From NCBI RefSeq assembly GCF_006385685.1, contig NZ_VFRP01000002.1, forward strand, positions 124,001-188,000: DNA of 64,000 nt, read 5' to 3'. This document shows, piece after piece, positions 1 to 64,000 of the stretch (the stretch's first letter is position 1; every line of letters begins with the position of its first letter). Both the position numbers and the translations under genes were made by a program. A model generated the notes under the pieces. It was given only the letters and a program-made list of their open reading frames with translations. It did no database searches and had not been told where the DNA came from. This DNA is from Amaricoccus solimangrovi (GTDB lineage Bacteria > Pseudomonadota > Alphaproteobacteria > Rhodobacterales > Rhodobacteraceae).

Positions 1-189
1 GCCGATGCTCCGCGCGCCCTCGATGATGAAGGCCCAGAGCCGCTCGACATCGGCGTGGGGATAGGGCGGGCCGGGCAGGACGGTGTTCGGCGTGCTCCGC
101 GTCGCGATCTCCGTCCGCGTCGCGAGATCGACCAGCGCGAGCTTCGCATTGGTCTTGCCGATGTCGATCACGAGGATCTTGCGCGCCAT
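1..189 (-). CDS. rhaK: FGGY-family sugar kinase, probable rhamnulokinase (N-terminus only)
   Basis: This is the first 63 codons of a kinase that runs off the left edge of the window. The start ATG is at 187-189, and the N-terminus reads MARKILVIDIGKTNAKLALV, the phosphate-1 ATP-binding motif of FGGY/ASKHA carbohydrate kinases. As the last gene after rhaS-T-P-Q-M it matches the rhaK position of the Rhizobium leguminosarum rha operon. That kinase phosphorylates the sugar (rhamnose or rhamnulose) and is also reported to be needed for transport. The gap to rhaM is only three bases, so it is cotranscribed. The substrate is inferred from context; the family is clear from sequence. Confidence 0.8.
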   Translation of the reverse strand, partial: MARKILVIDIGKTNAKLALVDLATRTEIATRSTPNTVLPGPPYPHADVERLWAFIIEGARSIG

Positions 190-192
190 CGC

Positions 193-507
193 TCACTCCA
201 GATGAAACACGGTCTCGAGCGGGACCGCCACGGGCGAATGGTCCGGGTTGGTTTCCATGATGTCCGCCATGTGGTCCCACCAGCGCCGCATCAGCGGATG
301 GGCGCCGAGTTCGTCCATCCCGTGCCCGTCGGCGCGCCAGAGGACGCCGAAGAGCGCGCCGGTCTCGCGGTCGAGGTGGATCGAATAGTCCGAGATCCCG
401 GCGGCGCGCAGCAGTCGCGCGAGTTCGGGCCAGATCGCGTCGTGGCGGCGGCGGTATTCCTCCTCCCGCCCGGGAAGGAGCCGCATCCGGAAGGCGTATT
501 TCTCCAT
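193..507 (-). CDS. rhaM: L-rhamnose mutarotase
   Basis: A 104-residue protein of the RhaM family (called rhaU in Rhizobium) that interconverts the alpha and beta anomers of L-rhamnose in the cytoplasm. Its length equals that of the family, and family-typical features are visible: [10 protein letters not shown] at the N-terminus, an early His ([10 protein letters not shown]), YSIHLD, and a C-terminal [11 protein letters not shown] block holding the paired tryptophans of the sugar pocket. Its ATG overlaps the rhaQ stop in an ATGA arrangement, so translation is coupled. A much longer open frame covers the same strand, but only these 104 codons are family-like and this start fits the overlap. Confidence 0.93.
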
Positions 508-1535
508 CAGGCCCTCCGGGGCGCGAGGCGCGCGGCGAGCCGGGGCAGCGCGATCACGGCGATGAGCAGCAGGCCGATGAAGATCGACATCACGATCCCG
601 GGCACGTTCAGGAGCCCGAAGCCGAAGGTCACCATGCCGAGCACGAAGGCCGCGATCACCACCCCCGCGATCGTGCCCGCGCCGCCGAGGATCGAGACGC
701 CGCCGAGCACGACCATGGTCACGATCTCGAGCTCCCAGCCGAGCGCGATCGAGGGCCGCGTGGAGCCGAGCCGCGAGGTCAGGCAGATGGCCGCGACGCC
801 GGAGAGCAGGCCGGTCATCAGGAACAGCAGGAACCGGATCCGCCCGACCCGGAGCCCGGAGAACCGCGCCGCCATCGGATTGTTGCCGACCGCGTAGACC
901 ATGCGCCCGAAGCTCGTCCGGCGCAGCAGGACGCCGAAGAGGACCGCGAGCGCGGCGAAGAGGACGAATTCGAAGGAGATCACCCAGAAGACATAGCCCT
1001 GGCCGAAATAGTCGAAGCCGGGCGGGTAGCTCGTATACGCCTGGTCGCCGAGGATGATGTAGGCGATGCCCCGGAAGAGGCTCATCGTGCCGATGGTCAC
1101 GACGATCGAGGGCAGGCCGAAGCGGGTGACGAGCGTGCCGTTCACCGCGCCGCAGACGAGGCCGACGCCGAGCCCGACGAGGACGAGCGCGGGCGTGCCG
1201 AATCCGGCCTCGGCCGCCATTCCCATGATCGTCGAGGCGAGCGCGATGATCGCCGCGACCGAGAGGTCGATCTCGCCCGCGATGATGAGGAGCGCCATCG
1301 GAAAGGCGATCATCGCCTTCTCGGTGAAGTTGAAGGTCGCGTCCGAGAGGTTCCACGGATCGAGGAAATAGGGCGAGGCGAAGCAGTTCGCGACGAAGAT
1401 CGCCACCGCCACCGCGAGCAGGAGCGCCTCCCAGCTGCGGAGCAGCCGCGCGCCCGGCGTGCTCAGCCGGTCGGGGATCGCGCGGCGGGAGTCGGGGCGG
1501 GATTCAAGGCGGGATTCGGGGGTTTCGCGGCTCAT
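507..1535 (-). CDS. rhaQ: Rhamnose ABC transporter permease RhaQ
   Basis: A 342-residue inner-membrane permease of the RbsC/BPD_transp_2 family. After a hydrophilic, repetitive N-tail of about 30 residues it has eight to ten hydrophobic segments. The family block [20 protein letters not shown] is present around residues 85-105, and the [15 protein letters not shown] loop, which contacts the ATPase, lies near residue 275. It would pair with RhaP to form the channel of the rhamnose importer. Its start overlaps the rhaP stop by four bases and its stop overlaps the rhaM start. The P/Q assignment follows gene order in Rhizobium and is not decided by sequence alone. Confidence 0.9.
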
Positions 1536-2512
1536 GCCCTGTGCTCCGCCGTTCTGAGGATGACCCGGCCCTTTCTCCGTTCGGCCCGGGCGTTGAAGGC
1601 CACGGCGATGATGATCGCGGAGCCCGAGATCGCAAGCTGCCAGAAGGGCGAGATGTTGACCACCGGCAGCGCGTTCTTGATCACGCCGAGAAAGAGCGCG
1701 CCGAGGACCGCGCCCGCGACCGAGCCGATCCCGCCCGCGATCGAGACGCCGCCGATCACGCAGGCGGCGATCACGTCGAGCTCGAACCCGCCGGCGATGT
1801 CGACATAGGCGACCGCGTAGCGCGCGACCCAGAGATAGCCGCAGAGCCCGGCGATGGCGCCCGAGAGCACATAGGCCGCGAAGCGGGTCCGCCCGGTGTC
1901 GATGCCCGCGTAGACCGCCGCGTTCGCATTGCCGCCGACGGCGTGAAAGGCGCGGCCCGTCGCGGTCCTCGTGTAGAGCAGCCAGGCGAGCCCGATGACG
2001 CCGAGCGCGATCCAGCTCAGCGCCGGCAGGCCGAGCGCGGCGCGGGGCAGGTCCTTGAAGGCCGGGCTCATCTCGTGCGCGTTGACCCAGGCGCCGCCCG
2101 AGACGACGAAGATGAGGCCCCGGTAGATCGTCAGCGTGCCAAGCGTCGCGACGATCGGCGGGATGTCGAGCTTCCAGACCATGAGCCCGTTCACCGCGCC
2201 GAGCGCCGCGCCGAGCAGGATGGCGAGCAGGATCAGCGCCGGGATCGGGATGCCGGGGAAGGCGGAGTTCAGCATCGCGACGACCATGCCGTTCAGCGCG
2301 AGGTTCGCCGCGACCGAGAGGTCGATCGACTTCGTCAGGATCACCGCCATCTGGCCGAGCGCCAGCATGACGAGGATCGCGGTGTCGTTGAAGACGCGGC
2401 CGAGGTTGGCCGGCTCGGCGAAGGCGGGGAAGCGGAGCGAGATCAGCAGGATCATCGCCCCGATCGCCACCGCGAGGATCATCTCGCGCGACCTGAGCAG
2501 CCGGTCGGCCAT
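1532..2512 (-). CDS. rhaP: Rhamnose ABC transporter permease RhaP
   Basis: A 326-residue RbsC-family permease, the partner of RhaQ. The start chosen is the ATG at 2510-2512 (MADRLLRSREM), which overlaps the rhaT stop as ATGA; a longer open frame upstream merely reads across the end of rhaT. The LTKSIDLSVAANLALNGMVV block and the CVIGGVSIAGGIGSVAG coupling loop are both present, with about nine transmembrane segments. It acts in the inner membrane with RhaQ, RhaT and RhaS to import L-rhamnose. Confidence 0.9.
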   Translation of the reverse strand: MADRLLRSREMILAVAIGAMILLISLRFPAFAEPANLGRVFNDTAILVMLALGQMAVILTKSIDLSVAANLALNGMVVAMLNSAFPGIPIPALILLAILLGAALGAVNGLMVWKLDIPPIVATLGTLTIYRGLIFVVSGGAWVNAHEMSPAFKDLPRAALGLPALSWIALGVIGLAWLLYTRTATGRAFHAVGGNANAAVYAGIDTGRTRFAAYVLSGAIAGLCGYLWVARYAVAYVDIAGGFELDVIAACVIGGVSIAGGIGSVAGAVLGALFLGVIKNALPVVNISPFWQLAISGSAIIIAVAFNARAERRKGRVILRTAEHRA

Positions 2513-4056
2513 CACGCCGCCTCCCCGATGCCGGCCGCGGCGCGCACGAGCGTCTCGGGCGTCAGCCCCGCGCGCTCGTATTCCCCGGCGATCCGGCCCT
2601 CGCGCATCACGATCACGCGGTCGGACATGCCGAGGATCTCCGGGATCTCCGAGGAGACCATGATGACGGCGAGTCCCTCGGCGGCGAGTTCCGCCATGAA
2701 TTCGTGCACCGCCGCCTTGGAGCCGATGTCGATGCCCTTGGTCGGCTCGTCGAGGATGATGACGCGGGGCCGCGTCGCGAGCCATTTCGCGATCACCACC
2801 TTCTGCTGGTTGCCGCCCGAAAGCTGCCCGAGTTCCTGGTCGAGCGCCGCGGCGCGCAGGTCGAGCCTCGTCGCGTATCTGCGCGCCAGCGCGAATTCCT
2901 CCGCGAGACGGAGGAACCCGTCCTTCGATGTCCGGGCGAGCGAGGGCAGGGTAATGTTCTGGAAGATCGGCATCGCCCGGATCGCCCCCTGCGCCCCCCG
3001 GTCCTCGGGGACATAGACGATGCCCTTCGCGATCGCCTGCGCCGGGTCGCGGATCACCGCCACCTTCCCGTCGATCCGGACCGCGCCCTTCGCGGGCTCC
3101 GTCACGCCGAAGAGCGCCTGCATGAACTCGCTCCGCCCCGCGCCGACGAGGCCGTAGAAGCCGAGGATCTCGCCCTTGCGCAGCGTGAAGTTGATGTCGG
3201 CGAATTCGGTCGGGTGGGAGTAACCGACGACCCTCAGCACCTCGTCCCCGACGTTGTGCGCGCGAACCGGGAAGATCGCCTCGATCGAGCGGCCGACCAT
3301 CATCCGCACCAGATCGTCCTCGGTCACGTCGGCCATGTGGCCCGCGCCGACGAGCGCGCCGTCGCGGAAGACGGTGTAGCGGTCGGCGATCCGGAAGATC
3401 TCGTCGAACTTGTGGCTGATGAAGAGGATCGCCTTGCCCTCGGCCCTCAGCCGCTCGACGAGTTCGTAGAGCTCCTCGATCTCCTTGTGCGAGAGCGCCG
3501 CCGTCGGCTCGTCCATGATGACGACGCGCGCCTCGATCGAGAGCGCGCGGGCGACGGCGACGAGATGCTTGCTCGCGATGCCGAGGTCGCGCAGCCGCGT
3601 CTCGGGCGCGATGGTGGCCCCGACGCGGGCGAGCATCTCGCGCGCCTCCGCGTTCATCCGCCGCCAGTCGATCAGGCCCCAGCGGGTGCGCGGGGCATGG
3701 CCGAGAAAGATGTTCTCCGCGACGGAGAGATCATCGAAGAGCACCGTCTCCTGATGGATCGCGGTGACGCCGGCGGCGGCCGCGGCCTCGGCGGTCGGGA
3801 AGGCGGTTTCCGCGCCCTCGAGCAGGATCCGGCCGGCGTCGGGCTGGTGGATGCCGGTCAGGATCTTCACGATCGTCGACTTGCCGGCGCCGTTCTCGCC
3901 CACGAGCGCGGTGACCTCGCCCGGGTAGAGCGCGAGCGCCACGCCGTCGAGGGCCTTCACGCCGGGAAAGCTCTTGGCGATGCCTTCGAGGGCCAGCACC
4001 GGCGGCGCATCGACGAGCGCGGTCGGGCCGTCGCGCTCGGGACGACTGGACAACAT
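2512..4056 (-). CDS. rhaT: Rhamnose ABC transporter ATP-binding protein (two ABC domains)
   Basis: A 514-residue double ATPase of the sugar-importer type (RbsA/MglA family). The first domain has Walker A GENGAGKST at residues 53-61 and Walker B VVIMDEPTAAL, but a decayed signature motif. The second has a weak P-loop (GLVGAGRSEF), an intact signature LSGGNQQKVV and Walker B VIILDEPTKGID. This asymmetry is usual for the family, so it is not a sign of damage. It energises uptake through RhaP/RhaQ. The rhaT name follows Rhizobium; it is unrelated to the E. coli RhaT proton symporter. A 56-base gap with a strong hairpin separates it from rhaS. Confidence 0.93.
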   Translation of the reverse strand: MLSSRPERDGPTALVDAPPVLALEGIAKSFPGVKALDGVALALYPGEVTALVGENGAGKSTIVKILTGIHQPDAGRILLEGAETAFPTAEAAAAAGVTAIHQETVLFDDLSVAENIFLGHAPRTRWGLIDWRRMNAEAREMLARVGATIAPETRLRDLGIASKHLVAVARALSIEARVVIMDEPTAALSHKEIEELYELVERLRAEGKAILFISHKFDEIFRIADRYTVFRDGALVGAGHMADVTEDDLVRMMVGRSIEAIFPVRAHNVGDEVLRVVGYSHPTEFADINFTLRKGEILGFYGLVGAGRSEFMQALFGVTEPAKGAVRIDGKVAVIRDPAQAIAKGIVYVPEDRGAQGAIRAMPIFQNITLPSLARTSKDGFLRLAEEFALARRYATRLDLRAAALDQELGQLSGGNQQKVVIAKWLATRPRVIILDEPTKGIDIGSKAAVHEFMAELAAEGLAVIMVSSEIPEILGMSDRVIVMREGRIAGEYERAGLTPETLVRAAAGIGEAA

Positions 4057-4082
4057 GGGACAGCTTCCTTCGCGGGGAACGA

Positions 4083-4106
4083 TCCCTCCCGGCGGGCCGG
4101 GAGGGA
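4083..4106 (-). other. Intercistronic hairpin between rhaS and rhaT
   Basis: A perfect 10-bp inverted repeat (arms 4083-4092 and 4097-4106, 4-base loop) lies seven bases after the rhaS stop. No T-tract follows, so it is unlikely to be a full intrinsic terminator. In binding-protein-dependent importer operons such hairpins commonly stabilise the binding-protein mRNA or partly attenuate downstream genes. That role is inferred here. Confidence 0.6.
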
Positions 4107-4112
4107 AGGGGA

Positions 4113-5123
4113 TCAGAAGATCGACTTGAACTGCTCGATGTTGGACTTGTCGTAGACGAACGGATCCGCCATCGCGCCCTCGGTGTTCTCGTCGAGCTTC
4201 ACCGACCCCATGCGGCCCATCGGGATCTCGGCCCCGGGCTCGGCGGTCGCCTTCCCCTTGGCGAGGTTGTAGGCGATCATCGTCGCGGAATAGCCGAGGT
4301 CGATCGGGTTCCAGATCGCGAAGCTCTTCGAGGCGCCGCTCTCGACATGGCCCGCCATCTCGGAGGGCAGGCCGAGGCCGGTCACGTTGATCTCGCCGAC
4401 CTTGCCCGCGTCCTCGACCGCCTGCGCCGCCGCGACGATGCCGACCGAGGTCGGGGCGATGATCGCCTTCAGGTCGGGATAGGACTGCATCAGGCCCTGC
4501 GCCTCGCGGTAGGACTTGTCGGAGAGGTCGTCACCGTAGACGGTCGCGACGAGGTTGATGTTCGGATAGTTCGGCATCACCTGCTTCATCGCCGCGATCC
4601 AGGCGTTCTGGTTGGTCGCGGTCGCCGAGGCCGAAAGCACCGCGACGTCGCCGCCATCGGGCAGGTTGTCGGCGGCGAGCTTGATGATCATGTTGCCGAT
4701 GAGCGGCGTCGAGGAGGGGTTGAGCTGCATCGCCCGCCCCTCGGGCGCGACGCCGGAATCCCACGAGATCACCGTGATGCCCCGGTCCATCGCCTTCTTG
4801 AGCGCGGGGACGAGCGCGTCCTTGTCATTGGCGGAGATCGCGATCGCGTCGACCTTCTGCGCGATCAGCGCGTTGATCACCTCGATCTGGCCCTCGGCGG
4901 TGGTGTCGGTCGGGCCGGTATAGATGATCTCGACGTCGCCGAGTTCCTTCGCCGCCTCCTCGGCGCCCTTGTTCGCCGCCTCGAAGAAGCCGATGCCGAG
5001 CCCCTTCACGACCAGCGCGATCCGCGTCTGATCGGCGGCGTTCGCCGCCGTCGTGGCGAGGGGCGCGGCGGCGAGTGCCACGGCGGCGGCCGCTCCGGCG
5101 AGGAGCGATTTCCAGAGTTTCAT
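4113..5123 (-). CDS. rhaS: Rhamnose ABC transporter substrate-binding protein
   Basis: A 336-residue periplasmic binding protein of the Peripla_BP_4 (ribose/rhamnose) family. A signal peptide covers about residues 1-29 (KLWKSLLAG, alanine-rich core, cut near AANA-AD). The mature protein starts with TRIALVVKGLGIGFFEAANK, typical of the family, and contains DAIAISANDKDALVPAL and ITVISWDSG hinge-strand motifs. A GGGAGG ribosome site precedes the ATG. It should capture L-rhamnose in the periplasm for RhaT/P/Q; note that E. coli RhaS is an unrelated regulator. The substrate is inferred from the operon. Confidence 0.92.
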   Translation of the reverse strand: MKLWKSLLAGAAAAVALAAAPLATTAANAADQTRIALVVKGLGIGFFEAANKGAEEAAKELGDVEIIYTGPTDTTAEGQIEVINALIAQKVDAIAISANDKDALVPALKKAMDRGITVISWDSGVAPEGRAMQLNPSSTPLIGNMIIKLAADNLPDGGDVAVLSASATATNQNAWIAAMKQVMPNYPNINLVATVYGDDLSDKSYREAQGLMQSYPDLKAIIAPTSVGIVAAAQAVEDAGKVGEINVTGLGLPSEMAGHVESGASKSFAIWNPIDLGYSATMIAYNLAKGKATAEPGAEIPMGRMGSVKLDENTEGAMADPFVYDKSNIEQFKSIF

Positions 5124-5173
5124 GTCTGACCTCCCAATTGGTCGTCGTTCGCTTCGTTCTTCGTTCTGTTCCC

Positions 5174-5190
5174 GGGCCGTTTCCCGGCCC
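5174..5190 (-). other. Short hairpin between rhaR and rhaS
   Basis: GGGCCG (5174-5179) pairs with CGGCCC (5185-5190) across a 5-base loop, just downstream of the rhaR stop and 50 bases upstream of the rhaS start. There is no T-tract. It might moderate read-through from rhaR into the transporter genes; that is only a suggestion. Confidence 0.35.
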
Positions 5191-5198
5191 TTGCTCCG

Positions 5199-6005
5199 CT
5201 ATCCGGCGGATTCGGTCTCTACCCGCTCCGCCTTCGCCTCCGCGACGATCAGCCGGACGCCGGCCGCCTCGAGCATCCGCGCGGCGGCGTCCCCGACCCG
5301 GTCGTCGGTGATCACCGTGGCGATCCGGTCGAGCCCGCAGAGGATCAGGCTCGAGCGCCGCTCGAATTTCGAGGAATCGACCAGCACGACGAGCTCGTCC
5401 GCCTGGTCGAGCAGCTTCCGCTCCGCCTGGATCAGCAGCGGATCGGCCTCCATCAGCCCGTGCGCGCCGAGCCCCTGCGCGCCCATGAACATGCGCCGGG
5501 CGTAGAAATTCCGCGTCACGTCGTTCTCGAAGGGCGAGAGTACGATGTTCTGCTCGCGGTAGATCGTGCCGCCGGGCAGCAGGATCGTGTTCTTCGAATG
5601 CCTGAGCAGATGCTCGGCGATCGGAAAGGAATTGGTCAGGATCTGCAACCGGCGGGGGCCGAGCGGATGCACCATCTGGAAGGTCGTCGTGCCGCCGTTG
5701 ACGATGATCGACTCGCCATCCTCGCAAAGCGCCACCGCCTCGCGCGCGATCGCCTTCTTCTGCGCGAGATGGCTCGCTTCATTGAGACTGAACGGCCGGC
5801 CGGCGAGGCCGACGAACTGCGGCGGCGAGATCGCCTCGGCGCCGCCGCGCACCCGGCGGAGCTTCTTCTGCAGATGGAGCGCCGCGATGTCGCGGCGCAC
5901 CGTCGCCTCGGAAGCGTCGGTCAGCTCGACCATCTCCTGCACGGTGACCACGGGGCGATCCTGAATCGCCGCCAGTATCACGCGCCAGCGTTCCTTTTCG
6001 TGCAT
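5199..6005 (-). CDS. rhaR: DeoR-family transcriptional regulator of rhamnose catabolism
   Basis: A 268-residue regulator with an N-terminal winged helix-turn-helix (VQEMVELTDASEATVRRDI, residues about 20-38, the DeoR signature) and a C-terminal sugar-phosphate sensor domain with IIVNGGTTTFQM and the VDSSKFERRS motif typical of DeoRC. It is first in the leftward rha operon and divergent from rhaD, the position of the repressor rhaR in Rhizobium. The family is certain; repression of both rha transcripts, relieved by a rhamnose metabolite, is inferred from the arrangement and the repeats upstream. Confidence 0.9.
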   Translation of the reverse strand: MHEKERWRVILAAIQDRPVVTVQEMVELTDASEATVRRDIAALHLQKKLRRVRGGAEAISPPQFVGLAGRPFSLNEASHLAQKKAIAREAVALCEDGESIIVNGGTTTFQMVHPLGPRRLQILTNSFPIAEHLLRHSKNTILLPGGTIYREQNIVLSPFENDVTRNFYARRMFMGAQGLGAHGLMEADPLLIQAERKLLDQADELVVLVDSSKFERRSSLILCGLDRIATVITDDRVGDAAARMLEAAGVRLIVAEAKAERVETESAG

Positions 6006-6050
6006 CCGCGCCTCCCGTTCCGGTCAATCTGGCGAGGAACCGGGGCTCTG

Positions 6051-6110
6051 TCAATCATATGATGATCGAATGCGTGCAAGATCAATCATATTGCGACGCA
6101 ACATGATTGA
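6051..6110. promoter_or_regulatory. Divergent rhaR/rhaD control region with repeated operator-like sites
   Basis: The 10-mer TCAATCATAT occurs at 6051-6060 and again at 6082-6091, exactly 31 bases (three helical turns) apart. An inverted copy with one change (ACATGATTGA) lies at 6101-6110. Likely promoters overlap them: leftward TTGATC (6080-6085) with a 17-bp spacer and TCATAT, and rightward a perfect -35 TTGACA (6107-6112) with a weak -10. Repeated short sites are typical for DeoR-family repressors. Binding by RhaR is inferred. Confidence 0.65.
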
Positions 6111-6206
6111 CAATGATCGGAGCGTGCGCGAAATTCGCGGCCAGTCCGGGCCGGAAGGCCGCGCGAAGGGCCGGAAAGCGGCCACGCCAGGAATTGGGAG
6201 GATCGC

Positions 6207-8309
6207 ATGCTGGACGAAAAGACCCCTCGGCTGCTCTTGGACCAGTGGGACGCGGCGAAGGCGGCGGGGATGAGCGAGCCGGAACTGCTGCTCTACCGCT
6301 CGAACCTGCTCGGCGCGGACAAGCGGATCACCAATTACGGCGGCGGCAACACCTCGGCCAAGGTGATGGAGACGGATCCGCTGACCGGCGAGACGGTCGA
6401 GGTGCTCTGGGTCAAGGGTTCGGGCGGGGACGTCGGCACGATGAAGCTCGACGGTTTCGCGACGCTCTACATGGAGAAGCTCGAGGCGCTGCGCGGCATC
6501 TATCGCGGCGTCGAATTCGAGGACGAGATGGTGGGCTACCTGCCGCATTGCACCTTCGACCTCAATCCGCGCGCGGCCTCCATCGACACGCCGCTGCACG
6601 CCTATGTGCCGCGCAGGCATGTCGATCACATGCACGCCGATGCGATCATCGCCATCGCCGCCTCGAAGGATTCGCGGGCGCTGACCAGGGAGATCTTCGG
6701 GGACGAGATCGGCTGGCTGCCCTGGAAGCGGCCGGGCTACGAGCTCGGGCTCTGGCTCTCGAAGTTCTGCGCCGAGAATCCGGAGGCGAAGGGCGTCGTG
6801 CTCGAGAGCCACGGGCTCTTCACCTGGGGCGACGATGCGCGCGGTTGCTACGCGACGACGATCGCGGTGATCAACCGCGCGATCGAATGGCTCGGGGAGC
6901 GGACCGCCGGCGTGCCGGCCTTCGGCGGCCCGGCGACGACCGCGGCGCCGGCCGCGGAGCGGCGGCGGATCGCGGCGCGGCTCATGCCGGTGATCCGGGG
7001 CCTCGTCTCGACGGAAACCCGGATGGTCGGGCATTTCGACGATCAGGACGCGGTGCTCGAATTCGTCACCGCGACGGACATGCGCGCGCTCGCGGCGCTC
7101 GGCACCAGCTGCCCGGACCATTTCCTCAGGACCAAGATCCGGCCGCTGGTGGTCGATTTCGATCCCGCCGCGCCCGACCTCGAGGCGACGCTCGCGGGGC
7201 TCCCGGCGGCGGTGGAGGCCTACCGCGCCGATTACGCGGCCTATTACGAACGCCGCAGGCGGCCCGACAGCCCGGGCCTGCGCGATCCGAACGCGGTCGT
7301 CTATCTCGTGCCGGGCGTCGGCATGATCACCTTCGCGAAGGACAAGGCGACGGCCCGGATCTCCGGGGAATTCTATGTCAACGCGATCAACGTGATGCGC
7401 GGCGCCTCCGCGATCTCGGAATACCGGGGGCTGCCGGAGCAGGAGGCGTTCGACATCGAATACTGGCTGCTCGAGGAAGCGAAGCTCCAGCGGATGCCGA
7501 GGCCGAAGAGCCTCGCGGGCCGGATCGCGCTCATCACCGGCGGCGCGGGCGGGATCGGCGCGGCGACGGCGGAACGCTTCCTCGCCGAGGGCGCCTGCGT
7601 CATGCTCGCCGATATCGACAAGGCGGCGCTTGGCGAGACGGCGGCGGCCTTCGCGGCGCGCCACGGCGCCGACGTCGTGCGGACGGTCGAGATGAACGTG
7701 ACCTCCGAGGAGGCGGTCGCGGCGGCCCATGCGGAGCTCGCGGTCGAATTCGGCGGGCTCGACATCCTCGTCTCGAACGCCGGCATCGCCTCCTCGGCGC
7801 CGGTGGAGGAGACGACGCTCGAGCTCTGGAACCGCAACATGGCGATCCTCTCGACCGGCTATTTCCTCGTCTCCCGCGAGGCGTTCAGGGTGTTGCGCGC
7901 GCAGGGCATCGGCGGCTCCATCGTCTTCATCGGCTCGAAGAACGGCCTCGCCGCGTCGCCCGGCGCCTCGGCCTATTGCACGGCCAAGGCCTCGGAACTG
8001 CATCTCGCGCGCTGCCTCGCGCTGGAAGGCGCGCCGGACGGAATCCGCGTCAACGTGGTCAATCCCGACGCGGTGCTCCGGGGCTCGAAGATCTGGGAGG
8101 GCGAATGGCTCGACCAGCGCGCGGCGACCTACAGGACCGACAAGGAGGGGCTGGAGGAGATGTACCGCCAGCGCTCGCTCCTGAAACGCTCCGTCCTGCC
8201 CGGGGACATCGCCGAGGCCGCCTATTTCTTCGCCTCCGAGGCCAGCGCCAAGTCGACCGGCAACATCGTCAACGTGGACGCCGGCAACGTCCAGGCCTTC
8301 ACGCGCTGA
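6207..8309 (+). CDS. rhaD: Bifunctional rhamnulose-1-phosphate aldolase / lactaldehyde dehydrogenase
   Basis: A 700-residue fusion. Residues 1 to about 430 form a class II aldolase domain with the zinc-binding HMHAD (His141, His143) and a later ESHGLFTW. Residues about 437-700 form a short-chain dehydrogenase with the TGGAGGIG nucleotide motif, NAGIA, and the catalytic YCTAK (Tyr590, Lys594). The aldolase half splits rhamnulose-1-phosphate into dihydroxyacetone phosphate and L-lactaldehyde; the SDR half oxidises lactaldehyde to lactate. The start has a GGGAGGA ribosome site 5 bases upstream. This matches the fused RhaD of rhizobia. It is followed by rhaI after 10 bases. Confidence 0.93.
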   Translation: MLDEKTPRLLLDQWDAAKAAGMSEPELLLYRSNLLGADKRITNYGGGNTSAKVMETDPLTGETVEVLWVKGSGGDVGTMKLDGFATLYMEKLEALRGIYRGVEFEDEMVGYLPHCTFDLNPRAASIDTPLHAYVPRRHVDHMHADAIIAIAASKDSRALTREIFGDEIGWLPWKRPGYELGLWLSKFCAENPEAKGVVLESHGLFTWGDDARGCYATTIAVINRAIEWLGERTAGVPAFGGPATTAAPAAERRRIAARLMPVIRGLVSTETRMVGHFDDQDAVLEFVTATDMRALAALGTSCPDHFLRTKIRPLVVDFDPAAPDLEATLAGLPAAVEAYRADYAAYYERRRRPDSPGLRDPNAVVYLVPGVGMITFAKDKATARISGEFYVNAINVMRGASAISEYRGLPEQEAFDIEYWLLEEAKLQRMPRPKSLAGRIALITGGAGGIGAATAERFLAEGACVMLADIDKAALGETAAAFAARHGADVVRTVEMNVTSEEAVAAAHAELAVEFGGLDILVSNAGIASSAPVEETTLELWNRNMAILSTGYFLVSREAFRVLRAQGIGGSIVFIGSKNGLAASPGASAYCTAKASELHLARCLALEGAPDGIRVNVVNPDAVLRGSKIWEGEWLDQRAATYRTDKEGLEEMYRQRSLLKRSVLPGDIAEAAYFFASEASAKSTGNIVNVDAGNVQAFTR

Positions 8310-8319
8310 GGGGGAAGCC

Positions 8320-9597
8320 ATGAGCGTTCTGGAAGCCCCCGCCGCGACCTCGGTCGAGGAAGCCGAGCTTCGCCGCGACTACGACGCGCTCGGCGAGCGC
8401 CTCGCCCGCCGGGGCGTCGCGATCGACGCGATCCGCGACAAGGCCGCGGCCTTCGCCGTCGCCGTGCCCTCCTGGGGGGTGGGCACCGGCGGCACCCGCT
8501 TCGCGCGCTTCCCCGGTCCGGGCGAGCCGCGCGACATCTTCGACAAGCTCGAGGATTGCGCGGTGATCCACCGGCTGACCGGCGCCACGCCGCGCGTCTC
8601 GCTGCACATCCCTTGGGACAAGGCCGATCCCGCGGCGCTGCGCCAGAAGGCCGGCGACCTCGGCCTCGGCTTCGACGCGATGAACTCGAACACCTTCTCC
8701 GACGCGCCGGGCCAGAAGCTCAGCTACAAGTTCGGCTCGCTCAGCCATACCGATCCGGGCGTGCGCGCCCAGGCGGTGGCGCACAATCTCGAATGCATCG
8801 CGCTCGGCCAGGCGCTCGGCTCGAAGGCGCTCACCGTCTGGGTCGGCGACGGCTCGAACTTCCCCGGCCAGTCGAATCTCACGCGGGCCTTCGAGCGTTA
8901 TCTCGATGCCATGCGCGAGATCTACCGCGATCTGCCCGATGACTGGCGGCTCCTCACCGAGCACAAGATGTACGAGCCCGCCTTCTATTCGACCGTGGTG
9001 CAGGACTGGGGGACGAACTACCTGATCGCTAGGGAATTGGGCGAACGCGCCCTCTGCCTCGTCGATCTCGGCCACCACGCGCCGAACGTGAACATCGAGA
9101 TGATCGTCGCCCGGCTGATCCAGTTCGGCAAGCTCGGCGGCTTCCATTTCAACGATTCCAAATACGGCGACGACGATCTCGACGCCGGGTCGGTCGATCC
9201 CTACCGGCTCTTCCTCGTCTTCAACGAACTCGTCGACGCGGAACGGCACGCCGGCCCGGATTTCCACCCGGCGCACATGATCGACCAGTCGCACAACGTG
9301 ACCGATCCGATCGAGAGCCTGATGACGAGCGCGATGGAGATCCAGCGCGCCCATGTCCAGGCGCTTCTCGTCGACCGGGGAGCCCTCGAAGGCTTCCAGG
9401 AGGCGAACGACGCGCTGATGGCGACCACGACGCTCAGGCAGGCGTTCCGCACCGATGTGGAGCCGATCCTCGCGATGGCCCGGCTTGGGAAGGGCGCCGC
9501 GCTCGATCCTGTCCTGGCCTATCGCCGGTCCGGCTATCGCGCGAGGGTCGCGGGGGAGCGGCCGGCGGTCACCGGCGGAGGCGGCGGGATCGTCTGA
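8320..9597 (+). CDS. rhaI: L-rhamnose isomerase (Rhizobium/Pseudomonas stutzeri type)
   Basis: A 425-residue TIM-barrel sugar isomerase that converts L-rhamnose to L-rhamnulose. Metal-ligand strands are visible: LLTEHKMYEPAFYST (Glu), LVDLGHHAPNVNIE (Asp, His), and GGFHFNDSKYGDDDLD (His, Asp cluster). It belongs to the subtype distinct from E. coli RhaA. A GGGGGAAGCC ribosome site precedes the ATG, and only ten bases separate it from rhaD, so both share a transcript. With RhaS-T-P-Q, RhaM, RhaK and RhaD it completes import and conversion of rhamnose to DHAP and lactate. Confidence 0.92.
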   Translation: MSVLEAPAATSVEEAELRRDYDALGERLARRGVAIDAIRDKAAAFAVAVPSWGVGTGGTRFARFPGPGEPRDIFDKLEDCAVIHRLTGATPRVSLHIPWDKADPAALRQKAGDLGLGFDAMNSNTFSDAPGQKLSYKFGSLSHTDPGVRAQAVAHNLECIALGQALGSKALTVWVGDGSNFPGQSNLTRAFERYLDAMREIYRDLPDDWRLLTEHKMYEPAFYSTVVQDWGTNYLIARELGERALCLVDLGHHAPNVNIEMIVARLIQFGKLGGFHFNDSKYGDDDLDAGSVDPYRLFLVFNELVDAERHAGPDFHPAHMIDQSHNVTDPIESLMTSAMEIQRAHVQALLVDRGALEGFQEANDALMATTTLRQAFRTDVEPILAMARLGKGAALDPVLAYRRSGYRARVAGERPAVTGGGGGIV

Positions 9598-9638
9598 TCC
9601 GGGTGGCCCTCGAAAACGGGTGGGCCTGAAACGGATCC

Positions 9639-9656
9639 GGGCGCCGGATGGCGCCC
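9639..9656 (-). terminator. Hairpin after tRNA-Gly copy 1
   Basis: GGGCGCC, loop GGAT, GGCGCCC: a perfect 7-bp stem 31 bases past the CCA end of the tRNA. It is followed on the minus strand by GGATCCGTTTC, so it is only a weak intrinsic terminator or a processing structure. Confidence 0.45.
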
Positions 9657-9687
9657 TGGGATCGGTCCGGCATCCGCCGGAGTTTAC

Positions 9688-9762
9688 TGGAGCGGGCGAA
9701 GGGATTCGAACCCTCGACCCCAACCTTGGCAAGGTTGTGCTCTACCCCTGAGCTACACCCGC
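9688..9762 (-). tRNA. tRNA-Gly (anticodon GCC), copy 1
   Basis: Read on the minus strand, the 75-base gene folds into a normal cloverleaf: acceptor GCGGGTG paired with CGCCCGC, D-stem GCTC/GAGC, anticodon arm CAACC-TTGCCAA-GGTTG with anticodon GCC, and T-arm GAGGG-TTCGAAT-CCCTT. It ends in an encoded CCA. It is identical to the second copy at 9971-10045. Confidence 0.97.
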
Positions 9763-9921
9763 GTCCTGTGGCGGCGGTATATACAGTCCCGCGCGGCGAG
9801 CACAAGAGGCGTTTGAAGGCGGCGGCGCCGAAATCGGCGCTCCGGCGTGACACCGCGCCGAACCACGCGAAGCGCCGGCTCCGGGCGGGTCCGGGCGAAG
9901 GGATGGGCCTGAAACGGATCA

Positions 9922-9939
9922 GGGCGCCGGATGGCGCCC
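9922..9939 (-). terminator. Hairpin after tRNA-Gly copy 2
   Basis: The same 7-bp stem and GGAT loop as after copy 1, carried along in the duplication. Only one base differs just outside the stem. Confidence 0.45.
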
Positions 9940-9970
9940 TGGGATCGGTCCGGCATCCGCCGGAGTTTAC

Positions 9971-10045
9971 TGGAGCGGGCGAAGGGATTCGAACCCTCGA
10001 CCCCAACCTTGGCAAGGTTGTGCTCTACCCCTGAGCTACACCCGC
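9971..10045 (-). tRNA. tRNA-Gly (anticodon GCC), copy 2
   Basis: A 75-base tRNA identical to copy 1, with encoded CCA, complete stems and anticodon GCC. It is transcribed first if both genes share a leftward transcript. The 145 bases between it and the FAH-family gene contain no gene I can recognise. Confidence 0.97.
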
Positions 10046-10191
10046 GTCCTGTGGAGGGGGATATACACAGTCCCGCGCGACGAGCACAAGGGGGCCTCCG
10101 GCGTTTTTTCCACTTCGCGCGAGATTTTTTTCCGGGCGCGGCAACCCGCTGGAATCGCGCCCGGAATCCTGTCGGCCTCCCGGCGCGATCC

Positions 10192-10881
10192 TTATCGCAC
10201 CTCCACCTCCAGCGGCGGCAGCGAGGCGATCCGGCCGCTCAGCCGGTCGCCGCGGTGGATCGCGGAGACACCGGCCGGCGTGCCGGTGAGCAGCAGGTCG
10301 CCCGGCGCGAGTTCGAAGAGCTCGGACAGTTTCGAGATCGTCTCCGGGATCGACCAGACCATGTCGGCGAGATCGCCTCTCTGCCGCGTCTCGCCATTGA
10401 CGGCGAGCGTCACCGGCCCGGTCGAGAGCGGCGCGCCGAGCGCGCCGCGGGGCACGATCGGGCCGCAGGGGGCGGAGGCCTCGAAGGCCTTCGCGACCTC
10501 CCAGGGGCGGCCGGCCTTCTTGGCGAGCGACTGCAGGTCGCGCCGCGTCATGTCGAGCCCGACCGCGTAGCCGAAGATCTTCTCCTCGGCCTCCTCCGCG
10601 GGAATGTCGCGGCCGCCCGCGCCGAGCGCCACGACGAGTTCGATCTCGTGGTGCACGTCCGCGCTCAGGGGCGGATAGGGAAAGATCCCCCCGGTCACCA
10701 GATTGTCGGGATTCTTCTGGAAGAAGAATGGCGGCTCCCGGTCCGGATCATGGCCCATCTCCCGCGCATGCTCGGCATAGTTCCGGCCGACGCAATAGAC
10801 CCGGCGGACCGGGAACATGAGATCGGACCCCATGATCGGCAGGGCGGGACGGGGCGCGGGGGGAAAGGCGTATTCGGTCAT
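10192..10881 (-). CDS. Fumarylacetoacetate hydrolase family protein (fumarylpyruvate hydrolase-like)
   Basis: A 229-residue single-domain FAH-family enzyme. It has the signature VGRNYAEHAREMG, PFFFQKNPDNLV, the metal-binding HHEIELVVALG (Glu-x-Glu), GLDMTRRDLQ and a C-terminal LLTGTPAGV. Members cleave C-C bonds in fumarylpyruvate or acylpyruvates, or decarboxylate oxaloacetate. The length and the KNPDNLV element favour the fumarylpyruvate/acylpyruvase group over the longer true fumarylacetoacetases. It stands alone with no pathway neighbours, so the substrate is unknown. Confidence 0.85.
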   Translation of the reverse strand: MTEYAFPPAPRPALPIMGSDLMFPVRRVYCVGRNYAEHAREMGHDPDREPPFFFQKNPDNLVTGGIFPYPPLSADVHHEIELVVALGAGGRDIPAEEAEEKIFGYAVGLDMTRRDLQSLAKKAGRPWEVAKAFEASAPCGPIVPRGALGAPLSTGPVTLAVNGETRQRGDLADMVWSIPETISKLSELFELAPGDLLLTGTPAGVSAIHRGDRLSGRIASLPPLEVEVR

Positions 10882-10988
10882 CGACGGACTCCGGCGGGAA
10901 GGGAGCCGCCATTGGTCCCGGCGGAACGGGGCGCGTCAAGCGGGGGCGTGGGCCGGGCGGGCCGCTTTCGCCCCCGGGACGGCGCGCG

Positions 10989-11621
10989 TCAGTCGGCGTC
11001 CGCCTCGTCGCGCGCCGAGCCGCGCTCGCGCCAGCGGCGCCAGGCGATCCAGCCGATGGCGCCGGCCACCGCGAGCACGAGGAGGAGCTTGCCCAGCGGA
11101 TCGATCACCGCCGCGACGAGGTGCCAGTTCGCGCGCAGGAACATGCCGACGCCGATCAGGAAGCCGATCCAGATGACCGAGCCCACCGCCGAGAGGATCA
11201 GGAAGCGCGTGAGGGGCATTTCCGCCAGCCCCGCCGGTACCGAGATCAGCGTGCGCACGCCGGGCGCCATCCGCCCGAGCAGCACCGCCTTGCCGCCGTG
11301 CCGGTCGAACCAGGCGATCGCCGCCTCGACGTCGCTCACCTTGAGCGCGACGTACTTGCCCCAGCGCGCGACGAGTTCCATGAACCGCTCGCGTCCGACC
11401 GCGCGGGCGATGAAATACCAGGGCAGGTTGCCGAGCAGCGTCCCCGCGAGCGCCGAGATCAGGACCAGCGACAGGCTCATCTGGCCCGAGCCGACCGAGA
11501 TCCCCGCGATCGGCATGATGACCTCGGAGGGGATCGGCGGGAACAGGTTCTCGGCCATCATCAGGAGGAAGATGCCGAGATAGCCGAAGGCCCCGACGAT
11601 GTCGTTGATCCATTGCTCCAT
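10989..11621 (-). CDS. DedA family (VTT domain) inner-membrane protein
   Basis: A 210-residue polytopic protein with the DedA/SNARE-associated signature: a re-entrant segment FLLMMAENLFPPIPSEVIMP near residue 20, then GTLLGNLPWYFIARAVGRERF and the conserved FDRHGGKAVLLGRMAPGVRT around residues 105-124. Family members are linked to lipid (undecaprenyl-phosphate, phosphatidylethanolamine) flipping and membrane homeostasis. The neighbours (FAH hydrolase, mazG) give no further clue to its role. Confidence 0.9.
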   Translation of the reverse strand: MEQWINDIVGAFGYLGIFLLMMAENLFPPIPSEVIMPIAGISVGSGQMSLSLVLISALAGTLLGNLPWYFIARAVGRERFMELVARWGKYVALKVSDVEAAIAWFDRHGGKAVLLGRMAPGVRTLISVPAGLAEMPLTRFLILSAVGSVIWIGFLIGVGMFLRANWHLVAAVIDPLGKLLLVLAVAGAIGWIAWRRWRERGSARDEADAD

Positions 11622-11743
11622 GCGGATGGCGCGTCCCTGTGCCGTGGCCGCGGGCCGATCCCGCGCTGCCCGGAGGCCTCTCTAGCACCGCCGGGCCGGG
11701 GTGAACAGGCGCCTTCGCAGCCGCGGCGAAGCCGCGCGGCCCC

Positions 11744-12586
11744 TCAGAGGCCCCGCGCCTTCGCCTCGCTCCAGAGCGCGTCCATCTCCGCGAGGTCGCT
11801 TTCGGCCGTCGAGCGCCCCTTCGCGGCCAATGCGGCCTCGATCGCATGGAAACGGCGGGTGAATTTGGCATTCGCGGCGCGCAGCGCGGCTTCGGGATCG
11901 ACCCCGAGATGGCGCCCGAGATTGGCCATCACAAAGAGGAGATCGCCGTATTCCTCGGCCAGCCGCGCGGCTTCCTCGCCCGCGTCGCGCGCCTCGCGCA
12001 GCTCCCCCGCCTCCTCGACGATCTTGTCGATCACCCCGCCGGTATCGGGCCAGTCGAAGCCGACCCGCGCGGCGCGGTTCTGCAGCTTCACCGCCCGGGT
12101 GAGCGCGGGCAGCCCGGCGGCCACCCCGTCGAGCGCGCTCCGCGTCTCCGGCCTGTCCGCGCGCTCGGCGGCCTTGATCTTCTCCCAGTCCCGCGTCTGC
12201 TGCTCGGTCGATTTCTCCCGGCTCTCCGCGCCGAAGACATGCGGGTGCCGGCGGATCATCTTGTCGGAGATCGCGCGCACCACATCGGCGAAATCGAAGG
12301 CGCCGCGCTCCTCGGCCAGGCGCGCGTGATAGACCGACTGGAACAGCAGATCGCCGAGCTCGTCGCGCAGCGCCGGCATGTCGTCCTCGGCGATCGCCTC
12401 CGCGACCTCGTAGGCCTCCTCGATCGTATAGGGGGCGATGGTCGCGAAATCCTGCTCGAGATCCCAGGGACAGCCGAGCTCGGCATGGCGGAGCCGCGCC
12501 ATGATCGCGACGAGCCGGGGCACGCCGCCCTCCGGATCGTGGAAGAGCGCGTCGTCGGCGGGCGGGGTGCGGATATCCTCGGGCAT
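11744..12586 (-). CDS. mazG: Nucleoside triphosphate pyrophosphohydrolase MazG
   Basis: A 280-residue protein with two MazG repeats. The first contains CPWDLEQDFATIAPYTIEEA and DELGDLLFQSVYHARLAEE with the EExxE/ExxD metal ligands. The second contains FDWPDTGGVIDKIVEEAGEL and EEYGDLLFVMANLGRH. It hydrolyses non-canonical or regulatory NTPs to NMP and pyrophosphate. The ATG at 12584-12586 (MPEDIRTPP) was chosen because the residues further upstream are low-complexity and unlike the family. Confidence 0.92.
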   Translation of the reverse strand: MPEDIRTPPADDALFHDPEGGVPRLVAIMARLRHAELGCPWDLEQDFATIAPYTIEEAYEVAEAIAEDDMPALRDELGDLLFQSVYHARLAEERGAFDFADVVRAISDKMIRRHPHVFGAESREKSTEQQTRDWEKIKAAERADRPETRSALDGVAAGLPALTRAVKLQNRAARVGFDWPDTGGVIDKIVEEAGELREARDAGEEAARLAEEYGDLLFVMANLGRHLGVDPEAALRAANAKFTRRFHAIEAALAAKGRSTAESDLAEMDALWSEAKARGL

Positions 12587-12673
12587 GGCGCGGAAGCTAG
12601 CGGAGCGGGGCGCCGGGGGGAAGGGGGCGGGACGCCGTGGCGCGCGGGACACGGCCGCGGCGCGAGTGGGCGG

Positions 12674-12702
12674 TTGTTCCGTCGCGATCCGCGTGATATT
12701 CT
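12674..12702 (+). promoter_or_regulatory. Sigma-70-type promoter for the secreted-peptide locus
   Basis: TTGTTC (12674-12679) and TATTCT (12697-12702) are separated by exactly 17 bases. This is a good vegetative promoter in an otherwise very GC-rich stretch. A GGAGG ribosome site and the ATG of a small secreted peptide follow 15 and 28 bases later. Confidence 0.65.
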
Positions 12703-12729
12703 TACAACATTATACCGGAGGTCACTGCC

Positions 12730-12843
12730 ATGCGCCTCGCCGTATTGATACTGCTAGCTTCCGCCTTTTCGCTCGTCACGCTGCCTGGGGGATCCCAGGT
12801 CCGGGCCGGCAGCGCCTGCAACCCGAACATCCAGAGCTGCTGA
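12730..12843 (+). CDS. Small secreted peptide with two cysteines (37 aa), unknown
   Basis: An unrecognised 37-residue ORF with strong start signals: GGAGG at 12717-12721, eight bases before the ATG, downstream of a clear promoter. Residues 1-26 form a signal peptide (MRLAVLILLASAFSLVTLP, likely cleavage near QVRAG). The remainder is a tiny mature peptide ending in ACNPNIQSC, with two cysteines that could form a disulfide. It precedes, by 84 bases and on the same strand, a large membrane protein with a cysteine-rich periplasmic domain. A partner or ligand role is only a hypothesis. It is too short to place in a family. Confidence 0.6.
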   Translation: MRLAVLILLASAFSLVTLPGGSQVRAGSACNPNIQSC

Positions 12844-12927
12844 CCATCCGAGCCTGACCGCGATCCGAACCGGAGCGGCGCGCCGCGCCGGGCACGATAT
12901 CGCATGTCTTTTCATGAGGATGTTGTG

Positions 12928-15900
12928 ATGGCGGATGTCTGGCCGGACAACGTGCCCACCTCTCTCTGGACCTACCAGACGCTCGAGCTCAAGACCGTGC
13001 CGGAAGTTCCGATGATGGGGCTCGTGTTCGCGAACGGCTTCCTTCTCGCCGCGGGCCTCGGAGCCGTGTTCCTTCTGATCTTCGCGCGCCAGAGGTTCAT
13101 GGAGCAGCAGCGCAACGGCGGACCCGACGAGAATTTCCTCGTCCTGACCGAGATCGAGGCGCAGGACCTCGGCGGTTCCAGCGCGCTGCGCAAGGCCTAC
13201 ATGATCTACGCCTCGGTGATCCTCATCATCTATCTCGGCCTGACCTTTTTCGGAAAGCTGATCTTCAGCCTGACAAAACAGCTGCCCGTCGCGGGGATCG
13301 ACGTCGATCTCAACCAGATCCGCTTCGACCAGCCCGCCTGGCCGCTCACCGTGGCCTTCGGTCTCGCGGGAATGGGGCCGCTGCTCCCGCCCGTCCGGAT
13401 CGCGGAGGACTGGCTGAGGGAGCGCGCCTATCGCGCGGTCGGCATCCCGACGCGGATCCAGAAGACCGCGCGCAAGATCGTCGCGGCCCTCGATCACGCG
13501 TCGAGCGAGGAGCCGGCGGAGAGGACCGGGCGGAAGAGGAAGATCGACCGGGACGCCTGGAAGAAGAACCGGGCGCTGCGAAAGCTGCTGGCGGACAAGC
13601 GCGAGCTTCTGCGGACGCGGCTGTCCGGCACCTGGATGGACGCCGCGCTCGGCCGGGCGGATCGGCGCGACGAGTTCATCGCCCTGCACACGCAGCTCGA
13701 ATCGCTCGTCTTCTGGGCGCGGGGCGCGCGCGGCGCCTGGCCGGGGATCGAGGTGTCGGAGGCCGTGCGCTCGCTCGAGAACCGCGTGCTGGAGGAGACC
13801 GAGGTCTTTCTCAACGAGTTCGAGCGGAATCTCCGCGAAGCGCGGAGCGGAGGATCCCCGCCCGTGATCCCCGCCTTCAGCCCGAAGCTGAAGCAGATGC
13901 GAAGGCTTCGCGGCGAACTGGCGGCCATCCTCGCCGTCTTCGTCGAACGCGATCCGATCCAGATCGAGAAGGACGGCGCGGTCGCCACCGAACGCGGCGC
14001 GTCCGAAATCAGGGACGCGGCGCTCGACGGCCTGCTCCTGGCCTCCGAACCGAGCCCCGTCACCGCGGGACCGGAACTGGCGCTGGGGCTGGCGATCCTC
14101 TGCCTCTTTCCGGTCTACGCCGTCTTCGTGTGGCGGGGATGGCATCCCGCCTTCGCTCCGGCCTCCTCGATCGACGCGCCGGTCACCATACTGACGTCGG
14201 CGGCCCTGGAGACGCTGCGGCTCACGCTCATCCTCTGGCTTCCGATCATGGCGGCCTTCTCGGTGCGCCAGTACCTGATCGACGAGGACCGGTGGATCTA
14301 CGACCTCGGGCGCGGCTACGATTCGACGCAGGTGCTGCGCGAGCAGACGGCGGCGATCATGGTGGGCCTCGTCGCCGCCTTCATCGGGCTGCTCGCGCTC
14401 GCGCCCTTGTGGGCCTTCCTGCAATCCATCAACGAGGCGCGGTTCCGGGATCTGCTGCTGAAAGGCACCGTGCCCTTCCTGCTGTTCTATCCGAGCATGC
14501 TCATCATTTCCGCGCCCGCCGTCTGGAGCGCGCTGGCCGGCGCCGACGCCCGGGCGCGACGGCGATGGAAGCGCGGCATGTTCCTCGGCCTTGTCGGCGC
14601 GGGCTTCGTCTTCGCCGCCCAGTATCTTCAGCTTGGCCTCTGGTACGGCTTCCAGGCCTGCGCCGCGAAGGGCTGGTTCCTGTTCGACTTCTGGCAGCAG
14701 GAAGGCTGCTTCGCAAACTATGGCGGCCTCGATTTCGTCGTCTATCCTCTGCTGACGTTCCTGACGACGGTCTTCCTCGGCAATCCGGAGCGGAGGACGC
14801 GGCGTCAGCTGCGAAGGACCGCGCAGGCCTCGCTCCGGCCCGCCTCCGCCGCCACGACGGCGCTCCTGCTGGTCCTGGCCCCGCTCGCCTTCTCGGCCAT
14901 GCCGGCGCTCTCCCAGACCACCGGAACGCCGGCGGTGTCACCCGCGCCGGGCCGCGAGCCTCCGAAGGAGCCGATGCGCGTCACGCTCGGTTTCAGGACG
15001 GACGCGGAGCCCTTCTCCTTCAAGAGTGACAACAACAAGGACGACAGCGACGGATTCCGCTATTCCGGCTTCGTGGCCGACCTGTGTCACCGGATCTTCT
15101 CGGGACCCGGCTTCATCGTCACCGAGACCGCGGTCACGGCCGAGGATCGCTTCGAAAGGCTTCGGAAGCACGAGAACGACCCGGACAAGATCGACGTGCT
15201 CTGCGATCCCGTCACGATGCGTTACTCGGATCCGGAACGGGTGGGTCTCTACTCGCCGATCGTCTTCGCCTCCGGCGTCTCTTACCTGCGCGTCCTCCAG
15301 CGGGCCGCCGGCGCACGCGTGCAGATCGCCTATGTCGAGGGCTCGACCTCGGACAAGGTGGCCCGGCGCGCCTGCGACGTGGATCTGTTCGCGATCGTTC
15401 CGCCGAAGAAGCGCGACACCCTGCCGATCATCTGCGCGACAAGCTGGTCGATCGCCCGCTACGTCTACGCGCGCGGAAACGCGGGGGGAGACGACGATCT
15501 CGATGCGCTCGCCAGCGGCCTCGCCCTGGCCGCCGATCTGCAACTGAGATGGGCGAAGACGCAACTCGGCGCCACCGACGCCGCGTCGGCGTGTCCGGGC
15601 GACGGGTCGAGCCAATGCGTGGAGATCCTGAGGAAGCTCGCGGACAACTTCGAGGCGGATCCGGGCGGGCGGGACGATACGCTGAGGACGCGGTCGAGCG
15701 CGCTGCGCGTGGATCTTGAGGCGGCGGTCGGCAAGCGTCGGTCGGACGAGCTCTTCGACCTCTGGAAAGGCGTTCATGTCTGGCAGAGCATACGAGACGA
15801 GCTCACCTCCGGGGATCGATGCGTCTCCGATGCCTGTTTCGAGCAGTTGAGGAGCGAATTCCTCTCGCTGGGCTACGATCCGGACTGCGGTGTCGTCGAC

Positions 15901-16362
15901 AACTACGGCGCGACGAGATTTGAACGGATATATTACCGATTCTGTCCACTGAGAAGCCACAACGATGCCATCTCGTGGCTGTGTTCTCCCCGTTTCAACG
16001 CGGATACGAACCTTGTCTACATGGGGGACCGGGACATCATCGTGGGCAAGCTCCGATCCTGGAACATTCTCAACGGCGACTGCCCGGTCGAGAACACCGA
16101 CGGAGCCGATATCCTGACCTACGAACCCTACGCGCTGCTCTTCAGGAAGGATCCCGAACTCGCGGATGTCATCCAGCGCGGGGTCTACGATTTCTTCTCC
16201 CGACGGACCGACGCGCAGGCGTCCTTCGCGACCTATTTTCCGGGCAAGACCATGTCGACGGTACTGGCCTATCTCTTCCTGCTGAACGCGGTCGAGCAGG
16301 AGGAGACGACGACGAGCCGTTCGGTTCCCATACCGGAGGCCAGGCCGGGCCCGGCCGACTGA
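12928..16362 (+). CDS. Polytopic membrane protein fused to a periplasmic solute-binding-like domain (1144 aa)
   Basis: I do not recognise this architecture. Residues 1 to about 170 hold three hydrophobic segments; about 170-380 is a charged, helical soluble region; about 385-660 holds six to seven more hydrophobic segments, the last (ATTALLLVLAPLAFSAMPA) resembling a signal peptide with a cleavage-like site. From about 683 a domain resembles family 3 extracellular solute-binding proteins: MRVTLGFRTDAEPFSF, then GFVADLCHRIF and DVLCDPVTMRYSDPERVGLY. The C-terminal 460 residues contain 12 cysteines, suiting an oxidising periplasm. The ATG at 12928 is preferred over 12904 because GAGGAT lies six bases upstream. 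It is probably cotranscribed with the small secreted peptide. It could be a sensor or an unusual transporter; no ATPase or kinase domain is present. Confidence 0.75.
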   Translation: MADVWPDNVPTSLWTYQTLELKTVPEVPMMGLVFANGFLLAAGLGAVFLLIFARQRFMEQQRNGGPDENFLVLTEIEAQDLGGSSALRKAYMIYASVILIIYLGLTFFGKLIFSLTKQLPVAGIDVDLNQIRFDQPAWPLTVAFGLAGMGPLLPPVRIAEDWLRERAYRAVGIPTRIQKTARKIVAALDHASSEEPAERTGRKRKIDRDAWKKNRALRKLLADKRELLRTRLSGTWMDAALGRADRRDEFIALHTQLESLVFWARGARGAWPGIEVSEAVRSLENRVLEETEVFLNEFERNLREARSGGSPPVIPAFSPKLKQMRRLRGELAAILAVFVERDPIQIEKDGAVATERGASEIRDAALDGLLLASEPSPVTAGPELALGLAILCLFPVYAVFVWRGWHPAFAPASSIDAPVTILTSAALETLRLTLILWLPIMAAFSVRQYLIDEDRWIYDLGRGYDSTQVLREQTAAIMVGLVAAFIGLLALAPLWAFLQSINEARFRDLLLKGTVPFLLFYPSMLIISAPAVWSALAGADARARRRWKRGMFLGLVGAGFVFAAQYLQLGLWYGFQACAAKGWFLFDFWQQEGCFANYGGLDFVVYPLLTFLTTVFLGNPERRTRRQLRRTAQASLRPASAATTALLLVLAPLAFSAMPALSQTTGTPAVSPAPGREPPKEPMRVTLGFRTDAEPFSFKSDNNKDDSDGFRYSGFVADLCHRIFSGPGFIVTETAVTAEDRFERLRKHENDPDKIDVLCDPVTMRYSDPERVGLYSPIVFASGVSYLRVLQRAAGARVQIAYVEGSTSDKVARRACDVDLFAIVPPKKRDTLPIICATSWSIARYVYARGNAGGDDDLDALASGLALAADLQLRWAKTQLGATDAASACPGDGSSQCVEILRKLADNFEADPGGRDDTLRTRSSALRVDLEAAVGKRRSDELFDLWKGVHVWQSIRDELTSGDRCVSDACFEQLRSEFLSLGYDPDCGVVDNYGATRFERIYYRFCPLRSHNDAISWLCSPRFNADTNLVYMGDRDIIVGKLRSWNILNGDCPVENTDGADILTYEPYALLFRKDPELADVIQRGVYDFFSRRTDAQASFATYFPGKTMSTVLAYLFLLNAVEQEETTTSRSVPIPEARPGPAD

Positions 16363-16441
16363 GCGGCCGCGGGCGCCCCCTCGCGCTCCGCGGTCGCCGC
16401 GCCGAAAGGGGCGCGGCGCGAGGCCGCGCGCCCGAGGCGGC

Positions 16442-17128
16442 TCACTCGTCGGCGAGCAGCGCCTTCCAGAGGATGGCGCCGATCGCGGCGCCGATCAGCG
16501 GCGCGACCCAGAAGAGCCAGAGCTGCGACACCGCGCCCGTCTCGGCGAAGAAGGCGACAGCGGTCGAGCGCGCCGGGTTGACCGAGGTGTTCGTGACCGG
16601 GATCGAGACGAGGTGGATCAGCGTCAGCGTGAGCCCGATCGCGAGGCCGCCGAAGCCCGCCGCCGCCTTCGGCGCGGTGGCGCCGAGGATCACGATGACG
16701 AACACGGCCGTCAGCACCGTCTCGGTCACGAAGCCCGAGACGAGGCCGTAGCCGCCGGGCGAATTGGCGCCGTAGCCGTTCGAGGCGAAGCCGCCGGGTA
16801 CCCATTCCGGCTGGCCCGAGGCGATCACGTAGAGGATCAGCGCGGCGAGGAAGCCGCCGATCACCTGCGCGATCCAGTAGGGCACGAGCTCGCTCCACTC
16901 GAACCGGCCGCCGATGGCGAGGCCGAGCGAGACCGCCGGGTTGAAATGTCCGCCCGAGATCGGGCCGAAGGCATAGGCGCCGGTCACGACCGTCAGGCCG
17001 AAGGCGAGCGCGACGCCGAGAAAGCCGATGCCGAGTTCGGGGAAGCCGGCGGCGAGCACCGCGCTGCCGCAGCCGCCCAGAACAAGCCAGAACGTACCGA
17101 CCAGCTCCGCGGCCAGTTTCTTCATCAT
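16442..17128 (-). CDS. aqpZ: Aquaporin Z
   Basis: A 228-residue MIP-family channel with six transmembrane helices. Both NPA half-helix motifs are present: [12 protein letters not shown] (residues about 62-73) and [12 protein letters not shown] (about 184-195), the latter with the selectivity-filter Arg. The N-terminus [20 protein letters not shown] matches bacterial AqpZ. It passes water across the inner membrane. Two ATGs are adjacent (17126-17128 and 17123-17125); the first is better spaced from a GAGGGA ribosome site. An overlapping 704-codon open frame on this strand is an artefact of high GC. Confidence 0.95.
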
Positions 17129-17292
17129 GTGAGTCTGTCCCTCGCTGATGGCGCCTTCCCTCGCGAGGACGCGCCAAGGATGATCGCATGTCGCGCAAGC
17201 AGCGCGGCCTTTTTGCGTCCCGCCCGGATGTTGGTCCCGGTCTACGCGTGACGCGGGTATTCCTACTCCCGGACCGGCGGCCGATCCAACTG

Positions 17293-18960
17293 CTAAAATG
17301 GTCGCTGCCGGGAGAGGCGCGTCGGCTCCGGGAAGGGCTCGGGTCCGGGCAGGCCGGTCGCATAGCCCTGGGCATGGGTGAAGCCCATCGCGCGGACCTG
17401 CTCCACCTGCTCGGGCCGCTCGACCCCCTCGGCGGTCACGGCGACGCCATTCGCCCGCGCCTGGGCGATGATCGCGCGGATGAGTTCGGCGGTCGCGGGA
17501 TTGGCGAGGTCGCCGACGAAGCTCTTGTCGAGCTTGATCCGGTGGTGCGGCAGCCGGGCGAGATAGGCGAGCGCGGAATAGCCGGTGCCGAAATCGTCGA
17601 GCGCGATGCGGATCCCGCTCGCGATCAGCGCGTCGAGCTGGCCATGCGTCTCGGGATCGTCGCGCATCAGCGCCGTCTCGGTGATCTCGAGCTCCAGCCG
17701 TTCGGCGGGAAAGCCGGTCTCGGCGAGGGTCCGCCCGACCTCGGTGATGAAGCCGCGCTGGTGGAACTGGAGCGCCGAGATGTTGACCGCGAGCAGGGCG
17801 TCCGGGGGCCAGCGGAGCGCGGCGCGGCAGGCGGAGCGCAGCGCCCAGAGGCCGAGCGGCAGGATCAGCCCGGTCGACTCGGCGAGTGGGATGAAGGTGG
17901 CGGGACCGATGTCGCCCCGGACCGGGTGGCGCCAGCGCATCAGCGCCTCCGCCCCGGCCAACGCGCCGTCGCGAAGGTCGACGAAGGGCTGGTAGTCGAG
18001 GCGCATCTGGCCGGTGACCGGCGCGCTCGCGAGATCGAGCTCGAGCTGGCTCGCCTCGAGCGTCGCCTCGTCGAGCGCCGGTTCGTGGACCGCGATCCGG
18101 CCCCGGCCCTCGATCTTGGCGCGCCGCATCGCGCTGTCCGCGCGCAGGAGCAGGGTGGGCGCCGGAATGACGGCCCCGCCGGGGGCGATCACGCCGATGC
18201 TCGCGCGCAATTCCAGGCGGCGCCCGGCGAAGGCGATCGGCTGGCGGATCACCTCGAGAAGGCGGGCGGCGAGCCGGTCGGCGGTCCGGGCGTCGCGCCG
18301 CGCGAGGACGAGGAAACGGTCGCCTTCGAGCCGCGACAGCCGGTCGTCCGGCCCGAGCGCGCGTTCGAGCCGGGCGGCGACGACCGCGAGCAGCGCGTCG
18401 CCGGCGGCGAGGCCGAGCGCCTCGTTGACGAAGCGGAAGCGGTCGAGGCCGATCATCAGGAGCACGGGCGCCGGCGCCTCCGCCGCGCGAGCGGCGCCGA
18501 GCGCGGCCTCGATCACCCGGTGGGCGGCGGCGCGGGGCAGGATCGCGCGCCGGCACGGGCCATGCCCGGGCGGGGCCGACGGCGGCGCGGGGCAGGGCGC
18601 GGCCGCCCCGAGCAGGGGTTCGAGCAGCAGCGCCGCGTCGTCGAGCGCGGCGCCGAGCGCGGGGGTGAGGCGGCGCGCGCGGCCGTCATGGGCGATCAGC
18701 GCGAAAGGGGGCGCCAGCGGCCAGAGCGCGGCGAAGCCGGGCGGCAGGCCATAGCGCGCCGGCTCGACCGCGCCGCCCGTCGCGGGCGGCGCCGCGACCG
18801 GGCCGGGGGAGGGCCAGAGCCGGGACAGCGCCGGGGTCGCCTGGACGAGCTCGGCCCGGCCGCCCCGCTGGCGCAGCAGCCCGAGCCCCGGGAGCCGAAG
18901 CCGCGGCTCGAGCATCCGGAACAGCGCGGTGAGCATCCTCGGGTCGGGTGGGTTCGCCAT
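17293..18960 (-). CDS. Cyclic-di-GMP phosphodiesterase (EAL) with degenerate GGDEF domain
   Basis: A 555-residue soluble protein. Residues about 1-150 are unassigned. About 150-300 is a GGDEF-like fold whose active loop reads RLEGDRF near 206 in place of GGDEF, so it should not synthesise c-di-GMP but may bind GTP or regulate. About 310-550 is an EAL domain with all catalytic elements visible: [40 protein letters not shown] and AQGY. It therefore probably hydrolyses c-di-GMP to pGpG. The ATG at 18958-18960 has a GGAGG ribosome site. No signal-input domain or membrane anchor is recognisable. Confidence 0.88.
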
Positions 18961-19135
18961 CGCTCCGCTGCCTCCCTCCACGCGGCCATGCCGGCGCGGC
19001 CTGACGCGAGAATTCAACCTCAGGTAGCACAATGGTGAAGAGGCTGACCAGACGGAACCGTGGCCGGCCGCCCGGTTTTCTCCCGCGCGGCTCCCGGCGG
19101 CCGGGCCGGCGCCGAGCGGCGCGGGCGCGGCGGCG

Positions 19136-22100
19136 CTACTCCGCCGCCTCGACCCGGGGACCGGGGATGTAGTTCAGGATCGGGCCGAGCCAGCGCTCGA
19201 CCTCGGCCACGTCCATCCCCTTGCGCCGCGCGTAATCCTCCACCTGGTCCCGCTCCACATTCGCGACGCCGAAATAGTAGCTGTCGGGATGCGAGAGATA
19301 GAGGCCCGAGACCGAGGAGCCGGGCCACATGGCGAAGCTCTCGGTCAGCTCCACCCCCGTCGCCGCCGTCGCGTCGAGCAGGCGGAAGAGCGTCGCCTTC
19401 TCGGTATGGTCTGGCTGCGCCGGATAGCCGGGCGCGGGGCGGATGCCCTTGTAGGGCTCGGCGATCAGCTCCTCCGGCGTGAAGCCCTCGTCGGCGGCGT
19501 AGCCCCAGAGCTCGCGGCGCACGTATTCGTGCAGCCGCTCGGCGAAGGCCTCGGCGAAACGGTCCGCGAGCGCCTTCACGAGGATCGAGGAATAGTCGTC
19601 GTTCGCCCGCTCGAACCGCTCCGCGATCGCGACTTCCTCGATTCCGGCCGTGACGACGAAGCCGCCGAGATAGTCGGGCGTGCCCTCGGGCGCCATGAAA
19701 TCGGCGAGCGCCACGTTCGGCCCCTCGCGCTTCGCCCGCTGCTGGCGCAGCGTGAAGAAGGTGGCGAGTTCCTTCTCCCGGTCCTCGCCGGTGAAGAGCC
19801 GGATGTCGTCGCCGACCGCGTTCGCGGGCCAGAAGCCCACCACCGCCTTCGGCGCGAACCACTTCTCCCCGATGATGCGGGCCAGCATAGCCTTCGCGTC
19901 GTCGTAGAGCTGCCGCGCCGCCTCGCCCTGCGCCGGGTCGTCCAGGATCGCCGGGAAGCGTCCCTTCATCTCCCAGGTCTGGAAGAACGGCGTCCAGTCG
20001 AAATAGCGCGCCAGTTCCGCGAGATCCCAGCTCTCGAAGACCCGCGTGCCGAGGAAGCTCGGCGCCTTCGGCGCGTAGCCCTCGAAATTCGCCCGGAACG
20101 CGTTGGCCCGGGCGCGTTCCAGCGGCAGGCGCTTCTTCTCGAGCTCGGCGCGCGCGTGGTTCTCCGCGACCTTCGCATATTCGCCCCGCACCCCCGCGAC
20201 ATAGCCGGGGCGATGCTCGGGCGAGAGCAGGTTCGAGACCACGCCCACCGCGCGGCTCGCATCGGTCACATAGACCGCCTGGCCCCGCTCGTAGCGGGGG
20301 TGGATCTTCACCGCGGTGTGCACCCGGCTCGTCGTAGCACCCCCGATCAGCAGCGGAATGTCGAAGCCCTCGCGCTCCATCTCGGCCGCGACATGCGCCA
20401 TCTCGTCGAGCGAGGGGGTGATGAGGCCCGAGAGGCCGATGATGTCGACATTCTCGGCCTTCGCCGTCTCGAGGATCCGCGCCGCCGGCACCATCACGCC
20501 GAGATCGATGATCTCGTAATTGTTGCAGGCGAGCACGACGCCGACGATGTTCTTGCCGATGTCGTGCACATCGCCCTTCACCGTCGCCATCAGGATCCTG
20601 CCGGCGCTCTGGCGCTCGGCCCCGCCGTTCGCGAGCTTCTCCTCCTCCATGTAGGGGAGCAGCACCGCGACCGCCTGCTTCATCACGCGGGCCGATTTCA
20701 CCACCTGCGGCAGGAACATCTTGCCCGCGCCGAAGAGGTCGCCGACGACGTTCATCCCCGCCATCAGCGGCCCCTCGATCACGTGGAGTGGCCGCTCGGC
20801 GGACTGGCGCGCCTCCTCGGTATCGGCCTCGATGAACTCGGTGATGCCGTTGACGAGCGCGTGTTCGAGCCGCTTCTCGACCGGCCATTCGCGCCAGGCG
20901 AGATCCTTCTCCTTCGCGGCGCCGCCGCCCGCGCCCCGGAACCGCTCGGCCACCGCCAGCAGCCGCTCGGTCGCCGTGCCCTCGCCCTTCGGCGCGCGGT
21001 TCAGCACCACGTCCTCGCAGGCCTCGCGCAGTTCCGCGTCGATCTGGTCATAGACGCCAAGCTGGCCCGCGTTCACGATCCCCATGTCCATGCCGGCGTG
21101 GATCGCATGGTAGAGGAAGACCGCGTGCATCGCCTCCCTGACCGGCTCGTTGCCGCGGAAGGAGAAGGAAAGATTGGAGACGCCGCCCGAGATATGGACA
21201 TGGGGCAGGGTGGCCGTGATCTCGCGCGCCGCCTCGATGAAGTCGACGCCGTAATTGTCGTGCTCCTCGATCCCGGTCGCCACCGCGAAGATGTTCGGGT
21301 CGAAGATGATGTCCTCGGGCGGGAAGCCCACCTCTTCGGTCAGGATCCGGTAGGCTCGGGCGCAGATCTCGACCTTTCGGGCCTTCGTATCCGCCTGGCC
21401 CGTCTCGTCGAAGGCCATCACCACCACGGCGGCGCCATAGGCGCGGCAGAGCCGGGCCTGCCGGACGAAGGCTTCCTCGCCTTCCTTCAGCGAGATCGAA
21501 TTGACGATCGGCTTGCCCTGGACGCATTTCAGGCCCGCCTCGATCACCTCCCATTTCGAGGAGTCGATCATCAGCGGCACGCGGGCGATGTCGGGTTCGG
21601 AGGCGATCAGGTTCAGGAACTCGATCATCGCCTGTTTCGAGTCGATGAGCCCCTCGTCCATGTTGACGTCGATCACCTGCGCGCCGTTCTCGACCTGGTC
21701 ACGCGCGACGACGAGCGCGGCGGCGAAGTCGCCCGCGGTGATGAGCTTGCGGAACTTCGCGGAACCCGTGACGTTCGTGCGCTCGCCCACGTTGACGAAC
21801 GGGATTTCCGGCGTCTTGACGAAGGGCTCCAGCCCCGAGAGCCGCATCAGCGCCCTATGCTCCGGCGGCACGCGCGGCGGGTATTTCGACACCGCCTCCG
21901 CGATCGCGCGGATATGGTCGGGGCTGGTGCCGCAGCAGCCGCCGACGATGTTCACGAGCCCCTCGGCCGCGAATTCCGCGACCTGGGCCGCCATGTATTC
22001 CGGGCTCTCGTCGTACTGGCCGAATTCGTTCGGCAGGCCGGCGTTGGGATAGGCGCAGACGAAGGTGTCCGCCACGCCCGAGATCTCGTCGAGATGCGCG

Positions 22101-22894
22101 CGCATCTCCGCCGCGCCGAGCGCGCAGTTCAGCCCGATGGTGAACGGGTCCGCGTGGCGCACCGAATGCCAGAAGGCGGTCGGCGTCTGGCCCGAGAGCG
22201 TGCGGCCCGAGCGGTCGGTGATCGTGCCGGAGATCATCACCGGCAGCCGGACGCCCTTCTCGACGAAGATCTCCTCGCAGGCGAAGATCGCGGCCTTGGC
22301 GTTCAGCGTGTCGAAGATCGTCTCGATCAGGATCACGTCGGCGCCGCCGTCGATCAGCCCGCGCAGCTGCTCGGCATAGGCGAGGCGCAGGTCGTCGAAG
22401 CTCACCGCGCGATAGCCGGGGTTGTTCACGTCCGGGCTGATCGAGGCGGTGCGGTTCGTCGGCCCCAGCGCGCCCGCGACGAAGCGCGGCCGGCCGTCCT
22501 CCGCCGTCGCCCGGTCGAGCCCCGCGCGCGCCAGCCGCGCGCCGTGGAAGTTCAGGTCGTAGACCCGATCCTGCATCCCGTAGTCGGCCTGGGCGATCGC
22601 GGTGGAGGAAAAGGTATTGGTCTCGACGATGTCCGCGCCCGCCTTCGCGTAGCGGTAGTGGATCTCCTCGATCGCCTCGGGCTGGGTCAGGATCAGCAGG
22701 TCGTTGTTGCCCTGCTGCGGATGGCCGTGGCAGGCGCAGGCGCCATGGCCGGTGAAATCCTCCTCGCCGAAGCCGAGGCTCTGGATCTGCGTGCCCATCG
22801 CGCCGTCGAGGATCAGGATGCGCTCGCGCGTCAGGGCGGCGAGCCGGTCGAACACGGGCGAGCGGACGGGTTTCTTCGTGTCGGGAGAGGTCAT
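19136..22894 (-). CDS. metH: Cobalamin-dependent methionine synthase
   Basis: A full-length 1252-residue MetH that moves a methyl group from 5-methyltetrahydrofolate to homocysteine in the cytoplasm. The domain order is intact. The homocysteine-binding barrel has zinc cysteines in GLNCALG (Cys256) and GGCCGTSP (Cys320, Cys321). The folate-binding barrel follows ([16 protein letters not shown]). The B12 domain carries [11 protein letters not shown] near residue 773, with the cobalt-ligating His. The C-terminal AdoMet reactivation domain contains [12 protein letters not shown] and ends after [10 protein letters not shown]. It stands alone between unrelated genes. A large open frame on the opposite strand is a shadow of it. 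Confidence 0.98.
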
Positions 22895-22954
22895 CGGTCT
22901 GTCCTGCGAGCAGGTGGGAGGAACCCCACAATGAATCAGTGGCCCGACTTCCGG

Positions 22955-22986
22955 CGGGCGCGGGACTCTACCGCTTCCCGCGCCCG
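22955..22986 (-). other. Strong hairpin in the metH 5' leader
   Basis: Arms 22955-22965 and 22976-22986 form a perfect 11-bp stem (CGGGCGCGGGA and its complement) with a 10-base loop, 60 bases upstream of the metH ATG. A smaller CCAC/GTGG pairing lies between it and the gene. I could not match the leader to a SAM, SAH or cobalamin riboswitch. It may be a regulatory or stabilising 5' structure. Confidence 0.45.
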
Positions 22987-23115
22987 GCGTTAAGGGGGCA
23001 CCCGCCGATCCCGCGGCCGGCGCCTTGCACCGGCGCGCCCGGTTTGACAGGGTGCGCGCGGGGTCTGACAGCGGCCGCCCCGCGGGGGGCCGGCCGGCAC
23101 GAGAGAGACGGGACG

Positions 23116-24549
23116 ATGTATCAGGACACGCAGCTTTTCATCGGCGGCGAATGGCGGCCGAGCCTTTCGGGCCGCGTCATCGAGGTGGTGAATCCGGCGA
23201 CCGGGGAAGTGATCGGCAAGGTCGCCCATGCCGGGATCGAGGATCTCGACCAGGCGCTCGCCGCCGCCGAGCGGGGGTTCGAGACCTGGCGGGCGGTCTC
23301 CGCCTTCGACCGCTACACGATCATGCGCCGCGCCGCCGAGATCCTGCGCTCCCGCGCCGAGGACGTCGCGCGGCTGATGACGCTGGAACAGGGCAAGCCC
23401 TTCGCCGAATCGAAGGGCGAGACGCTCGGCGCCGCCGACACGATCGACTGGTTCGCCGAGGAGGCGCGCCGCGCCTATGGCCGGGTCGTGCCCGCGCGGC
23501 GCGAGGGCGTCTATCAACTCGTCGTGAAGGAGCCGGTCGGCCCCTGCGCCGCCTTCACGCCGTGGAACTTCCCGCTGAACCAGGTGGTGCGCAAGCTCTC
23601 CGGCGCGCTCGCCGCCGGCTGCTCGATCATCGTGAAGGCGCCGGAGGAAACCCCGGCCTCGCCCGCCGAGCTCATCCGCGCCTTCGAGGAGGCCGGCGTT
23701 CCGGCGGGTGTGATCGGCCTCGTCTACGGCGATCCGGCGGAGATCTCCTCCTACCTGATCCCGCATCCGGTGATCCGCAAGATCTCCTTCACCGGCTCGA
23801 CGCCCGTGGGCAAGAAGCTCGCGGCGCTGGCGGGCGAGCACATGAAGCGCGCGACGATGGAACTCGGCGGCCACGCGCCCGCCATCGTCTTCGAGGACGC
23901 CGATGTCGCGCGGGCGAGTTCGCTGCTCGCCATGTCGAAGTTCCGCAACGCGGGCCAGGTCTGCGTCTCCCCGACCCGCTTCCTCGTGCAGGAAGGCGTC
24001 TACGAGGAATTCGTCGACCGCTTCACGGCCGCGGCCGCCGGGGTGAAGGTCGGCGACGGCCTCGCCGAGGGCACGACCATGGGTCCGCTCGCCAACGACC
24101 GCCGGGTCGCGGCGATGGAGGCGCTGGTGGCGGATGCGACCGAGAAGGGCGCCCAACTCAGAACCGGCGGCCGGCGGATCGGCAACAAGGGCTATTTCTT
24201 CGAGCCGACCGTGCTGACCGACGTGCCGATGAACGCGCGCGCGATGAACGAGGAGCCCTTCGGCCCCTTCGCGATGATCGCGCCGTTCAAGGACATCGAG
24301 GCCGCGCTCACCGAGGCGAACCGGCTGCCCTACGGCCTCGCGAGCTACGCCTTCACCGGCTCCGCCGCCACCGCGACCCGGCTCGGCTCGGGCATCGAGA
24401 GCGGCATGGTCACGATCAACCACCTCGGTCTCGCGCTCCCCGAGATCCCGTTCGGCGGCATCAAGGACTCGGGCTACGGTTCGGAGGGCGGGACCGAGGC
24501 GATGGAAGCCTATCTCAACACCAAGCTCGTCACCCAGGCGGGTTTCTGA
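23116..24549 (+). CDS. NAD(P)-dependent aldehyde dehydrogenase (succinate-semialdehyde dehydrogenase-like)
   Basis: A 477-residue aldehyde dehydrogenase with the cofactor motif [16 protein letters not shown], the general-base Glu in [16 protein letters not shown], and the catalytic Cys in [17 protein letters not shown]. The [12 protein letters not shown] segment and C-terminal [15 protein letters not shown] are typical of the GabD/semialdehyde branch. The ATG at 23116 ([16 protein letters not shown]) is the family start, although the frame stays open upstream. No aminotransferase or transporter is adjacent, so the exact aldehyde is undecided. Confidence 0.88.
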
Positions 24550-24568
24550 TCCGGGGGACCACCCCCGT

Positions 24569-24602
24569 CTCCGGGGCGGAAGCCGGCCCTTCCGCCCCGG
24601 AG
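24569..24602 (+). terminator. Strong hairpin after the aldehyde dehydrogenase gene
   Basis: A perfect 14-bp stem (24569-24582 with 24589-24602, loop CCGGCC) begins 20 bases after the stop codon. No T-run follows, so it may need Rho or act as a 3' end stabiliser. It separates the dehydrogenase from the acyltransferase gene. Confidence 0.55.
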
Positions 24603-24661
24603 AACCGCGCGGTATCCTCCGCGCCCGTGACGCTTTCCAAGGTTCAGGTGAGTACCCCCCG

Positions 24662-26626
24662 ATGAGCGACGCCCTCTCGGCCGGAACGGCCATTCCCGAG
24701 ACCGGCCATGAGCGCGCCCGGGCGCGCCCCGGCGTCGCCTTCCGCTACCGCCCCGAGATCGACGGGCTGCGCGCCCTCGCGATCCTGCCGGTCGTGCTCT
24801 TCCACGCCGGCTATTCCGCCTTCTCCGGCGGCTTCGTCGGCGTCGACGTGTTCTTCGTCATCTCCGGCTATCTCATCACCTCGCTCGTGATGCGCGACAT
24901 CGCCCAGGATCGCTTCTCGATCCTCGGCTTCTACGAGCGGCGGGCGCGGCGCATCCTGCCGGCGATGATCTTCGTGGTGCTGGCCTGCGTGCCGCTCGCC
25001 GCCGTCTTCCTGCTTCCCTCGGCGCTCCACGATTTCGGGCGGAGCATCACGGCGACGATGCTCTTCTACGCCAACCACTTCTTCCTCGATCACGTCGACT
25101 ATTTCGCGCCGCGCGCCGACCTGATGCCGCTCCTGCACATGTGGAGCCTCGCGGTGGAGGAGCAGTACTACCTCTTCGTGCCGCCGCTCATGTGGCTCGT
25201 CTGGCGGCTCGGCGCGCGCCAGCGGATCATGCTGGCGCTCTTCGGCGCGGCGAGCCTGCTCAGCGTGATCGGCGCCTCGCTGATCGTCCAGCGCTGGCCG
25301 GGCGTCGCCTTCTTCATCTTCCCGACCCGCGCATTCGAACTCGGAATCGGCTCGATCCTCGCGCTCGTCCTGCGCGAGCGGGAGCTCCCGCGCTCGGCGG
25401 CGAACGGTCCGCTCGCGCTCCTCGGCGTGGCGCTCATCCTCGGCGCGGTGCTCCTCATCCCGGCCGACGCGCCGATGCCCTCCTGGCTCTCGCTCATCCC
25501 CTGCCTCGGCGCCGCGCTCGTCATCGCCTTCGCGACCGAGGGCACGCCGGCCCGGGCCTTCCTCGCCTCGCGCCCGCTCGTCGGGATCGGCCTCGTCAGC
25601 TTCAGCCTCTACCTCTGGCACCAGCCGCTCTTCGCCTTCGCCCGCTCGGTCATCGCCGAACCCTCGCCCTGGCTCATGGGCGCGCTCGGCCTCCTCTCCG
25701 CGCTCCTCGCCGTGCTCAGCTGGCGCTTCGTGGAACAGCCGGCGCGGCGCGCGCGGATGAGCCGGACGCGGCTGCTCGGCCTCGCGGCGCTCGCCCTCGT
25801 CGCCACGGCCGCCCTCGGTCAGCTCGTCGCGCGGGAGGCGGCGCGGCTCCATCCGCTCGCCCCCGAGGACGCCCAGCTCGACGTCTCCTTCGAGGACCGG
25901 GGCGAATACGTCCGCCACCGCTACAACGCGCTGCCGAACGACTTCTCCGGCGCCGCGCCGGGCCAGCCGAGGCTCTTCATCATCGGCGACAGCTTCTCGC
26001 AGGACTTCTGGAACATGTCGGTCGAGAACGGCGCCTTCCGGGGCTGGGCGGTCGCGACGCGCTACATTCCGACGGTCTGCCAGACCTATTTCGGCCGCGA
26101 GAACGTCGACCGCTTCGTCGAGCCGACCTCGCGGCGCCGCTGCCGCTACTACCGCCGCGCCGACATGTTCGAGGAGGCGGCGCGCGCGGCGGACGTGGTC
26201 GTCTTCGTCACCCGCTGGACCCCCTGGGCGGCCGAGCGGCTGGAGGGCAGCGTCGCGAACCTCGGCCTGCCCCCCGCGACGAAGGTCATCGTCGTCGGCG
26301 CGAAGGGGTTCGGCGACGTGCTGCTGCCGGGCTATGTCGGCCGGGACGCGGCCGGGCGCGCCGCCGTCCGGGTGGAGCCGACCGCGTTCCAGACCGCCGG
26401 CACGCCCGCGCTCGCGCGCGCCTTCGGCCCGGAGCGTTTCGTCGATCTCGAGGCGATGCTCTGCCCCGACGGAAGCTGCGCGCTCTTCACGCCGGAGGGC
26501 GCGCTCATCAGCCACGACGGCGACCATCTGACGGAGGCCGGCGCGAAGGCGGTCGGCGCGGTGCTCTACCGGAGCCCGCTGCTCGCGCCCTATCTCCAAC
26601 CGGCGGATCCGGCGGCTTCCCGCTGA
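24662..26626 (+). CDS. OafA/YrhL-like membrane acyltransferase with C-terminal SGNH domain
   Basis: A 654-residue protein. Residues about 20-370 form an acyltransferase-3 domain with around ten membrane spans; [20 protein letters not shown] carries the family Arg and His, followed by [14 protein letters not shown] and [11 protein letters not shown]. Residues about 400-650 form a periplasmic SGNH hydrolase-like domain with the nucleophile motif [14 protein letters not shown] and a C-terminal [11 protein letters not shown] (Asp-x-x-His). Such fusions O-acetylate surface polysaccharides such as O-antigen or exopolysaccharide. No glycan genes adjoin it, so the acceptor is unknown. Confidence 0.92.
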
Positions 26627-26682
26627 AACCGCCGTCCGCGCAACCTATATTCCCCGGCGGCGCTTACCGCCGGGAGGATGCG

Positions 26683-27669
26683 ATGGAGACGGACGGGGCG
26701 GAGCAGGTGACGGCGGATCAGGCGAAGGCCGGTCAGGTGGCGCGGGCGCGCCGGGAGGTCGATGCGCGGGCGGCGGTCATCGCCGCCTCGCGCGCCTATT
26801 TCGACGCGCGCCGCGCGAAGGTGGACGGCTTCGTCGATCGGTGGTTCTCGGTCCGGGGCAGCCTCAGGCTGCACCGCCACGCGCTCGGCTGGGACATCGC
26901 CCGGGCGCCCGCCAATCTCGGCCTCGGCGTCGTCCATGCCGGCACGCGCCTCGGCGCCGGCGCCGCGCGGCTCCTCGGCGCGCGCGGGGCGGCGGACTGG
27001 CTCGGCACCCGCCAGGTGCTGCTCGAGACCGACGTGATGCGCGAGGTCGAACGGCTGGTGACGACCGAACTGCTGGAACTGCCCGATCCGCATGCGCCGA
27101 AGCGCGACGCGCTCGCCGCGGCGATCCTGGCCGATCCCGAGGTGCGGCGCCTGCTGGCCGAGGCGCCGGGAGACGGAATCGGCGACAGCCTCGCCGAATA
27201 TGTCGGCTCCCGCGCCGCCGTCGGCGAGATCACGACGACGCTCGCGACGCTCGGCACCGGGGCGGCGGTCCTGAACAAGCTCACTCCCGGCGCGCTCGCC
27301 CTCGGCCCCGCGCTCGCCGCCTCGATGGCGCAGAGCGCGGCGATCGCGGCCTTTCCCTTCGGCGCCACGGCGGGATCGCTCTGGTACGGGATGTTCCCTG
27401 CCTCCGCCTCCGGCGCGCTGGTGGCGAGCACCACGGCGGGCCTCATGCTCTCGGCCTCGGTGCTCGCCGCCTTCGCCGGCGTGATCGCCGATCCGGTCCA
27501 GCGCGGCCTCGGCCTGCACCGCCGCCGCTTGCTGCGCCTCATCGACGCGCTGGATCGGCAGTTCGTCGATGGCGCGGGCGGCGGCTTCGCGGCGCGCGAG
27601 CATTACGTCGCGCGCCTTCTCGACCTGATGGACGCCGGCGTGACGGCGGCCCGCGCGATCCGGAGCTAA
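26683..27669 (+). CDS. Membrane-associated hypothetical protein (328 aa)
   Basis: No family was recognised. The ATG at 26683 follows a GGGAGGA ribosome site. The N-terminal 60 residues are helical and charged ([20 protein letters not shown]). Residues about 190-275 form a hydrophobic, Ala/Gly-rich stretch of three or four possible membrane helices, including [20 protein letters not shown] and [17 protein letters not shown]. The C-terminus ([20 protein letters not shown]) is basic and helical. It lies 56 bases after the acyltransferase and may share its transcript. It converges on hutC, and the two stops overlap by four bases. Confidence 0.7.
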
Positions 27670-28373
27670 GCCGCCGGCCCCCGGTCCCGCGCGATCAGCC
27701 GGAAACGCGCGCCCGGATGGACGAGCCGCGCCCGCGTCACCGGCGCCTCGTCGAGCCAGGTGCTCCGCGTGATGACGAAGACCGGCGCGCCTTCCCCGAT
27801 CGCGAGCCGGTCCGCCTCCGCGGGGCTCGCCGCCTCCGCGGTCAGCGCCTGTTCCGCCCGGCTGAAGGGCATCGCCTCGACCAGCCATTCGTTCGGGCTC
27901 ACCCGCTCGAAATCCGCCGTCTCCGCCGCCGGCGCGGTGGCGAGATTGATCCAGCGGTCCTCGAACTGATAGGGCGCGCCGTCGGCGCTGTGCAGGCAGA
28001 GCAGGCGCAGCGCCGGATCGGGTCCGACGACGGCGCCGATCGCGGCGGGCGGGGTTTCGACCCGCTCGCGCGAGAGGAGCCGGTAGCCGTAGGCGCGGCC
28101 CTCCGCCTCGATCTCCTCGCGGATGAGCGGGATGCGCAGCACCGCCTCGGCCGGCCGGCGCTCGGCCACGCGGCTGCCGGCGCGCCGCCGCCGCTCGATC
28201 AGCCCGTCGCCGACCAGATCGGCGAGCGCGCGGGCGATGGTCGGCCGCGTGACCGCGAATTCACGCGCGAGTTCCGCCTCGTGGGGGATCGCCGCGCCGG
28301 GCGGCCAGGCGCCCGAGAGGATGCGGCCGAGCAGTTCGGCGTGGATCGCGCGGTGTTTCGTCGTCGTCGTCAT
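27666..28373 (-). CDS. hutC: GntR/HutC-family repressor of histidine utilisation
   Basis: A 235-residue regulator with an N-terminal GntR winged helix ([20 protein letters not shown], residues about 29-48) and a C-terminal UTRA ligand domain containing [16 protein letters not shown] and [20 protein letters not shown]. HutC proteins repress hut genes and are released by urocanate. It lies directly downstream of hutF, with 12 bases between, and near three palindrome-like boxes at 29786-29870. Identification is firm from sequence and context together. Confidence 0.95.
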
Positions 28374-28385
28374 GTCTCGTCGTCC

Positions 28386-29747
28386 TCAGATCAGGGCGCG
28401 GAGCGTGGTCATCGTCTCGCGCCAGCCCCGCTCGATCCGGGCGCGCGCGACGTGGTGTCCCTCGCGGACCACGTGGCGGCCGGCGGACCAGACGTCGCGC
28501 ACCGCCCCGCGCGGATCGGTGAAGATGAATCCGTCGATCAGCTGCCCGTCGTCGAGCGCCATCAGCGAATCGTGCTCCCGGTCGAGCGTCACCAGATCGG
28601 CCCAGGCGCCGGTCCGGATCGCCCCGGTCTCGCGCCCGAGCGCGCGCGCGCCGCCCCGGAGCGCGCCTTCGTAGAGCGCGGCGCCGGTGGAGGCGCCGGC
28701 CGGGGCGAGGACGTTGCGCGCGCGGTCGCGCAGGCGCTGCGAATATTCGAGCTGGCGCAGTTCCGCGGAGAGGCCGATCTGGATGTTGCTGTCGGTGCCG
28801 AGCCCGAAGGTTCCGCCCGCGGCGAGGAAATCCGGCCCGTTGAAGATCCCGTCGCCGAGGCTCGCCTCGGTGATCGGGCAGAGCCCCGCCACCGCGCCCG
28901 AGACGGCGAGTTCGCGGGTTTCCGTCTCCGTCATCTGCGTCGCATGGATGAGGCACCAGCGCGGATCGAGGCCGATCTCGGACAGGAGGAAATCGACCGG
29001 CCGCGTGCCGAGCCAGGCCTTGATCTGTGCCACCTCCTCGACCTGCTCGGCGGCGTGGATGTGGCGCGGCCCCGGCGCGCCCGAGGCGGTGAGCGCGCGC
29101 AGCTCGTCCGGCGTCGTCGCGCGCAGCGAATGGGGCGCGGTCCCGACGACGCCGTCCGCCGCCAGCCGGGGCCGGGCGGCGATGAGCGCGAGATAGCGGT
29201 CGAGATCGCAGCCGAAGCGCAGTTGCCCGCCGTCGAGCGGCGCGGCCCCGGCGCCGCCATAGGTGTAGAGCACCGGCAGGAGCGTGAGCCCGATTCCCGC
29301 CGCCGCCGCCGCCGCCGCGATCCGCTCCGACATCTCCGCCGGATTGTCGTAGGCGCCGCCGCCCGGGCGATGATGGAGGTAGTGGAATTCCGCCACCGCG
29401 GCGAAACCCGCCTCCAGCATCTCGACGAAGGCGAAGGCCGCGATCGCCTCGACCTGGTCCGGCGTCAGATGGTCGAGGAACTTGTACATGAGCCGGCGCC
29501 AGGTCCAGAAACTGTCCGGGCTCGGCCCCCGCCGCTCGGTCATGCCCGCCATCGCGCGCTGGAAGGTATGGCTGTGCAGGTTCGAGGGCGCCGGAAGCAG
29601 CGCGCGCCCGGCCAGCAGATCGTCGCCGGGCCGGGGATCGGAATTCGGCGTCAGCCCGAGGATCCGCCCCTCCGCGATCTCCAGTCTCAAGTCGCGTACC
29701 CAGCCCTCCGGCAGCAGGGCGAGCGGGGCGAACAGGTTCCGGGCCAC
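28386..29747 (-). CDS. hutF: Formimidoylglutamate deiminase
   Basis: A 453-residue amidohydrolase that converts N-formimidoyl-L-glutamate to N-formyl-L-glutamate and ammonia, the deiminase branch of histidine breakdown. Metal-site motifs are visible: [14 protein letters not shown] (His-x-His), [15 protein letters not shown] and [10 protein letters not shown]. The GTG at 29745-29747 is preferred because GGGAGG sits eight bases upstream; an ATG five codons earlier (29762) reads through that ribosome site. Transcribed leftward with hutC from the shared hut control region. Confidence 0.93.
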
Positions 29748-29785
29748 GGCGGCGCCTCCCATCGGACGGTGTCAGGTCGCGTCGG

Positions 29786-29870
29786 ATATGCATATGCATA
29801 TTCGCGCCTCCCCTCGAAATATGCATTTACATATTCGCTGCGTCAAGTGTATATGCATTTACATATTCGC
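29786..29870. promoter_or_regulatory. Divergent hutF/hutI control region with three HutC-like boxes
   Basis: Three 20-bp elements share ATATGCATnTnCATATTCGC: 29786-29805, 29819-29838 and 29851-29870. They are spaced 33 and 32 bases apart, i.e. on one face of the helix. A leftward promoter (TTGACG 29841-29846, 17-bp spacer, CATATT 29818-29823) has the middle box inside it. A rightward promoter (TTTACA 29826-29831, 18-bp spacer, TATATG 29850-29855) ends in the third box. HutC repression of both directions is inferred; the repeats are directly seen. Confidence 0.8.
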
Positions 29871-29903
29871 ATCCCCCTCACGGCCCGCCTCCCGAGGAAA
29901 GCC

Positions 29904-31106
29904 ATGCAAGCGCCCGATGCCCTTCTGAAGAACGCGACACTCGCGACCATGTCCGACGGCTACGGCCTGATCGAGCGGGGGGCGGTCGCGATTCGCGGCG
30001 GGCGCATCCTCTGGGCCGGCTTGGAGGCCGAGGCGCCGGCCGAGGCCGCCGGTCTCCCGGCGCGCGATCTCGGCGGCGCGCTGGTGACGCCGGGGCTGGT
30101 CGACTGCCACACCCATGTCGTCCACGGCGGTGACCGCGCGCGGGAATTCGAGATGCGGCTCGAAGGCGCGAGCTACGAGGAGGTGGCGCGCGCCGGGGGC
30201 GGGATCGTCTCGACGGTGCGCGCGACGCGGGAGGCTTCGGAGGCTGAGCTTCTCGCCCAGGCGCTGCCCCGGGTGGATGCGCTGCTGGCCGAGGGGGTGA
30301 CGACACTCGAGATCAAGTCCGGCTACGGGCTGGAGCGCGAGGCGGAACTCCGGATGCTGCGCGTCGCCCGCGCCATCGGCCGCAAGCGGGCGGTGACGGT
30401 GCGGACCAGCTATCTCGGCGCCCATGCCGTGCCGCCGGAATACAGGGGAAGGAGCGCCACCTATCTCTCCGAGGTCTGCCTGCCGACGCTGGAGGTGGCC
30501 GCGGCCGAGGGGCTCGTCGACGCGGTGGACGGGTTCTGCGAGGGGATCGCCTTCCAACCGCATGAAATCGCACGGGTCTTCGACGCGGCGAAGGCGCTCG
30601 GCCTGCCGGTGAAGCTGCACGCGGAGCAGCTTTCGAACCTCGGCGGCGCGGCGCTCGCGGCCTCCCGCGGGGGGCTCTCGGCGGATCATCTCGAATGGCT
30701 CGACGACGCGGGCGTGGCGGCGATGGCGCGGGCGGGGACGGTGGCCGTGCTGCTGCCCGGCGCCTTCTACACGCTGCGCGAGACGAGGCTTCCCCCGGTG
30801 GCGGCGCTGCGCGCGGCGGGGGTGCCGATCGCGGTCGCCACCGACTGCAACCCCGGCACCTCGCCGCTCACTTCGCTCCTGCTCGCGATGAACATGGCCT
30901 GCACGCTGTTCCGGATGACGCCCGAGGAGGCGCTGACCGGCGTGACGCGCCACGCGGCGCGCGCGCTCGGGCTGACGGACCGGGGCGTGATCGGCCCTGG
31001 CATGCGCGCCGACCTCGCCATCTGGAACGTCGCGCATCCGCGCGAGCTCGCCTATCGCATCGGTTTCAACCCGCTCCTGGAGCGGATGGTCGGAGAAGAC
31101 GCATGA
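29904..31106 (+). CDS. hutI: Imidazolonepropionase
   Basis: A 400-residue amidohydrolase that opens the ring of 4-imidazolone-5-propionate to give N-formimidoyl-L-glutamate. Visible motifs are the metal-binding [13 protein letters not shown] (His69, His71), [27 protein letters not shown] and [13 protein letters not shown]. The ATG at 29904 follows GAGGAAA. The frame is open for more than 3 kb upstream, but nothing before this ATG is homologous. The stop overlaps the hutH start (ATGA). Confidence 0.95.
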
Positions 31107-32620
31107 TCACGCTCACCCCCGGCGAGACCGGACTCGACGCGCTCAGGGCGGTACTCGACGGCGCGCCCGCGATGCTCGACCGCGCGGCGCGGCCGGCGGT
31201 GGAGCGGGCGGCGGGCCGGATCGCGGCGGCCGCGGCCGGGGAGGCGGCGGTCTATGGCGTCAACACCGGATTCGGCAAGCTCGCGAGCGTGAAGATCGCG
31301 CCGGAAGATACCGCGACGCTTCAGAGAAACCTGATCCTGAGCCATTGCGCCGGGGTAGGGGAGCCGACGCCGCGCGCGGTGACGCGGCTCATGATGGCGC
31401 TGAAGCTGCTCTCGCTCGGGCGCGGCGCCTCGGGCGTGCGCTGGGAGATCGTCGAGCTGATCGAGGGGATGCTCGCCAAGGGCGTGACGCCGGTCGTGCC
31501 CGCGCAGGGCTCGGTCGGCGCCTCGGGCGATCTCGCGCCGCTCGCGCACATGGCCGCCGTGATGCTGGGCGAGGCCGAGGCGGAGTTCGCGGGCGAGACG
31601 CTGCCCGGCGCCGAGGCGCTCTGGCGGGCGGGGCTCGCGCCGGTGGAACTCGCCGCGAAGGAAGGGCTGGCGCTCATCAACGGCACGCAGTTCTCGACGG
31701 CGCACGCGCTCGCGGGGCTCTTCGGCGCCTGGAACGCGGCGCGCAATGCGCTGGTGCTCGCCGCGCTCTCGACCGACGCGGTCATGGGCTCCACCGCGCC
31801 GCTTCGCGCCGAGATCCACACGCTGCGCGGCCATCGCGGCCAGATCGAGGCGGCGGAGACGATGCGCCGGGTCATGAGCGGGTCGGAGATCCGCGAGAGC
31901 CACCGCGAGGGCGACAAGCGCGTGCAGGACCCGTATTGCATCCGCTGCCAGCCGCAGGTGACGGGCGCGGCGATGGACCTGCTGCGCGGGGTCGCGGCGA
32001 CGCTCGGGACCGAGGCGAACGCGGCGACCGACAACCCGCTGGTGCTCTCCGACGGCATCGTCTCGGGCGGGAACTTCCACGCCGAGCCGGTGGCCTTCGC
32101 CGCCGACATCATCGCGCTTGCCATCGCCGAGATCGGCGCGATCGCGCAGCGCCGCGTGGCGCTCATGGTCGATCCGACGCTCTCCTTCGACCTGCCGCCG
32201 TTCCTGACGCGCGATCCGGGGCTCAACTCCGGCTACATGATCGCGGAAGTCACCACGGCGGCGCTGATGAGCGAGAACAAGCATCTCGCGACGCCCTGCT
32301 CGACGGATTCGACGCCGACGAGCGCGAACCAGGAGGACCATGTGTCGATGGCCGCTCATGGCGCGCGCAGGCTCGCGCGGATGGTGGCCAATCTCGAACA
32401 CATCCTCGGCGTCGAGGCACTCTGCGCCGCGCAGGGTGTCGAGTACCGCGCGCCGCTTGCGACCAGCGCGCCGCTCCGGGCCGTCATCGCGCGGCTTCGC
32501 GAGGAAGTGCCGAGCCTCGCGGGCGACCGCTATGTCGCGCCCGAGCTTGCAACCGCCGCCCGACTCGTGCGCGACGGCGCGCTGACCGCCGCCGCGGCCG
32601 TCGATTTTCCCGAACTCTGA
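31103..32620 (+). CDS. hutH: Histidine ammonia-lyase
   Basis: A 505-residue lyase that converts L-histidine to urocanate and ammonia. The MIO prosthetic group forms from Ala140-Ser141-Gly142 in [15 protein letters not shown]. Also seen are [14 protein letters not shown] near residue 50 and [15 protein letters not shown] near 275, and the C-terminal [16 protein letters not shown]. The length is normal for the family. The start overlaps the hutI stop and a 10-base gap leads to hutU, so all three are cotranscribed. Confidence 0.97.
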
Positions 32621-32630
32621 GGTTTCGCCC

Positions 32631-34303
<1,673 letters not shown>

Positions 34304-34304
<1 letters not shown>

Positions 34305-34699
34305 TGGAGCCGCGCCCGGTTCCCGCCGTGATCGCGGTCGTGCATCGCGGCGACGCGGTGCTGCTGGTGCGCCGGGGCTGTCCGCCGAACGCGGGCGCCT
34401 GGGGGTTTCCGGGCGGCAAGATCGAGCTTGGCGAGGGGCTGCGCGCCGCCGCCGAGCGCGAATGCCTCGAGGAGACGGGCGTGCGCTGCGCCGCGGTCCG
34501 GGTGCTCGACTGCCTCGACGCGATCTCGGAGGGCGGCTGGCACTACGTGCTGGTCGCGGTGCTCTGCGACTGGCGCGAGGGTGATCCCGTCGCGGGCGAC
34601 GACGCCGCCGAGGCGCGCTGGGTACCGCTCGCCGCGCTCGACGACTGGCCGGGCCTGATCGCCGAGGTCGCCCGGATCGCGCGGATGCCCCGCGCCTGA
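34304..34699 (+). CDS. Nudix hydrolase
   Basis: A 131-residue protein with a complete Nudix box: GGKIELGEGLRAAAERECLE followed by ETGV, matching GX5EX7REUXEEXGU. Members remove nucleoside diphosphates from oxidised nucleotides, NADH, ADP-ribose or sugar nucleotides; the substrate cannot be told from sequence. Its ATG overlaps the hutU stop as TGATG, so it is translationally coupled to histidine breakdown. Known roles do not explain that coupling. It may be a MutT-like housekeeping gene placed there by chance. Confidence 0.9.
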
Positions 34700-34702
34700 A
34701 GA

Positions 34703-34963
34703 CTATCCGCGCAGGCGGCGGTCGCAGCGTTCGGCGAGCCGTTCGAACAGCGGAAATTCCGCTTCCCGGAACTGCGTCCGGCCGATGAACCGCGCGGCTT
34801 CTAGTCCGCGCGTCCGCACGAGCCGGGCGGCCTCCATCGCGATCTCCGTCCGGCGGCGGAGCCGCGCGCGGGCCGCCGCGACCACGTCCCCCGGCGCTCC
34901 CGCGGGTTCCGCCGAGATGCCGCCGAAGGCCCCGCCGGGCCTGATTGTCTGATCCCCTCGCAT
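34703..34963 (-). CDS. Small hypothetical protein (86 aa)
   Basis: An 86-residue protein of unknown function, rich in Arg and Ala and probably all helical (VVAAARARLRRRTEIAMEAA). It has no signal peptide or membrane segment. The start at 34961-34963 (MRGDQTIRPGG) is preferred because GGAGGGG lies seven bases upstream. It converges on the Nudix gene with a three-base gap and is the last chromosomal gene before the tRNA-Cys site. It might be a decayed or lineage-specific gene. Confidence 0.55.
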   Translation of the reverse strand: MRGDQTIRPGGAFGGISAEPAGAPGDVVAAARARLRRRTEIAMEAARLVRTRGLEAARFIGRTQFREAEFPLFERLAERCDRRLRG

Positions 34964-35111
34964 TTCCAGTCCCCTCCCTTCCCCGAGAGGAATTATCACA
35001 TGTTACCGGGGCGGGGGGCAATCTCGACTTCCGGACAGGGTTAGGGGCGGCGCCGCGAAGGCCCTTGCGCCCCGTCCGGCCGCCCCCTATAAGCTGCCCG
35101 ACGTTACCCGG

Positions 35112-35152
35112 GGCGACGTGGCGGAGTGGTGACGCAGCGGATTGCAAATCCG
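35112..35152 (+). pseudogene. tRNA-Cys 5' half at the prophage left junction (attL)
   Basis: Bases 35112-35152 read as the 5' part of a tRNA-Cys: acceptor strand GGCGACG, a D-arm, and an anticodon arm GCGGATTGCAAATCCG with anticodon GCA. A T-arm and the pairing acceptor strand CGTCGCC with CCA should follow, but the sequence diverges (GCGCACCACGTTGAATC) and no complementary acceptor strand occurs within 100 bases. A tyrosine integrase gene ends 80 bases further on. The likely explanation is phage integration in the anticodon arm. Whether the missing half is at the other prophage end is not visible here. Confidence 0.7.
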
Positions 35153-35231
35153 GCGCACCACGTTGAATCTCAAGCCAATCTCGCGCACAGCATCGGCGGA
35201 CATTCCGGAAACGAACCGTGAATGTGCCAAG

Positions 35232-36248
35232 CTATTTCCCCTTCCCCCGCGCGGCTTCCGCGAGCTTCCGCTGGCGCGCGCCGCGCCCGTATTTCCGGGC
35301 CATCACCGCGCTCTTGTGCCCCGTGATCGCCTGCACCTGGGCGTCGGTCAGCCCCATCTCGTAGAGCTCTGACGCGCGGTTGGCGCGGAGCCCATGGGCG
35401 AAGCGATCCTCCGAAAGACCGGCCGCGATCCGCGCGTCGCTGAAGGACTGGTTCGCGGCCCGATAGCTGACCGGGCGCCCGTGCTTGGCCTCGGCCACGA
35501 TGGTCAGGCCATCCCGGCGCACCGTAGCCAGATAGGTCTCCAGCGCGGGCGCGAACGGCACCCACATCGTCTCGTCTGCCTTGCCGGCGCGGCGGCCCTT
35601 GCTCTGCACCAGCGTGATCCCGTCCGCGTCCAGATCGGCCCAGCGGAACCGCAGCACGTCTCCGATGCGCTGGCCGGTCCCGAGGCACAGTTCGAAGATG
35701 AGCCGCGCCCGGCCCGTCGCGCTCTCGCGGAATCGGGCAATGTCGGCCTCGGGCCACGGGGCATAGCCCGGCCCGGTCAGCGGAAGGTGCTCGATCCCCT
35801 TCACCGGGTTGCGCGGCATCCAGCCTATGTCGATCGCGTGCTCGCACAGGATCGAGTAGAGCGAGCAGATGTAATTCGCGAGGCGCGGGGTCTCGCGGTT
35901 CGCGTCCCGCGCGGCGATCACCGCCGGGCGCGTGATCACCGAAACGTCGTGGCGCCCGGCCTTCTGGCGGATGCGACCCAGCACCTTGTCATAGTCCCGC
36001 CGGGTGCGCGGCGCGAGCCGGTCCCAGCGCGGGCTCGACTGGTAGCTGTCGATCAGCGCGGCGATGCTCGTCCGCCCCGGCGCGGCCCGCTGCGGCTTCC
36101 CGTCCCGCGCCTCGGCATAGGCCGCGAGGAAACCCGGGTCGGTCGGCTCCGGCAGGCGCACCAGGGGATAGCCCCGGCGGCGAAAGTACCAGTATTCCCG
36201 GCCCCGCGAGGTCGTGCGGGACAGGTGGGGAAGGCCCGGGCGCTTCAC
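35232..36248 (-). CDS. int: Tyrosine-type site-specific recombinase (phage integrase)
   Basis: A 338-residue integrase. An N-terminal arm-binding and core-binding part (residues about 1-170) is followed by the catalytic domain with the Arg in GTGQRIGDVLRF, a Lys on the beta-hairpin (QSKGRRAGK), HGLRANRASEL (His-x-x-Arg), ITGHKSAVMARKY with the second His and nucleophile Tyr. It starts with GTG, overlapping the stop of the upstream small gene as GTGA. As the last gene of the leftward early operon, 80 bases from the tRNA-Cys fragment, it should catalyse integration at that tRNA. Confidence 0.96.
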   Translation of the reverse strand: MKRPGLPHLSRTTSRGREYWYFRRRGYPLVRLPEPTDPGFLAAYAEARDGKPQRAAPGRTSIAALIDSYQSSPRWDRLAPRTRRDYDKVLGRIRQKAGRHDVSVITRPAVIAARDANRETPRLANYICSLYSILCEHAIDIGWMPRNPVKGIEHLPLTGPGYAPWPEADIARFRESATGRARLIFELCLGTGQRIGDVLRFRWADLDADGITLVQSKGRRAGKADETMWVPFAPALETYLATVRRDGLTIVAEAKHGRPVSYRAANQSFSDARIAAGLSEDRFAHGLRANRASELYEMGLTDAQVQAITGHKSAVMARKYGRGARQRKLAEAARGKGK

Positions 36249-36421
36249 AGCTCCACCTTCGTGTCGTCTGGCTCGCGGCCGGTCTCGCGCGTCACGATCT
36301 CGACCTCCTGCACGTCGCGCCCGTCGATCTGGCGCCAGATGGTGCGGACGGCGTAGATGGTCTCGCCCGCGTCGCGCACGGCCTTGAGCATCCGCTTCAG
36401 TTCGGCGGGGCGCATGGTCAT
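36245..36421 (-). CDS. Small phage protein upstream of integrase (58 aa)
   Basis: A 58-residue ORF, unrecognised, beginning MTMRPAELKRMLKAVRDAGE and ending with an acidic tail. Its TGA overlaps the integrase GTG, which is good evidence that it is translated. The first 20 residues could form a basic helix. The position beside int would suit an excisionase, but it does not show a clear MerR-like fold, so that remains a guess. Confidence 0.65.
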   Translation of the reverse strand: MTMRPAELKRMLKAVRDAGETIYAVRTIWRQIDGRDVQEVEIVTRETGREPDDTKVEL

Positions 36422-36464
36422 GGCCGCGCCGCCGTCGTCTCGCTCGCGAGGATCGGGGCGGGGG

Positions 36465-36716
36465 TCATGGGCGGTCCCAACTCGGCGCCTGCCGCGCGTC
36501 GGCGAGAGCGCAGGCGTGCGCCTGAGAGATGATCGCGACCAGCTCCTCAGCCTCGCGGCGGGTCGCGCACTCCGACGTGAGGCTGAAGATGCCGAATTGC
36601 GCCCGGACGACGTAGACCGCGCGCTCCGGCAGCGGGATCAGCCCGAACAGCTTCGGGCGGGGCTGGAGTTCCATCGTCCAGCCGATGTTCCAGTCGGTTA
36701 TCAGCGCGTCAGCCAT
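36465..36716 (-). CDS. Hypothetical phage early protein (83 aa)
   Basis: No family recognised. It starts MADALITDWNIGWTMELQPR and continues with a PERAVYVVRAQFGIFSL beta-rich middle and a C-terminal helix (CATRREAEELVAIISQAHA). The ATG at 36714-36716 overlaps the end of the upstream gene by eight bases. It belongs to the tightly packed leftward early operon between recT and int. Confidence 0.65.
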   Translation of the reverse strand: MADALITDWNIGWTMELQPRPKLFGLIPLPERAVYVVRAQFGIFSLTSECATRREAEELVAIISQAHACALADARQAPSWDRP

Positions 36717-37134
36717 CCCCGCCTCCCTCTCCCGGAATGGGCAGGGCGCGGATGGCGGCGGCGCAGTCCCCGGCCGCGAATGCCCCACTCGGCATCTTGT
36801 CCGCGTACTCCTGCTCCATCGCCTCGCACGCCTTCGCCGCAGCCTCACGCATGGCCTCCGCCCCGGCTCGGAACCGATCATCCTCGTTGAGCCGCTCTAT
36901 CTCCCCGATCGGATCGGCGGGCCAGTCCACCGATGCCGCGCGGATGCGGTCCACGGTCTCGCGCAGGGTCTCGGCGCGCTTCGGTGGCTCCGGCGCGCGC
37001 CACCCGAGCGCGAGGAGGGCGGAGAGTTGCTTCTCGGCGAGGAACGCATGCGCGGGCCATTCCTCCTGCGCCTCCGGGTTTGTCATCGCCCGGGCCATCG
37101 CCTCCACGGCGGCGCGCTTCTGGTCGTCGGTCAT
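36709..37134 (-). CDS. Hypothetical phage early protein (141 aa)
   Basis: A mostly helical 141-residue protein with an N-terminal MTDDQKRAAVEAMARAM and a Glu/Ala-rich C-terminal half (EAMREAAAKACEAMEQEYAD). Similar stand-alone helical proteins are common in phage early regions, without known function. Its ATG overlaps the preceding stop (ATGA). The short repeated C-terminal ending PGEGGGDG looks disordered. Confidence 0.65.
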   Translation of the reverse strand: MTDDQKRAAVEAMARAMTNPEAQEEWPAHAFLAEKQLSALLALGWRAPEPPKRAETLRETVDRIRAASVDWPADPIGEIERLNEDDRFRAGAEAMREAAAKACEAMEQEYADKMPSGAFAAGDCAAAIRALPIPGEGGGDG

Positions 37135-37310
37135 GCTCGGCCTCCCTTGATCGTCTGGTCCACTTCCTCGCCGTCGTCGTAGATCGCCAGACGCTTGCAA
37201 TGCGGGCAGCCCCGGTTCGCGGCCTCGACCGCCTCGTCGCCTTCAAGGCCACAGACCGGCGGGCCGGCGCAGACGATGATCATGCCGACCGGCTCGTCCT
37301 CACTCGCCAT
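37131..37310 (-). CDS. Small cysteine-containing phage protein (59 aa)
   Basis: A 59-residue protein with a strong ribosome site (GGAGG) and ATG at 37308-37310. It has CAGPPVC near residue 15 and CPHC near residue 37, four cysteines in a C-x5-C-x(n)-CxxC arrangement that could bind zinc. The rest is acidic. Phage early zinc proteins of this size often bind host proteins or nucleic acid; no specific function can be assigned. Confidence 0.65.
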   Translation of the reverse strand: MASEDEPVGMIIVCAGPPVCGLEGDEAVEAANRGCPHCKRLAIYDDGEEVDQTIKGGRA

Positions 37311-37674
37311 CGTCGCTCCCCTCCTTGCGCGCAGGGGAGAGGGCGGCGCGGAGGGCGGCGCGGAGGGCGGCGAGGACGAACCGCCGCGCATATTCCGCCT
37401 CGCCTCTCGCGGTCAGTTCACCGACCCCGTAGGAAAGCTGGTTCTCGCCGGCGGACGGCCACCCCGCGCTCTCGACAGCCGCCTTGAGCGCCAGCTCCAC
37501 CATCGCCGCCTCCGCCTCGCTGCCCGGAGGAGGGAGGGGGGAGGCGAGGTCGGCGCGGAGGTACTCTGCGCCGAACAGCCGGCCGCCGTTTTCGGTCGCG
37601 GCCTCATTCCACGCTAGGTCGTCGTCGTCTCCGACCGGCACCAGCCAGATCCGCTCCGGTGCTTCACTCGCCAT
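37300..37674 (-). CDS. Hypothetical phage early protein (124 aa)
   Basis: Starts MASEAPERIWLVPVGDDDDL, a beta-strand opening seen in many phage early proteins, followed by a helical middle (EAEAAMVELALKAAVESAG) and a basic C-terminal helix with a tandem LRAALRAAL. The tandem comes from the short direct repeat GGCGGCGCGGAGG on the plus strand. It overlaps the downstream gene by 11 bases. Function unknown. Confidence 0.6.
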   Translation of the reverse strand: MASEAPERIWLVPVGDDDDLAWNEAATENGGRLFGAEYLRADLASPLPPPGSEAEAAMVELALKAAVESAGWPSAGENQLSYGVGELTARGEAEYARRFVLAALRAALRAALSPARKEGSDDGE

Positions 37675-37855
37675 CGCGGGGCTCCTCAATCAGGCGCACC
37701 ATCGCAGCCAAGGGGAGGCCGAAGACGTTGGCCCTTCGGATGCCCGCCTCGGCCATCACCTTCTCTCGCCGCTCCCTACACGTCAGAGGGCGCATCTTTT
37801 CCTTGAGCCGCGCCCGGATCTTCCGAGCGGCTGGACGTGCGTTCTTACGAGGCAT
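37664..37855 (-). CDS. Small basic phage protein (63 aa)
   Basis: A 63-residue Arg/Lys-rich protein: MPRKNARPAARKIRARLKEK then CRERREKVMAEAGIRRANVF, ending in VRLIEEPRDGE. The charge suggests nucleic-acid contact. It overlaps both neighbours by about 11 bases, consistent with a real coupled gene. No domain is recognised. Confidence 0.6.
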   Translation of the reverse strand: MPRKNARPAARKIRARLKEKMRPLTCRERREKVMAEAGIRRANVFGLPLAAMVRLIEEPRDGE

Positions 37856-38378
37856 CGCGGGGTTCCTTCTCGGTGAGGGCGGCGATGCGCTCGGCCTCGA
37901 ACCCGCCGAGGATTTCGCGCCGCTTCGCTACCAGCATCTCCATCGTGATCGGCGCTCCGCTCGCGCCATTGATGGCATTCCGCGTCGAGAACATCAGGGT
38001 CTCGCCGCAGGCCATGCGGATGATCCCGCGCTCGATCCGGCGCAGATCGGCGTGCTCGCGGTTCCAGGCTTCGCGCTGCTCGTTCTCCGCAGTCAGCCTC
38101 GCTACCTCCGCCTCCCGCTCGGCGAGGGCGGCGTTCAGTCGGGCAATGTCCGCGTTGCTGTCCTCGATCTCCGCCGACGCGCACCGCTCGAAATTCTCGG
38201 CCGCGACGCGGATCTTCTCCGCCCGCTCGGTCTCGGCGGCGAGCAGGGCGCGGAGTCGGTCCAGCGCATCGGCGGCGGATCGGCACGTCTCCCCGAAGGT
38301 CCAAGGCAGCGCGTATGCGTCATCCTCGGTCACGCCGCGCAGTTTCGCCAGCAGCGCGTCGATCTCCGCGAGGGTCAT
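37845..38378 (-). CDS. Coiled-coil phage early protein (177 aa)
   Basis: A 177-residue protein. Residues about 35-110 form a long heptad-like helix (ALLAAETERAEKIRVAAENF through AEREAEVARLTAENEQREAW), so it is probably a dimeric coiled coil. The C-terminal part (GIIRMACGETLMFSTRNAIN) is globular. The ATG at 38376-38378 overlaps the upstream stop. Many phages carry such proteins in the early operon; the role is unknown. Confidence 0.65.
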   Translation of the reverse strand: MTLAEIDALLAKLRGVTEDDAYALPWTFGETCRSAADALDRLRALLAAETERAEKIRVAAENFERCASAEIEDSNADIARLNAALAEREAEVARLTAENEQREAWNREHADLRRIERGIIRMACGETLMFSTRNAINGASGAPITMEMLVAKRREILGGFEAERIAALTEKEPRDAS

Positions 38379-38764
38379 CGCCCGCCCTCCCGCTCTGTCT
38401 CCGCGTCGGGGGCGGCTGGGGCGGAACACCAGTGGGTCGGGCTGAGGGCGATGGCGTTTGGCCAATCGAGAGGGTCTTTCCCCCACGACCCAGACGGGTA
38501 AGCGGGGGAACTGTCGATCCAGTACATATCGGTCCAGCGATGGCCTTCGCACCAGAGGTCCACTGGCTTGCCGTTGCTTCTGAACGTAGCGATCGGCATC
38601 CACCCCGCCCCGGCGTCGTGCTCTCGGATCGCGGCGATGGCGGCGTCTGCCTCGGGGAGGAAGTCCTGCCAGATCACAGAGTCATCTTCTGGGGTGGGTT
38701 CCGGCCATCCGATCTCGGCGGCGATGATCCGCGCCACCTTCTCCCGCAGTGCGTCGTTGGTCAT
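38375..38764 (-). CDS. Phage early protein with a W-x-P-I-x-T motif (129 aa)
   Basis: Residues about 52-75 read AGWMPIATFRSNGKPVDLWC, resembling the DUF551-type 'WxPIxT...GxxVxLW' module common in phage early proteins. The N-terminal 45 residues are helical and acidic. The protein ends in a disordered AAPDAETEREGGR tail. It starts with ATG overlapping the next upstream gene. Function of the module is unknown. Confidence 0.65.
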   Translation of the reverse strand: MTNDALREKVARIIAAEIGWPEPTPEDDSVIWQDFLPEADAAIAAIREHDAGAGWMPIATFRSNGKPVDLWCEGHRWTDMYWIDSSPAYPSGSWGKDPLDWPNAIALSPTHWCSAPAAPDAETEREGGR

Positions 38765-38964
38765 CGCGCGGATCCCTTCGGAAAAATCGTCACCGTCCAG
38801 CCTTCATCGAGGCTTTCCCTGAGATACCGCAGGGCCTCGGCGTCGCTCGAAAATGGCGCGTGCGTGGTCATCAGGTGCCCATCGTCGTCTCGGGCCTCGG
38901 CCTCCCAGCCGGCTGCTCGGATCTCAGCGGGCGGCGTCAGGTTCACCGGCTTAGGGCTTTTCAT
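38761..38964 (-). CDS. Small phage early protein (67 aa)
   Basis: The start MKSPKPVNLTPPAEIRAAGW at 38962-38964 was chosen from a longer open frame because it gives the usual short overlap (14 bases) with the upstream gene. The middle EARDDDGHLMTTHAPFSSDA and the C-terminal EGWTVTIFPKGSAR suggest a small alpha/beta fold. No family recognised. Confidence 0.6.
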   Translation of the reverse strand: MKSPKPVNLTPPAEIRAAGWEAEARDDDGHLMTTHAPFSSDAEALRYLRESLDEGWTVTIFPKGSAR

Positions 38965-39232
38965 CGCGCGGCTCCCCCGGTTGCGTGGCGGCGAGGGCGG
39001 CGTCGATGCGATCGATTTCGTCTCGGTGCTCCATTCGGCGCCAATTGATGTCATTGTTCGGAGGTTGCTTGCCGAGGTCGTCGCGACGGCTGTCATGCCA
39101 GTGCCGTGCCTCGATCAGCGCCTCCCGCAGCGCCCGCACCGCCTCCGCGTCCCTCGCGGCTTGGGCGCGGAGAGCGGCAATCTCCTTTCGGTATCCGTCG
39201 AGGCGCCCCGCCTGTGTCGTCGTCTCGTCCAT
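38951..39232 (-). CDS. Helical phage early protein (93 aa)
   Basis: A 93-residue, charged, largely helical protein (RLDGYRKEIAALRAQAARDA, then EALIEARHWHDSRRDD). The ATG at 39230-39232 overlaps the recT stop; a GTG one codon earlier is also possible. It is the first of the unknown genes downstream of recT. No domain recognised. Confidence 0.6.
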   Translation of the reverse strand: MDETTTQAGRLDGYRKEIAALRAQAARDAEAVRALREALIEARHWHDSRRDDLGKQPPNNDINWRRMEHRDEIDRIDAALAATQPGEPRDEKP

Positions 39233-40026
39233 CACCCCTCGTCCTCGTCCCGCGCCTGGCGCTCCGCCTCGGCCTTCGCCGCCGCCATCGCGGCCTCGAT
39301 CTGCTCTGGGGTGGGGGCGCCTTCCACAACCTCACCGTCCGCGTTGTGCTCGATGATCTCGTCGGCCGGCTGCGGCGCGGGCTCGTCGCGGTAGATCACG
39401 CCGCCCCGGCGCGGTGTGGCGGGGGTCACGTCGCGCGCGCGGTCGGGGCCGTAGTCCTGCACTTCCTCGGTGAGCTCGAGCCCCATCAGCGCGTCGGGCG
39501 CTCCATCGCGGACAGCGAAGGACCTGGCCCGCATCGAGAGCATCCGCGCGGGGTACTGCTGCCACGGCCCCTGCTTCCCCGCGAGGCCGGCGCGCTTGGC
39601 GTCCGCCATGGAGAAGGTGCGGACGATCACCCGGCCGTTGTCGCCGCGCGTGAGCGTCGCGGTCGCGACCATCTTCTCGCCCTCGCCGGAGATCTCGACG
39701 TCGACGTGGTGCCCGGCGCGCATGACGAGCCCGGGGATCGCGTCTCCCCACAGCGACGGGCGTCCGTTCACCACCGCGATGTGCGCGAGGGCCTGCATGG
39801 GCGCGAGCCCGACTTCGGACCCCTTCATGATCGCGGCCATGATCATCTCGGGCCGGTTCTGGAACGCCTTGGGGACCATATCCCCGGCGCCGGCAAGCGC
39901 CTGCGAGAGACGGAAGGCTTCTTCGATGGTCTGCGGCGCGAAGGCCGCGATCGCGCCTCCGGCCTTCACGGGGGCCTTCGCCGGCGCGGGGGCGGTCTGC
40001 GTGCTGATGGCGGTGGTCTGGTTCAT
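39232..40026 (-). CDS. recT: RecT-family single-strand annealing protein
   Basis: A 264-residue recombinase. The RecT core spans residues about 28-200, with MVPKAFQNRPEMIMAAIMKG, EVGLAPMQALAHIAVVNGRP and SLWGDAIPGLV, the usual conserved blocks. It anneals complementary single strands during phage recombination and works with a 5'-3' exonuclease, whose gene lies immediately upstream with an ATGA overlap. An acidic C-terminal tail (residues about 215-264) is likely flexible. The start MNQTTAISTQ is the only good one within a longer open frame. Confidence 0.92.
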   Translation of the reverse strand: MNQTTAISTQTAPAPAKAPVKAGGAIAAFAPQTIEEAFRLSQALAGAGDMVPKAFQNRPEMIMAAIMKGSEVGLAPMQALAHIAVVNGRPSLWGDAIPGLVMRAGHHVDVEISGEGEKMVATATLTRGDNGRVIVRTFSMADAKRAGLAGKQGPWQQYPARMLSMRARSFAVRDGAPDALMGLELTEEVQDYGPDRARDVTPATPRRGGVIYRDEPAPQPADEIIEHNADGEVVEGAPTPEQIEAAMAAAKAEAERQARDEDEG

Positions 40027-40964
40027 GCTGCGTCTCCATGAGGCGCCATCATCTGGCGCGCGGCTTCCATCGCGGCGCGGGTCGGCGCCGGGGCTATCGG
40101 GGCCTTGTCGGCCCATTTCTGGCGGTAGAAGGCGGGGGCGCCGACGACGGCGACGCGCGGCGGGTAGCCGGGCCATTGCCCGGTCCGCAGGCATTCGCCC
40201 CAGATCCGGCGGGCCTCGGCGCACTGGTGGCGCGCGTCGAGCATCCAGTCGGCATCGTCGGCCTCGTCGTCGTGGAGCTTGATCACCGAGACGCCGAAGG
40301 GCGGGGCCTTCTCGATGAAGGCGAAGCGGAAGCCTCGGCGCTCGCCGGTCGCGGCCTCCCAAACGTCCTGATAGTGCGCGGCCTGCGCCGCGTAGCCGTA
40401 GCTCGTCACCGACTTGATGCAGGCGTCGGGGGAGGCGTCCTCGCAGGTCTTGAGATCCACCAGGGGCCGGCGCGGGTCGGCCGGCGCGTGGTCGACGAGC
40501 GCGCGGCACCAGATGCCATCGATCTGCGCGAAGGCGGCGAGCTCGTTCCGCTCCACCGGAAGCAGGTCGATCCCGAAGGCGCCGAGTTGCCGGCGCGCGG
40601 CTGTCACCAGCGCATTCGCGGCCTCGAACTGCGCGACGAGCATCGGGGTCTTGCCGGCGGCGCGCGCGGCGTCCCGCTCGGCCCGGGCGTCTTTCGAGCG
40701 CCAGTCGTCGGCGTCGATCACCGCGATTCCGGCGCCCTTGCCGAGCAGCATCGTATGGGCCGCGCGGCCCACGTCGAAAGCGTCGCTCTGGCGAGGCGCG
40801 AAATCCGGGTTGAGCCGGGGGCAGGCCGTCCATGCGTGGAGCGGCGAGCGATTGATGATCTGGCGGACGAGCCCGGACGAGAGCGACGGGAGCGGAGCCG
40901 GGTCGGCGTGGTATTGCTCGTCGCTGAGGTCGAAGACGCCGGGGCGGTCAATGCGCATGATCAA
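40023..40964 (-). CDS. PD-(D/E)XK exonuclease (RecE/exo VIII-like)
   Basis: A 313-residue nuclease of the putative exodeoxyribonuclease VIII group. The fold markers are SLSSGLVRQIINRSPLHAW near residue 28, FDVGRAAHTMLLG near 63, and the catalytic core ALVDHAPADPRRPLVDLKTC (PD...DxK) near 155-175 followed by YAAQAAHYQDVW. It degrades one strand at DNA ends so that RecT can anneal. The overlap with recT and the adjacent position make a recombination pair. Start 40964, or two codons in at MRIDRP. Confidence 0.88.
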   Translation of the reverse strand: MIMRIDRPGVFDLSDEQYHADPAPLPSLSSGLVRQIINRSPLHAWTACPRLNPDFAPRQSDAFDVGRAAHTMLLGKGAGIAVIDADDWRSKDARAERDAARAAGKTPMLVAQFEAANALVTAARRQLGAFGIDLLPVERNELAAFAQIDGIWCRALVDHAPADPRRPLVDLKTCEDASPDACIKSVTSYGYAAQAAHYQDVWEAATGERRGFRFAFIEKAPPFGVSVIKLHDDEADDADWMLDARHQCAEARRIWGECLRTGQWPGYPPRVAVVGAPAFYRQKWADKAPIAPAPTRAAMEAARQMMAPHGDAA

Positions 40965-41058
40965 ATCCTCTGGAAAAGGCCGGAGCGGCGTGGGTGGGAT
41001 CGCCGCTCCGGCAGTGACGGCGCGCGAGGCAGTAGGACAGCGCGCCGAGGGAGGAACC

Positions 41059-41208
41059 TCAGTTGGACGGCGCGCGCTCGCGGATCTTCTCGCGCCGGGC
41101 GATGGCCTGCCGGTAGCGCCCCAGCGCGATCTCGAGCGCGATCATGCGCGCCTCGAGCGTCTCGCCGGCCACCCGGACCTCGTATTCGGCCTGCTGCTGC
41201 TCGGTCAT
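41059..41208 (-). CDS. Small helical phage protein (49 aa)
   Basis: A 49-residue, probably all-helical protein (MTEQQQAEYEVRVAGETLEA; basic C-terminus). Its ATG overlaps the stop of the upstream 30-residue ORF. The 94 bases between its stop and the exonuclease start are the only sizeable gap in the early operon and hold no recognisable signal. Confidence 0.6.
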   Translation of the reverse strand: MTEQQQAEYEVRVAGETLEARMIALEIALGRYRQAIARREKIRERAPSN

Positions 41209-41297
41209 GGCAGCGCCCACCAGATCAGCGCGCCGACCACGGCAACGCTCGCGAGCATCAGCGCCAGCCGGGCGACGCGGGTCGGGTCGATGCGCAT
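41205..41297 (-). CDS. Single-span membrane micropeptide (30 aa)
   Basis: A 30-residue ORF with the segment LALMLASVAVVGALIWWALP forming one transmembrane helix after a short basic N-terminus. The stop and start overlap both neighbours by one to four bases, which supports translation. A role in membrane anchoring or host interference is possible but unproven. It is too short for family assignment. Confidence 0.5.
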   Translation of the reverse strand: MRIDPTRVARLALMLASVAVVGALIWWALP

Positions 41298-41416
41298 CAG
41301 CGTGCCCTCCATTCCTGCTGAACCGCGGTCCGCGCGGACTGCAGCGCGTGGGCGAGGCTGGCGCAGTAGAGACCGGCGAGCGCGAGCCAGAGCGCGGCGA
41401 GGGTAAGGCGGGCCAT
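41297..41416 (-). CDS. Small membrane-associated phage protein (39 aa)
   Basis: A 39-residue ORF, MARLTLAALWLALAGLYCAS followed by a polar, basic tail ending EWRAR. The hydrophobic N-terminus could be a membrane anchor or signal sequence. It overlaps its upstream and downstream neighbours by one to three bases. It forms a pair of hydrophobic micro-genes with the 30-residue ORF next to it. Confidence 0.5.
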   Translation of the reverse strand: MARLTLAALWLALAGLYCASLAHALQSARTAVQQEWRAR

Positions 41417-41688
41417 CAGACCCGTTCCCCCGGATTGGCCGCGTGGTAGAGGCAATCCTCGTAGAGCTTCGTCGCGGCACCGGCGGCGAGGTCGAAGTGG
41501 TACGCCGCCTCGTCCTCGTCGTGCTCCCATTCGCGGGCGTCGCGGAGGGCGGTGATCAGATCGCGCCATTCCGCGTCGACCAGTTCCGCGAGGGCGTCGA
41601 GCGTGAGGCTCACGCGGTCGCGCGAGGTCGGGAACGCGCGGATCTGCGCGGCGAGCGTGGCGGCTTCGGAGTGGGTGGCGTCGAGCAT
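41416..41688 (-). CDS. Acidic phage early protein (90 aa)
   Basis: A 90-residue acidic, helical protein: MLDATHSEAATLAAQIRAFP, then LTLDALAELVDAEWRDLITA, and a central DAREWEHDEDEAAYHFDLAA. High negative charge and small size resemble DNA-mimic or anti-host proteins, but there is no homology to support that. The ATG at 41686-41688 overlaps the upstream stop. Confidence 0.6.
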   Translation of the reverse strand: MLDATHSEAATLAAQIRAFPTSRDRVSLTLDALAELVDAEWRDLITALRDAREWEHDEDEAAYHFDLAAGAATKLYEDCLYHAANPGERV

Positions 41689-41933
41689 CAGAAGATCACC
41701 TCCGTGTCGTCGTGCTGCGGTGCGGGTTCGGGCTGCGGCTGCGGGAGCGCGCGGATCGCATCGACGAGCGCGGTGGCGATGTTCGTGGACAGGTCGAAGA
41801 GGGTGATCTCGTGCCATTCGAGATGCCTGCCCCCGACGAACCGGATCGTGAGCGCGTTGCTGTTCCCGTAGGCCGGGTGCAGGTCCAGGGTCTCGACCGA
41901 GCGGACGTTGTGTATGTTGAGGGTGAGGTTCAT
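41688..41933 (-). CDS. Phage early protein (81 aa)
   Basis: An 81-residue protein with a predicted beta-rich N-terminal half (MNLTLNIHNVRSVETLDLHP; NALTIRFVGGRHLEWHEITL) and a disordered Pro/Gln tail (RALPQPQPEPAPQHDDTEV). No family recognised. It is the second gene of the leftward early transcript and its ATG overlaps the first gene's stop. Confidence 0.6.
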   Translation of the reverse strand: MNLTLNIHNVRSVETLDLHPAYGNSNALTIRFVGGRHLEWHEITLFDLSTNIATALVDAIRALPQPQPEPAPQHDDTEVIF

Positions 41934-42205
41934 CAGGAGAACTCCCGCAGCATCTCGGCGCGACGCTCGCACTCCTCGCGGGTGTCGTCGTGCAGCGCCT
42001 CGCCGTCGCCGAAATCCCAGAGGCCGAAGACCGTGTAGAACTCGGCATCATCCTCCGCGCATTCCAACGTCTCCGGCTGCTCGACGCCGCGGAATTCGAT
42101 CTTCGCCGTGCGGCACGGTGCGACCGCGAACCCGGCCGGATAATGGCCGGGGTTGGGCGCGACGCCCGGCAGACAGTTCCAGTCCATGTCGGTCAGGTTG
42201 GGCAT
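41933..42205 (-). CDS. First gene of the leftward early operon (90 aa)
   Basis: A 90-residue acidic protein: MPNLTDMDWNCLPGVAPNPG, FAVAPCRTAKIEFRGVEQPE, and a C-terminal DDTREECERRAEMLREF helix. It lies 33 bases downstream of the operator-containing promoter at 42238-42266, so it should be the first protein made after induction. That position is typical for anti-host or regulatory proteins. Function unknown. Confidence 0.65.
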   Translation of the reverse strand: MPNLTDMDWNCLPGVAPNPGHYPAGFAVAPCRTAKIEFRGVEQPETLECAEDDAEFYTVFGLWDFGDGEALHDDTREECERRAEMLREFS

Positions 42206-42237
42206 CTCGGGTCTCCCATCGGGGGTGCGATGGGGAG

Positions 42238-42266
42238 ATCATAAGTTGGCAATTTCCAACTTGCAA
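42238..42266 (-). promoter_or_regulatory. Leftward early promoter with embedded operator (PL-like)
   Basis: On the minus strand TTGCAA (42261-42266), a 17-bp spacer and TATGAT (42238-42243) form a near-consensus promoter. The spacer and flanks are a 20-bp near-palindrome, AAGTTGGCAATTTCCAACTT (42243-42262), so a bound dimer would block RNA polymerase. A second, partial copy (GGCAATTTCCAATT, 42279-42292) lies just upstream. The same core occurs at 43311-43324. Control by the XRE repressor is inferred. Confidence 0.8.
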
Positions 42267-42325
42267 GAAGAAAGAGGAGGCAATTTCCAATTTTCTGCGA
42301 TGTGGGGTGATTCGTGGGTTTGGCA

Positions 42326-42354
42326 CGAAAAAGCCCCGCGCGGGGCGGGGCTTT
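42326..42354 (-). terminator. Intrinsic terminator of the repressor-lipoprotein transcript
   Basis: A 10-bp stem AAAGCCCCGC / GCGGGGCTTT (42330-42339, 42345-42354) with a 5-base loop is followed on the minus strand by TTTTTCG. It sits 26 bases after the lipoprotein stop and upstream of the leftward early promoter. It thus separates lysogenic from lytic leftward transcription. Confidence 0.85.
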
Positions 42355-42379
42355 GGTGCGCTGGGATGTGGCTGCTCCG

Positions 42380-42760
42380 CTAACGCCCGATGCTTGGCGG
42401 CAGTACGCTCATCGCGACGAGGGCGGGCTGGCGCGGCGCCTGATAAACGGGCTGGAAAACGATGGTCTGGGGCGGTGTCTCTGGCCGGGCGGCGGCCGAG
42501 GGCGGACGCCACGCCGCAGCCGCAGCTTCACGGGCTGCGCTGTCCCGGTCTCTCTTCTCAAGAATCGCGGCGCAGGCGGTAACATCTCCGGCCTGGCACA
42601 TCTCGTTGAGCTTCATGATGACCGGATCGGGAGGCGGGGGCGGCACCGGTGCGCACGAGGCGATTATCGCGGCAACCGAGGCGATTATTGCGCGCGGCGC
42701 GTGCCGATTTGCCTTATCGCAAGGCGACTTCTGTCTGGAACCGGGGGCGCTGGTATGCAT
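42380..42760 (-). CDS. Putative phage lipoprotein expressed with the repressor (126 aa)
   Basis: The ORF contains a lipoprotein-type signal: a basic N-region, the hydrophobic core APRAIIASVAAIIASC with Cys35 in a lipobox-like IASC, then a Pro-rich stretch (APVPPPPPDP). The mature part has LNEMCQAGDVTACAAILEKR, resembling half of a Sel1-type repeat, and a disordered Gln/Pro tail. Start choice is uncertain: ATG 42760 gives a plausible signal, while ATG 42874 overlaps the repressor stop but would place the signal internally. Downstream of the repressor and ended by a terminator, it should be made in lysogens. Superinfection exclusion is a reasonable guess only. Confidence 0.6.
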   Translation of the reverse strand: MHTSAPGSRQKSPCDKANRHAPRAIIASVAAIIASCAPVPPPPPDPVIMKLNEMCQAGDVTACAAILEKRDRDSAAREAAAAAWRPPSAAARPETPPQTIVFQPVYQAPRQPALVAMSVLPPSIGR

Positions 42761-42870
42761 AGGGATGAGTGCTGCGCCGCATAATTCAGAATCAGGGCGC
42801 CGGGTTCGATTGGTTGCCCACCGGGAGAGAGACTGCGCAGTGCCTAACCCAAAGAAGATTGTCCTGTCGC

Positions 42871-43251
42871 TCATTCAGATGCGGCCTTGCCAGATCGAGG
42901 CTCTTCGCCAAGCTGCGGAGCGGCAGATGAGCCGAGAAAAGCCTCCACCATCGCCTCGATCCGAAGGAGATCGTCTGCGTCGGCTTTGCCAAAAGTGCGA
43001 AGAGCTCGGCGGAGCGCATCCCGCTTGCTCGGCTCTAGTAGCAGCACATACGGCTCCTCGCTTAGGCCGGCCGCGATCCTACCCAAGGTGTCAACCCCGG
43101 GACTCCGGTGACGCACCAGGAGATCGTGCATCGTCGATTGGCCAAGCCCGCCGGCCCTCTTGACGTCGGCAGGCTTCATTTCTTTTTCCTCCATGATCGC
43201 ACTGACATTGCGGATCACGGCGAGCGTCACGGGGTCGATGTCTTTCTCCAT
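42871..43251 (-). CDS. XRE-family prophage repressor (CI-like, 126 aa)
   Basis: A 126-residue DNA-binding protein. The helix-turn-helix lies at residues about 15-60 (ITH region: AIMEEKEMKPADVKRAGGLG then QSTMHDLLVRHRSPGVDTLG). The C-terminal half (RRALRTFGKADADDLLRIEA) is helical and could dimerise. It lacks the LexA/UmuD-like self-cleaving peptidase of lambda CI, so induction would need another route. It diverges from the Cro-like gene across three operator-like sites. The assignment as master repressor is from position and fold. Confidence 0.82.
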   Translation of the reverse strand: MEKDIDPVTLAVIRNVSAIMEEKEMKPADVKRAGGLGQSTMHDLLVRHRSPGVDTLGRIAAGLSEEPYVLLLEPSKRDALRRALRTFGKADADDLLRIEAMVEAFLGSSAAPQLGEEPRSGKAASE

Positions 43252-43254
43252 GCA

Positions 43255-43331
43255 GTAGGAAATAGCCTACGCGCGCGGCGTGGGCGACAAGGTAATTTCC
43301 GCTTGTAGAGTTGGCAATTTCCAATTATTGT
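43255..43331. promoter_or_regulatory. Operator region between repressor and Cro-like gene (three sites, PR-like promoter)
   Basis: Three sites share GG-N-AAT-NN-CC: GTAGGAAATAGCCTAC (43255-43270), ACAAGGTAATTTCCGCTTGT (43288-43307) and TTGGCAATTTCCAA (43311-43324). Their centres are 33 and 22 bases apart, whole helical turns. The rightward promoter is TTGTAG (43303-43308), 17-bp spacer, TATTGT (43326-43331), with the third site filling the spacer. The first site lies directly over the repressor start, suggesting autoregulation. Confidence 0.75.
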
Positions 43332-43338
43332 GCTGCCC

Positions 43339-43554
43339 ATGCAGTACGATCCGATACAGGCGAACCAGGAACTCCTCTCCGACATCGCGGCATTCTGCGA
43401 GCGCGAGGGGATGAGCAAGTGGGCGTTCGGGGAGCAGGCGGTGAAAGACCGCCGCCTCGTCTCGGACCTGGAAAAGGGCCGGGAACTCCGCGGGAAGACG
43501 CGAGCCCGCCTCCTCCATTTCATGGCGGCGCCCGCCACCGGAGACGCGGCATGA
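43339..43554 (+). CDS. Cro-like helix-turn-helix protein (71 aa)
   Basis: A 71-residue protein divergent from the repressor. The body LLSDIAAFCEREGMSKWAFG, then EQAVKDRRLVSDLEKGRELR, fits a short helix-turn-helix with the recognition helix near residues 35-48. The ATG at 43339 lies only 7-8 bases after the -10 element, so the transcript would start at or one base before it and be leaderless; an in-frame GTG at 43330 would lie inside the promoter. Likely an anti-repressor acting on the same operators. Confidence 0.75.
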   Translation: MQYDPIQANQELLSDIAAFCEREGMSKWAFGEQAVKDRRLVSDLEKGRELRGKTRARLLHFMAAPATGDAA

Positions 43555-43682
43555 CCCGCGCGAAAACCGGGCGCTCCCCCCAGCGCCCGGCCCCCTCGGC
43601 CCCGGATACATGCCCCACCCATTACTCGACCGAGACCAACTCTTTACGCAGTGCCTAGCAAGTATAGAGGGGACAAGTCGAA

Positions 43683-43895
43683 ATGTCTTACGAAGCCTTT
43701 TTCAGACGTAAATTCGCAGACTTCCTCCGGGAGAACTTCCGCTCCCCCGAACATATCGCGGTCTGCTTCGGCGTGACCGCCCGTCAAGCACAGAACTGGC
43801 TTGACGAAACCAGCGGCCCGCGCGGGCACATCGTCGCGAAGGCCATGACGGATCCGAGCATGGCGGCGAGCGCCATGAGGCACCTGGGGGGTTGA
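43683..43895 (+). CDS. Small DNA-binding-like phage protein (70 aa)
   Basis: A 70-residue protein with MSYEAFFRRKFADFLRENFR and SPEHIAVCFGVTARQAQNWL, a helix-turn-helix pattern like that of small CII/Cro-type regulators. A GAGGGGA ribosome site precedes it. It follows a 128-base gap after the Cro-like gene that holds no other gene. A lytic or lysogenic regulator role is probable but not specific. Confidence 0.7.
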   Translation: MSYEAFFRRKFADFLRENFRSPEHIAVCFGVTARQAQNWLDETSGPRGHIVAKAMTDPSMAASAMRHLGG

Positions 43896-43897
43896 CG

Positions 43898-44032
43898 ATG
43901 CCTAAAGGACGGCTGCGGCGCGCGGTCTATGCGCACGAGATCATCATCGGTCTGCGGATCGCGGCCCTCGGCGAATGGTGGGCGGCCCGCGCGGCCGCTC
44001 GCCTCAAGCGCCTCGTGAAATTCGTTTCGTAG
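43898..44032 (+). CDS. Small basic phage protein (44 aa)
   Basis: A 44-residue ORF (MPKGRLRRAVYAHEIIIGLR, then ALGEWWAARAAARLKRLVKF) with an amphipathic, strongly basic helix. It lies two bases after the HTH gene and just upstream of the GapR-like gene, whose ribosome site overlaps its stop. Unrecognised; coupling to its neighbours is the main support. Confidence 0.55.
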   Translation: MPKGRLRRAVYAHEIIIGLRIAALGEWWAARAAARLKRLVKFVS

Positions 44033-44043
44033 GAGATTTCGTG

Positions 44044-44421
44044 ATGCCCGACGAAACCACCATGACCATGACGCTCCCGGACGGCACCACGACCGGCCCG
44101 TTTACGCTCGACGATCTCAAGGCCGCGACCGGCAAGCTCAAGGGCATGAAGGCGGATCCCGATTTCGACGCGGCCGCGACGACGGCCTATCGCGTCACGG
44201 CCGCCGAGCTCCGCCAGTTCATCGAGCGGTACGAGCGCCTCGAGCAGGACAGGGCCGGGGTCGCCGAGGACATGAAGGAGGTCATGGCCGAGGCGAAGGC
44301 GAGCGGCTACGACACCAAGGTTCTCCGCAAGCTGATCGCGCTGCGGAAGAAGGATCCGGCCGACGTGTCGGAGGAGGAGGCAATCCTCGAAGTCTACAAA
44401 GCCGCGCTCGGGATGGATTGA
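44044..44421 (+). CDS. GapR-family (DUF2312) DNA-binding protein
   Basis: Residues about 50-125 match the GapR/DUF2312 domain: TAAELRQFIERYERLEQDRA, then GVAEDMKEVMAEAKASGYDT, then KVLRKLIALRKKDPADVSEE. In Caulobacter GapR clamps AT-rich, overtwisted DNA ahead of forks and stimulates topoisomerases. This phage copy has an extra 45-residue N-terminal part (LPDGTTTGPFTLDDLKAATG) that host GapR lacks. AGGAGA precedes the ATG by seven bases. Being next to replication genes suggests a role in phage DNA replication or chromosome dynamics. Confidence 0.88.
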   Translation: MPDETTMTMTLPDGTTTGPFTLDDLKAATGKLKGMKADPDFDAAATTAYRVTAAELRQFIERYERLEQDRAGVAEDMKEVMAEAKASGYDTKVLRKLIALRKKDPADVSEEEAILEVYKAALGMD

Positions 44422-44424
44422 CCC

Positions 44425-44838
44425 ATGCCCTCGGTCTTCATGATCCCGGGCAAGCCGACGGCGTGGCAGCGCGCCAGGAAGGTCGGCAACCGGCACTTCA
44501 CGCTCCCCGCCATGGTCGCGGCGCAACACGCGATCGCGGCGGCGAGCGTCGGGAACCTCGAGGCGCCCCTCGGGCCGCACCATGACGGCCCGGTCATGCT
44601 CGACGTGGTCGCCTACTTCGAGATCCCGAAGTCGTGGTCGAAGAAGAAGCGGGCCGCGCTGCTCGGGGCGCCCCACGCTCAGAAGCCCGACGCTTCGAAC
44701 ATCGCGAAGCAGGTCGAGGACGCGCTCAACGGCATCGCCTACCACGACGACGCCCAGGTGGTGGACACGCGGTGCCGGAAGTTCTGGGGCGAGTACGCGC
44801 AGACGGTCGTCTCCATCGAACCCGCCACGGGAGGCTGA
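44425..44838 (+). CDS. rusA: RusA-family Holliday junction resolvase
   Basis: A 137-residue endonuclease. The RusA motif is clear: QKPDASNIAKQVEDALNGIA followed by YHDDAQVVD, with the catalytic Asp residues, after an N-terminal PGKPTAWQRAR. It resolves four-way junctions formed during phage recombination and replication. Three bases separate it from the GapR-like gene. It complements the exonuclease/RecT pair on the other side of the switch. Confidence 0.92.
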   Translation: MPSVFMIPGKPTAWQRARKVGNRHFTLPAMVAAQHAIAAASVGNLEAPLGPHHDGPVMLDVVAYFEIPKSWSKKKRAALLGAPHAQKPDASNIAKQVEDALNGIAYHDDAQVVDTRCRKFWGEYAQTVVSIEPATGG

Positions 44839-44840
44839 CC

Positions 44841-45062
44841 ATGGACCGCCTCCTCGCTGCCATCCGCGCGGACTGCGATCGCAACTACGCCCTGGCGCGC
44901 CCGGCGGCCCGCGCCCGCGCGCTGATCCACCCGCTGATCTGCGCGGGAACCGACATGTCCGACTGGCGCAGCCACATGGGCCCGACCGAGCGCGAGCTCT
45001 GCGAAGCCGCGATCGAGGCGGGCGTCTGGGCGCCCGAAGGAGAAGACCATGGCGAAAGATGA
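44841..45062 (+). CDS. Hypothetical phage protein (73 aa)
   Basis: A 73-residue helical protein with two cysteines, MDRLLAAIRADCDRNYALAR and LIHPLICAGTDMSDWRSHMG. It begins two bases after the rusA stop with a GGAGG ribosome site and overlaps the next small ORF by 14 bases. Unrecognised. Confidence 0.6.
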   Translation: MDRLLAAIRADCDRNYALARPAARARALIHPLICAGTDMSDWRSHMGPTERELCEAAIEAGVWAPEGEDHGER

Positions 45063-45180
45063 TCTGGAAGACACGCCGCCGCCGATGCACCCGGAGCGCC
45101 GGGCGAAAGGGTTCGAGCCGATCGGCGCCGTTATCGCCCGCCTCATGAGAAAAGCCGGGGAGCAACGCGATGGCCGATAG
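45049..45180 (+). CDS. Small phage protein overlapping dnaB (43 aa)
   Basis: A 43-residue ORF (MAKDDLEDTPPPMHPERRAK, then FEPIGAVIARLMRKAGEQRD). It has a good GAAGGAGAAG ribosome site. Its last 11 bases overlap the dnaB start, so it probably couples translation into the helicase gene. No family recognised. Confidence 0.55.
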   Translation: MAKDDLEDTPPPMHPERRAKGFEPIGAVIARLMRKAGEQRDGR

Positions 45181-46549
45181 CCCGCTCGAGAACATCGGCG
45201 CCGAGCAGAACCTGCTCGGCTCGATCCTTTTGAACAACGACGTGCTGCCGCGCGTCTCCGGGCTGATCACTGCGGAGGACTTCGCGGACCCGGTGCATGG
45301 CCGGATCTTCGCGGCCATCCAGGCGCGGGCCGCGAAGGACCAGCTGGCCGACGCGGTGACGCTCCGGGCGATGATGGCCGACGACGCGGGGCTGGCCGAT
45401 CTCGGCCCGGAATATCTCGCGCGCCTCGCCGGGGCGGCGATCTCGATCTTCGCCGCGCCCGACTACGCGCGCCTGATCGCGGGCCTCGCGAAGAAGCGTC
45501 GGCTCGCGGCCATGCTCTCCGACGCGCTGGAGGGCCTCGGGGACGCCGACGCGGACGCCGACGCGATCCTCGGGCAGGTCGAGGCGTTCGGCCTGTCGCA
45601 GGAGCGCCGGGGCGGCGCGGAGATCATCTCCTTCATGAAGGCGGCGGGGCTGGCCGTGGTCGCGGCCAGCGCCGCGCATACCGGGGAGACGCTGCCCGGC
45701 GTCCCGACCGGCGTCGAGCGGCTCGACGAGATGCTCGGCGGGTTCCACGCGGGCGAGCTCATCGTGCTCGGCGGCCGGCCCGGCATGGGCAAGTCGAGCC
45801 TCGCGCTCTCCATCGCCACGCACGCGGCCACCTGCGGCCACGGCGTCGGGTTCATCAGCCTCGAGATGGACGCGGCCAGCCTCGCCTCCCGGGCGATCTC
45901 CGAGGCGACCGCGCTGCAGAACCGGCCGGTGCCCTATTCGGCTGTCAGGCGCGGCACGGTCTCGGATCGCGAGTTCGACGATTTCAGGGGCGCGGCGAAG
46001 GACATCAGCGAGCTGCCGATCAGCTTCACCCCGCCGCAGTGCCGCGACCTCGAGAGCATCTACAGCTCCGCGAAGCGCATGCAGAAGCTGTTCGCCTCGC
46101 GCGGCACGCCGCTGGGCCTGCTCGTCGTCGACTACGTGCAGCTGGTGCGCGCCGGCCGGAAAACCCGGTTCGAGGAAGTCACCGAGATCTCGATCGCGCT
46201 CAAGTCGATGGCGCTGACGCTCGGCGTCCCGGTACTGGCGCTCTCGCAGCTGAACCGCGGCGTCGACAACCGCGACGACCACCGGCCGATGACCAGCGAC
46301 CTGCGCGAGAGCGGGCAGCTGGAACAGGACGCGGACGTGATCCTGTTCTGCTACCGCGCCGAGCATTACCTGGCGCGCAAGAGCACCGACGACATGGAGA
46401 GCATCGAGATCCAGGCGCACTACGCCGCCCTCGATGCCGTGCGCGGGAAGATGGAAATCATCGTGGACAAGCAGCGCAACGGCGACACCGGGACGGTGGT
46501 CGTCAGGTTCGATCCTGCCACGAACTTTGTCCGGGGGATCGGAGCGTGA
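45170..46549 (+). CDS. dnaB: DnaB-like replicative DNA helicase
   Basis: A 459-residue helicase with the N-terminal DnaB primase-binding domain (PLENIGAEQNLLGSILLNND; EDFADPVHGRIFAAIQAR) and a C-terminal RecA-like motor: Walker A GGRPGMGKSSLALS near residue 200, Walker B LLVVDYVQLV near 317, and LALSQLNRGVDNR with DLRESGQLEQDADVILF. It should unwind the phage fork as a hexamer. The next gene overlaps by four bases (GTGA) and may encode the loader or initiator. Confidence 0.95.
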   Translation: MADSPLENIGAEQNLLGSILLNNDVLPRVSGLITAEDFADPVHGRIFAAIQARAAKDQLADAVTLRAMMADDAGLADLGPEYLARLAGAAISIFAAPDYARLIAGLAKKRRLAAMLSDALEGLGDADADADAILGQVEAFGLSQERRGGAEIISFMKAAGLAVVAASAAHTGETLPGVPTGVERLDEMLGGFHAGELIVLGGRPGMGKSSLALSIATHAATCGHGVGFISLEMDAASLASRAISEATALQNRPVPYSAVRRGTVSDREFDDFRGAAKDISELPISFTPPQCRDLESIYSSAKRMQKLFASRGTPLGLLVVDYVQLVRAGRKTRFEEVTEISIALKSMALTLGVPVLALSQLNRGVDNRDDHRPMTSDLRESGQLEQDADVILFCYRAEHYLARKSTDDMESIEIQAHYAALDAVRGKMEIIVDKQRNGDTGTVVVRFDPATNFVRGIGA

Positions 46550-47376
46550 CGCAGCCATGGATGAAGTTCTACCCCTCGGACTGGCGGGCCGACCCGCGCC
46601 TGAGGATGTGCAGCCTGGCCGCCCGTGGTCTCTGGATGGAGATGCTGGCGCTCATGCATGAGGCCACGCCGTATGGCCACCTTCTGATCTCCGGCATCTC
46701 ACCGACAGACGCGCAACTTGCGGTGTTGGCAGGCGCCCCGTCCGACCAGATCCCCGACTTGCTCGGCGAACTGGAATCGGCCGGCGTGTTCTCCCGCACC
46801 AGATCGGGCGCCATCTACTCGCGAAGGATGACCCGGGACGACAAGAAGTCCGCTCAAGCGCGGAAAAACGGCAAAAACGGCGGCAACCCAATCCTTTGTA
46901 ATTCAAAGGGAAATACGCCTCCGGATAACCCTCAGGATAAGGGTGGGGATAAAACCCAGAAGCCAGAAGCCAGAAGCCAGAAGCCAGAAAGAGAGAATAT
47001 TCCCCTCTCCCAGAAATCTTCCGCGCGAAGTTCCGAGCCGGTTTCCGAGCAGCCGTTCGAGGTTCCGGACAGGTCAGGCGAGCAGTCGAGGTTCCCGGAG
47101 TTCTGGGGGGCCTACCCGCTCAAGGCGAACATGGTCAAAGCCGAGGCCGAGTTCATCACGGCCACGCTGCGCGGCGCCGACCCCGAGGTGGTGATCTCGG
47201 CGGCCAGGCGCTTCGCGGCCTCTCAGCAAGGCAAGGATCCAACCTACATCCCGCAGCCAGCGAACTGGCTCAAGAACCGTCGCTGGACCGACGAAATCCC
47301 GGCGGCCGCGCCACCCGACCCGGAGCAGGCCAGGCGCATTCGGGCGCTCGAGGCAACCGCGAGGAGGTTCGCATGA
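46546..47376 (+). CDS. Probable phage replication initiator/helicase-loader-type protein (276 aa)
   Basis: The N-terminal 110 residues (WMKFYPSDWRADPRLRMCSL; AARGLWMEMLALMHEATPYG) look like the winged-helix module found in phage replication proteins encoded next to DnaB. Residues about 120-175 are a low-complexity linker containing a KPEARSQKPE repeat. The C-terminal part (FPEFWGAYPLKANMVKAEAE; PQPANWLKNRRW) matches the tail of many phage replication proteins. Start is the GTG overlapping the dnaB stop; ATG 46561 is an alternative. The linker-coding DNA is a CCAGAAG heptamer array. Confidence 0.7.
   Translation: MTQPWMKFYPSDWRADPRLRMCSLAARGLWMEMLALMHEATPYGHLLISGISPTDAQLAVLAGAPSDQIPDLLGELESAGVFSRTRSGAIYSRRMTRDDKKSAQARKNGKNGGNPILCNSKGNTPPDNPQDKGGDKTQKPEARSQKPERENIPLSQKSSARSSEPVSEQPFEVPDRSGEQSRFPEFWGAYPLKANMVKAEAEFITATLRGADPEVVISAARRFAASQQGKDPTYIPQPANWLKNRRWTDEIPAAAPPDPEQARRIRALEATARRFA
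46956..46990. repeat. Heptanucleotide repeat (CCAGAAG)4 + CCAGAAA inside the initiator gene
   Basis: Four perfect tandem copies of CCAGAAG (46956-46983) and a fifth with one change encode the linker peptide QKPEARSQKPEARSQKPE. The unit is seven bases, so gain or loss of one copy shifts the reading frame of the downstream half of the protein. Confidence 0.9.
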
Positions 47377-47591
47377 TGACCGAAGCCGAGCGCGCCGCCC
47401 GAGGCTGGCCGAGCACCGCCCGGGTGCCGTTCCAGCGCCGGGCGCTCTGCGTGGTGCCACAGGCCGAGCAGGGGCAGCAGGAGCGGGCAAGCGCGGATTT
47501 TCCGGTAGTGGGAGACCCCTGCGACGAGATGGGCCTGTGCGCTGCGCTCCGTGGCGCTACGGGGGTGGTGTTCGGGGAGGGGGATGCATGA
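47373..47591 (+). CDS. Hypothetical phage protein (72 aa)
   Basis: A 72-residue ORF starting ATGATG that overlaps the previous stop by four bases. It begins MMTEAERAARGWPSTARVPF, contains two cysteines (LCVVPQAEQ, DPCDEMGLC) and ends near a duplicated small-gene start. Unrecognised. Confidence 0.55.
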   Translation: MMTEAERAARGWPSTARVPFQRRALCVVPQAEQGQQERASADFPVVGDPCDEMGLCAALRGATGVVFGEGDA

Positions 47592-47621
47592 GCGACGACC
47601 GTAAGACTGGCCCCGATCTCG
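47588..47621 (+). pseudogene. Truncated paralogue of the 48706 gene at the cassette boundary
   Basis: Bases 47588-47623 encode MSDDRKTGPDLV, the same N-terminus as the gene at 48706 (MSEKKSGPDLV), with GGCCCCGATCTCGTC identical at base level. After Val the similarity stops exactly where a block of reverse-strand genes ends (47622). It looks like the left remnant of a gene split or duplicated when the cassette arrived. The open frame beyond is antisense noise. Confidence 0.6.
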
Positions 47622-47801
47622 TCACCTCTCGCGCTTCTGCTTCCCTGGGCGCTTCGGCTCCGCCAGGATGCGCTCCCGCTCGTCCGCGCACTCCGCGATC
47701 AGCCGCTCGACGCGCCGTAGCGCATCGGGTGGCAGGTAGCCGCGCGGGATGGCTTGCCACCCCGCCTCGGTCAGGCGCCGCATTTCGGTGCTGCGGTTCA
47801 T
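47622..47801 (-). CDS. Reverse-strand cassette gene 4 (59 aa)
   Basis: A 59-residue ORF: MNRSTEMRRLTEAGWQAIPR, GYLPPDALRRVERLIAECAD, and a basic C-terminus ending KRPGKQKRER. Its ATG overlaps the stop of the upstream cassette gene as ATGA, good evidence that it is real though too short to be listed by simple ORF calling. It is the last gene of the backward cassette. Function unknown. Confidence 0.6.
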   Translation of the reverse strand: MNRSTEMRRLTEAGWQAIPRGYLPPDALRRVERLIAECADERERILAEPKRPGKQKRER

Positions 47802-48130
47802 TTCCGGGCCTCGGCGGCGCTGTCCGCCACGGTCTCGATTGCGAGCGGGCGGTCGAGGTCATCGTCGGGCAGGTTGCACTGCGTGGGCAGGGGGCCGAAC
47901 GCCTTGCGGAGCGTCGCGACCGCTGCCTCAATGCGCTCGGCTGGGGCGATGCGCCCGAACGCTCCGGAGCCTCCGACCCGGTTTGGCGCGGCGGCGTCGT
48001 AGACAGACGGGGCTCTGACCGTGATCTGGTCAACCTCGGTGTAGCGGTAGCGGGCGCCGATCACGACGGACGCGCGGCCACGTCCCCAGCGGATGATGAT
48101 GTTGTTCGGGGTCTGGTAGATCGTCGTCAT
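47798..48130 (-). CDS. Reverse-strand cassette gene 3 (110 aa)
   Basis: A 110-residue protein, MTTIYQTPNNIIIRWGRGRA, followed by beta-rich SVVIGARYRYTEVDQITVRA and a helical C-terminus (ERIEAAVATLRKAFGPLPTQ). No family recognised. It runs opposite to the replication and late genes and shares the cassette's promoter at 48664-48692. Confidence 0.6.
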   Translation of the reverse strand: MTTIYQTPNNIIIRWGRGRASVVIGARYRYTEVDQITVRAPSVYDAAAPNRVGGSGAFGRIAPAERIEAAVATLRKAFGPLPTQCNLPDDDLDRPLAIETVADSAAEARK

Positions 48131-48139
48131 CTCATGGCC

Positions 48140-48409
48140 TCAGGAGTTGCCGGCCGCGAGCTTGGCGGCGACGATTTCGTCGAGAGCCTGCTCGTGCTCC
48201 GGGGTGATCGCGTAGAACGACCCCTCGGGGGTCCGCTTGCAGTCGAGGTCTTCGAGGCGGAACGGCAGGCGGTGGCTCGCGATCCGCATCCGGCTCACCA
48301 TCCCGTTCTCCCGGGTCTCGTGGAGCGGGCGATGGGACACGCCAGCCTCGTCAGTCCACCAAATGCTGTCGGCGTATCCGTTGGTGTCGATGTGCAGGTG
48401 CTTGGTCAT
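48140..48409 (-). CDS. Reverse-strand cassette gene 2 (89 aa)
   Basis: An 89-residue protein, MTKHLHIDTNGYADSIWWTD, with a central basic strand (MVSRMRIASHRLPFRLEDLD) and a C-terminal acidic helix (TPEHEQALDEIVAAKLAAG). Ten bases separate it from the next gene. Unrecognised. Confidence 0.6.
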   Translation of the reverse strand: MTKHLHIDTNGYADSIWWTDEAGVSHRPLHETRENGMVSRMRIASHRLPFRLEDLDCKRTPEGSFYAITPEHEQALDEIVAAKLAAGNS

Positions 48410-48421
48410 CGCCAGTCCCCC

Positions 48422-48637
48422 TCAGGCTACGGTGTAGATCGTGTGCTCGAAATCAGCGGGCAGCGGGTCGGTTTCTCCGTTGATCGCCGCGTAGAAGCCC
48501 ACCGGCTTGCGGCCGTCAGAACTGCCGCGAAGCTCGACCTTCTCGATGACCGTCATCACGCCGTCTTCGTTGATGATGTCCCCGACCTGGAGGTCGCCCC
48601 GGCGCCGCATCGTGTCGGTCTTGGTGTAGATGGTCAT
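48422..48637 (-). CDS. Reverse-strand cassette gene 1 (71 aa)
   Basis: A 71-residue protein, MTIYTKTDTMRRRGDLQVGD, then IINEDGVMTVIEKVELRGSS, with several predicted beta strands like a small barrel. It is first in the cassette, 27 bases from the promoter's -10 element, and has a GGGAG ribosome site. Unrecognised. Confidence 0.6.
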   Translation of the reverse strand: MTIYTKTDTMRRRGDLQVGDIINEDGVMTVIEKVELRGSSDGRKPVGFYAAINGETDPLPADFEHTIYTVA

Positions 48638-48663
48638 CGTCGTGTCTCCCTCTCTATATCCTC

Positions 48664-48692
48664 AATATACGCAACCACGTTGCGCAATGCAA
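48664..48692 (-). promoter_or_regulatory. Promoter of the reverse-strand cassette, with inverted repeat in the spacer
   Basis: On the minus strand TTGCAT (48687-48692), a 17-bp spacer and TATATT (48664-48669) form a near-consensus promoter. The spacer holds an inverted repeat CGCAAC-CAC-GTTGCG (48670-48684), a likely operator. Its sequence differs from the phage switch operators, so a different regulator is implied. Confidence 0.75.
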
Positions 48693-48705
48693 GGGGGAAA
48701 TGCGC

Positions 48706-48861
48706 ATGAGCGAGAAAAAATCAGGCCCCGATCTCGTCCGCGACGCCCGCAAGGCGCGGAGGGCCCGCGAGGACGAGCGGGAGAGCCGCCGCGCGCAGAT
48801 GGATCGGGCGCGGGGCGAGGGGGAGCACGACGGCAGCAACATCGGAGGGCAGGACGAATGA
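48706..48861 (+). CDS. Small charged phage protein (51 aa)
   Basis: A 51-residue, highly charged ORF: MSEKKSGPDLVRDARKARRA, REDERESRRAQMDRARGEGE, acidic end. Its start duplicates the fragment at 47588. The stop overlaps the next start (ATGA). Probably helical and disordered; unrecognised. Confidence 0.55.
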   Translation: MSEKKSGPDLVRDARKARRAREDERESRRAQMDRARGEGEHDGSNIGGQDE

Positions 48862-49022
48862 CGATCATGACGCTGGGAATGCTGATCCTCGCGGCGAGCT
48901 ACCTGCTCGCAATCGTGGGGTGCTGGCTCACGATGGACCCGGACACGTTCTATTTCGGCGTCTGGTCGGCGCTCGGCAGCGCGGCCGGCGTCGCGCTCAT
49001 CGGCGCGGGGATGATGCTGTGA
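48858..49022 (+). CDS. Two-span small membrane protein (54 aa)
   Basis: A 54-residue protein with two hydrophobic helices, [19 protein letters not shown] and [17 protein letters not shown], separated by a short DPDTFYFG loop. Size and topology resemble small holins, but it sits before the terminase genes and no endolysin adjoins, so a lysis role is not established. Confidence 0.6.
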
Positions 49023-49294
49023 CCCGCGAGCCCAGCATCAACATCCAGGTGTTCCGGCGAATCCTGATCATCCGCCTCGAGGCGTCCGGTCACGAGCCGG
49101 TCGAACTCGACGTGACGCGCGAGATCGGGCCGCCGTCGATCATCCGCGTGCGCTGGTCGATGCATCACGGGCTCCCGCTCGAGCAGATCGCCGTCGCGGA
49201 GGCCGTCGTGATCGATCGCGGCGGGCCGGATTGGGTGGCCGCTCTGATCCGCGCGAAGCGGGCGCAGCGGCGGGAAATGATGAGGTCGGCGTGA
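49019..49294 (+). CDS. Hypothetical phage protein (91 aa)
   Basis: A 91-residue protein with GTG start overlapping the previous stop (GTGA). It is beta-rich at first ([40 protein letters not shown]) and ends in a basic helix ([17 protein letters not shown]). The stop overlaps the small terminase start. Unrecognised. Confidence 0.6.
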
Positions 49295-49821
49295 GCGATT
49301 GGCGCGACGATGCGGGCAGGTTCCTCCCGGGCAACCGGTTCTGGGAGGCGCGCAGTTCCTGCGGACCGAACCCGAAATTCTCTGGCCCTGACGAACTGTG
49401 GAGGGCCTGCTGCGAGTACTTCTCCTGGAACGCGGAGAACCCGCTCTACGAGGCGAAAGCCTTCGCCTACGAGGGGGCGGTTACCGTCGAGGACTTGCCG
49501 AAGATGCGCGCCATGACGCTCGCGGGCCTGTGCATGTTTCTCGACATCGGGGAACAGACATGGCGCGACTGGCGGTCCACGCGCCCGGATTTGTCGGGGG
49601 TCATCACGCGAGCCGAGGCCGTGATCCGGCGCCAGAAGTTCGAGGGCGCCTCCGCCGGCCTCCTCGTCCCCAGCATCATCGCCCGCGATCTCGGCCTTGC
49701 CGATCGGCAGGAGATCTCCGGCCCGGACAAAGGTCCGGTTCAGGTTTCCGCCGACGCCGCAGAGCTGCGCGGCATTCTCACCGGCATGGCCTCGAACCTG
49801 CCGAAGGAGGGGGAAGCTTGA
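49291..49821 (+). CDS. terS: Terminase small subunit / DNA-packaging protein
   Basis: A 176-residue protein directly before the large terminase. It contains [40 protein letters not shown] and [20 protein letters not shown], the pattern of phage DNA-packaging small subunits with a helical DNA-binding domain ([11 protein letters not shown]-type helix-turn-helix). It recognises the pac or cos site and regulates TerL. Start GTG overlaps the previous stop. Confidence 0.85.
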
Positions 49822-51179
49822 CCTTCGAGCCGTCCCTCGCTGAACGCCTCGCCGCGATGCCGCCGGACATGCGCGAGGAAGCCCTTGCACGGCTCGGGGA
49901 CGAGAAGGCCGCGCGGCTGCGCTGGGATTGGGAATTCTGGTCGCGGCCGAGCCAGCTTCCGCCGCCGGGCGATTGGGACATATGGCTGGTGCTCGCCGGT
50001 CGCGGCTTCGGCAAGACCCGCGCCGGCGCCGAATGGGTGCGCGCCGAGGTGGACGCCAAGCGGGCAAGCCGCATCGCCATCGTGGCCGACACGGCGGCCG
50101 ACGCGCGCGACGTGCTGGTCGAGGGCGCGTCGGGCCTGCTCTCGATCTATCCGCCCGCGCAGAAGCCGCTCTACGAGCCGTCCAAGCGCCGCGTGACCTT
50201 CCACACCGGGGCGACGGCGACGCTCTACAGCGCCGAGGACCCGGAGCAGCTTCGCGGGCCGCAGCACGACCTCGCGCTGGCCGACGAGCTCGCGAAGTGG
50301 CGCTACATGCAGGAGACGTTCGACCAGATCATGTTCGGCCTGCGCCTCGGGTCGAAGCCGCGCCTGATGATCACCACCACGCCGCGCCCGGTCCCGCTGA
50401 TCCGGGAACTGCTCGCCAAGCCGAATGTCGTCGTGACGCGCGGTGGGACGCGCGAGAACCGGGCGAACCTCGCGGCCTCGTTCTGGCAGGCCGTGCATGA
50501 CCGATACGCCGGGACGCGCCTCGGCCGGCAGGAACTCGACGGCGAGGTGGTCGACGACGTGCCGGGCGCGCTCTGGACGCGCCGCGTGCTCGACGGATGC
50601 CGCGTGCGCGAGGATGCGCTGCCGGACTTCAAGCGGGTGGTCGTCGCGGTCGATCCCGCGGTGACGAGCGGCGAGGAAGCCGACGAGACCGGCATCGTCT
50701 GCGCCGCGCTCGGGGAGGACGGCCGGGCCTACGTGCTCGAGGATGCCTCGCTCGTCGCCACGCCGCAGGGCTGGGCCTCGCGCGCCATCTCGACGCTGGA
50801 CCTGCGCGGCGGCGACGCGCTCGTCGTCGAGGTGAACCAGGGCGGCGAGATGGTGGCGCAGACCATCCGCAGCGTCCGGCCGACCGCGCGCATCCTCGAG
50901 GTGCGGGCGACGCGCGGCAAGCACGTCCGGGCCGAGCCGATCTCGGCGCTCTACGAGCAAGGCCGGGTGAGCCACGTCGGCGCCTTCCCGGACCTCGAGG
51001 ACCAGATGGTGCTGATGACCGCGCAAGGCTACCTCGGGGACCGCTCGCCCGACCGGCTCGACGCTCTGGTGTGGGCGCTCACCGCGCTGTTCCCGAACCT
51101 GATCCGCCCGGTAGCGAGCCCGCCGCCGGTCAACGCCCCCCGCGCCCCGGCCGGGCAACACGAATGGATGAACCGATGA
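49818..51179 (+). CDS. terL: Terminase large subunit
   Basis: A 453-residue packaging motor. The ATPase part has Walker [15 protein letters not shown] (residues 61-67) and Walker [11 protein letters not shown] (152-157), and a coupling motif around MITTTPRP. The nuclease part has [20 protein letters not shown] (first Asp near 279), [11 protein letters not shown] and a late [15 protein letters not shown] acidic pair. The start is TTG at 49818, overlapping the terS stop and preceded by GGAGGGG; the first ATG in frame would remove the N-terminal helix. Confidence 0.95.
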
Positions 51180-51268
51180 CCGAATACGAGGCGATCAACG
51201 CGGGGTGGCCGCGCGGGCTGATCGATTGGGAGGCGGAGCGACGGCGCCGCTGGTGGAGATTCTGGTGA
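51176..51268 (+). CDS. Micro-ORF between terminase and portal (30 aa)
   Basis: A 30-residue [23 protein letters not shown] followed by ERRRRWWRFW. The ATG overlaps the terL stop (ATGA) and it ends 11 bases before the portal gene. The Arg/Trp-rich end is striking. It may simply couple translation, or encode a small functional peptide. Confidence 0.5.
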   Translation: MTEYEAINAGWPRGLIDWEAERRRRWWRFW

Positions 51269-51279
51269 GGGAACCGAGC

Positions 51280-53469
51280 ATGGAACAGGGCTACGAGCGG
51301 CCGGACCACAAGGACGCGCTGTCGATGAGGGGCAAGCCGCTGCCCGACGAGAAGCGGGACGAGGCGGAACTGCTCCAGCTGATCCGCGAGCGGTCGGTCG
51401 AGGCGCAAGGTCTCTGGGACGTCAATTTCGACCTGGCCGAGGATGACGTCGATTTCGTCGAGGGGCTGAACCAGTGGCCGGACGGCGCGCCGGAGAACAA
51501 CGTCCGGCTCACGCTCTCGACCATGCACACGCTCGTCGAGCAGGTGGTGGGCGAGAACCGCCAGAGCCGCCCGGCCATCGCGGTCAAGCCGACGGATCTC
51601 GCGGGCTCGGGGGCAAAGCTCAAGGCGACGACGGACAGCGGCCGCGAGGTCGAAATGTCGCAGGCCGAGGCCTACGAGGGCATCGTGCGCGCGATCGAAG
51701 CGAACAGCGGCGCCGAGGCCCATTATGATCGTGCTTTCAACCACGCGGTCGACGGCGGGTTCGGCTGGCTCCGGGTCTACACGCGCTATGCCAACGGGAA
51801 GGACTTCGACCAGGAGCTGGTGATCGCCAGCGTTCGCAACCGCTGGTCGGTGCTCACCGGCCCGTTCGAGGAACTCGACGGCTCGGACATGCCCTATGCG
51901 CTGGTGGCCGAGGACATGCCGCGCCGCGAGTTCGAGCGCCGCTATCCCGACGCCGCGCCGGGCGACCTGTTCGCGGGCCTGCCCGAGGATCAGCGCCTGT
52001 TCTGGGCGAAGGACGGCCGCGTGCGCGTGGCGGAATACATGGAGCGCGTCGCGGTCGAGCAGGAACTCCTGCTGCTCACCGATGGCCGGCTGTTCTACCG
52101 CGACGAACTCAAGGATCTGCTCGCGCCGGACGGGGCGCTGATCGGCGCGCCGCCGACGCAGGAAGGCCCGGTGCGGGTCGACCGCGCGCGCAAGATCGTC
52201 ACCTGGAAGGTGCTTTGGCGCAAGGTGACGGGCCACACGATCCTCGAGGGCGGGGTGAAGGGTCTGGAGCTGCCGTTCTGCTCGATCCCCATCGTGCCGG
52301 TGCTCGGCCGCGCGCGCGACCGCCGCAACGGCGAGACGATCTATTCGAGCCTGATCCGCTTCGCCAAGGATCCGCAGCGGATGAAAAACTACTGGCATTC
52401 GAAGGCGACCGAGCGCATGGGCCGCGCCTCGAACGCGCCGTGGGTCGGGCCGGCCGAGGCGTTCGAGGGCTACGAGCACGAGTGGCAGGAGGCGAACAGC
52501 GGCCAGCGCGCGTTCCTGCGCTACAACGGCGCGCAGATCCCGACGCGCGACCACGGCCCGGCGATCCCGACCGCGGAAATCCAGATGGCCGCGATCATGA
52601 CCGACAACGTCAAGTCGGCCACGGGCATCTACGACAGCAGCATCGGCGCGGCCTCGAACGAGACGAGCGGCCGGGCGATCAACTCGCGGAAGGTTCAGAG
52701 CTCGACCACGAACTTCACCTATCCCGACAACCTCGGCCGCGCGATCCGCCGCGTCGGGCTGCTGCTCGTCGACGCGATCCCGCGCATCTACGACACCGAG
52801 CGCGTCCTGCGCCTGCTGGGCGAGGACGGCAAGGGCGTGTGGCTCGCGGTCAACCAGCAGATCGCCGGCCCGGATGGCCTCCCCGCGGTCTCGCAGGCGC
52901 TCGGCAAGGGCGAATTCGACGTGAGCGTGAAGGCCGGCCCGAACTTCGCGACCCAGCGCGAGGCGGCGGCGGACGGGATGATGCAGATCAGCCAGACCGC
53001 GCCGGATCTGCTCCCGGTCATCGGTGACAAGATGGTCGAGAACATGGACTGGCCGCAGGCGTCGCAGATCGCGGCCCGCATGCGCCGGATGATGGACCCG
53101 AAGCTTCTCAGCCCGGAAGAGCGCGCCGAGATCGAGCAGGAGGCCAAGGCCGGGCAGCAGCCGGGCCCGGACGGCCAGCCGCAGCCCTCGCCCGAGCAGC
53201 AGCAGGCGGCCATGGCCGAGCAGGCGATGCAGATGCGCGCGCGGGTCGAGCAGGCCAAGGCCGAGGCCGAGATGGAGAAGGCCGAGGCGGACAAGCTCGA
53301 GGCCCGGGCCAAGGCCGCCGAGGCCATGGCGAAGCTCGCCGCGCTCGGCTTCGCCCCCGGAGCGCCCGCGCCGATGCCCCCGGCGCCGATCGAGCAGCCG
53401 CCCGAGATGGGCGCGCCGCAGCCCCCGCGACCCCCGGCCGGGCCGATGATGGCCCCGCCCGCGCAGTGA
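51280..53469 (+). CDS. P22-type portal protein
   Basis: A 729-residue portal of the P22 family, forming the dodecameric ring through which DNA enters. Typical elements are the N-terminal QGLWDVNFDLAEDDVDFVEG, the stem region with VVGENRQSRPAIAVKP, and FCSIPIVPVLGRARDRRNGE. Residues about 610-729 are a long Gln/Ala/Glu coiled coil and a Pro-rich tail, similar to the barrel of P22 gp1. The start has a GAGGGA ribosome site. Confidence 0.9.
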   Translation: MEQGYERPDHKDALSMRGKPLPDEKRDEAELLQLIRERSVEAQGLWDVNFDLAEDDVDFVEGLNQWPDGAPENNVRLTLSTMHTLVEQVVGENRQSRPAIAVKPTDLAGSGAKLKATTDSGREVEMSQAEAYEGIVRAIEANSGAEAHYDRAFNHAVDGGFGWLRVYTRYANGKDFDQELVIASVRNRWSVLTGPFEELDGSDMPYALVAEDMPRREFERRYPDAAPGDLFAGLPEDQRLFWAKDGRVRVAEYMERVAVEQELLLLTDGRLFYRDELKDLLAPDGALIGAPPTQEGPVRVDRARKIVTWKVLWRKVTGHTILEGGVKGLELPFCSIPIVPVLGRARDRRNGETIYSSLIRFAKDPQRMKNYWHSKATERMGRASNAPWVGPAEAFEGYEHEWQEANSGQRAFLRYNGAQIPTRDHGPAIPTAEIQMAAIMTDNVKSATGIYDSSIGAASNETSGRAINSRKVQSSTTNFTYPDNLGRAIRRVGLLLVDAIPRIYDTERVLRLLGEDGKGVWLAVNQQIAGPDGLPAVSQALGKGEFDVSVKAGPNFATQREAAADGMMQISQTAPDLLPVIGDKMVENMDWPQASQIAARMRRMMDPKLLSPEERAEIEQEAKAGQQPGPDGQPQPSPEQQQAAMAEQAMQMRARVEQAKAEAEMEKAEADKLEARAKAAEAMAKLAALGFAPGAPAPMPPAPIEQPPEMGAPQPPRPPAGPMMAPPAQ

Positions 53470-53495
53470 CCACCCCCAGCAAAGAGGAACGCACC

Positions 53496-53801
53496 ATGTC
53501 CGATGATGAAGCCAAGATCGAAGCCGAGATTCAGGCGAAGGGCCTCAACGCCCCGCGCCTCAACCCCGCGATGATCGATGCCGCGATCGCGGGCGAGCAG
53601 TACCATGTCTTCCCTGGCACGACCTTGACCGTCTGCGCGCTGACCTTGCGCAACGGGTTCATCGTCACGGGCGAGAGCGCGGCCGCGTCGCCGGAGAACT
53701 TCGACGAGGAGATCGGCCGGAAGATCGCGCGCGACAACGCCCGGAACAAGATCTGGGCGTTCGAGGGCTACCTGCTCCGCGAGCGTCTCGCGGCCGCCTG
53801 A
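53496..53801 (+). CDS. Gp49-family phage protein (101 aa)
   Basis: A 101-residue protein recognised as the phage Gp49-like family from LTVCALTLRNGFIVTGESAA, SPENFDEEIGRKIARDNARN and KIWAFEGYLLRERL. Family members are common in phages but have no firm function. It lies between portal and scaffold with an AAAGAGGAAC ribosome site, and a UUCG-tetraloop hairpin follows (53811-53826). Confidence 0.88.
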   Translation: MSDDEAKIEAEIQAKGLNAPRLNPAMIDAAIAGEQYHVFPGTTLTVCALTLRNGFIVTGESAAASPENFDEEIGRKIARDNARNKIWAFEGYLLRERLAAA

Positions 53802-53856
53802 GCCTCTGGCGCGGCCTTCGGGCCGCACCACCACCCCTCACAGGACAGATACCAGC

Positions 53857-54756
53857 ATGAGCAACGAGCAGGAACAGCAGGATGAGACCGCCGGCTTCGT
53901 GGTCGAGGACGGGAGCCTTCCCGATCAGCAGCAGCCGGCCGAGGCGCCCGAGGCCGAGAAGCCGGCGGCCGAAGCGGCGGAAGGCGGCGAAGCCGAGGCA
54001 AAGGGAGACGACGGCGCCAAGGCCGACGACGAGGAAGGGCGCCTCCCGGAGTGGGTTCGCAAGCGCCTCGCGCGCGAGAAGCGCAAGGTGAGCGACGCGG
54101 CCCGCGAGCGCGACGAGTTCGCGGAGAAGTACGAGACCGCGAAGGGGATGATCGAGCAGCTCCGGCGCCAGCGCAACGGCGGGCTCGACCCGAACGATTT
54201 CGAGACGGTCGCGGAGTACCAGGCGGCGAAGAAGGCGATGGACGAGGGCGAGCGGAAGCTTTCGGCACGGCCGAACGCGGATCTGGCCGAGGCCATCGCG
54301 GATCTGCGCGAGGCGGCGGATTCGGTCGATGGCAAGCTCTGGCAGCGGCTGGCCGAGATCCCGGCCGAGGAGGCGTTCCTGGGCGAACAGATGGTCATGG
54401 CCATGGCGGATCTCGACGAGGCCGCGCCGGCCGCCATGCGCGCCTGGCTCGACCTCACGCCGGAGGACCGCGAGGACGTGGCGAACATGCCGCCCCGCGC
54501 GCGCCGCCGCGCTCTCCGGGCTCTCGCGGCCGAGGCGCCGAAGCCGAAGAAGGCCGAGCCGGAGCCCGAGGCGAAGGCCGAGCCCGAGCGCGACGCCAGC
54601 GGGAAGTTCGTCAAGCGCCAGAGCAGCGCGCCCGCGCCGATCGACCCGGTGCGCGGGACCGGAACCGGCGAGGTGCCGCTCGACAAGGCCAGCTACGCCG
54701 ATTTCGAGGCCCGCCGGAACGCCGAGGACAAGCGGCGCGGGCTGTCGATGTGGTGA
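53857..54756 (+). CDS. Scaffolding protein (P22 gp8-like)
   Basis: A 299-residue, highly acidic and helical protein placed between portal and coat, the scaffold position in P22-like phages. The N-terminal 60 residues are disordered (PAEAPEAEKPAAEAAEGGEA), the centre is coiled coil (VSDAARERDEFAEKYETAKG; GMIEQLRRQRNGGL), and the C-terminus is basic (GKFVKRQSSAPA...DKRRGLSMW), as in scaffolds whose tail binds the coat. Sequence identity alone would not prove this; the order does. Confidence 0.82.
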   Translation: MSNEQEQQDETAGFVVEDGSLPDQQQPAEAPEAEKPAAEAAEGGEAEAKGDDGAKADDEEGRLPEWVRKRLAREKRKVSDAARERDEFAEKYETAKGMIEQLRRQRNGGLDPNDFETVAEYQAAKKAMDEGERKLSARPNADLAEAIADLREAADSVDGKLWQRLAEIPAEEAFLGEQMVMAMADLDEAAPAAMRAWLDLTPEDREDVANMPPRARRRALRALAAEAPKPKKAEPEPEAKAEPERDASGKFVKRQSSAPAPIDPVRGTGTGEVPLDKASYADFEARRNAEDKRRGLSMW

Positions 54757-54778
54757 GGGTGGCCGTCAGCCTCAACGC

Positions 54779-54940
54779 TTGATCGCAGCCGCCTGATCCT
54801 GCTATATTCCTGAGCACGAGGGCGCCCGTTTCGCCCTCGGACTTCCACGGGGCCGCGCTCGGTTGCAAGCGCGGCGGGCCACGGCGCCCGAACGGCCGGT
54901 AACGCGCGAGCGCGCTTTCCCGATCCCGTGGAACTCCGCA
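54779..54940 (+). promoter_or_regulatory. Coat gene promoter and structured 5' leader
   Basis: TTGATC (54779-54784), an 18-bp spacer and TATATT (54803-54808) form a promoter-like element. Two hairpins follow: CGAGGGCG/CGCCCTCG (54817-54824 with 54832-54839) and CCGCGCT/AGCGCGG (54853-54859 with 54868-54874). The 184-base gap is unusual in this compact region. A separate promoter would let coat be made in the large excess the capsid needs. Confidence 0.6.
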
Positions 54941-56209
54941 ATGCCCAACCTGAACGGCAACAACAACATCCTCCTGACCGATGACGTCATCGCGAAGGAA
55001 GCCCTCCGCCTCCTGAAGAACGAACTCGTCGGCCTGCAGCTGGTGAACCGCTCGAAGGAGCGGTACTTCGACAAGAAGCTGGGCGACACGATCAGCGTGG
55101 AGAAGCCGTACCGCGCCAAGTCCGCGTCGGGCCGCGTGCTGGTCAAGCAGCCGATGGTTGATCAGACCGTCGCGATGAAGGTCGACCGGCAGCAGCATTT
55201 CGGCCTCGAATTCACCGTGAACGACCGCACTCTGGCGATTCAGGAGTTCTCCGAACGCTACCTGAAGTCCGGCATCGTCCAGATCGCGCACACCGTCGAC
55301 CTCTCGATCTACCAGGAACTCGCCAAGTCGACGTTCTTCACGAACGGCACGCCCGGCAACGGCACGACCTACAACGAGATCATCGACGCGCGCGCCTTCC
55401 AGACGCTGACCGGCCACCCCGACGACGGGATGACGAACATCGTCCTGAACACGCTCGACGCCGCCGCGCACCGTAAGGCGCTGACGCAGGTTTCCGCCGA
55501 CACGCTCGTCACCAAGGCGATCGAGCGGGCCTATCTCGGCCAGGTGGCGAACTACAAGCTGTTCGAGACGGCGCAGATCCCGACGCACACCGTCGGCACC
55601 GCCTCGGGCTCGCCCGTGACCAACGGCGCGGGCCAGACCGGCGCCTCGCTGGCGACCGACGGCTGGACGAACTCGATCACCGGCATCCTGAAGGCCGGCG
55701 ACGTGATCACGATCGATGGCGTCTACTCGATCAACCCGCAGACCTACCAGTCGACCGGGCAGCTGCAGCAGTTCGTCGTGACCGCGGATGTGAACTCCGG
55801 CGCCTCCACCGGCCCGGCCACCATCCCGATCTCGCCCGCGATCAACGACGGCACGCTGACCGACGTCGACGCCGAGGGGAACACCGTCAGCCTCGCCGCC
55901 TACCAGAACGTGAGCGCGGCGCCGGGCGACGGCGCGACGATCACTGTCGTGGGCACCGGTGGCTCGACCTACCGCCAGAACTTCCTGATCCACAAGGACG
56001 CGGTTTCGGTGGCGATCGTCGATCTCGCCCTGCCGCAGTCGGCGCCGGTCAAGCAGCGCGTCCGCGACGAGGAGAGCGGCCTCTCGCTGGCCATGACCGC
56101 GCAGTACGACATCACGAACTACCGCGAGGTCTACCGCATCGATGTGCTGTGGGGGGTAAAGAACCTCTATCCCGAGCTCACCCGGCGCATTCTCGGCGCG
56201 TCCTCGTAA
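54941..56209 (+). CDS. Major capsid (coat) protein, P22 gp5 family
   Basis: A 422-residue coat protein. It starts MPNLNGNNNILLTDDVIAKE, the P22-coat opening, and continues with GDTISVEKPYRAKSASGRV and QQHFGLEFTVNDRTLAIQEF. The middle (residues about 220-340) is a beta-rich inserted domain (ADVNSGASTGPATIPISPAI) in the place of the P22 I-domain. The C-terminus YDITNYREVYRIDVLWGVKN is also family-like. Hundreds of copies form the T=7 shell in P22; T number here is unknown. Confidence 0.92.
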   Translation: MPNLNGNNNILLTDDVIAKEALRLLKNELVGLQLVNRSKERYFDKKLGDTISVEKPYRAKSASGRVLVKQPMVDQTVAMKVDRQQHFGLEFTVNDRTLAIQEFSERYLKSGIVQIAHTVDLSIYQELAKSTFFTNGTPGNGTTYNEIIDARAFQTLTGHPDDGMTNIVLNTLDAAAHRKALTQVSADTLVTKAIERAYLGQVANYKLFETAQIPTHTVGTASGSPVTNGAGQTGASLATDGWTNSITGILKAGDVITIDGVYSINPQTYQSTGQLQQFVVTADVNSGASTGPATIPISPAINDGTLTDVDAEGNTVSLAAYQNVSAAPGDGATITVVGTGGSTYRQNFLIHKDAVSVAIVDLALPQSAPVKQRVRDEESGLSLAMTAQYDITNYREVYRIDVLWGVKNLYPELTRRILGASS

Positions 56210-56218
56210 GGGTTTCCA

Positions 56219-56262
56219 CCCCGGGGCCTCGGCCCTCTCGCGGTCGGCCTCCGGGGCCGGCC
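56219..56262 (+). other. GC-rich hairpin after the coat gene
   Basis: CCCCGG (56219-56224) can pair with CCGGGG (56251-56256), with internal GGCC/GGCC pairings. No T-run follows. It may stabilise or partially terminate the abundant coat transcript before the gp4-like gene. Confidence 0.35.
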
Positions 56263-56285
56263 GCATCTCATAACCGGAGGCCCGC

Positions 56286-57059
56286 GTGGCGACGAGCGTC
56301 AAGAGCATCATCGACCAGAGCCTCCGGAAGCTCGGCATCGTCGGGATTGGCGAGCAGGCCAGCGCCGACGAGCACGCCGAGGCGCTTTCGGCCCTGCGGA
56401 TGATGCTCGACACCTGGAGCCTCGAGGCGCTGCTGGTCCCGTTCACCGTCACGGAGCGGTTCGACCTCACCGCCGGGCAGGCGTTCTATTCCATGGGCAC
56501 GGGAGGCGATTGGGACACGTCGCGCCCGACGCGGGTCGAGCAGATCCGCATGCTCTCCGACGACGACCGGACGCGCTTCATCCCCCAGCTTTCCGCGAAT
56601 GCGCTGCGCGACCAGCCGACGGTCGAGGAAGGCTGTCCGACGGCGTGGGTGGGCTCGCAGGACAGCCTTTTCTACCTCGTCGAACTCAACGCCTATCCGC
56701 TGGAGCCGGCCGTTCTGGTGACAAGCCGGAAGCCGTTCGACGCGGCGGCGCTCGACAACTTCGACCGGGCCTACAGCGAAACCGCGGCGCCGGAGAAGCT
56801 CTCCCCGAGCGGCTTCACGATGACCGGCATCCAGACCTCTATCGACTTCCCGCCGGGCTACCTCGCGGCCATCGTCTACAACCTCGCGGTGCATCTTGCG
56901 CCCGAGTATGCGGGCCTGGTGCTCGACCCGATCATCGCGGCGCAGGCCGAGCGGGCGAAGGCGCTGATCAAGATCAACAACACCCAGCCGCGCGACCTGG
57001 TGCTCGACCCGGTGCTGACCGGCCGGCGCCGGGGCTACGACATCCGGACCGGCCCCTGA
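56286..57059 (+). CDS. Tail accessory / head-to-tail adaptor protein (P22 gp4-like)
   Basis: A 257-residue protein of the P22 gp4-type packaged-DNA stabilisation family: IIDQSLRKLGIVGIGEQASA, ALSALRMMLDTWSLEALLVP, and DFPPGYLAAIVYNLAVHLAP. It binds beneath the portal to close the filled head. The start is GTG with a GGAGG ribosome site. It overlaps the gp10-like gene by one base. Confidence 0.85.
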   Translation: MATSVKSIIDQSLRKLGIVGIGEQASADEHAEALSALRMMLDTWSLEALLVPFTVTERFDLTAGQAFYSMGTGGDWDTSRPTRVEQIRMLSDDDRTRFIPQLSANALRDQPTVEEGCPTAWVGSQDSLFYLVELNAYPLEPAVLVTSRKPFDAAALDNFDRAYSETAAPEKLSPSGFTMTGIQTSIDFPPGYLAAIVYNLAVHLAPEYAGLVLDPIIAAQAERAKALIKINNTQPRDLVLDPVLTGRRRGYDIRTGP

Positions 57060-58471
57060 TGGCGACGCCGGTTCCCCTCGCCGTCAACTTCGCGCGCGGC
57101 CGGATCTCGATCGCGAGCGGGGGCTCCCTCGTGAACTTCTTCGCGCAGTCCGCGCCGGTCGGGGCGAAGGCCGACATCGTGCTCGTCGGCGCTCCGGGCG
57201 CGAAGGACTTCGCGACGCTGCGATACTCGAACGATGCCGGCGTCGAGACGGTCGAGGGCAAGATCCTCGCCATGGCCTACTCGAACAAGGACGACCGCCT
57301 CGTCGTCGTGGGCGAGCATGCCGTCTACATGGTCAGCAGCGCCGGCACGGTGACGCGGCTCGGCTCCTGGGTGATGCAAGAGCCGGTCAGCATTGCGACC
57401 AACGGCATCGACTTCATCGCCGTCGATGGCTCGCGCGCCCGGGCGATCTGGATCAGCGCGGCCGGGCTCGATCCGGTCTACCCGACCGCCACGGCCTTCT
57501 ACGCCGCCGACAGCGTGACCTGTCTCGACGGCTACCTGATCCTGAACCGCTCGGACACCGGGCAGGTGTTCAACTCCGGCATCCGCTCGCGCACATTCAG
57601 CGGGCTCGACTTCGGGGAGGCCGAGAAATCGCCCGACGATGCTGTCGGCGTGCTCGCGGCCGGGGATTCCCTGTTCATCTTCGGGGAGACGACGACCGAG
57701 ATCTGGTACAACGCCGCGAACCCGGTGGGCTCACCCTTCGCGCGGGTGCCCGGGAGCACGATCGAGCAGGGCTGCGCCACGGCCGCCGCCGCCGCGCAGA
57801 CCGACGGCATCGTCTTCTGGCTCACCGCCGGGGGCACGGTCTGGATGGCGCAGGGGATGAGCCCGTCGCGCGTGAGCGACGATCAGGTCGAGGCCGTTCT
57901 GAAGGAGCGGAAGGCCGATTGGGCGAGCGCGCGGGCCTACTGCTACACCGACGAGGGGCATACCTTCTACGTCCTGACCGTCGGCAACCTCACGCTCGCC
58001 TATGACCTCGCGACCGGCTTCTGGCACCAGCGCGCGAACTACTCGCGCGGCTGCGCGATCGGCCGCTGTCATGCCGAGGCGTGGGGCAAGCACTTCGTCG
58101 GGGCCGATGACGGGCGGATCCTCGAACAGTCGCTGGACCTGTTCGAGGACGCGGGCGAACCGCTGATCGCGCAGGTGGTCTCGATGCCGATCCACGGGCA
58201 GCGAGCCTATGTGGCGATCGGCTCGGTGCAGATCGAGATGGACACCGGCCTTTCGCCGCTCGGCGCGGAATACGAGGTGGTGATGGAGGTGAGCGGCGAC
58301 GGCGGCAAGGCCTGGAGCACGCGCCGCCCGATGAGCATCGGCAAGACGGGCGATTACGTCCGCCGGGTGATCTGGCGCAAGCTCGGGGCGCGGCGCGACT
58401 GGCGCTTCCGCTTCACGATCTCCGACCCGTTCCGCCGCGCGATCCTCGCGCAGATGCACCTGGAGATGTGA
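57059..58471 (+). CDS. Head-closure / tail hub protein (P22 gp10-like)
   Basis: A 470-residue beta-rich protein matching P22 gp10-type packaged DNA stabilisation proteins. Landmarks are YSNDAGVETVEGKILAMAYS, VTCLDGYLILNRSDTGQVF, GETTTEIWYNAANPVGSPFA and FYVLTVGNLTLAYDLATGFW, giving a propeller-like fold of repeated strands. It forms the hub below gp4 to which tail spikes attach. Order gp4-gp10 is as in P22. Confidence 0.88.
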   Translation: MATPVPLAVNFARGRISIASGGSLVNFFAQSAPVGAKADIVLVGAPGAKDFATLRYSNDAGVETVEGKILAMAYSNKDDRLVVVGEHAVYMVSSAGTVTRLGSWVMQEPVSIATNGIDFIAVDGSRARAIWISAAGLDPVYPTATAFYAADSVTCLDGYLILNRSDTGQVFNSGIRSRTFSGLDFGEAEKSPDDAVGVLAAGDSLFIFGETTTEIWYNAANPVGSPFARVPGSTIEQGCATAAAAAQTDGIVFWLTAGGTVWMAQGMSPSRVSDDQVEAVLKERKADWASARAYCYTDEGHTFYVLTVGNLTLAYDLATGFWHQRANYSRGCAIGRCHAEAWGKHFVGADDGRILEQSLDLFEDAGEPLIAQVVSMPIHGQRAYVAIGSVQIEMDTGLSPLGAEYEVVMEVSGDGGKAWSTRRPMSIGKTGDYVRRVIWRKLGARRDWRFRFTISDPFRRAILAQMHLEM

Positions 58472-58473
58472 CG

Positions 58474-58659
58474 ATGGCAAAGCCCCGCACGCCCGGACCC
58501 GTCGAGGTGATCGCCCGCAAGGACGGCACGCCGAGCCCGACGATGCTCGCCTGGATGCGCCGGCAGGCGGAGGCGGAGGTCGCGACCGCGGATTATCTCG
58601 CGGCGCTGGTGGCGGCGCTGATCGACAGCGGCGCGCTGCCGGAAGGGTGGGAGCCATGA
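58474..58659 (+). CDS. Hypothetical phage late protein (61 aa)
   Basis: A 61-residue protein, MAKPRTPGPVEVIARKDGTP then SPTMLAWMRRQAEAEVATAD and a hydrophobic C-terminal helix. The ATG at 58474 follows GGAG by eight bases; an in-frame GTG at 58468 overlapping the previous stop is possible. Unrecognised; the late position suggests a virion or assembly role. Confidence 0.6.
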   Translation: MAKPRTPGPVEVIARKDGTPSPTMLAWMRRQAEAEVATADYLAALVAALIDSGALPEGWEP

Positions 58660-59099
58660 ACGACCTCGCGACCCTCGCCGCCGATCTCGACGCGGCCGAG
58701 GCGGCGCTGCTCGAGATGCCGCAGGTCGAGATCCCGACCACGCACGATTTCCCGCCGGGCCTCTACCTGCGCGAGATCACGATGCCGGCCGGCGCGCTGG
58801 TGATCGGCCATGCGCACCGGGGGCCGACGCTCAACATCATGCTCAAGGGCAGGATCGCGGTCGTGGACGGCGACGGCGTGCGCCGCGAGATCGCCGCGCC
58901 GTTCCGGTTCGTCTCGCCGCCAGGCCGGAAGATCGCGCTGGTGCTCGAGGAAACCGTCTGGATGAACATCCTGCCGAACCCCGACGACGAGACCGACGTC
59001 GAGGTGCTGGAGGACCGCTACACCGACCGCACCGACGCCTGGCTCTCGCAGCGCGAGCGGGCGGAACTGGCGCTTCTGACGGCAGAGGGGGCCGACTGA
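58656..59099 (+). CDS. Cupin-like phage late protein (147 aa)
   Basis: A 147-residue protein with a predicted double-strand beta-helix: LYLREITMPAGALVIGHAHR, PTLNIMLKGRIAVVDGDGVR and PFRFVSPPGRKIALVLEETV, the strand/His pattern of cupins. A C-terminal helical part is rich in Asp/Glu/Arg (LEDRYTDRTDAWLSQRERAE). Similar proteins occur next to tail genes in many phages; function is unknown. Both ends overlap neighbours by one to four bases. Confidence 0.75.
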   Translation: MNDLATLAADLDAAEAALLEMPQVEIPTTHDFPPGLYLREITMPAGALVIGHAHRGPTLNIMLKGRIAVVDGDGVRREIAAPFRFVSPPGRKIALVLEETVWMNILPNPDDETDVEVLEDRYTDRTDAWLSQRERAELALLTAEGAD

Positions 59100-60388
59100 T
59101 GGCATTTGTCGCAACCGCGGTCTCGACCATCGGAAACGTCATCGTCGGCAACCGGCAGGCGAAGGCCACCGAGAACGCCGGCAAGGACGCCGCGTCGGCG
59201 CAGGTCTACGCCACCGACCGCACGATCGAGGCGCAGGACAAGGCGACCGAGCGGTCGATCGACTACGCGAAGCGGTACAACACCAAGGCGACCAACGCGC
59301 TCACGAAGGCGGCCAAGACCGGCGCGCGCTCGCGGCTGAAGGCGTCGCTGGCCTCGGAAGACGCGCTCCTGCGCGGCAACTACAAGGCCGCCGAGGCCAC
59401 GGTGGGCGCGGCGAAGGATGCCCGCGATTCGATGGTCTTCGGGTCGAAGAAGGCCGAGGGGTCGAAGGTCTACGCGGCCGGCAAGAACCGCGACATGTTC
59501 CAGCAGATGCTGGACCAGAGCACGGCCGAGCTCGCGCCGTGGCGCGACGCTGGGGCGAAGGCGATCAAGTCGGTATCGTCCGGGCTCAAGGGCGGCGACT
59601 TCTCGATGGACGGCTGGAACTTCAAGGCCGATCCCTCCTACGAGTTCCGCAAGGAGCAGGGCGCGCAGGCGCTGGAACGCTCGGCGGCGGCGCGCGGGTC
59701 GAGCCTCAGCGGCCAGCAGCTGGCCGCGCTCACCGATTTCAACTCCGGCCTCGCGAGCACGGAATACGCGGCGGCCTACCAGCGCGAGCAGAGCGACCGG
59801 CAGAACCAGTTCAACAACCTGATGACGGTGGCGGATCGGGGCCAGCAGGCGGCGGGGGACACGAACGCCATCCGCGCGGGCTACGGCGACCGGATCGCGG
59901 GCGAGACGACGGCCATCGGGGACGCGCACGCGGCCGGGCGAATGGAGCGCGCCGGCTACAACGCGACCACGGCGGCGCAGATCGGGCAGGCGCGGGCGAC
60001 GCAGGCGACGACGCGCGGCAACCTGCTCTCGACGGCGGCGACCTATCGCGGGGACGTGAAGGCGCAGCGGGCCGGCGACGTGGGCGCCGCGCGGGCGCAG
60101 GGCGCGCTCAACGTCGCGAACGCGGCGAACGGGGCCATCCAGAACGGCGCCAGCGTGATCGCGAATGCCTATGGCCGGCAGGGCGACGCGCAGGCCAATG
60201 CGGCGCTGCTCACCGGCAAGGCGACGGCCGACGCCTGGGGCAACATCGGCGGCACGATCGATGGGGCCGCCGGGAACTGGGCCGCGTGGTCGGCCCGGCC
60301 GGAATCGCAGGGCGGCGGGGCGGGTAGCCCGTACTCGACGGGCAACATCGGTAACACGATCTCGAACTGGTGGAACGGAGCCGGCTGA
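59099..60388 (+). CDS. Ejection-type internal virion protein (DNA-transfer protein-like, 429 aa)
   Basis: A 429-residue, Ala/Gln-rich, helical protein. MAFVATAVSTIGNVIVGNRQ opens with a hydrophobic segment. Residues about 140-250 contain STAELAPWRDAGAKAIKSV and YEFRKEQGAQALERSAAARG, the block seen in proteins annotated as DNA transfer protein in P22-like prophages. In P22, gp7, gp16 and gp20 leave the head with DNA and cross the envelope. The C-terminus is Gly/Ser-rich. Confidence 0.8.
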   Translation: MAFVATAVSTIGNVIVGNRQAKATENAGKDAASAQVYATDRTIEAQDKATERSIDYAKRYNTKATNALTKAAKTGARSRLKASLASEDALLRGNYKAAEATVGAAKDARDSMVFGSKKAEGSKVYAAGKNRDMFQQMLDQSTAELAPWRDAGAKAIKSVSSGLKGGDFSMDGWNFKADPSYEFRKEQGAQALERSAAARGSSLSGQQLAALTDFNSGLASTEYAAAYQREQSDRQNQFNNLMTVADRGQQAAGDTNAIRAGYGDRIAGETTAIGDAHAAGRMERAGYNATTAAQIGQARATQATTRGNLLSTAATYRGDVKAQRAGDVGAARAQGALNVANAANGAIQNGASVIANAYGRQGDAQANAALLTGKATADAWGNIGGTIDGAAGNWAAWSARPESQGGGAGSPYSTGNIGNTISNWWNGAG

Positions 60389-60389
60389 A

Positions 60390-62354
60390 ATGTTCAACCT
60401 CGCACAGGTCTACGAGGGCATCGACAACGCCGAGACCGCCCGGCTCCGGCAGCAGATCTACGGCAACCAGCTGCAGCAGGCGCAGATCGACGCCGCGAAC
60501 GCCGCGCAGGAGCGGGAGTGGAAGCAGCAGGACCGGGCTCTGGCGCAGCAGGACCGCTCCCGCGCGCTGGCGGACGAGCAGCGGTTGCGCGGGGCCCGGG
60601 CCGGTGCGTGGTCGGGCGACGCGGGATCGCTGGCGACGCTGGCGACGATGGACCCGAAGGAAGCGGCGGCGCTGGCCGAGTTCCGCGACGCGCGCATGAA
60701 GGCGGGCCGCGACGCCGAGGTCGAGCAGATGCGCCAGCAGACGGAGATGGTCGGCAAGGCCATGGCGTGGGTCAAGGCGGCTGGCGATCAGGGCGAGGCG
60801 GCGGCGCGCTATGCGATGGCGCGCGAGAACCTGGACGGCGGCGACAAGCTGCCGGAGCAGTTCGACCCGCGCACCGTCGACTTCATGCTCGCCCGCGCGA
60901 TGGACACCGACAGCATCCTGTCGCAGGGCCGCTCAGATCAGGCGCAGGCGGCGATGCGCGAGGCCTTCGCGCCGCAGCAGGTCGACCCGCGCGGCGCGCA
61001 GGGTGCCATCCAGCCGAGCGCGAACCCGAAGGGGCTCGACCCGCGCATCATCGGCGCGGTGGACAGCCAGAGCCCGCTCGGGGCGGGGCTCGCCGGCAGC
61101 GAGAGCGGCGGAAGCTTCTCGGCGCGGAACAACGTCCCGGGCTCGGGCGGCGTCGGGCACTTCGGCCGGGGGCAGTTCAGCATCGGGCGCCTCGAGGACG
61201 CCAAGCGCGCGGGCGTGATCCCGGCGGACATGACGCCGGAGCAGTTCACGGCCTCGCCCGACGCCCAGCAGCGCGTCGAGCAGTGGCACGTCGACGACAT
61301 CAAGCGCGGCATCCGCGACCGGGGCTTCGACCGCTTCATCGGGCAGGAGATCGGCGGCGTGCCGGTGACGGAACAGGGCCTGATCAACGTCGCGCACCTC
61401 GGCGGCCAGGGCGGCCTCGCGCAGTTCCTCCAGTCGGGCGGGCAGTACGATCCGGCCGACGCGAACGGGACGCGGCTCTCCGACTACCTCGCCATGGGCG
61501 CGCGGGACGCGCAGGCCGGCGCGGGCGATCCGATGAGTAACCCGCGCGTCGCGCAGCTGATGGCGATGGCGGCGGACCCGAACCTGACCGAGGCGCAGAA
61601 GTCCATGCTCGGGGAACTGCTCAAGACGTTCACGCCGGCCGAGGCGCCGAAGCCGACCGCGGACATGCAGAACTACCAGGCTGGCCTGTCCGACCCGGGC
61701 TTCATGGGCTACCTGAACCAGAAGAACCAGCCGACGAACATCAACGTGAACACGGGCGAGGACCCGAGCGGGACCGGGGCCTTCTACAAGAAGCTCGACG
61801 AGGGCGCCGGGACGAACATCGCCGCGATCATGGAGAGCGCCCCCGCGGTCATGCGGACCGGGCGACAGATCGACATTCTGGAGCAGACGCTGGCGAACGT
61901 TCCGACCGGCGGCGGCGCGGCGCTCAAGCAGATGGCGGGCGAGTGGGGCATCCCGACCGATGGGCTCTCCGACATCCAGGCCGCGCAGGCGCTGATCAAC
62001 CAGATGGTGCCGGGCCAGCGCGCGCCGGGCTCCGGCACCATGTCCGACGCCGATCTGGCGCTGTTCAAGGCGAGCATCCCGCGCATCATCAACCAGCCCG
62101 GCGGGAACCAGCAGATCATCGCGACCATGCGGAAGATCAACCAGTATGATGCCCGGATGGTGGCGATCGCGAACGCCGTCGCCAACCGCGAGATGACGCC
62201 CTCCGAGGGCCGCGCGGCGATGATGCAGGTCGAGAACCCGCTGGCGCCGACCGGGCCGGCGCAGGGCGCGCCAGACGCGGGCGGAGGGGCCGCGCCGCTC
62301 GACCCCGGCGCCTACCGCTACAACCCGGAAACCGGCTCGCTGGACCGCATGTAA
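60390..62354 (+). CDS. Ejection-type virion protein with lysozyme-like domain (654 aa)
   Basis: A 654-residue protein. The first 110 residues are a Gln/Ala coiled coil (QQIYGNQLQQAQIDAANAAQ). Residues about 225-360 resemble a transglycosylase/lysozyme-type fold: LAGSESGGSFSARNNVPGSG with a candidate catalytic Glu, then GVGHFGRGQFSIGRLEDAKR and VTEQGLINVAHLGGQGGLAQ. The remainder is helical. Such a domain would open the peptidoglycan during DNA entry, as in ejection proteins. It starts one base after the previous stop. Confidence 0.78.
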   Translation: MFNLAQVYEGIDNAETARLRQQIYGNQLQQAQIDAANAAQEREWKQQDRALAQQDRSRALADEQRLRGARAGAWSGDAGSLATLATMDPKEAAALAEFRDARMKAGRDAEVEQMRQQTEMVGKAMAWVKAAGDQGEAAARYAMARENLDGGDKLPEQFDPRTVDFMLARAMDTDSILSQGRSDQAQAAMREAFAPQQVDPRGAQGAIQPSANPKGLDPRIIGAVDSQSPLGAGLAGSESGGSFSARNNVPGSGGVGHFGRGQFSIGRLEDAKRAGVIPADMTPEQFTASPDAQQRVEQWHVDDIKRGIRDRGFDRFIGQEIGGVPVTEQGLINVAHLGGQGGLAQFLQSGGQYDPADANGTRLSDYLAMGARDAQAGAGDPMSNPRVAQLMAMAADPNLTEAQKSMLGELLKTFTPAEAPKPTADMQNYQAGLSDPGFMGYLNQKNQPTNINVNTGEDPSGTGAFYKKLDEGAGTNIAAIMESAPAVMRTGRQIDILEQTLANVPTGGGAALKQMAGEWGIPTDGLSDIQAAQALINQMVPGQRAPGSGTMSDADLALFKASIPRIINQPGGNQQIIATMRKINQYDARMVAIANAVANREMTPSEGRAAMMQVENPLAPTGPAQGAPDAGGGAAPLDPGAYRYNPETGSLDRM

Positions 62355-64000
62355 TGGGCGACATCACCGTTTCCCTGCCGAACGGGGCCACGATCACCTT
62401 CCCGGCCGGCACCAGCGCCGAGACGATCCGGCAGGTTGCCGATCAGGCGCTCGGCCGATCCTCGGCGCCGGGTGGTGAGCGGATGCGCGCGGCCGGCCTG
62501 CGCTCGCCCAGCCCGAGCGACGCGAACGCGCAGGCGCTGGCGGGCATCCAGAGCAGCGCGGACCAGAACCTGATCGGCCAGGAGCCGGTCATGGCACGGG
62601 CGGCGAAGTTCGTGCAGGGCTTCCCCTTCGTCGGGGAGTATCTGGACGAGGCCGTGGGCGCGATCGGCGGCGAGGACCGGAAGCAGCACGTCCGCGACGT
62701 GCAGGCGGCGATGGACCGCGAGCACCCGGTACAGAGCGCGGGGCTGCGGCTGGGGGGCGGTCTCGTGGGCGCGGCGGCGGCCATCCCGGCGGCCCTCCCC
62801 GCCGCTGGCGGCGTCGCAACGGCGCTCGGCGGCGGCACGGGCGCGCTCATGGCGGCGGGCGGCATCGCGGGCGCGGTCGGCGGCGCGGTCGAGGGCGCGG
62901 TCTCCGGCTATGGCGCGGGCGAGGGCGACACGCGCGGCGAGACGGCGATGCGCGGCGGGGCCGTGGGTGGCGCGCTCGGCGGGGCTCTCGGCGCGGCCGG
63001 CCCGCTGCTCGCCAAGGGCGGCGCGGCGCTGATCGAGCGGCTCAAGGGGACCGACGTCAAGGGAATCGCGGAGATCCTCGGCATCTCCGACGACGCGGCG
63101 AAGGCGGTCAAGGCGGGCCTCGCATCGGAGAACCCGCAGGCGGCCATCCGGCGGCTCGCGCGCGGCGGCGAAGATGCGATGCTCGTCGAGGCCGGACCGG
63201 CGACGCAGGCCATGGGGAAGGCCGTCGCGGCGTCCGGGGGCGACGCCACGCGGATCATGCAGACCGCCATCGACCGGCGCATGGCGCAGGGCGCCTCGGA
63301 TGTGCGCTCGGCGCTCGACCAGGCGTTTCCGGCCACGACACTCCCGCGCCCGAAGGCTGACCTGCAGGCGCTCTATGACACGGCGTACCGGACGCCGATC
63401 GACTACACGACCGGCGCCGGCCAGAAGATCGAGGCGCTGATGAGCCGCGTCCCGGGCAGCTACCTCAGGAAGGCGTGGGGCCTGATCGAGATGGACCCGG
63501 ACATTCCCGACGACATCAAGAAGCAGATCCTGGCGAAGATCTCGCGCGTGCCGGTGGATGACGCCGCGCCCGTGGCGGCGCGCGCCGGCGGCAACCCGGG
63601 CAACCTGCCGGCCGTGGTCGGGAACCGCGGGAACCTGCCCGGCCCCTATGGCGGAACGCCGGACAACCTGCCCGGCGCATGGGGTGGCCCGGCCTTCCGG
63701 GAGGAAACGACGCTCTCCGAACTGCCGAGCACCATCGAACTCGACTACATCACCCGGGCGCTCAACGACGTGGCGAAGAAGGGAGACGGCAAGGGCGCGC
63801 TCGGCGGGAACACGAACGAGGGCCGCATCTTCGGCAAGCTCGCGGGCAGGATCCGCGCGGCGGTGCGCGAGGCGAACCCGGAATATGCGAAGGCGCTCGA
63901 CGCGGCCGGGACCGAGATCGGCATCAAGGAGGCCGGCGACTTCGGCGCGATGGTGCTGCGGCCAAGCACGCGCTGGCAGGACGTCGAGGAAGCCCTCCAT
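62354..64000 (+). CDS. Large ejection/internal virion protein (N-terminal 549 residues, runs off window)
   Basis: An open frame from ATG 62354 (overlapping the previous TAA by one base) to the window edge without a stop. It begins MGDITVSLPNGATITFPAGT. Residues about 130-220 are Gly/Ala-rich and hydrophobic (GAAAAIPAALPAAGGVATAL; GGIAGAVGGAVEGAVSGYGA), like a channel- or membrane-inserting part. The rest is helical with a Pro/Gly/Asn linker of repeated GNLPG units (residues about 415-440). Size, order and composition fit a P22 gp16/gp20-type ejection protein; the end is missing. Confidence 0.75.
   Translation, partial: MGDITVSLPNGATITFPAGTSAETIRQVADQALGRSSAPGGERMRAAGLRSPSPSDANAQALAGIQSSADQNLIGQEPVMARAAKFVQGFPFVGEYLDEAVGAIGGEDRKQHVRDVQAAMDREHPVQSAGLRLGGGLVGAAAAIPAALPAAGGVATALGGGTGALMAAGGIAGAVGGAVEGAVSGYGAGEGDTRGETAMRGGAVGGALGGALGAAGPLLAKGGAALIERLKGTDVKGIAEILGISDDAAKAVKAGLASENPQAAIRRLARGGEDAMLVEAGPATQAMGKAVAASGGDATRIMQTAIDRRMAQGASDVRSALDQAFPATTLPRPKADLQALYDTAYRTPIDYTTGAGQKIEALMSRVPGSYLRKAWGLIEMDPDIPDDIKKQILAKISRVPVDDAAPVAARAGGNPGNLPAVVGNRGNLPGPYGGTPDNLPGAWGGPAFREETTLSELPSTIELDYITRALNDVAKKGDGKGALGGNTNEGRIFGKLAGRIRAAVREANPEYAKALDAAGTEIGIKEAGDFGAMVLRPSTRWQDVEEALH

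Follow-up and report, generated by a model that had tools for sequence, protein, structure and literature searches.

A conserved Sec-type cysteine peptide encoded beside a polytopic membrane protein: a candidate cell-envelope peptide module in Amaricoccus solimangrovi and its relatives

The 64,000-nucleotide stretch of Amaricoccus solimangrovi DNA analysed here, which we call the window, carries a small gene for a secreted-type cysteine peptide followed by a gene for a large membrane protein that ends in a periplasmic binding-protein (SBP) domain. The features of this locus are the following.

12717-12721 (+): Shine-Dalgarno GGAGG of the peptide gene, read from the sequence 8 nt 5' of the ATG
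12730-12843 (+): gene of the 37-aa peptide, a Sec-type signal peptide followed by the ring peptide, with homologues at 52 of 53 inspected loci
12730-12807 (+): predicted signal peptide, residues 1-26, with putative cleavage after VRA
12808-12840 (+): predicted mature peptide GSACNPNIQSC; C[ND]P-x4-C occurs in 42 of 45 peptides
12817-12840 (+): predicted ring, Cys30-Cys37, closed by a putative disulfide
12844-12927 (+): spacer of 84 bases between peptide stop and partner start, without a terminator-like site
12928-16362 (+): partner gene, 1144 aa, with N-terminal conservation, in an ORF that opens at 12904 (1152 aa)
12928-14844 (+): membrane domain, residues 1-639, with three N-terminal spans, a helical bundle and further spans, from hydropathy and models
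13450-13950 (+): predicted cytosolic helical bundle, residues 175-341, from the model, its sidedness presumed
14845-14931 (+): last span, resembling the signal peptide of stand-alone SBPs; split SBP genes begin with signal-peptide-like stretches
14974-16284 (+): SBP domain, residues 683-1119, bearing conserved cysteines and the motifs LCDPxT, GDR(D/E)I and YEPYA
15403-15867 (+): insert within the SBP domain at residues 826-980, helical and variable; many relatives have a short version or none

The 37-residue secreted-type peptide ending in ACNPNIQSC that the preliminary description had reported was confirmed, as was the GGAGG before it, and GGAG-like purine-rich sites, judged by eye, also precede most of the relatives' peptide genes. 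The good sigma-70 promoter reported with them was not recovered, as a site scan of 12550-13050 returned no promoter-like and no terminator-like site; the 39 bases 5' of the peptide ATG have a GC content of 46%, against 70% for the window. For the partner, the family N-terminus M..xWPxxxPxSLW together with a TGAGGA before the ATG at 12928 makes this the likely start rather than 12904, supporting the 1144 residues and the 84-base distance first described. At 48 loci the gap between peptide and partner, measured up to the first in-frame start codon of the latter, runs from -26 to 122 nt with a median of 41, and the two genes are probably read as one transcript. The window pair lies between a MazG gene upstream and an aquaporin-type MIP gene downstream, both on the minus strand, and, in agreement with the first description, no ABC ATPase, kinase or exporter, outer-membrane exporters included, adjoins it; nor does a response regulator.

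The reality of the pair had been tied to the recurrence of the small ORF at homologous loci and to its codon conservation, and we observed both. A short Sec-type peptide is present in 52 of the 53 inspected members, which were found through the receptor or the SBP and thus constitute no survey of the peptide itself, and at 51 loci it lies directly upstream of the membrane gene; the sole inspected member without it is a distant relative (G923, L096). Linkage holds in membrane domains down to ~14-20% identity to that of the window. Three further peptide-bearing loci (L074, L076, L081) were left out of the count as coming from the same organisms as L051, L040 and L018, and weak SBP-only loci (L007-L013, their longer versions L021-L027, and matches in G1118, G130 and G1123) were not taken as members. 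In 15 related, non-independent pairs the differences at codon positions 1, 2 and 3 number 76, 35 and 177, a third-position excess, and dN is below dS in 14 of these pairs. The pattern C[ND]P-x4-C-(x)-stop was met 42 times on the expected site and nowhere else in 617,970 bp on both strands, and not once in a reversed-sequence control. Motif specificity, conservation and the codon-position pattern together rule out a chance ORF, and the 37-residue ORF is a real, selected gene. A search of the window genome for a second peptide found the DNA pattern at two places (the control at one), the second of which lies inside an ABC ATPase-like frame and is not a peptide gene.

Across the family the peptide follows the consensus GPC[ND]PN[VI]Q[RK]C, with a predicted mature length of ~10 residues and a Cys-x6-Cys arrangement. 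Both cysteines are kept in every peptide examined, and residues between them are conserved too, namely N/D-P and, in 29 of 42, Q. Export features are equally regular: a K or R stands within the first six residues of 45 of 49 peptides and an [AV]xA site precedes the first cysteine in 42 of 49, some peptides carrying long Pro-rich linkers after the predicted cleavage site, while a lipobox before that cysteine was found in 0 of 49, which rules out a lipoprotein. Distinct peptide classes exist, for example GRCFNG[RK]CY in the clade of L094 and L097. Peptide type tracks receptor clade (Mantel rho 0.414, 47 rows, 0 of 1000 permutations), a correlation equally expected from plain co-inheritance.

The roughly ten spans first ascribed to the partner agree with the nine found by hydropathy and the ~ten long hydrophobic helices of the AlphaFold model. 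Modelled alone, the membrane domain reached a pLDDT of 79.7 and a pTM of 0.75, with the putative cytosolic bundle formed by helices 175-192, 208-213, 215-232, 244-267, 278-306 and 314-341; the last span probably derives by fusion from the signal peptide of an SBP. No Pfam family, and no permease family, matched this domain, Foldseek against PDB and BFVD gave no match at E<=0.001, and hmmsearch of PDB sequences yielded weak helical matches only (best E 0.0086). With the SBP fold as the exception, neither peptide nor partner was assigned to a family by Pfam or NCBIfam, stray single-member matches aside, or convincingly matched in the PDB by sequence or fold. The partner showed no histidine kinase, response regulator or further output domain of a known kind, and PADLOC defence models did not match it. 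The window genome has one copy of the receptor gene.

The C-terminal domain, in turn, has the class II periplasmic binding-protein fold and is SBP_bac_3-like, bearing out the cysteine-bearing periplasmic binding-like domain of the preliminary description. Foldseek places it with 2ia4 and 2vha at E ~1e-6, a profile search gave a weak match to the solute-binding protein 1xt8 (E 0.0056), and although the window domain itself falls below the Pfam threshold for SBP_bac_3 (PF00497, E 0.08), 10 of 12 SBP members reach E<=0.01. While it shares its fold with SBP_bac_3 and the amino-acid binding proteins of class II (PF00497; 2ia4, 2vha), it differs from them in extra conserved cysteines, in the LCDPxT and YEPYA motifs, and in being fused or linked to a membrane protein without a permease-family match. 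Four SBP cysteines do not vary in any of the 12 SBPs compared. Nor does the window pair resemble an ABC importer, having no linked permease-family match and no adjoining ATPase. Ionotropic glutamate receptors likewise attach a class II binding domain to membrane helices, and AMPA receptor chains are among the Foldseek matches; with the membrane domain alone, however, no glutamate receptor appears among the best 50 of 74 rows, which suggests that the resemblance comes from the binding domain. In glutamate receptors the pore is inserted within the binding domain, whereas here the insert at residues 826-980 is helical and not hydrophobic, the membrane part precedes the SBP, and hydropathy finds no hydrophobic span beyond the last one before the SBP.

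In the window the SBP is fused to the membrane domain, while at some loci it is a separate downstream secreted-protein gene, and six peptide-bearing loci (L017, L019, L059, L094, L097 and L112) have neither SBP domain nor gene in the stretch examined. The check for an SBP elsewhere covered genomes G004, G083, G479 and G1105, each of which has SBP-like matches, and G923, which has none; an SBP may therefore act in trans at SBP-less loci. Around three of these places there was no membrane-domain match, and of the small ORFs there only two passed a loose cysteine regular expression, neither being peptide-like by eye. Since the peptide is kept where the SBP is unlinked, its constant partner is the membrane domain, and a peptide serving solely as SBP ligand is a weakened reading. 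Thus, of the peptide-receptor pair first proposed, the conserved peptide beside a membrane protein stands, but its sensing or holding by the periplasmic domain is upheld only in part.

Genes for caspase, CHAT, papain-like, patatin, GDSL or peptidoglycan-hydrolase proteins lie near the pair at 20 of 52 loci, hinting at controlled lysis; they were not found at the other 32, the window included. A background of 14 stretches (10 other loci and four window pieces) gave no effector match, the enrichment being partly circular because the queries were drawn from the system loci themselves. For the one effector tried in trans, a protein of L075, no relative turned up in the window genome, which has two caspase-domain frames on other contigs. 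PADLOC gave three weak matches among seven neighbour proteins (caspase 4e-5, trypsin-like 2e-5, BovA 2e-6). ABC ATPase-like genes (nine proteins at 8 of 45 loci, lying kilobases away as expected of common genes) and LysR-type genes (six proteins at 6 of 45 loci) recur as well, so that a gene's recurrence is by itself no sign of partnership.

Based on sequence and models, we infer, with belief and doubt about evenly weighted, that the locus encodes a cell-envelope peptide module of two or three parts, in which the ring peptide is the ligand of the membrane protein. The first gene would give a Sec-exported precursor from which signal peptidase frees a peptide of ~10 residues (GSACNPNIQSC in the window); in the periplasm, its two cysteines would join to form a ring of eight residues. 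The second gene would give a polytopic membrane protein with a presumed cytosolic helical bundle, accompanied in most members by a class II SBP domain fused to it or encoded alongside. The ring peptide may then be a signal or gating subunit on the periplasmic side of the membrane protein, the SBP domain, where present, may provide a second input by taking up a small ligand or helping to present the peptide, and the bundle may relay the state inward. At loci with lytic neighbours, the output would probably be the release or activation of proteases, lipases and peptidoglycan hydrolases. As no outer-membrane exporter adjoins the window pair, a true cell-to-cell signal is uncertain, and as the partner has no kinase or known output domain, how it transduces is a guess.

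The main competitor, which we consider unlikely yet well worth weighing, is that the peptide is a constitutive small subunit that serves the structure or assembly of the membrane protein, with its hydrophobic segment perhaps uncleaved. CydX-like micro-subunits are a precedent, and near-obligate linkage under purifying selection, the lack of an adjoining outer-membrane exporter in the window and the absence of visible arms-race diversification all agree with it, but the [AV]xA site in 42 of 49 peptides and the long Pro-rich linkers of some fit cleavage and a free peptide better. It is improbable that the peptide is a toxin or bacteriocin for which the membrane protein serves as immunity protein or transporter: a small secreted cysteine peptide does adjoin a membrane protein, relatives are found on plasmid records and lytic enzymes neighbour some loci, yet the motif is near-fixed across families under purifying selection, no exporter adjoins in the window, the SBP domain is left unexplained, and the 1144-aa partner greatly exceeds known immunity proteins in size. 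We hold it to be just as improbable that a Dsb-set ring state reports oxidation or cysteine status to the SBP domain as a periplasmic redox sensor. The cysteine pair of every peptide, the four invariant SBP cysteines (12 of 12) and the weak 1xt8 match suit such a sensor, but the conservation of N/D-P and Q (29 of 42) between the cysteines and the retention of the peptide where the SBP is unlinked do not. A translated leader peptide with a functionless product, controlling the downstream gene, fits the position just 5' of the partner across a short spacer, but is rejected as very improbable given the conserved ring, signal-peptide features and cleavage context and the third-position substitution excess.

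Taking the peptide as ligand of the membrane protein, the closest analogues are the Gram-positive pheromone-receptor pairs AgrD-AgrC and ComC-ComD, where a short ribosomal precursor likewise stands beside a polytopic membrane protein and Agr-type products are rings; here, in contrast, there are a Sec signal peptide, a Cys-Cys ring and Gram-negative hosts, and in the window no processing or export protease, histidine kinase or response regulator adjoins. System 4 (EACC1 plus caspase; Kaur et al. 2020, PMC7159879) is similar in its membrane association, caspase partners and occasional periplasmic-binding domain, but EACC1 is a single-TM domain, and section 33 of that paper mentions neither a secreted peptide nor a polytopic receptor. 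In that system the single-TM EACC1 gene lies 5' of a caspase gene; the window partner is polytopic and no caspase gene adjoins it. Among the papers retrieved by our literature searches, titles and abstract openings contained no description of such a peptide/membrane-protein pair.

Going further, we put forward as a tentative and rather doubtful proposal that this is an unrecognised form of Gram-negative peptide signalling. Its signal would be a decapeptide with a disulfide ring, exported by Sec, that gates a membrane receptor of a new class; the periplasmic binding-protein domain would give a second input, and at some loci programmed or altruistic lysis would follow via caspase, CHAT, lipase or peptidoglycan-hydrolase effectors. 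Little is known of ribosomal ring peptides that pair with a membrane protein in Gram-negative bacteria, and if the lytic neighbours are the output, a peptide signal would be linked to caspase-type cell death in bacteria. The compact pair, the single-copy receptor, the peptide kept without a linked SBP and the plasmid relatives make the function directly testable.

Scans of viral contigs gave 66 pattern stretches, and a contig scan with the window protein alone as query gave 49, none of them a relative. The relatives on plasmid records belong to Rhizobium, Ensifer and Paracoccus (16 places inspected among 27 plus 13 overlapping records). The receptor ORF is split at L047 and L051 and broken at L098, L045 has an annotated response regulator ~4.7 kb downstream, and G094 carries tandem peptide genes.

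Reading the open frames of the window confirmed the coordinates and lengths that the preliminary description had given for a peptide gene and the gene of a large membrane protein, both on the plus strand and flanked by mazG and a MIP/aquaporin gene on the minus strand:

12717-12721, plus strand: GGAGG before the peptide ORF (sequence)
12730-12843, plus strand: peptide ORF, 37 codons (ORF reading)
12928, most likely start, plus strand: large ORF, 1144 amino acids, 84 bases after the peptide ORF (ORF reading)

As had also been stated, the module in the window has no kinase, exporter or ABC ATPase gene next to it. The good sigma-70 promoter claimed for it was not recovered, a promoter scan of the window locus giving 0 sites; a local fall of GC to 46% versus 70% at the 5' side of the peptide gene and -10-like sequences in relatives, judged by eye, are the sole sequence features that point to a promoter. 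Between the two genes lies a GC-rich palindromic stretch (12856-12893) with an 87% match at G000:C125:67748-67786 in the same genome (4.86 Mb, 135 contigs), perhaps a dispersed intergenic element. Separately, two tRNA-Gly(GCC) genes with similar flanks lie about 280 bases apart on the minus strand (9688-9762 and 9971-10045), and ORF translations around the pair show repeated sequence.

Relatives were gathered by profile searches of 394 genomes of the family, 385 of the class and 398 of the phylum, with matches in 10, 3 and 6 genomes, respectively, the window genome included each time, and of 11 genomes of the genus, 7 of which matched, with the membrane domain in three besides the window. Searching plasmids with tblastn gave 27 and 13 records, and 16 places were fetched; a second scan of genome contigs added 21 loci, and the peptide was present at 21/21 of them. 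In genome G094, which gave the first strong large-protein homologue, two peptide genes lie upstream, with ends CNPLIQKC and CNPEIQKC; each of three weak membrane-domain relatives (G083, G004, G128) has one. Two of the loci are placed as follows:

L020 (G094), 10294-10407 and 10554-10676, minus strand: tandem, differing ring-peptide genes before one putative receptor
L096 (G923, another class), 5076-7206, plus strand: distant membrane-domain relative outside Alphaproteobacteria, with an extra C-terminal stretch

The genus of the window supplied three further peptide loci (G1117, G1121, G1124), the G1124 peptide having a 14-residue tail beyond the ring, and degenerate peptides at L047 (GPCQVRQNCP) and L050 (GPCATNARVC), to which our first regular expression was blind, were found later. 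Across 48 tabulated loci with an adjacent large-protein ORF, the gap is -26 to 122 nt (median 41); this ORF is split at L047 and L051, and at L098 its frame is broken while the peptide is present. On the concern that homologous loci might lack the small ORF, we found the peptide in 52 of the 53 members inspected. No peptide was found at L096, where a dinB-like frame stops about 80 bases ahead of the membrane-domain relative; its extra C-terminal stretch we take, by eye, to be TerB-like. One peptide is already annotated, as hypothetical protein WP_170317846.1 in a Paroceanicella profunda plasmid record (L054 3123-3287, plus strand).

Among the first 45 peptides, C[ND]P-x4-C occurs in 42, proline directly precedes the first cysteine in 35, and cysteine is the last residue in 27; in distant members the ring varies (CSGSQRC, CFNGRC, CFNGKC). 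A search of both strands of the 44 loci with these peptides, 617,970 bp in all, for C[ND]P....C.?stop gave 42 occurrences on-site and 0 off-site, and 0 in the reversed sequence. Codon conservation, the other point raised, is evident in 15 related pairs, where differences at the three codon positions number 76, 35 and 177; 14 of the pairs have dN<dS. Sec-type features are widespread in 49 peptides, with an [AV]xA site ahead of the first cysteine in 42, K/R within the first six residues in 45, a lipobox in 0, and 10 as the commonest predicted mature length. Peptide distance tracks large-protein distance (47 rows, Mantel rho 0.414, 0/1000 permutations), as co-inheritance alone would also give.

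The membrane domain has no covering family in Pfam or NCBIfam, stray profile matches being to two families in one each of 25 members and to one family in 1/22 whole proteins, and a fold search against PDB and BFVD gave no match at E<=0.001. AlphaFold modelled the whole protein with pLDDT 72.8 and pTM 0.53, and the membrane domain alone with 79.7 and 0.75; from the N-terminus, the predicted order is three spans, then a helical bundle (175-341), more spans and the periplasmic binding-protein (SBP) domain. Few residues are invariant in 25 diverse membrane domains: G53, Y102, Y110, E168 and P182, numbered from 12904. By Foldseek, the SBP domain resembles class II binding proteins, 2ia4 and 2vha being among the matches (E ~1e-6), and four cysteines are invariant in 12/12 SBPs. 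In the window and at most Rhizobium/Paracoccus-type loci the SBP is fused to the membrane domain, and at others a separate downstream gene encodes it; since the final span preceding a fused SBP resembles the signal peptide of separate SBPs, the fused forms probably arose by joining two genes. Of 53 stretches searched, three of them duplicates and one L096, 47 gave an SBP, that at L098 being a short match on the opposite strand. No linked SBP was found in the stretches searched at peptide-bearing loci L017, L019, L059, L094, L097 and L112. Because the peptide is kept at such loci, it goes primarily with the membrane domain; in trans action of an SBP there is possible.

Having established linkage, selection, Sec features and architecture, we consider it very likely that the peptide and membrane protein form a real system, and give even chances to the peptide acting as a ligand of the membrane protein. 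Signal peptidase would free the peptide, the Dsb system would close its Cys-Cys ring, and the ring peptide might then sit on or gate the membrane protein, with the SBP supplying a second input and the helical bundle transmitting. Rival to the ligand reading and less likely, the peptide may be a subunit, part of a toxin/immunity pair, a redox sensor or, least likely of all, a leader peptide. The module would work like a peptide-receptor pair yet falls into none of the known ones against which it was tested, and the literature searched yielded no description of such a peptide/membrane-protein pair. We call the system categorically new because the libraries used contain no description of either the peptide family or the membrane domain; its function could yet recast it as a variant of peptide signalling.

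Clustering neighbour ORFs at 45 loci revealed recurrent families besides the large protein, including GDSL-lipase multidomain proteins at 8 loci, with these Pfam domains in four:

L060 2293-4203: GDSL lipase with caspase
L075 1-2867: GDSL lipase with caspase and peptidase M15
L018 1426-4044: GDSL lipase with Amidase_3 and peptidase M15
L078 10326-12794: GDSL lipase with Amidase_3 and peptidase M15

Caspase is also in the GDSL proteins of L055, L059 and L066 (Pfam), and that of L053 is annotated as an amidase. Six Paracoccus loci, two of them from a single species, have CHAT-type proteins (by Pfam at L071, by annotation at L048 and L051). Papain-like proteins occur at 5, with weak Pfam matches (one above cut-off at L042, one below it at L061, none at L075; L045 annotated C1), and trypsin-like ones at 4, followed by patatin and peptidoglycan-binding proteins with CHAP or SLT. 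The same recurrence, usual for common genes, is seen for ABC ATPase-like genes at 8 loci and for LysR-type regulators at 6. By eye, none of the twelve representatives has an obvious signal peptide, the trypsin and SLT starts being arbitrary, and the GDSL multidomain enzymes without one read, on their sequence, as an unusual demolition-type architecture. With tblastn, using queries drawn from the same loci, a lytic-type neighbour was found at 20/52 loci versus 0/14 background stretches; none was found at 32/52, the window among them, which counts against a fixed link. A caspase within about 10 kb by chance would be rare, since 41 relatives' genomes, the window's included, hold 53 matches. No relative of the candidate effector of L075 was found in the genome of the window, and two caspase-domain frames of 952 and 565 amino acids lie there on other contigs, away from the module (G000:C46:58934-59620 and G000:C77:5433-6068). 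In Sinorhizobium meliloti RCAM1115 (L057), a TIR-domain protein (2542-3252) and a Fic protein (1098-2276) are encoded upstream of the module.
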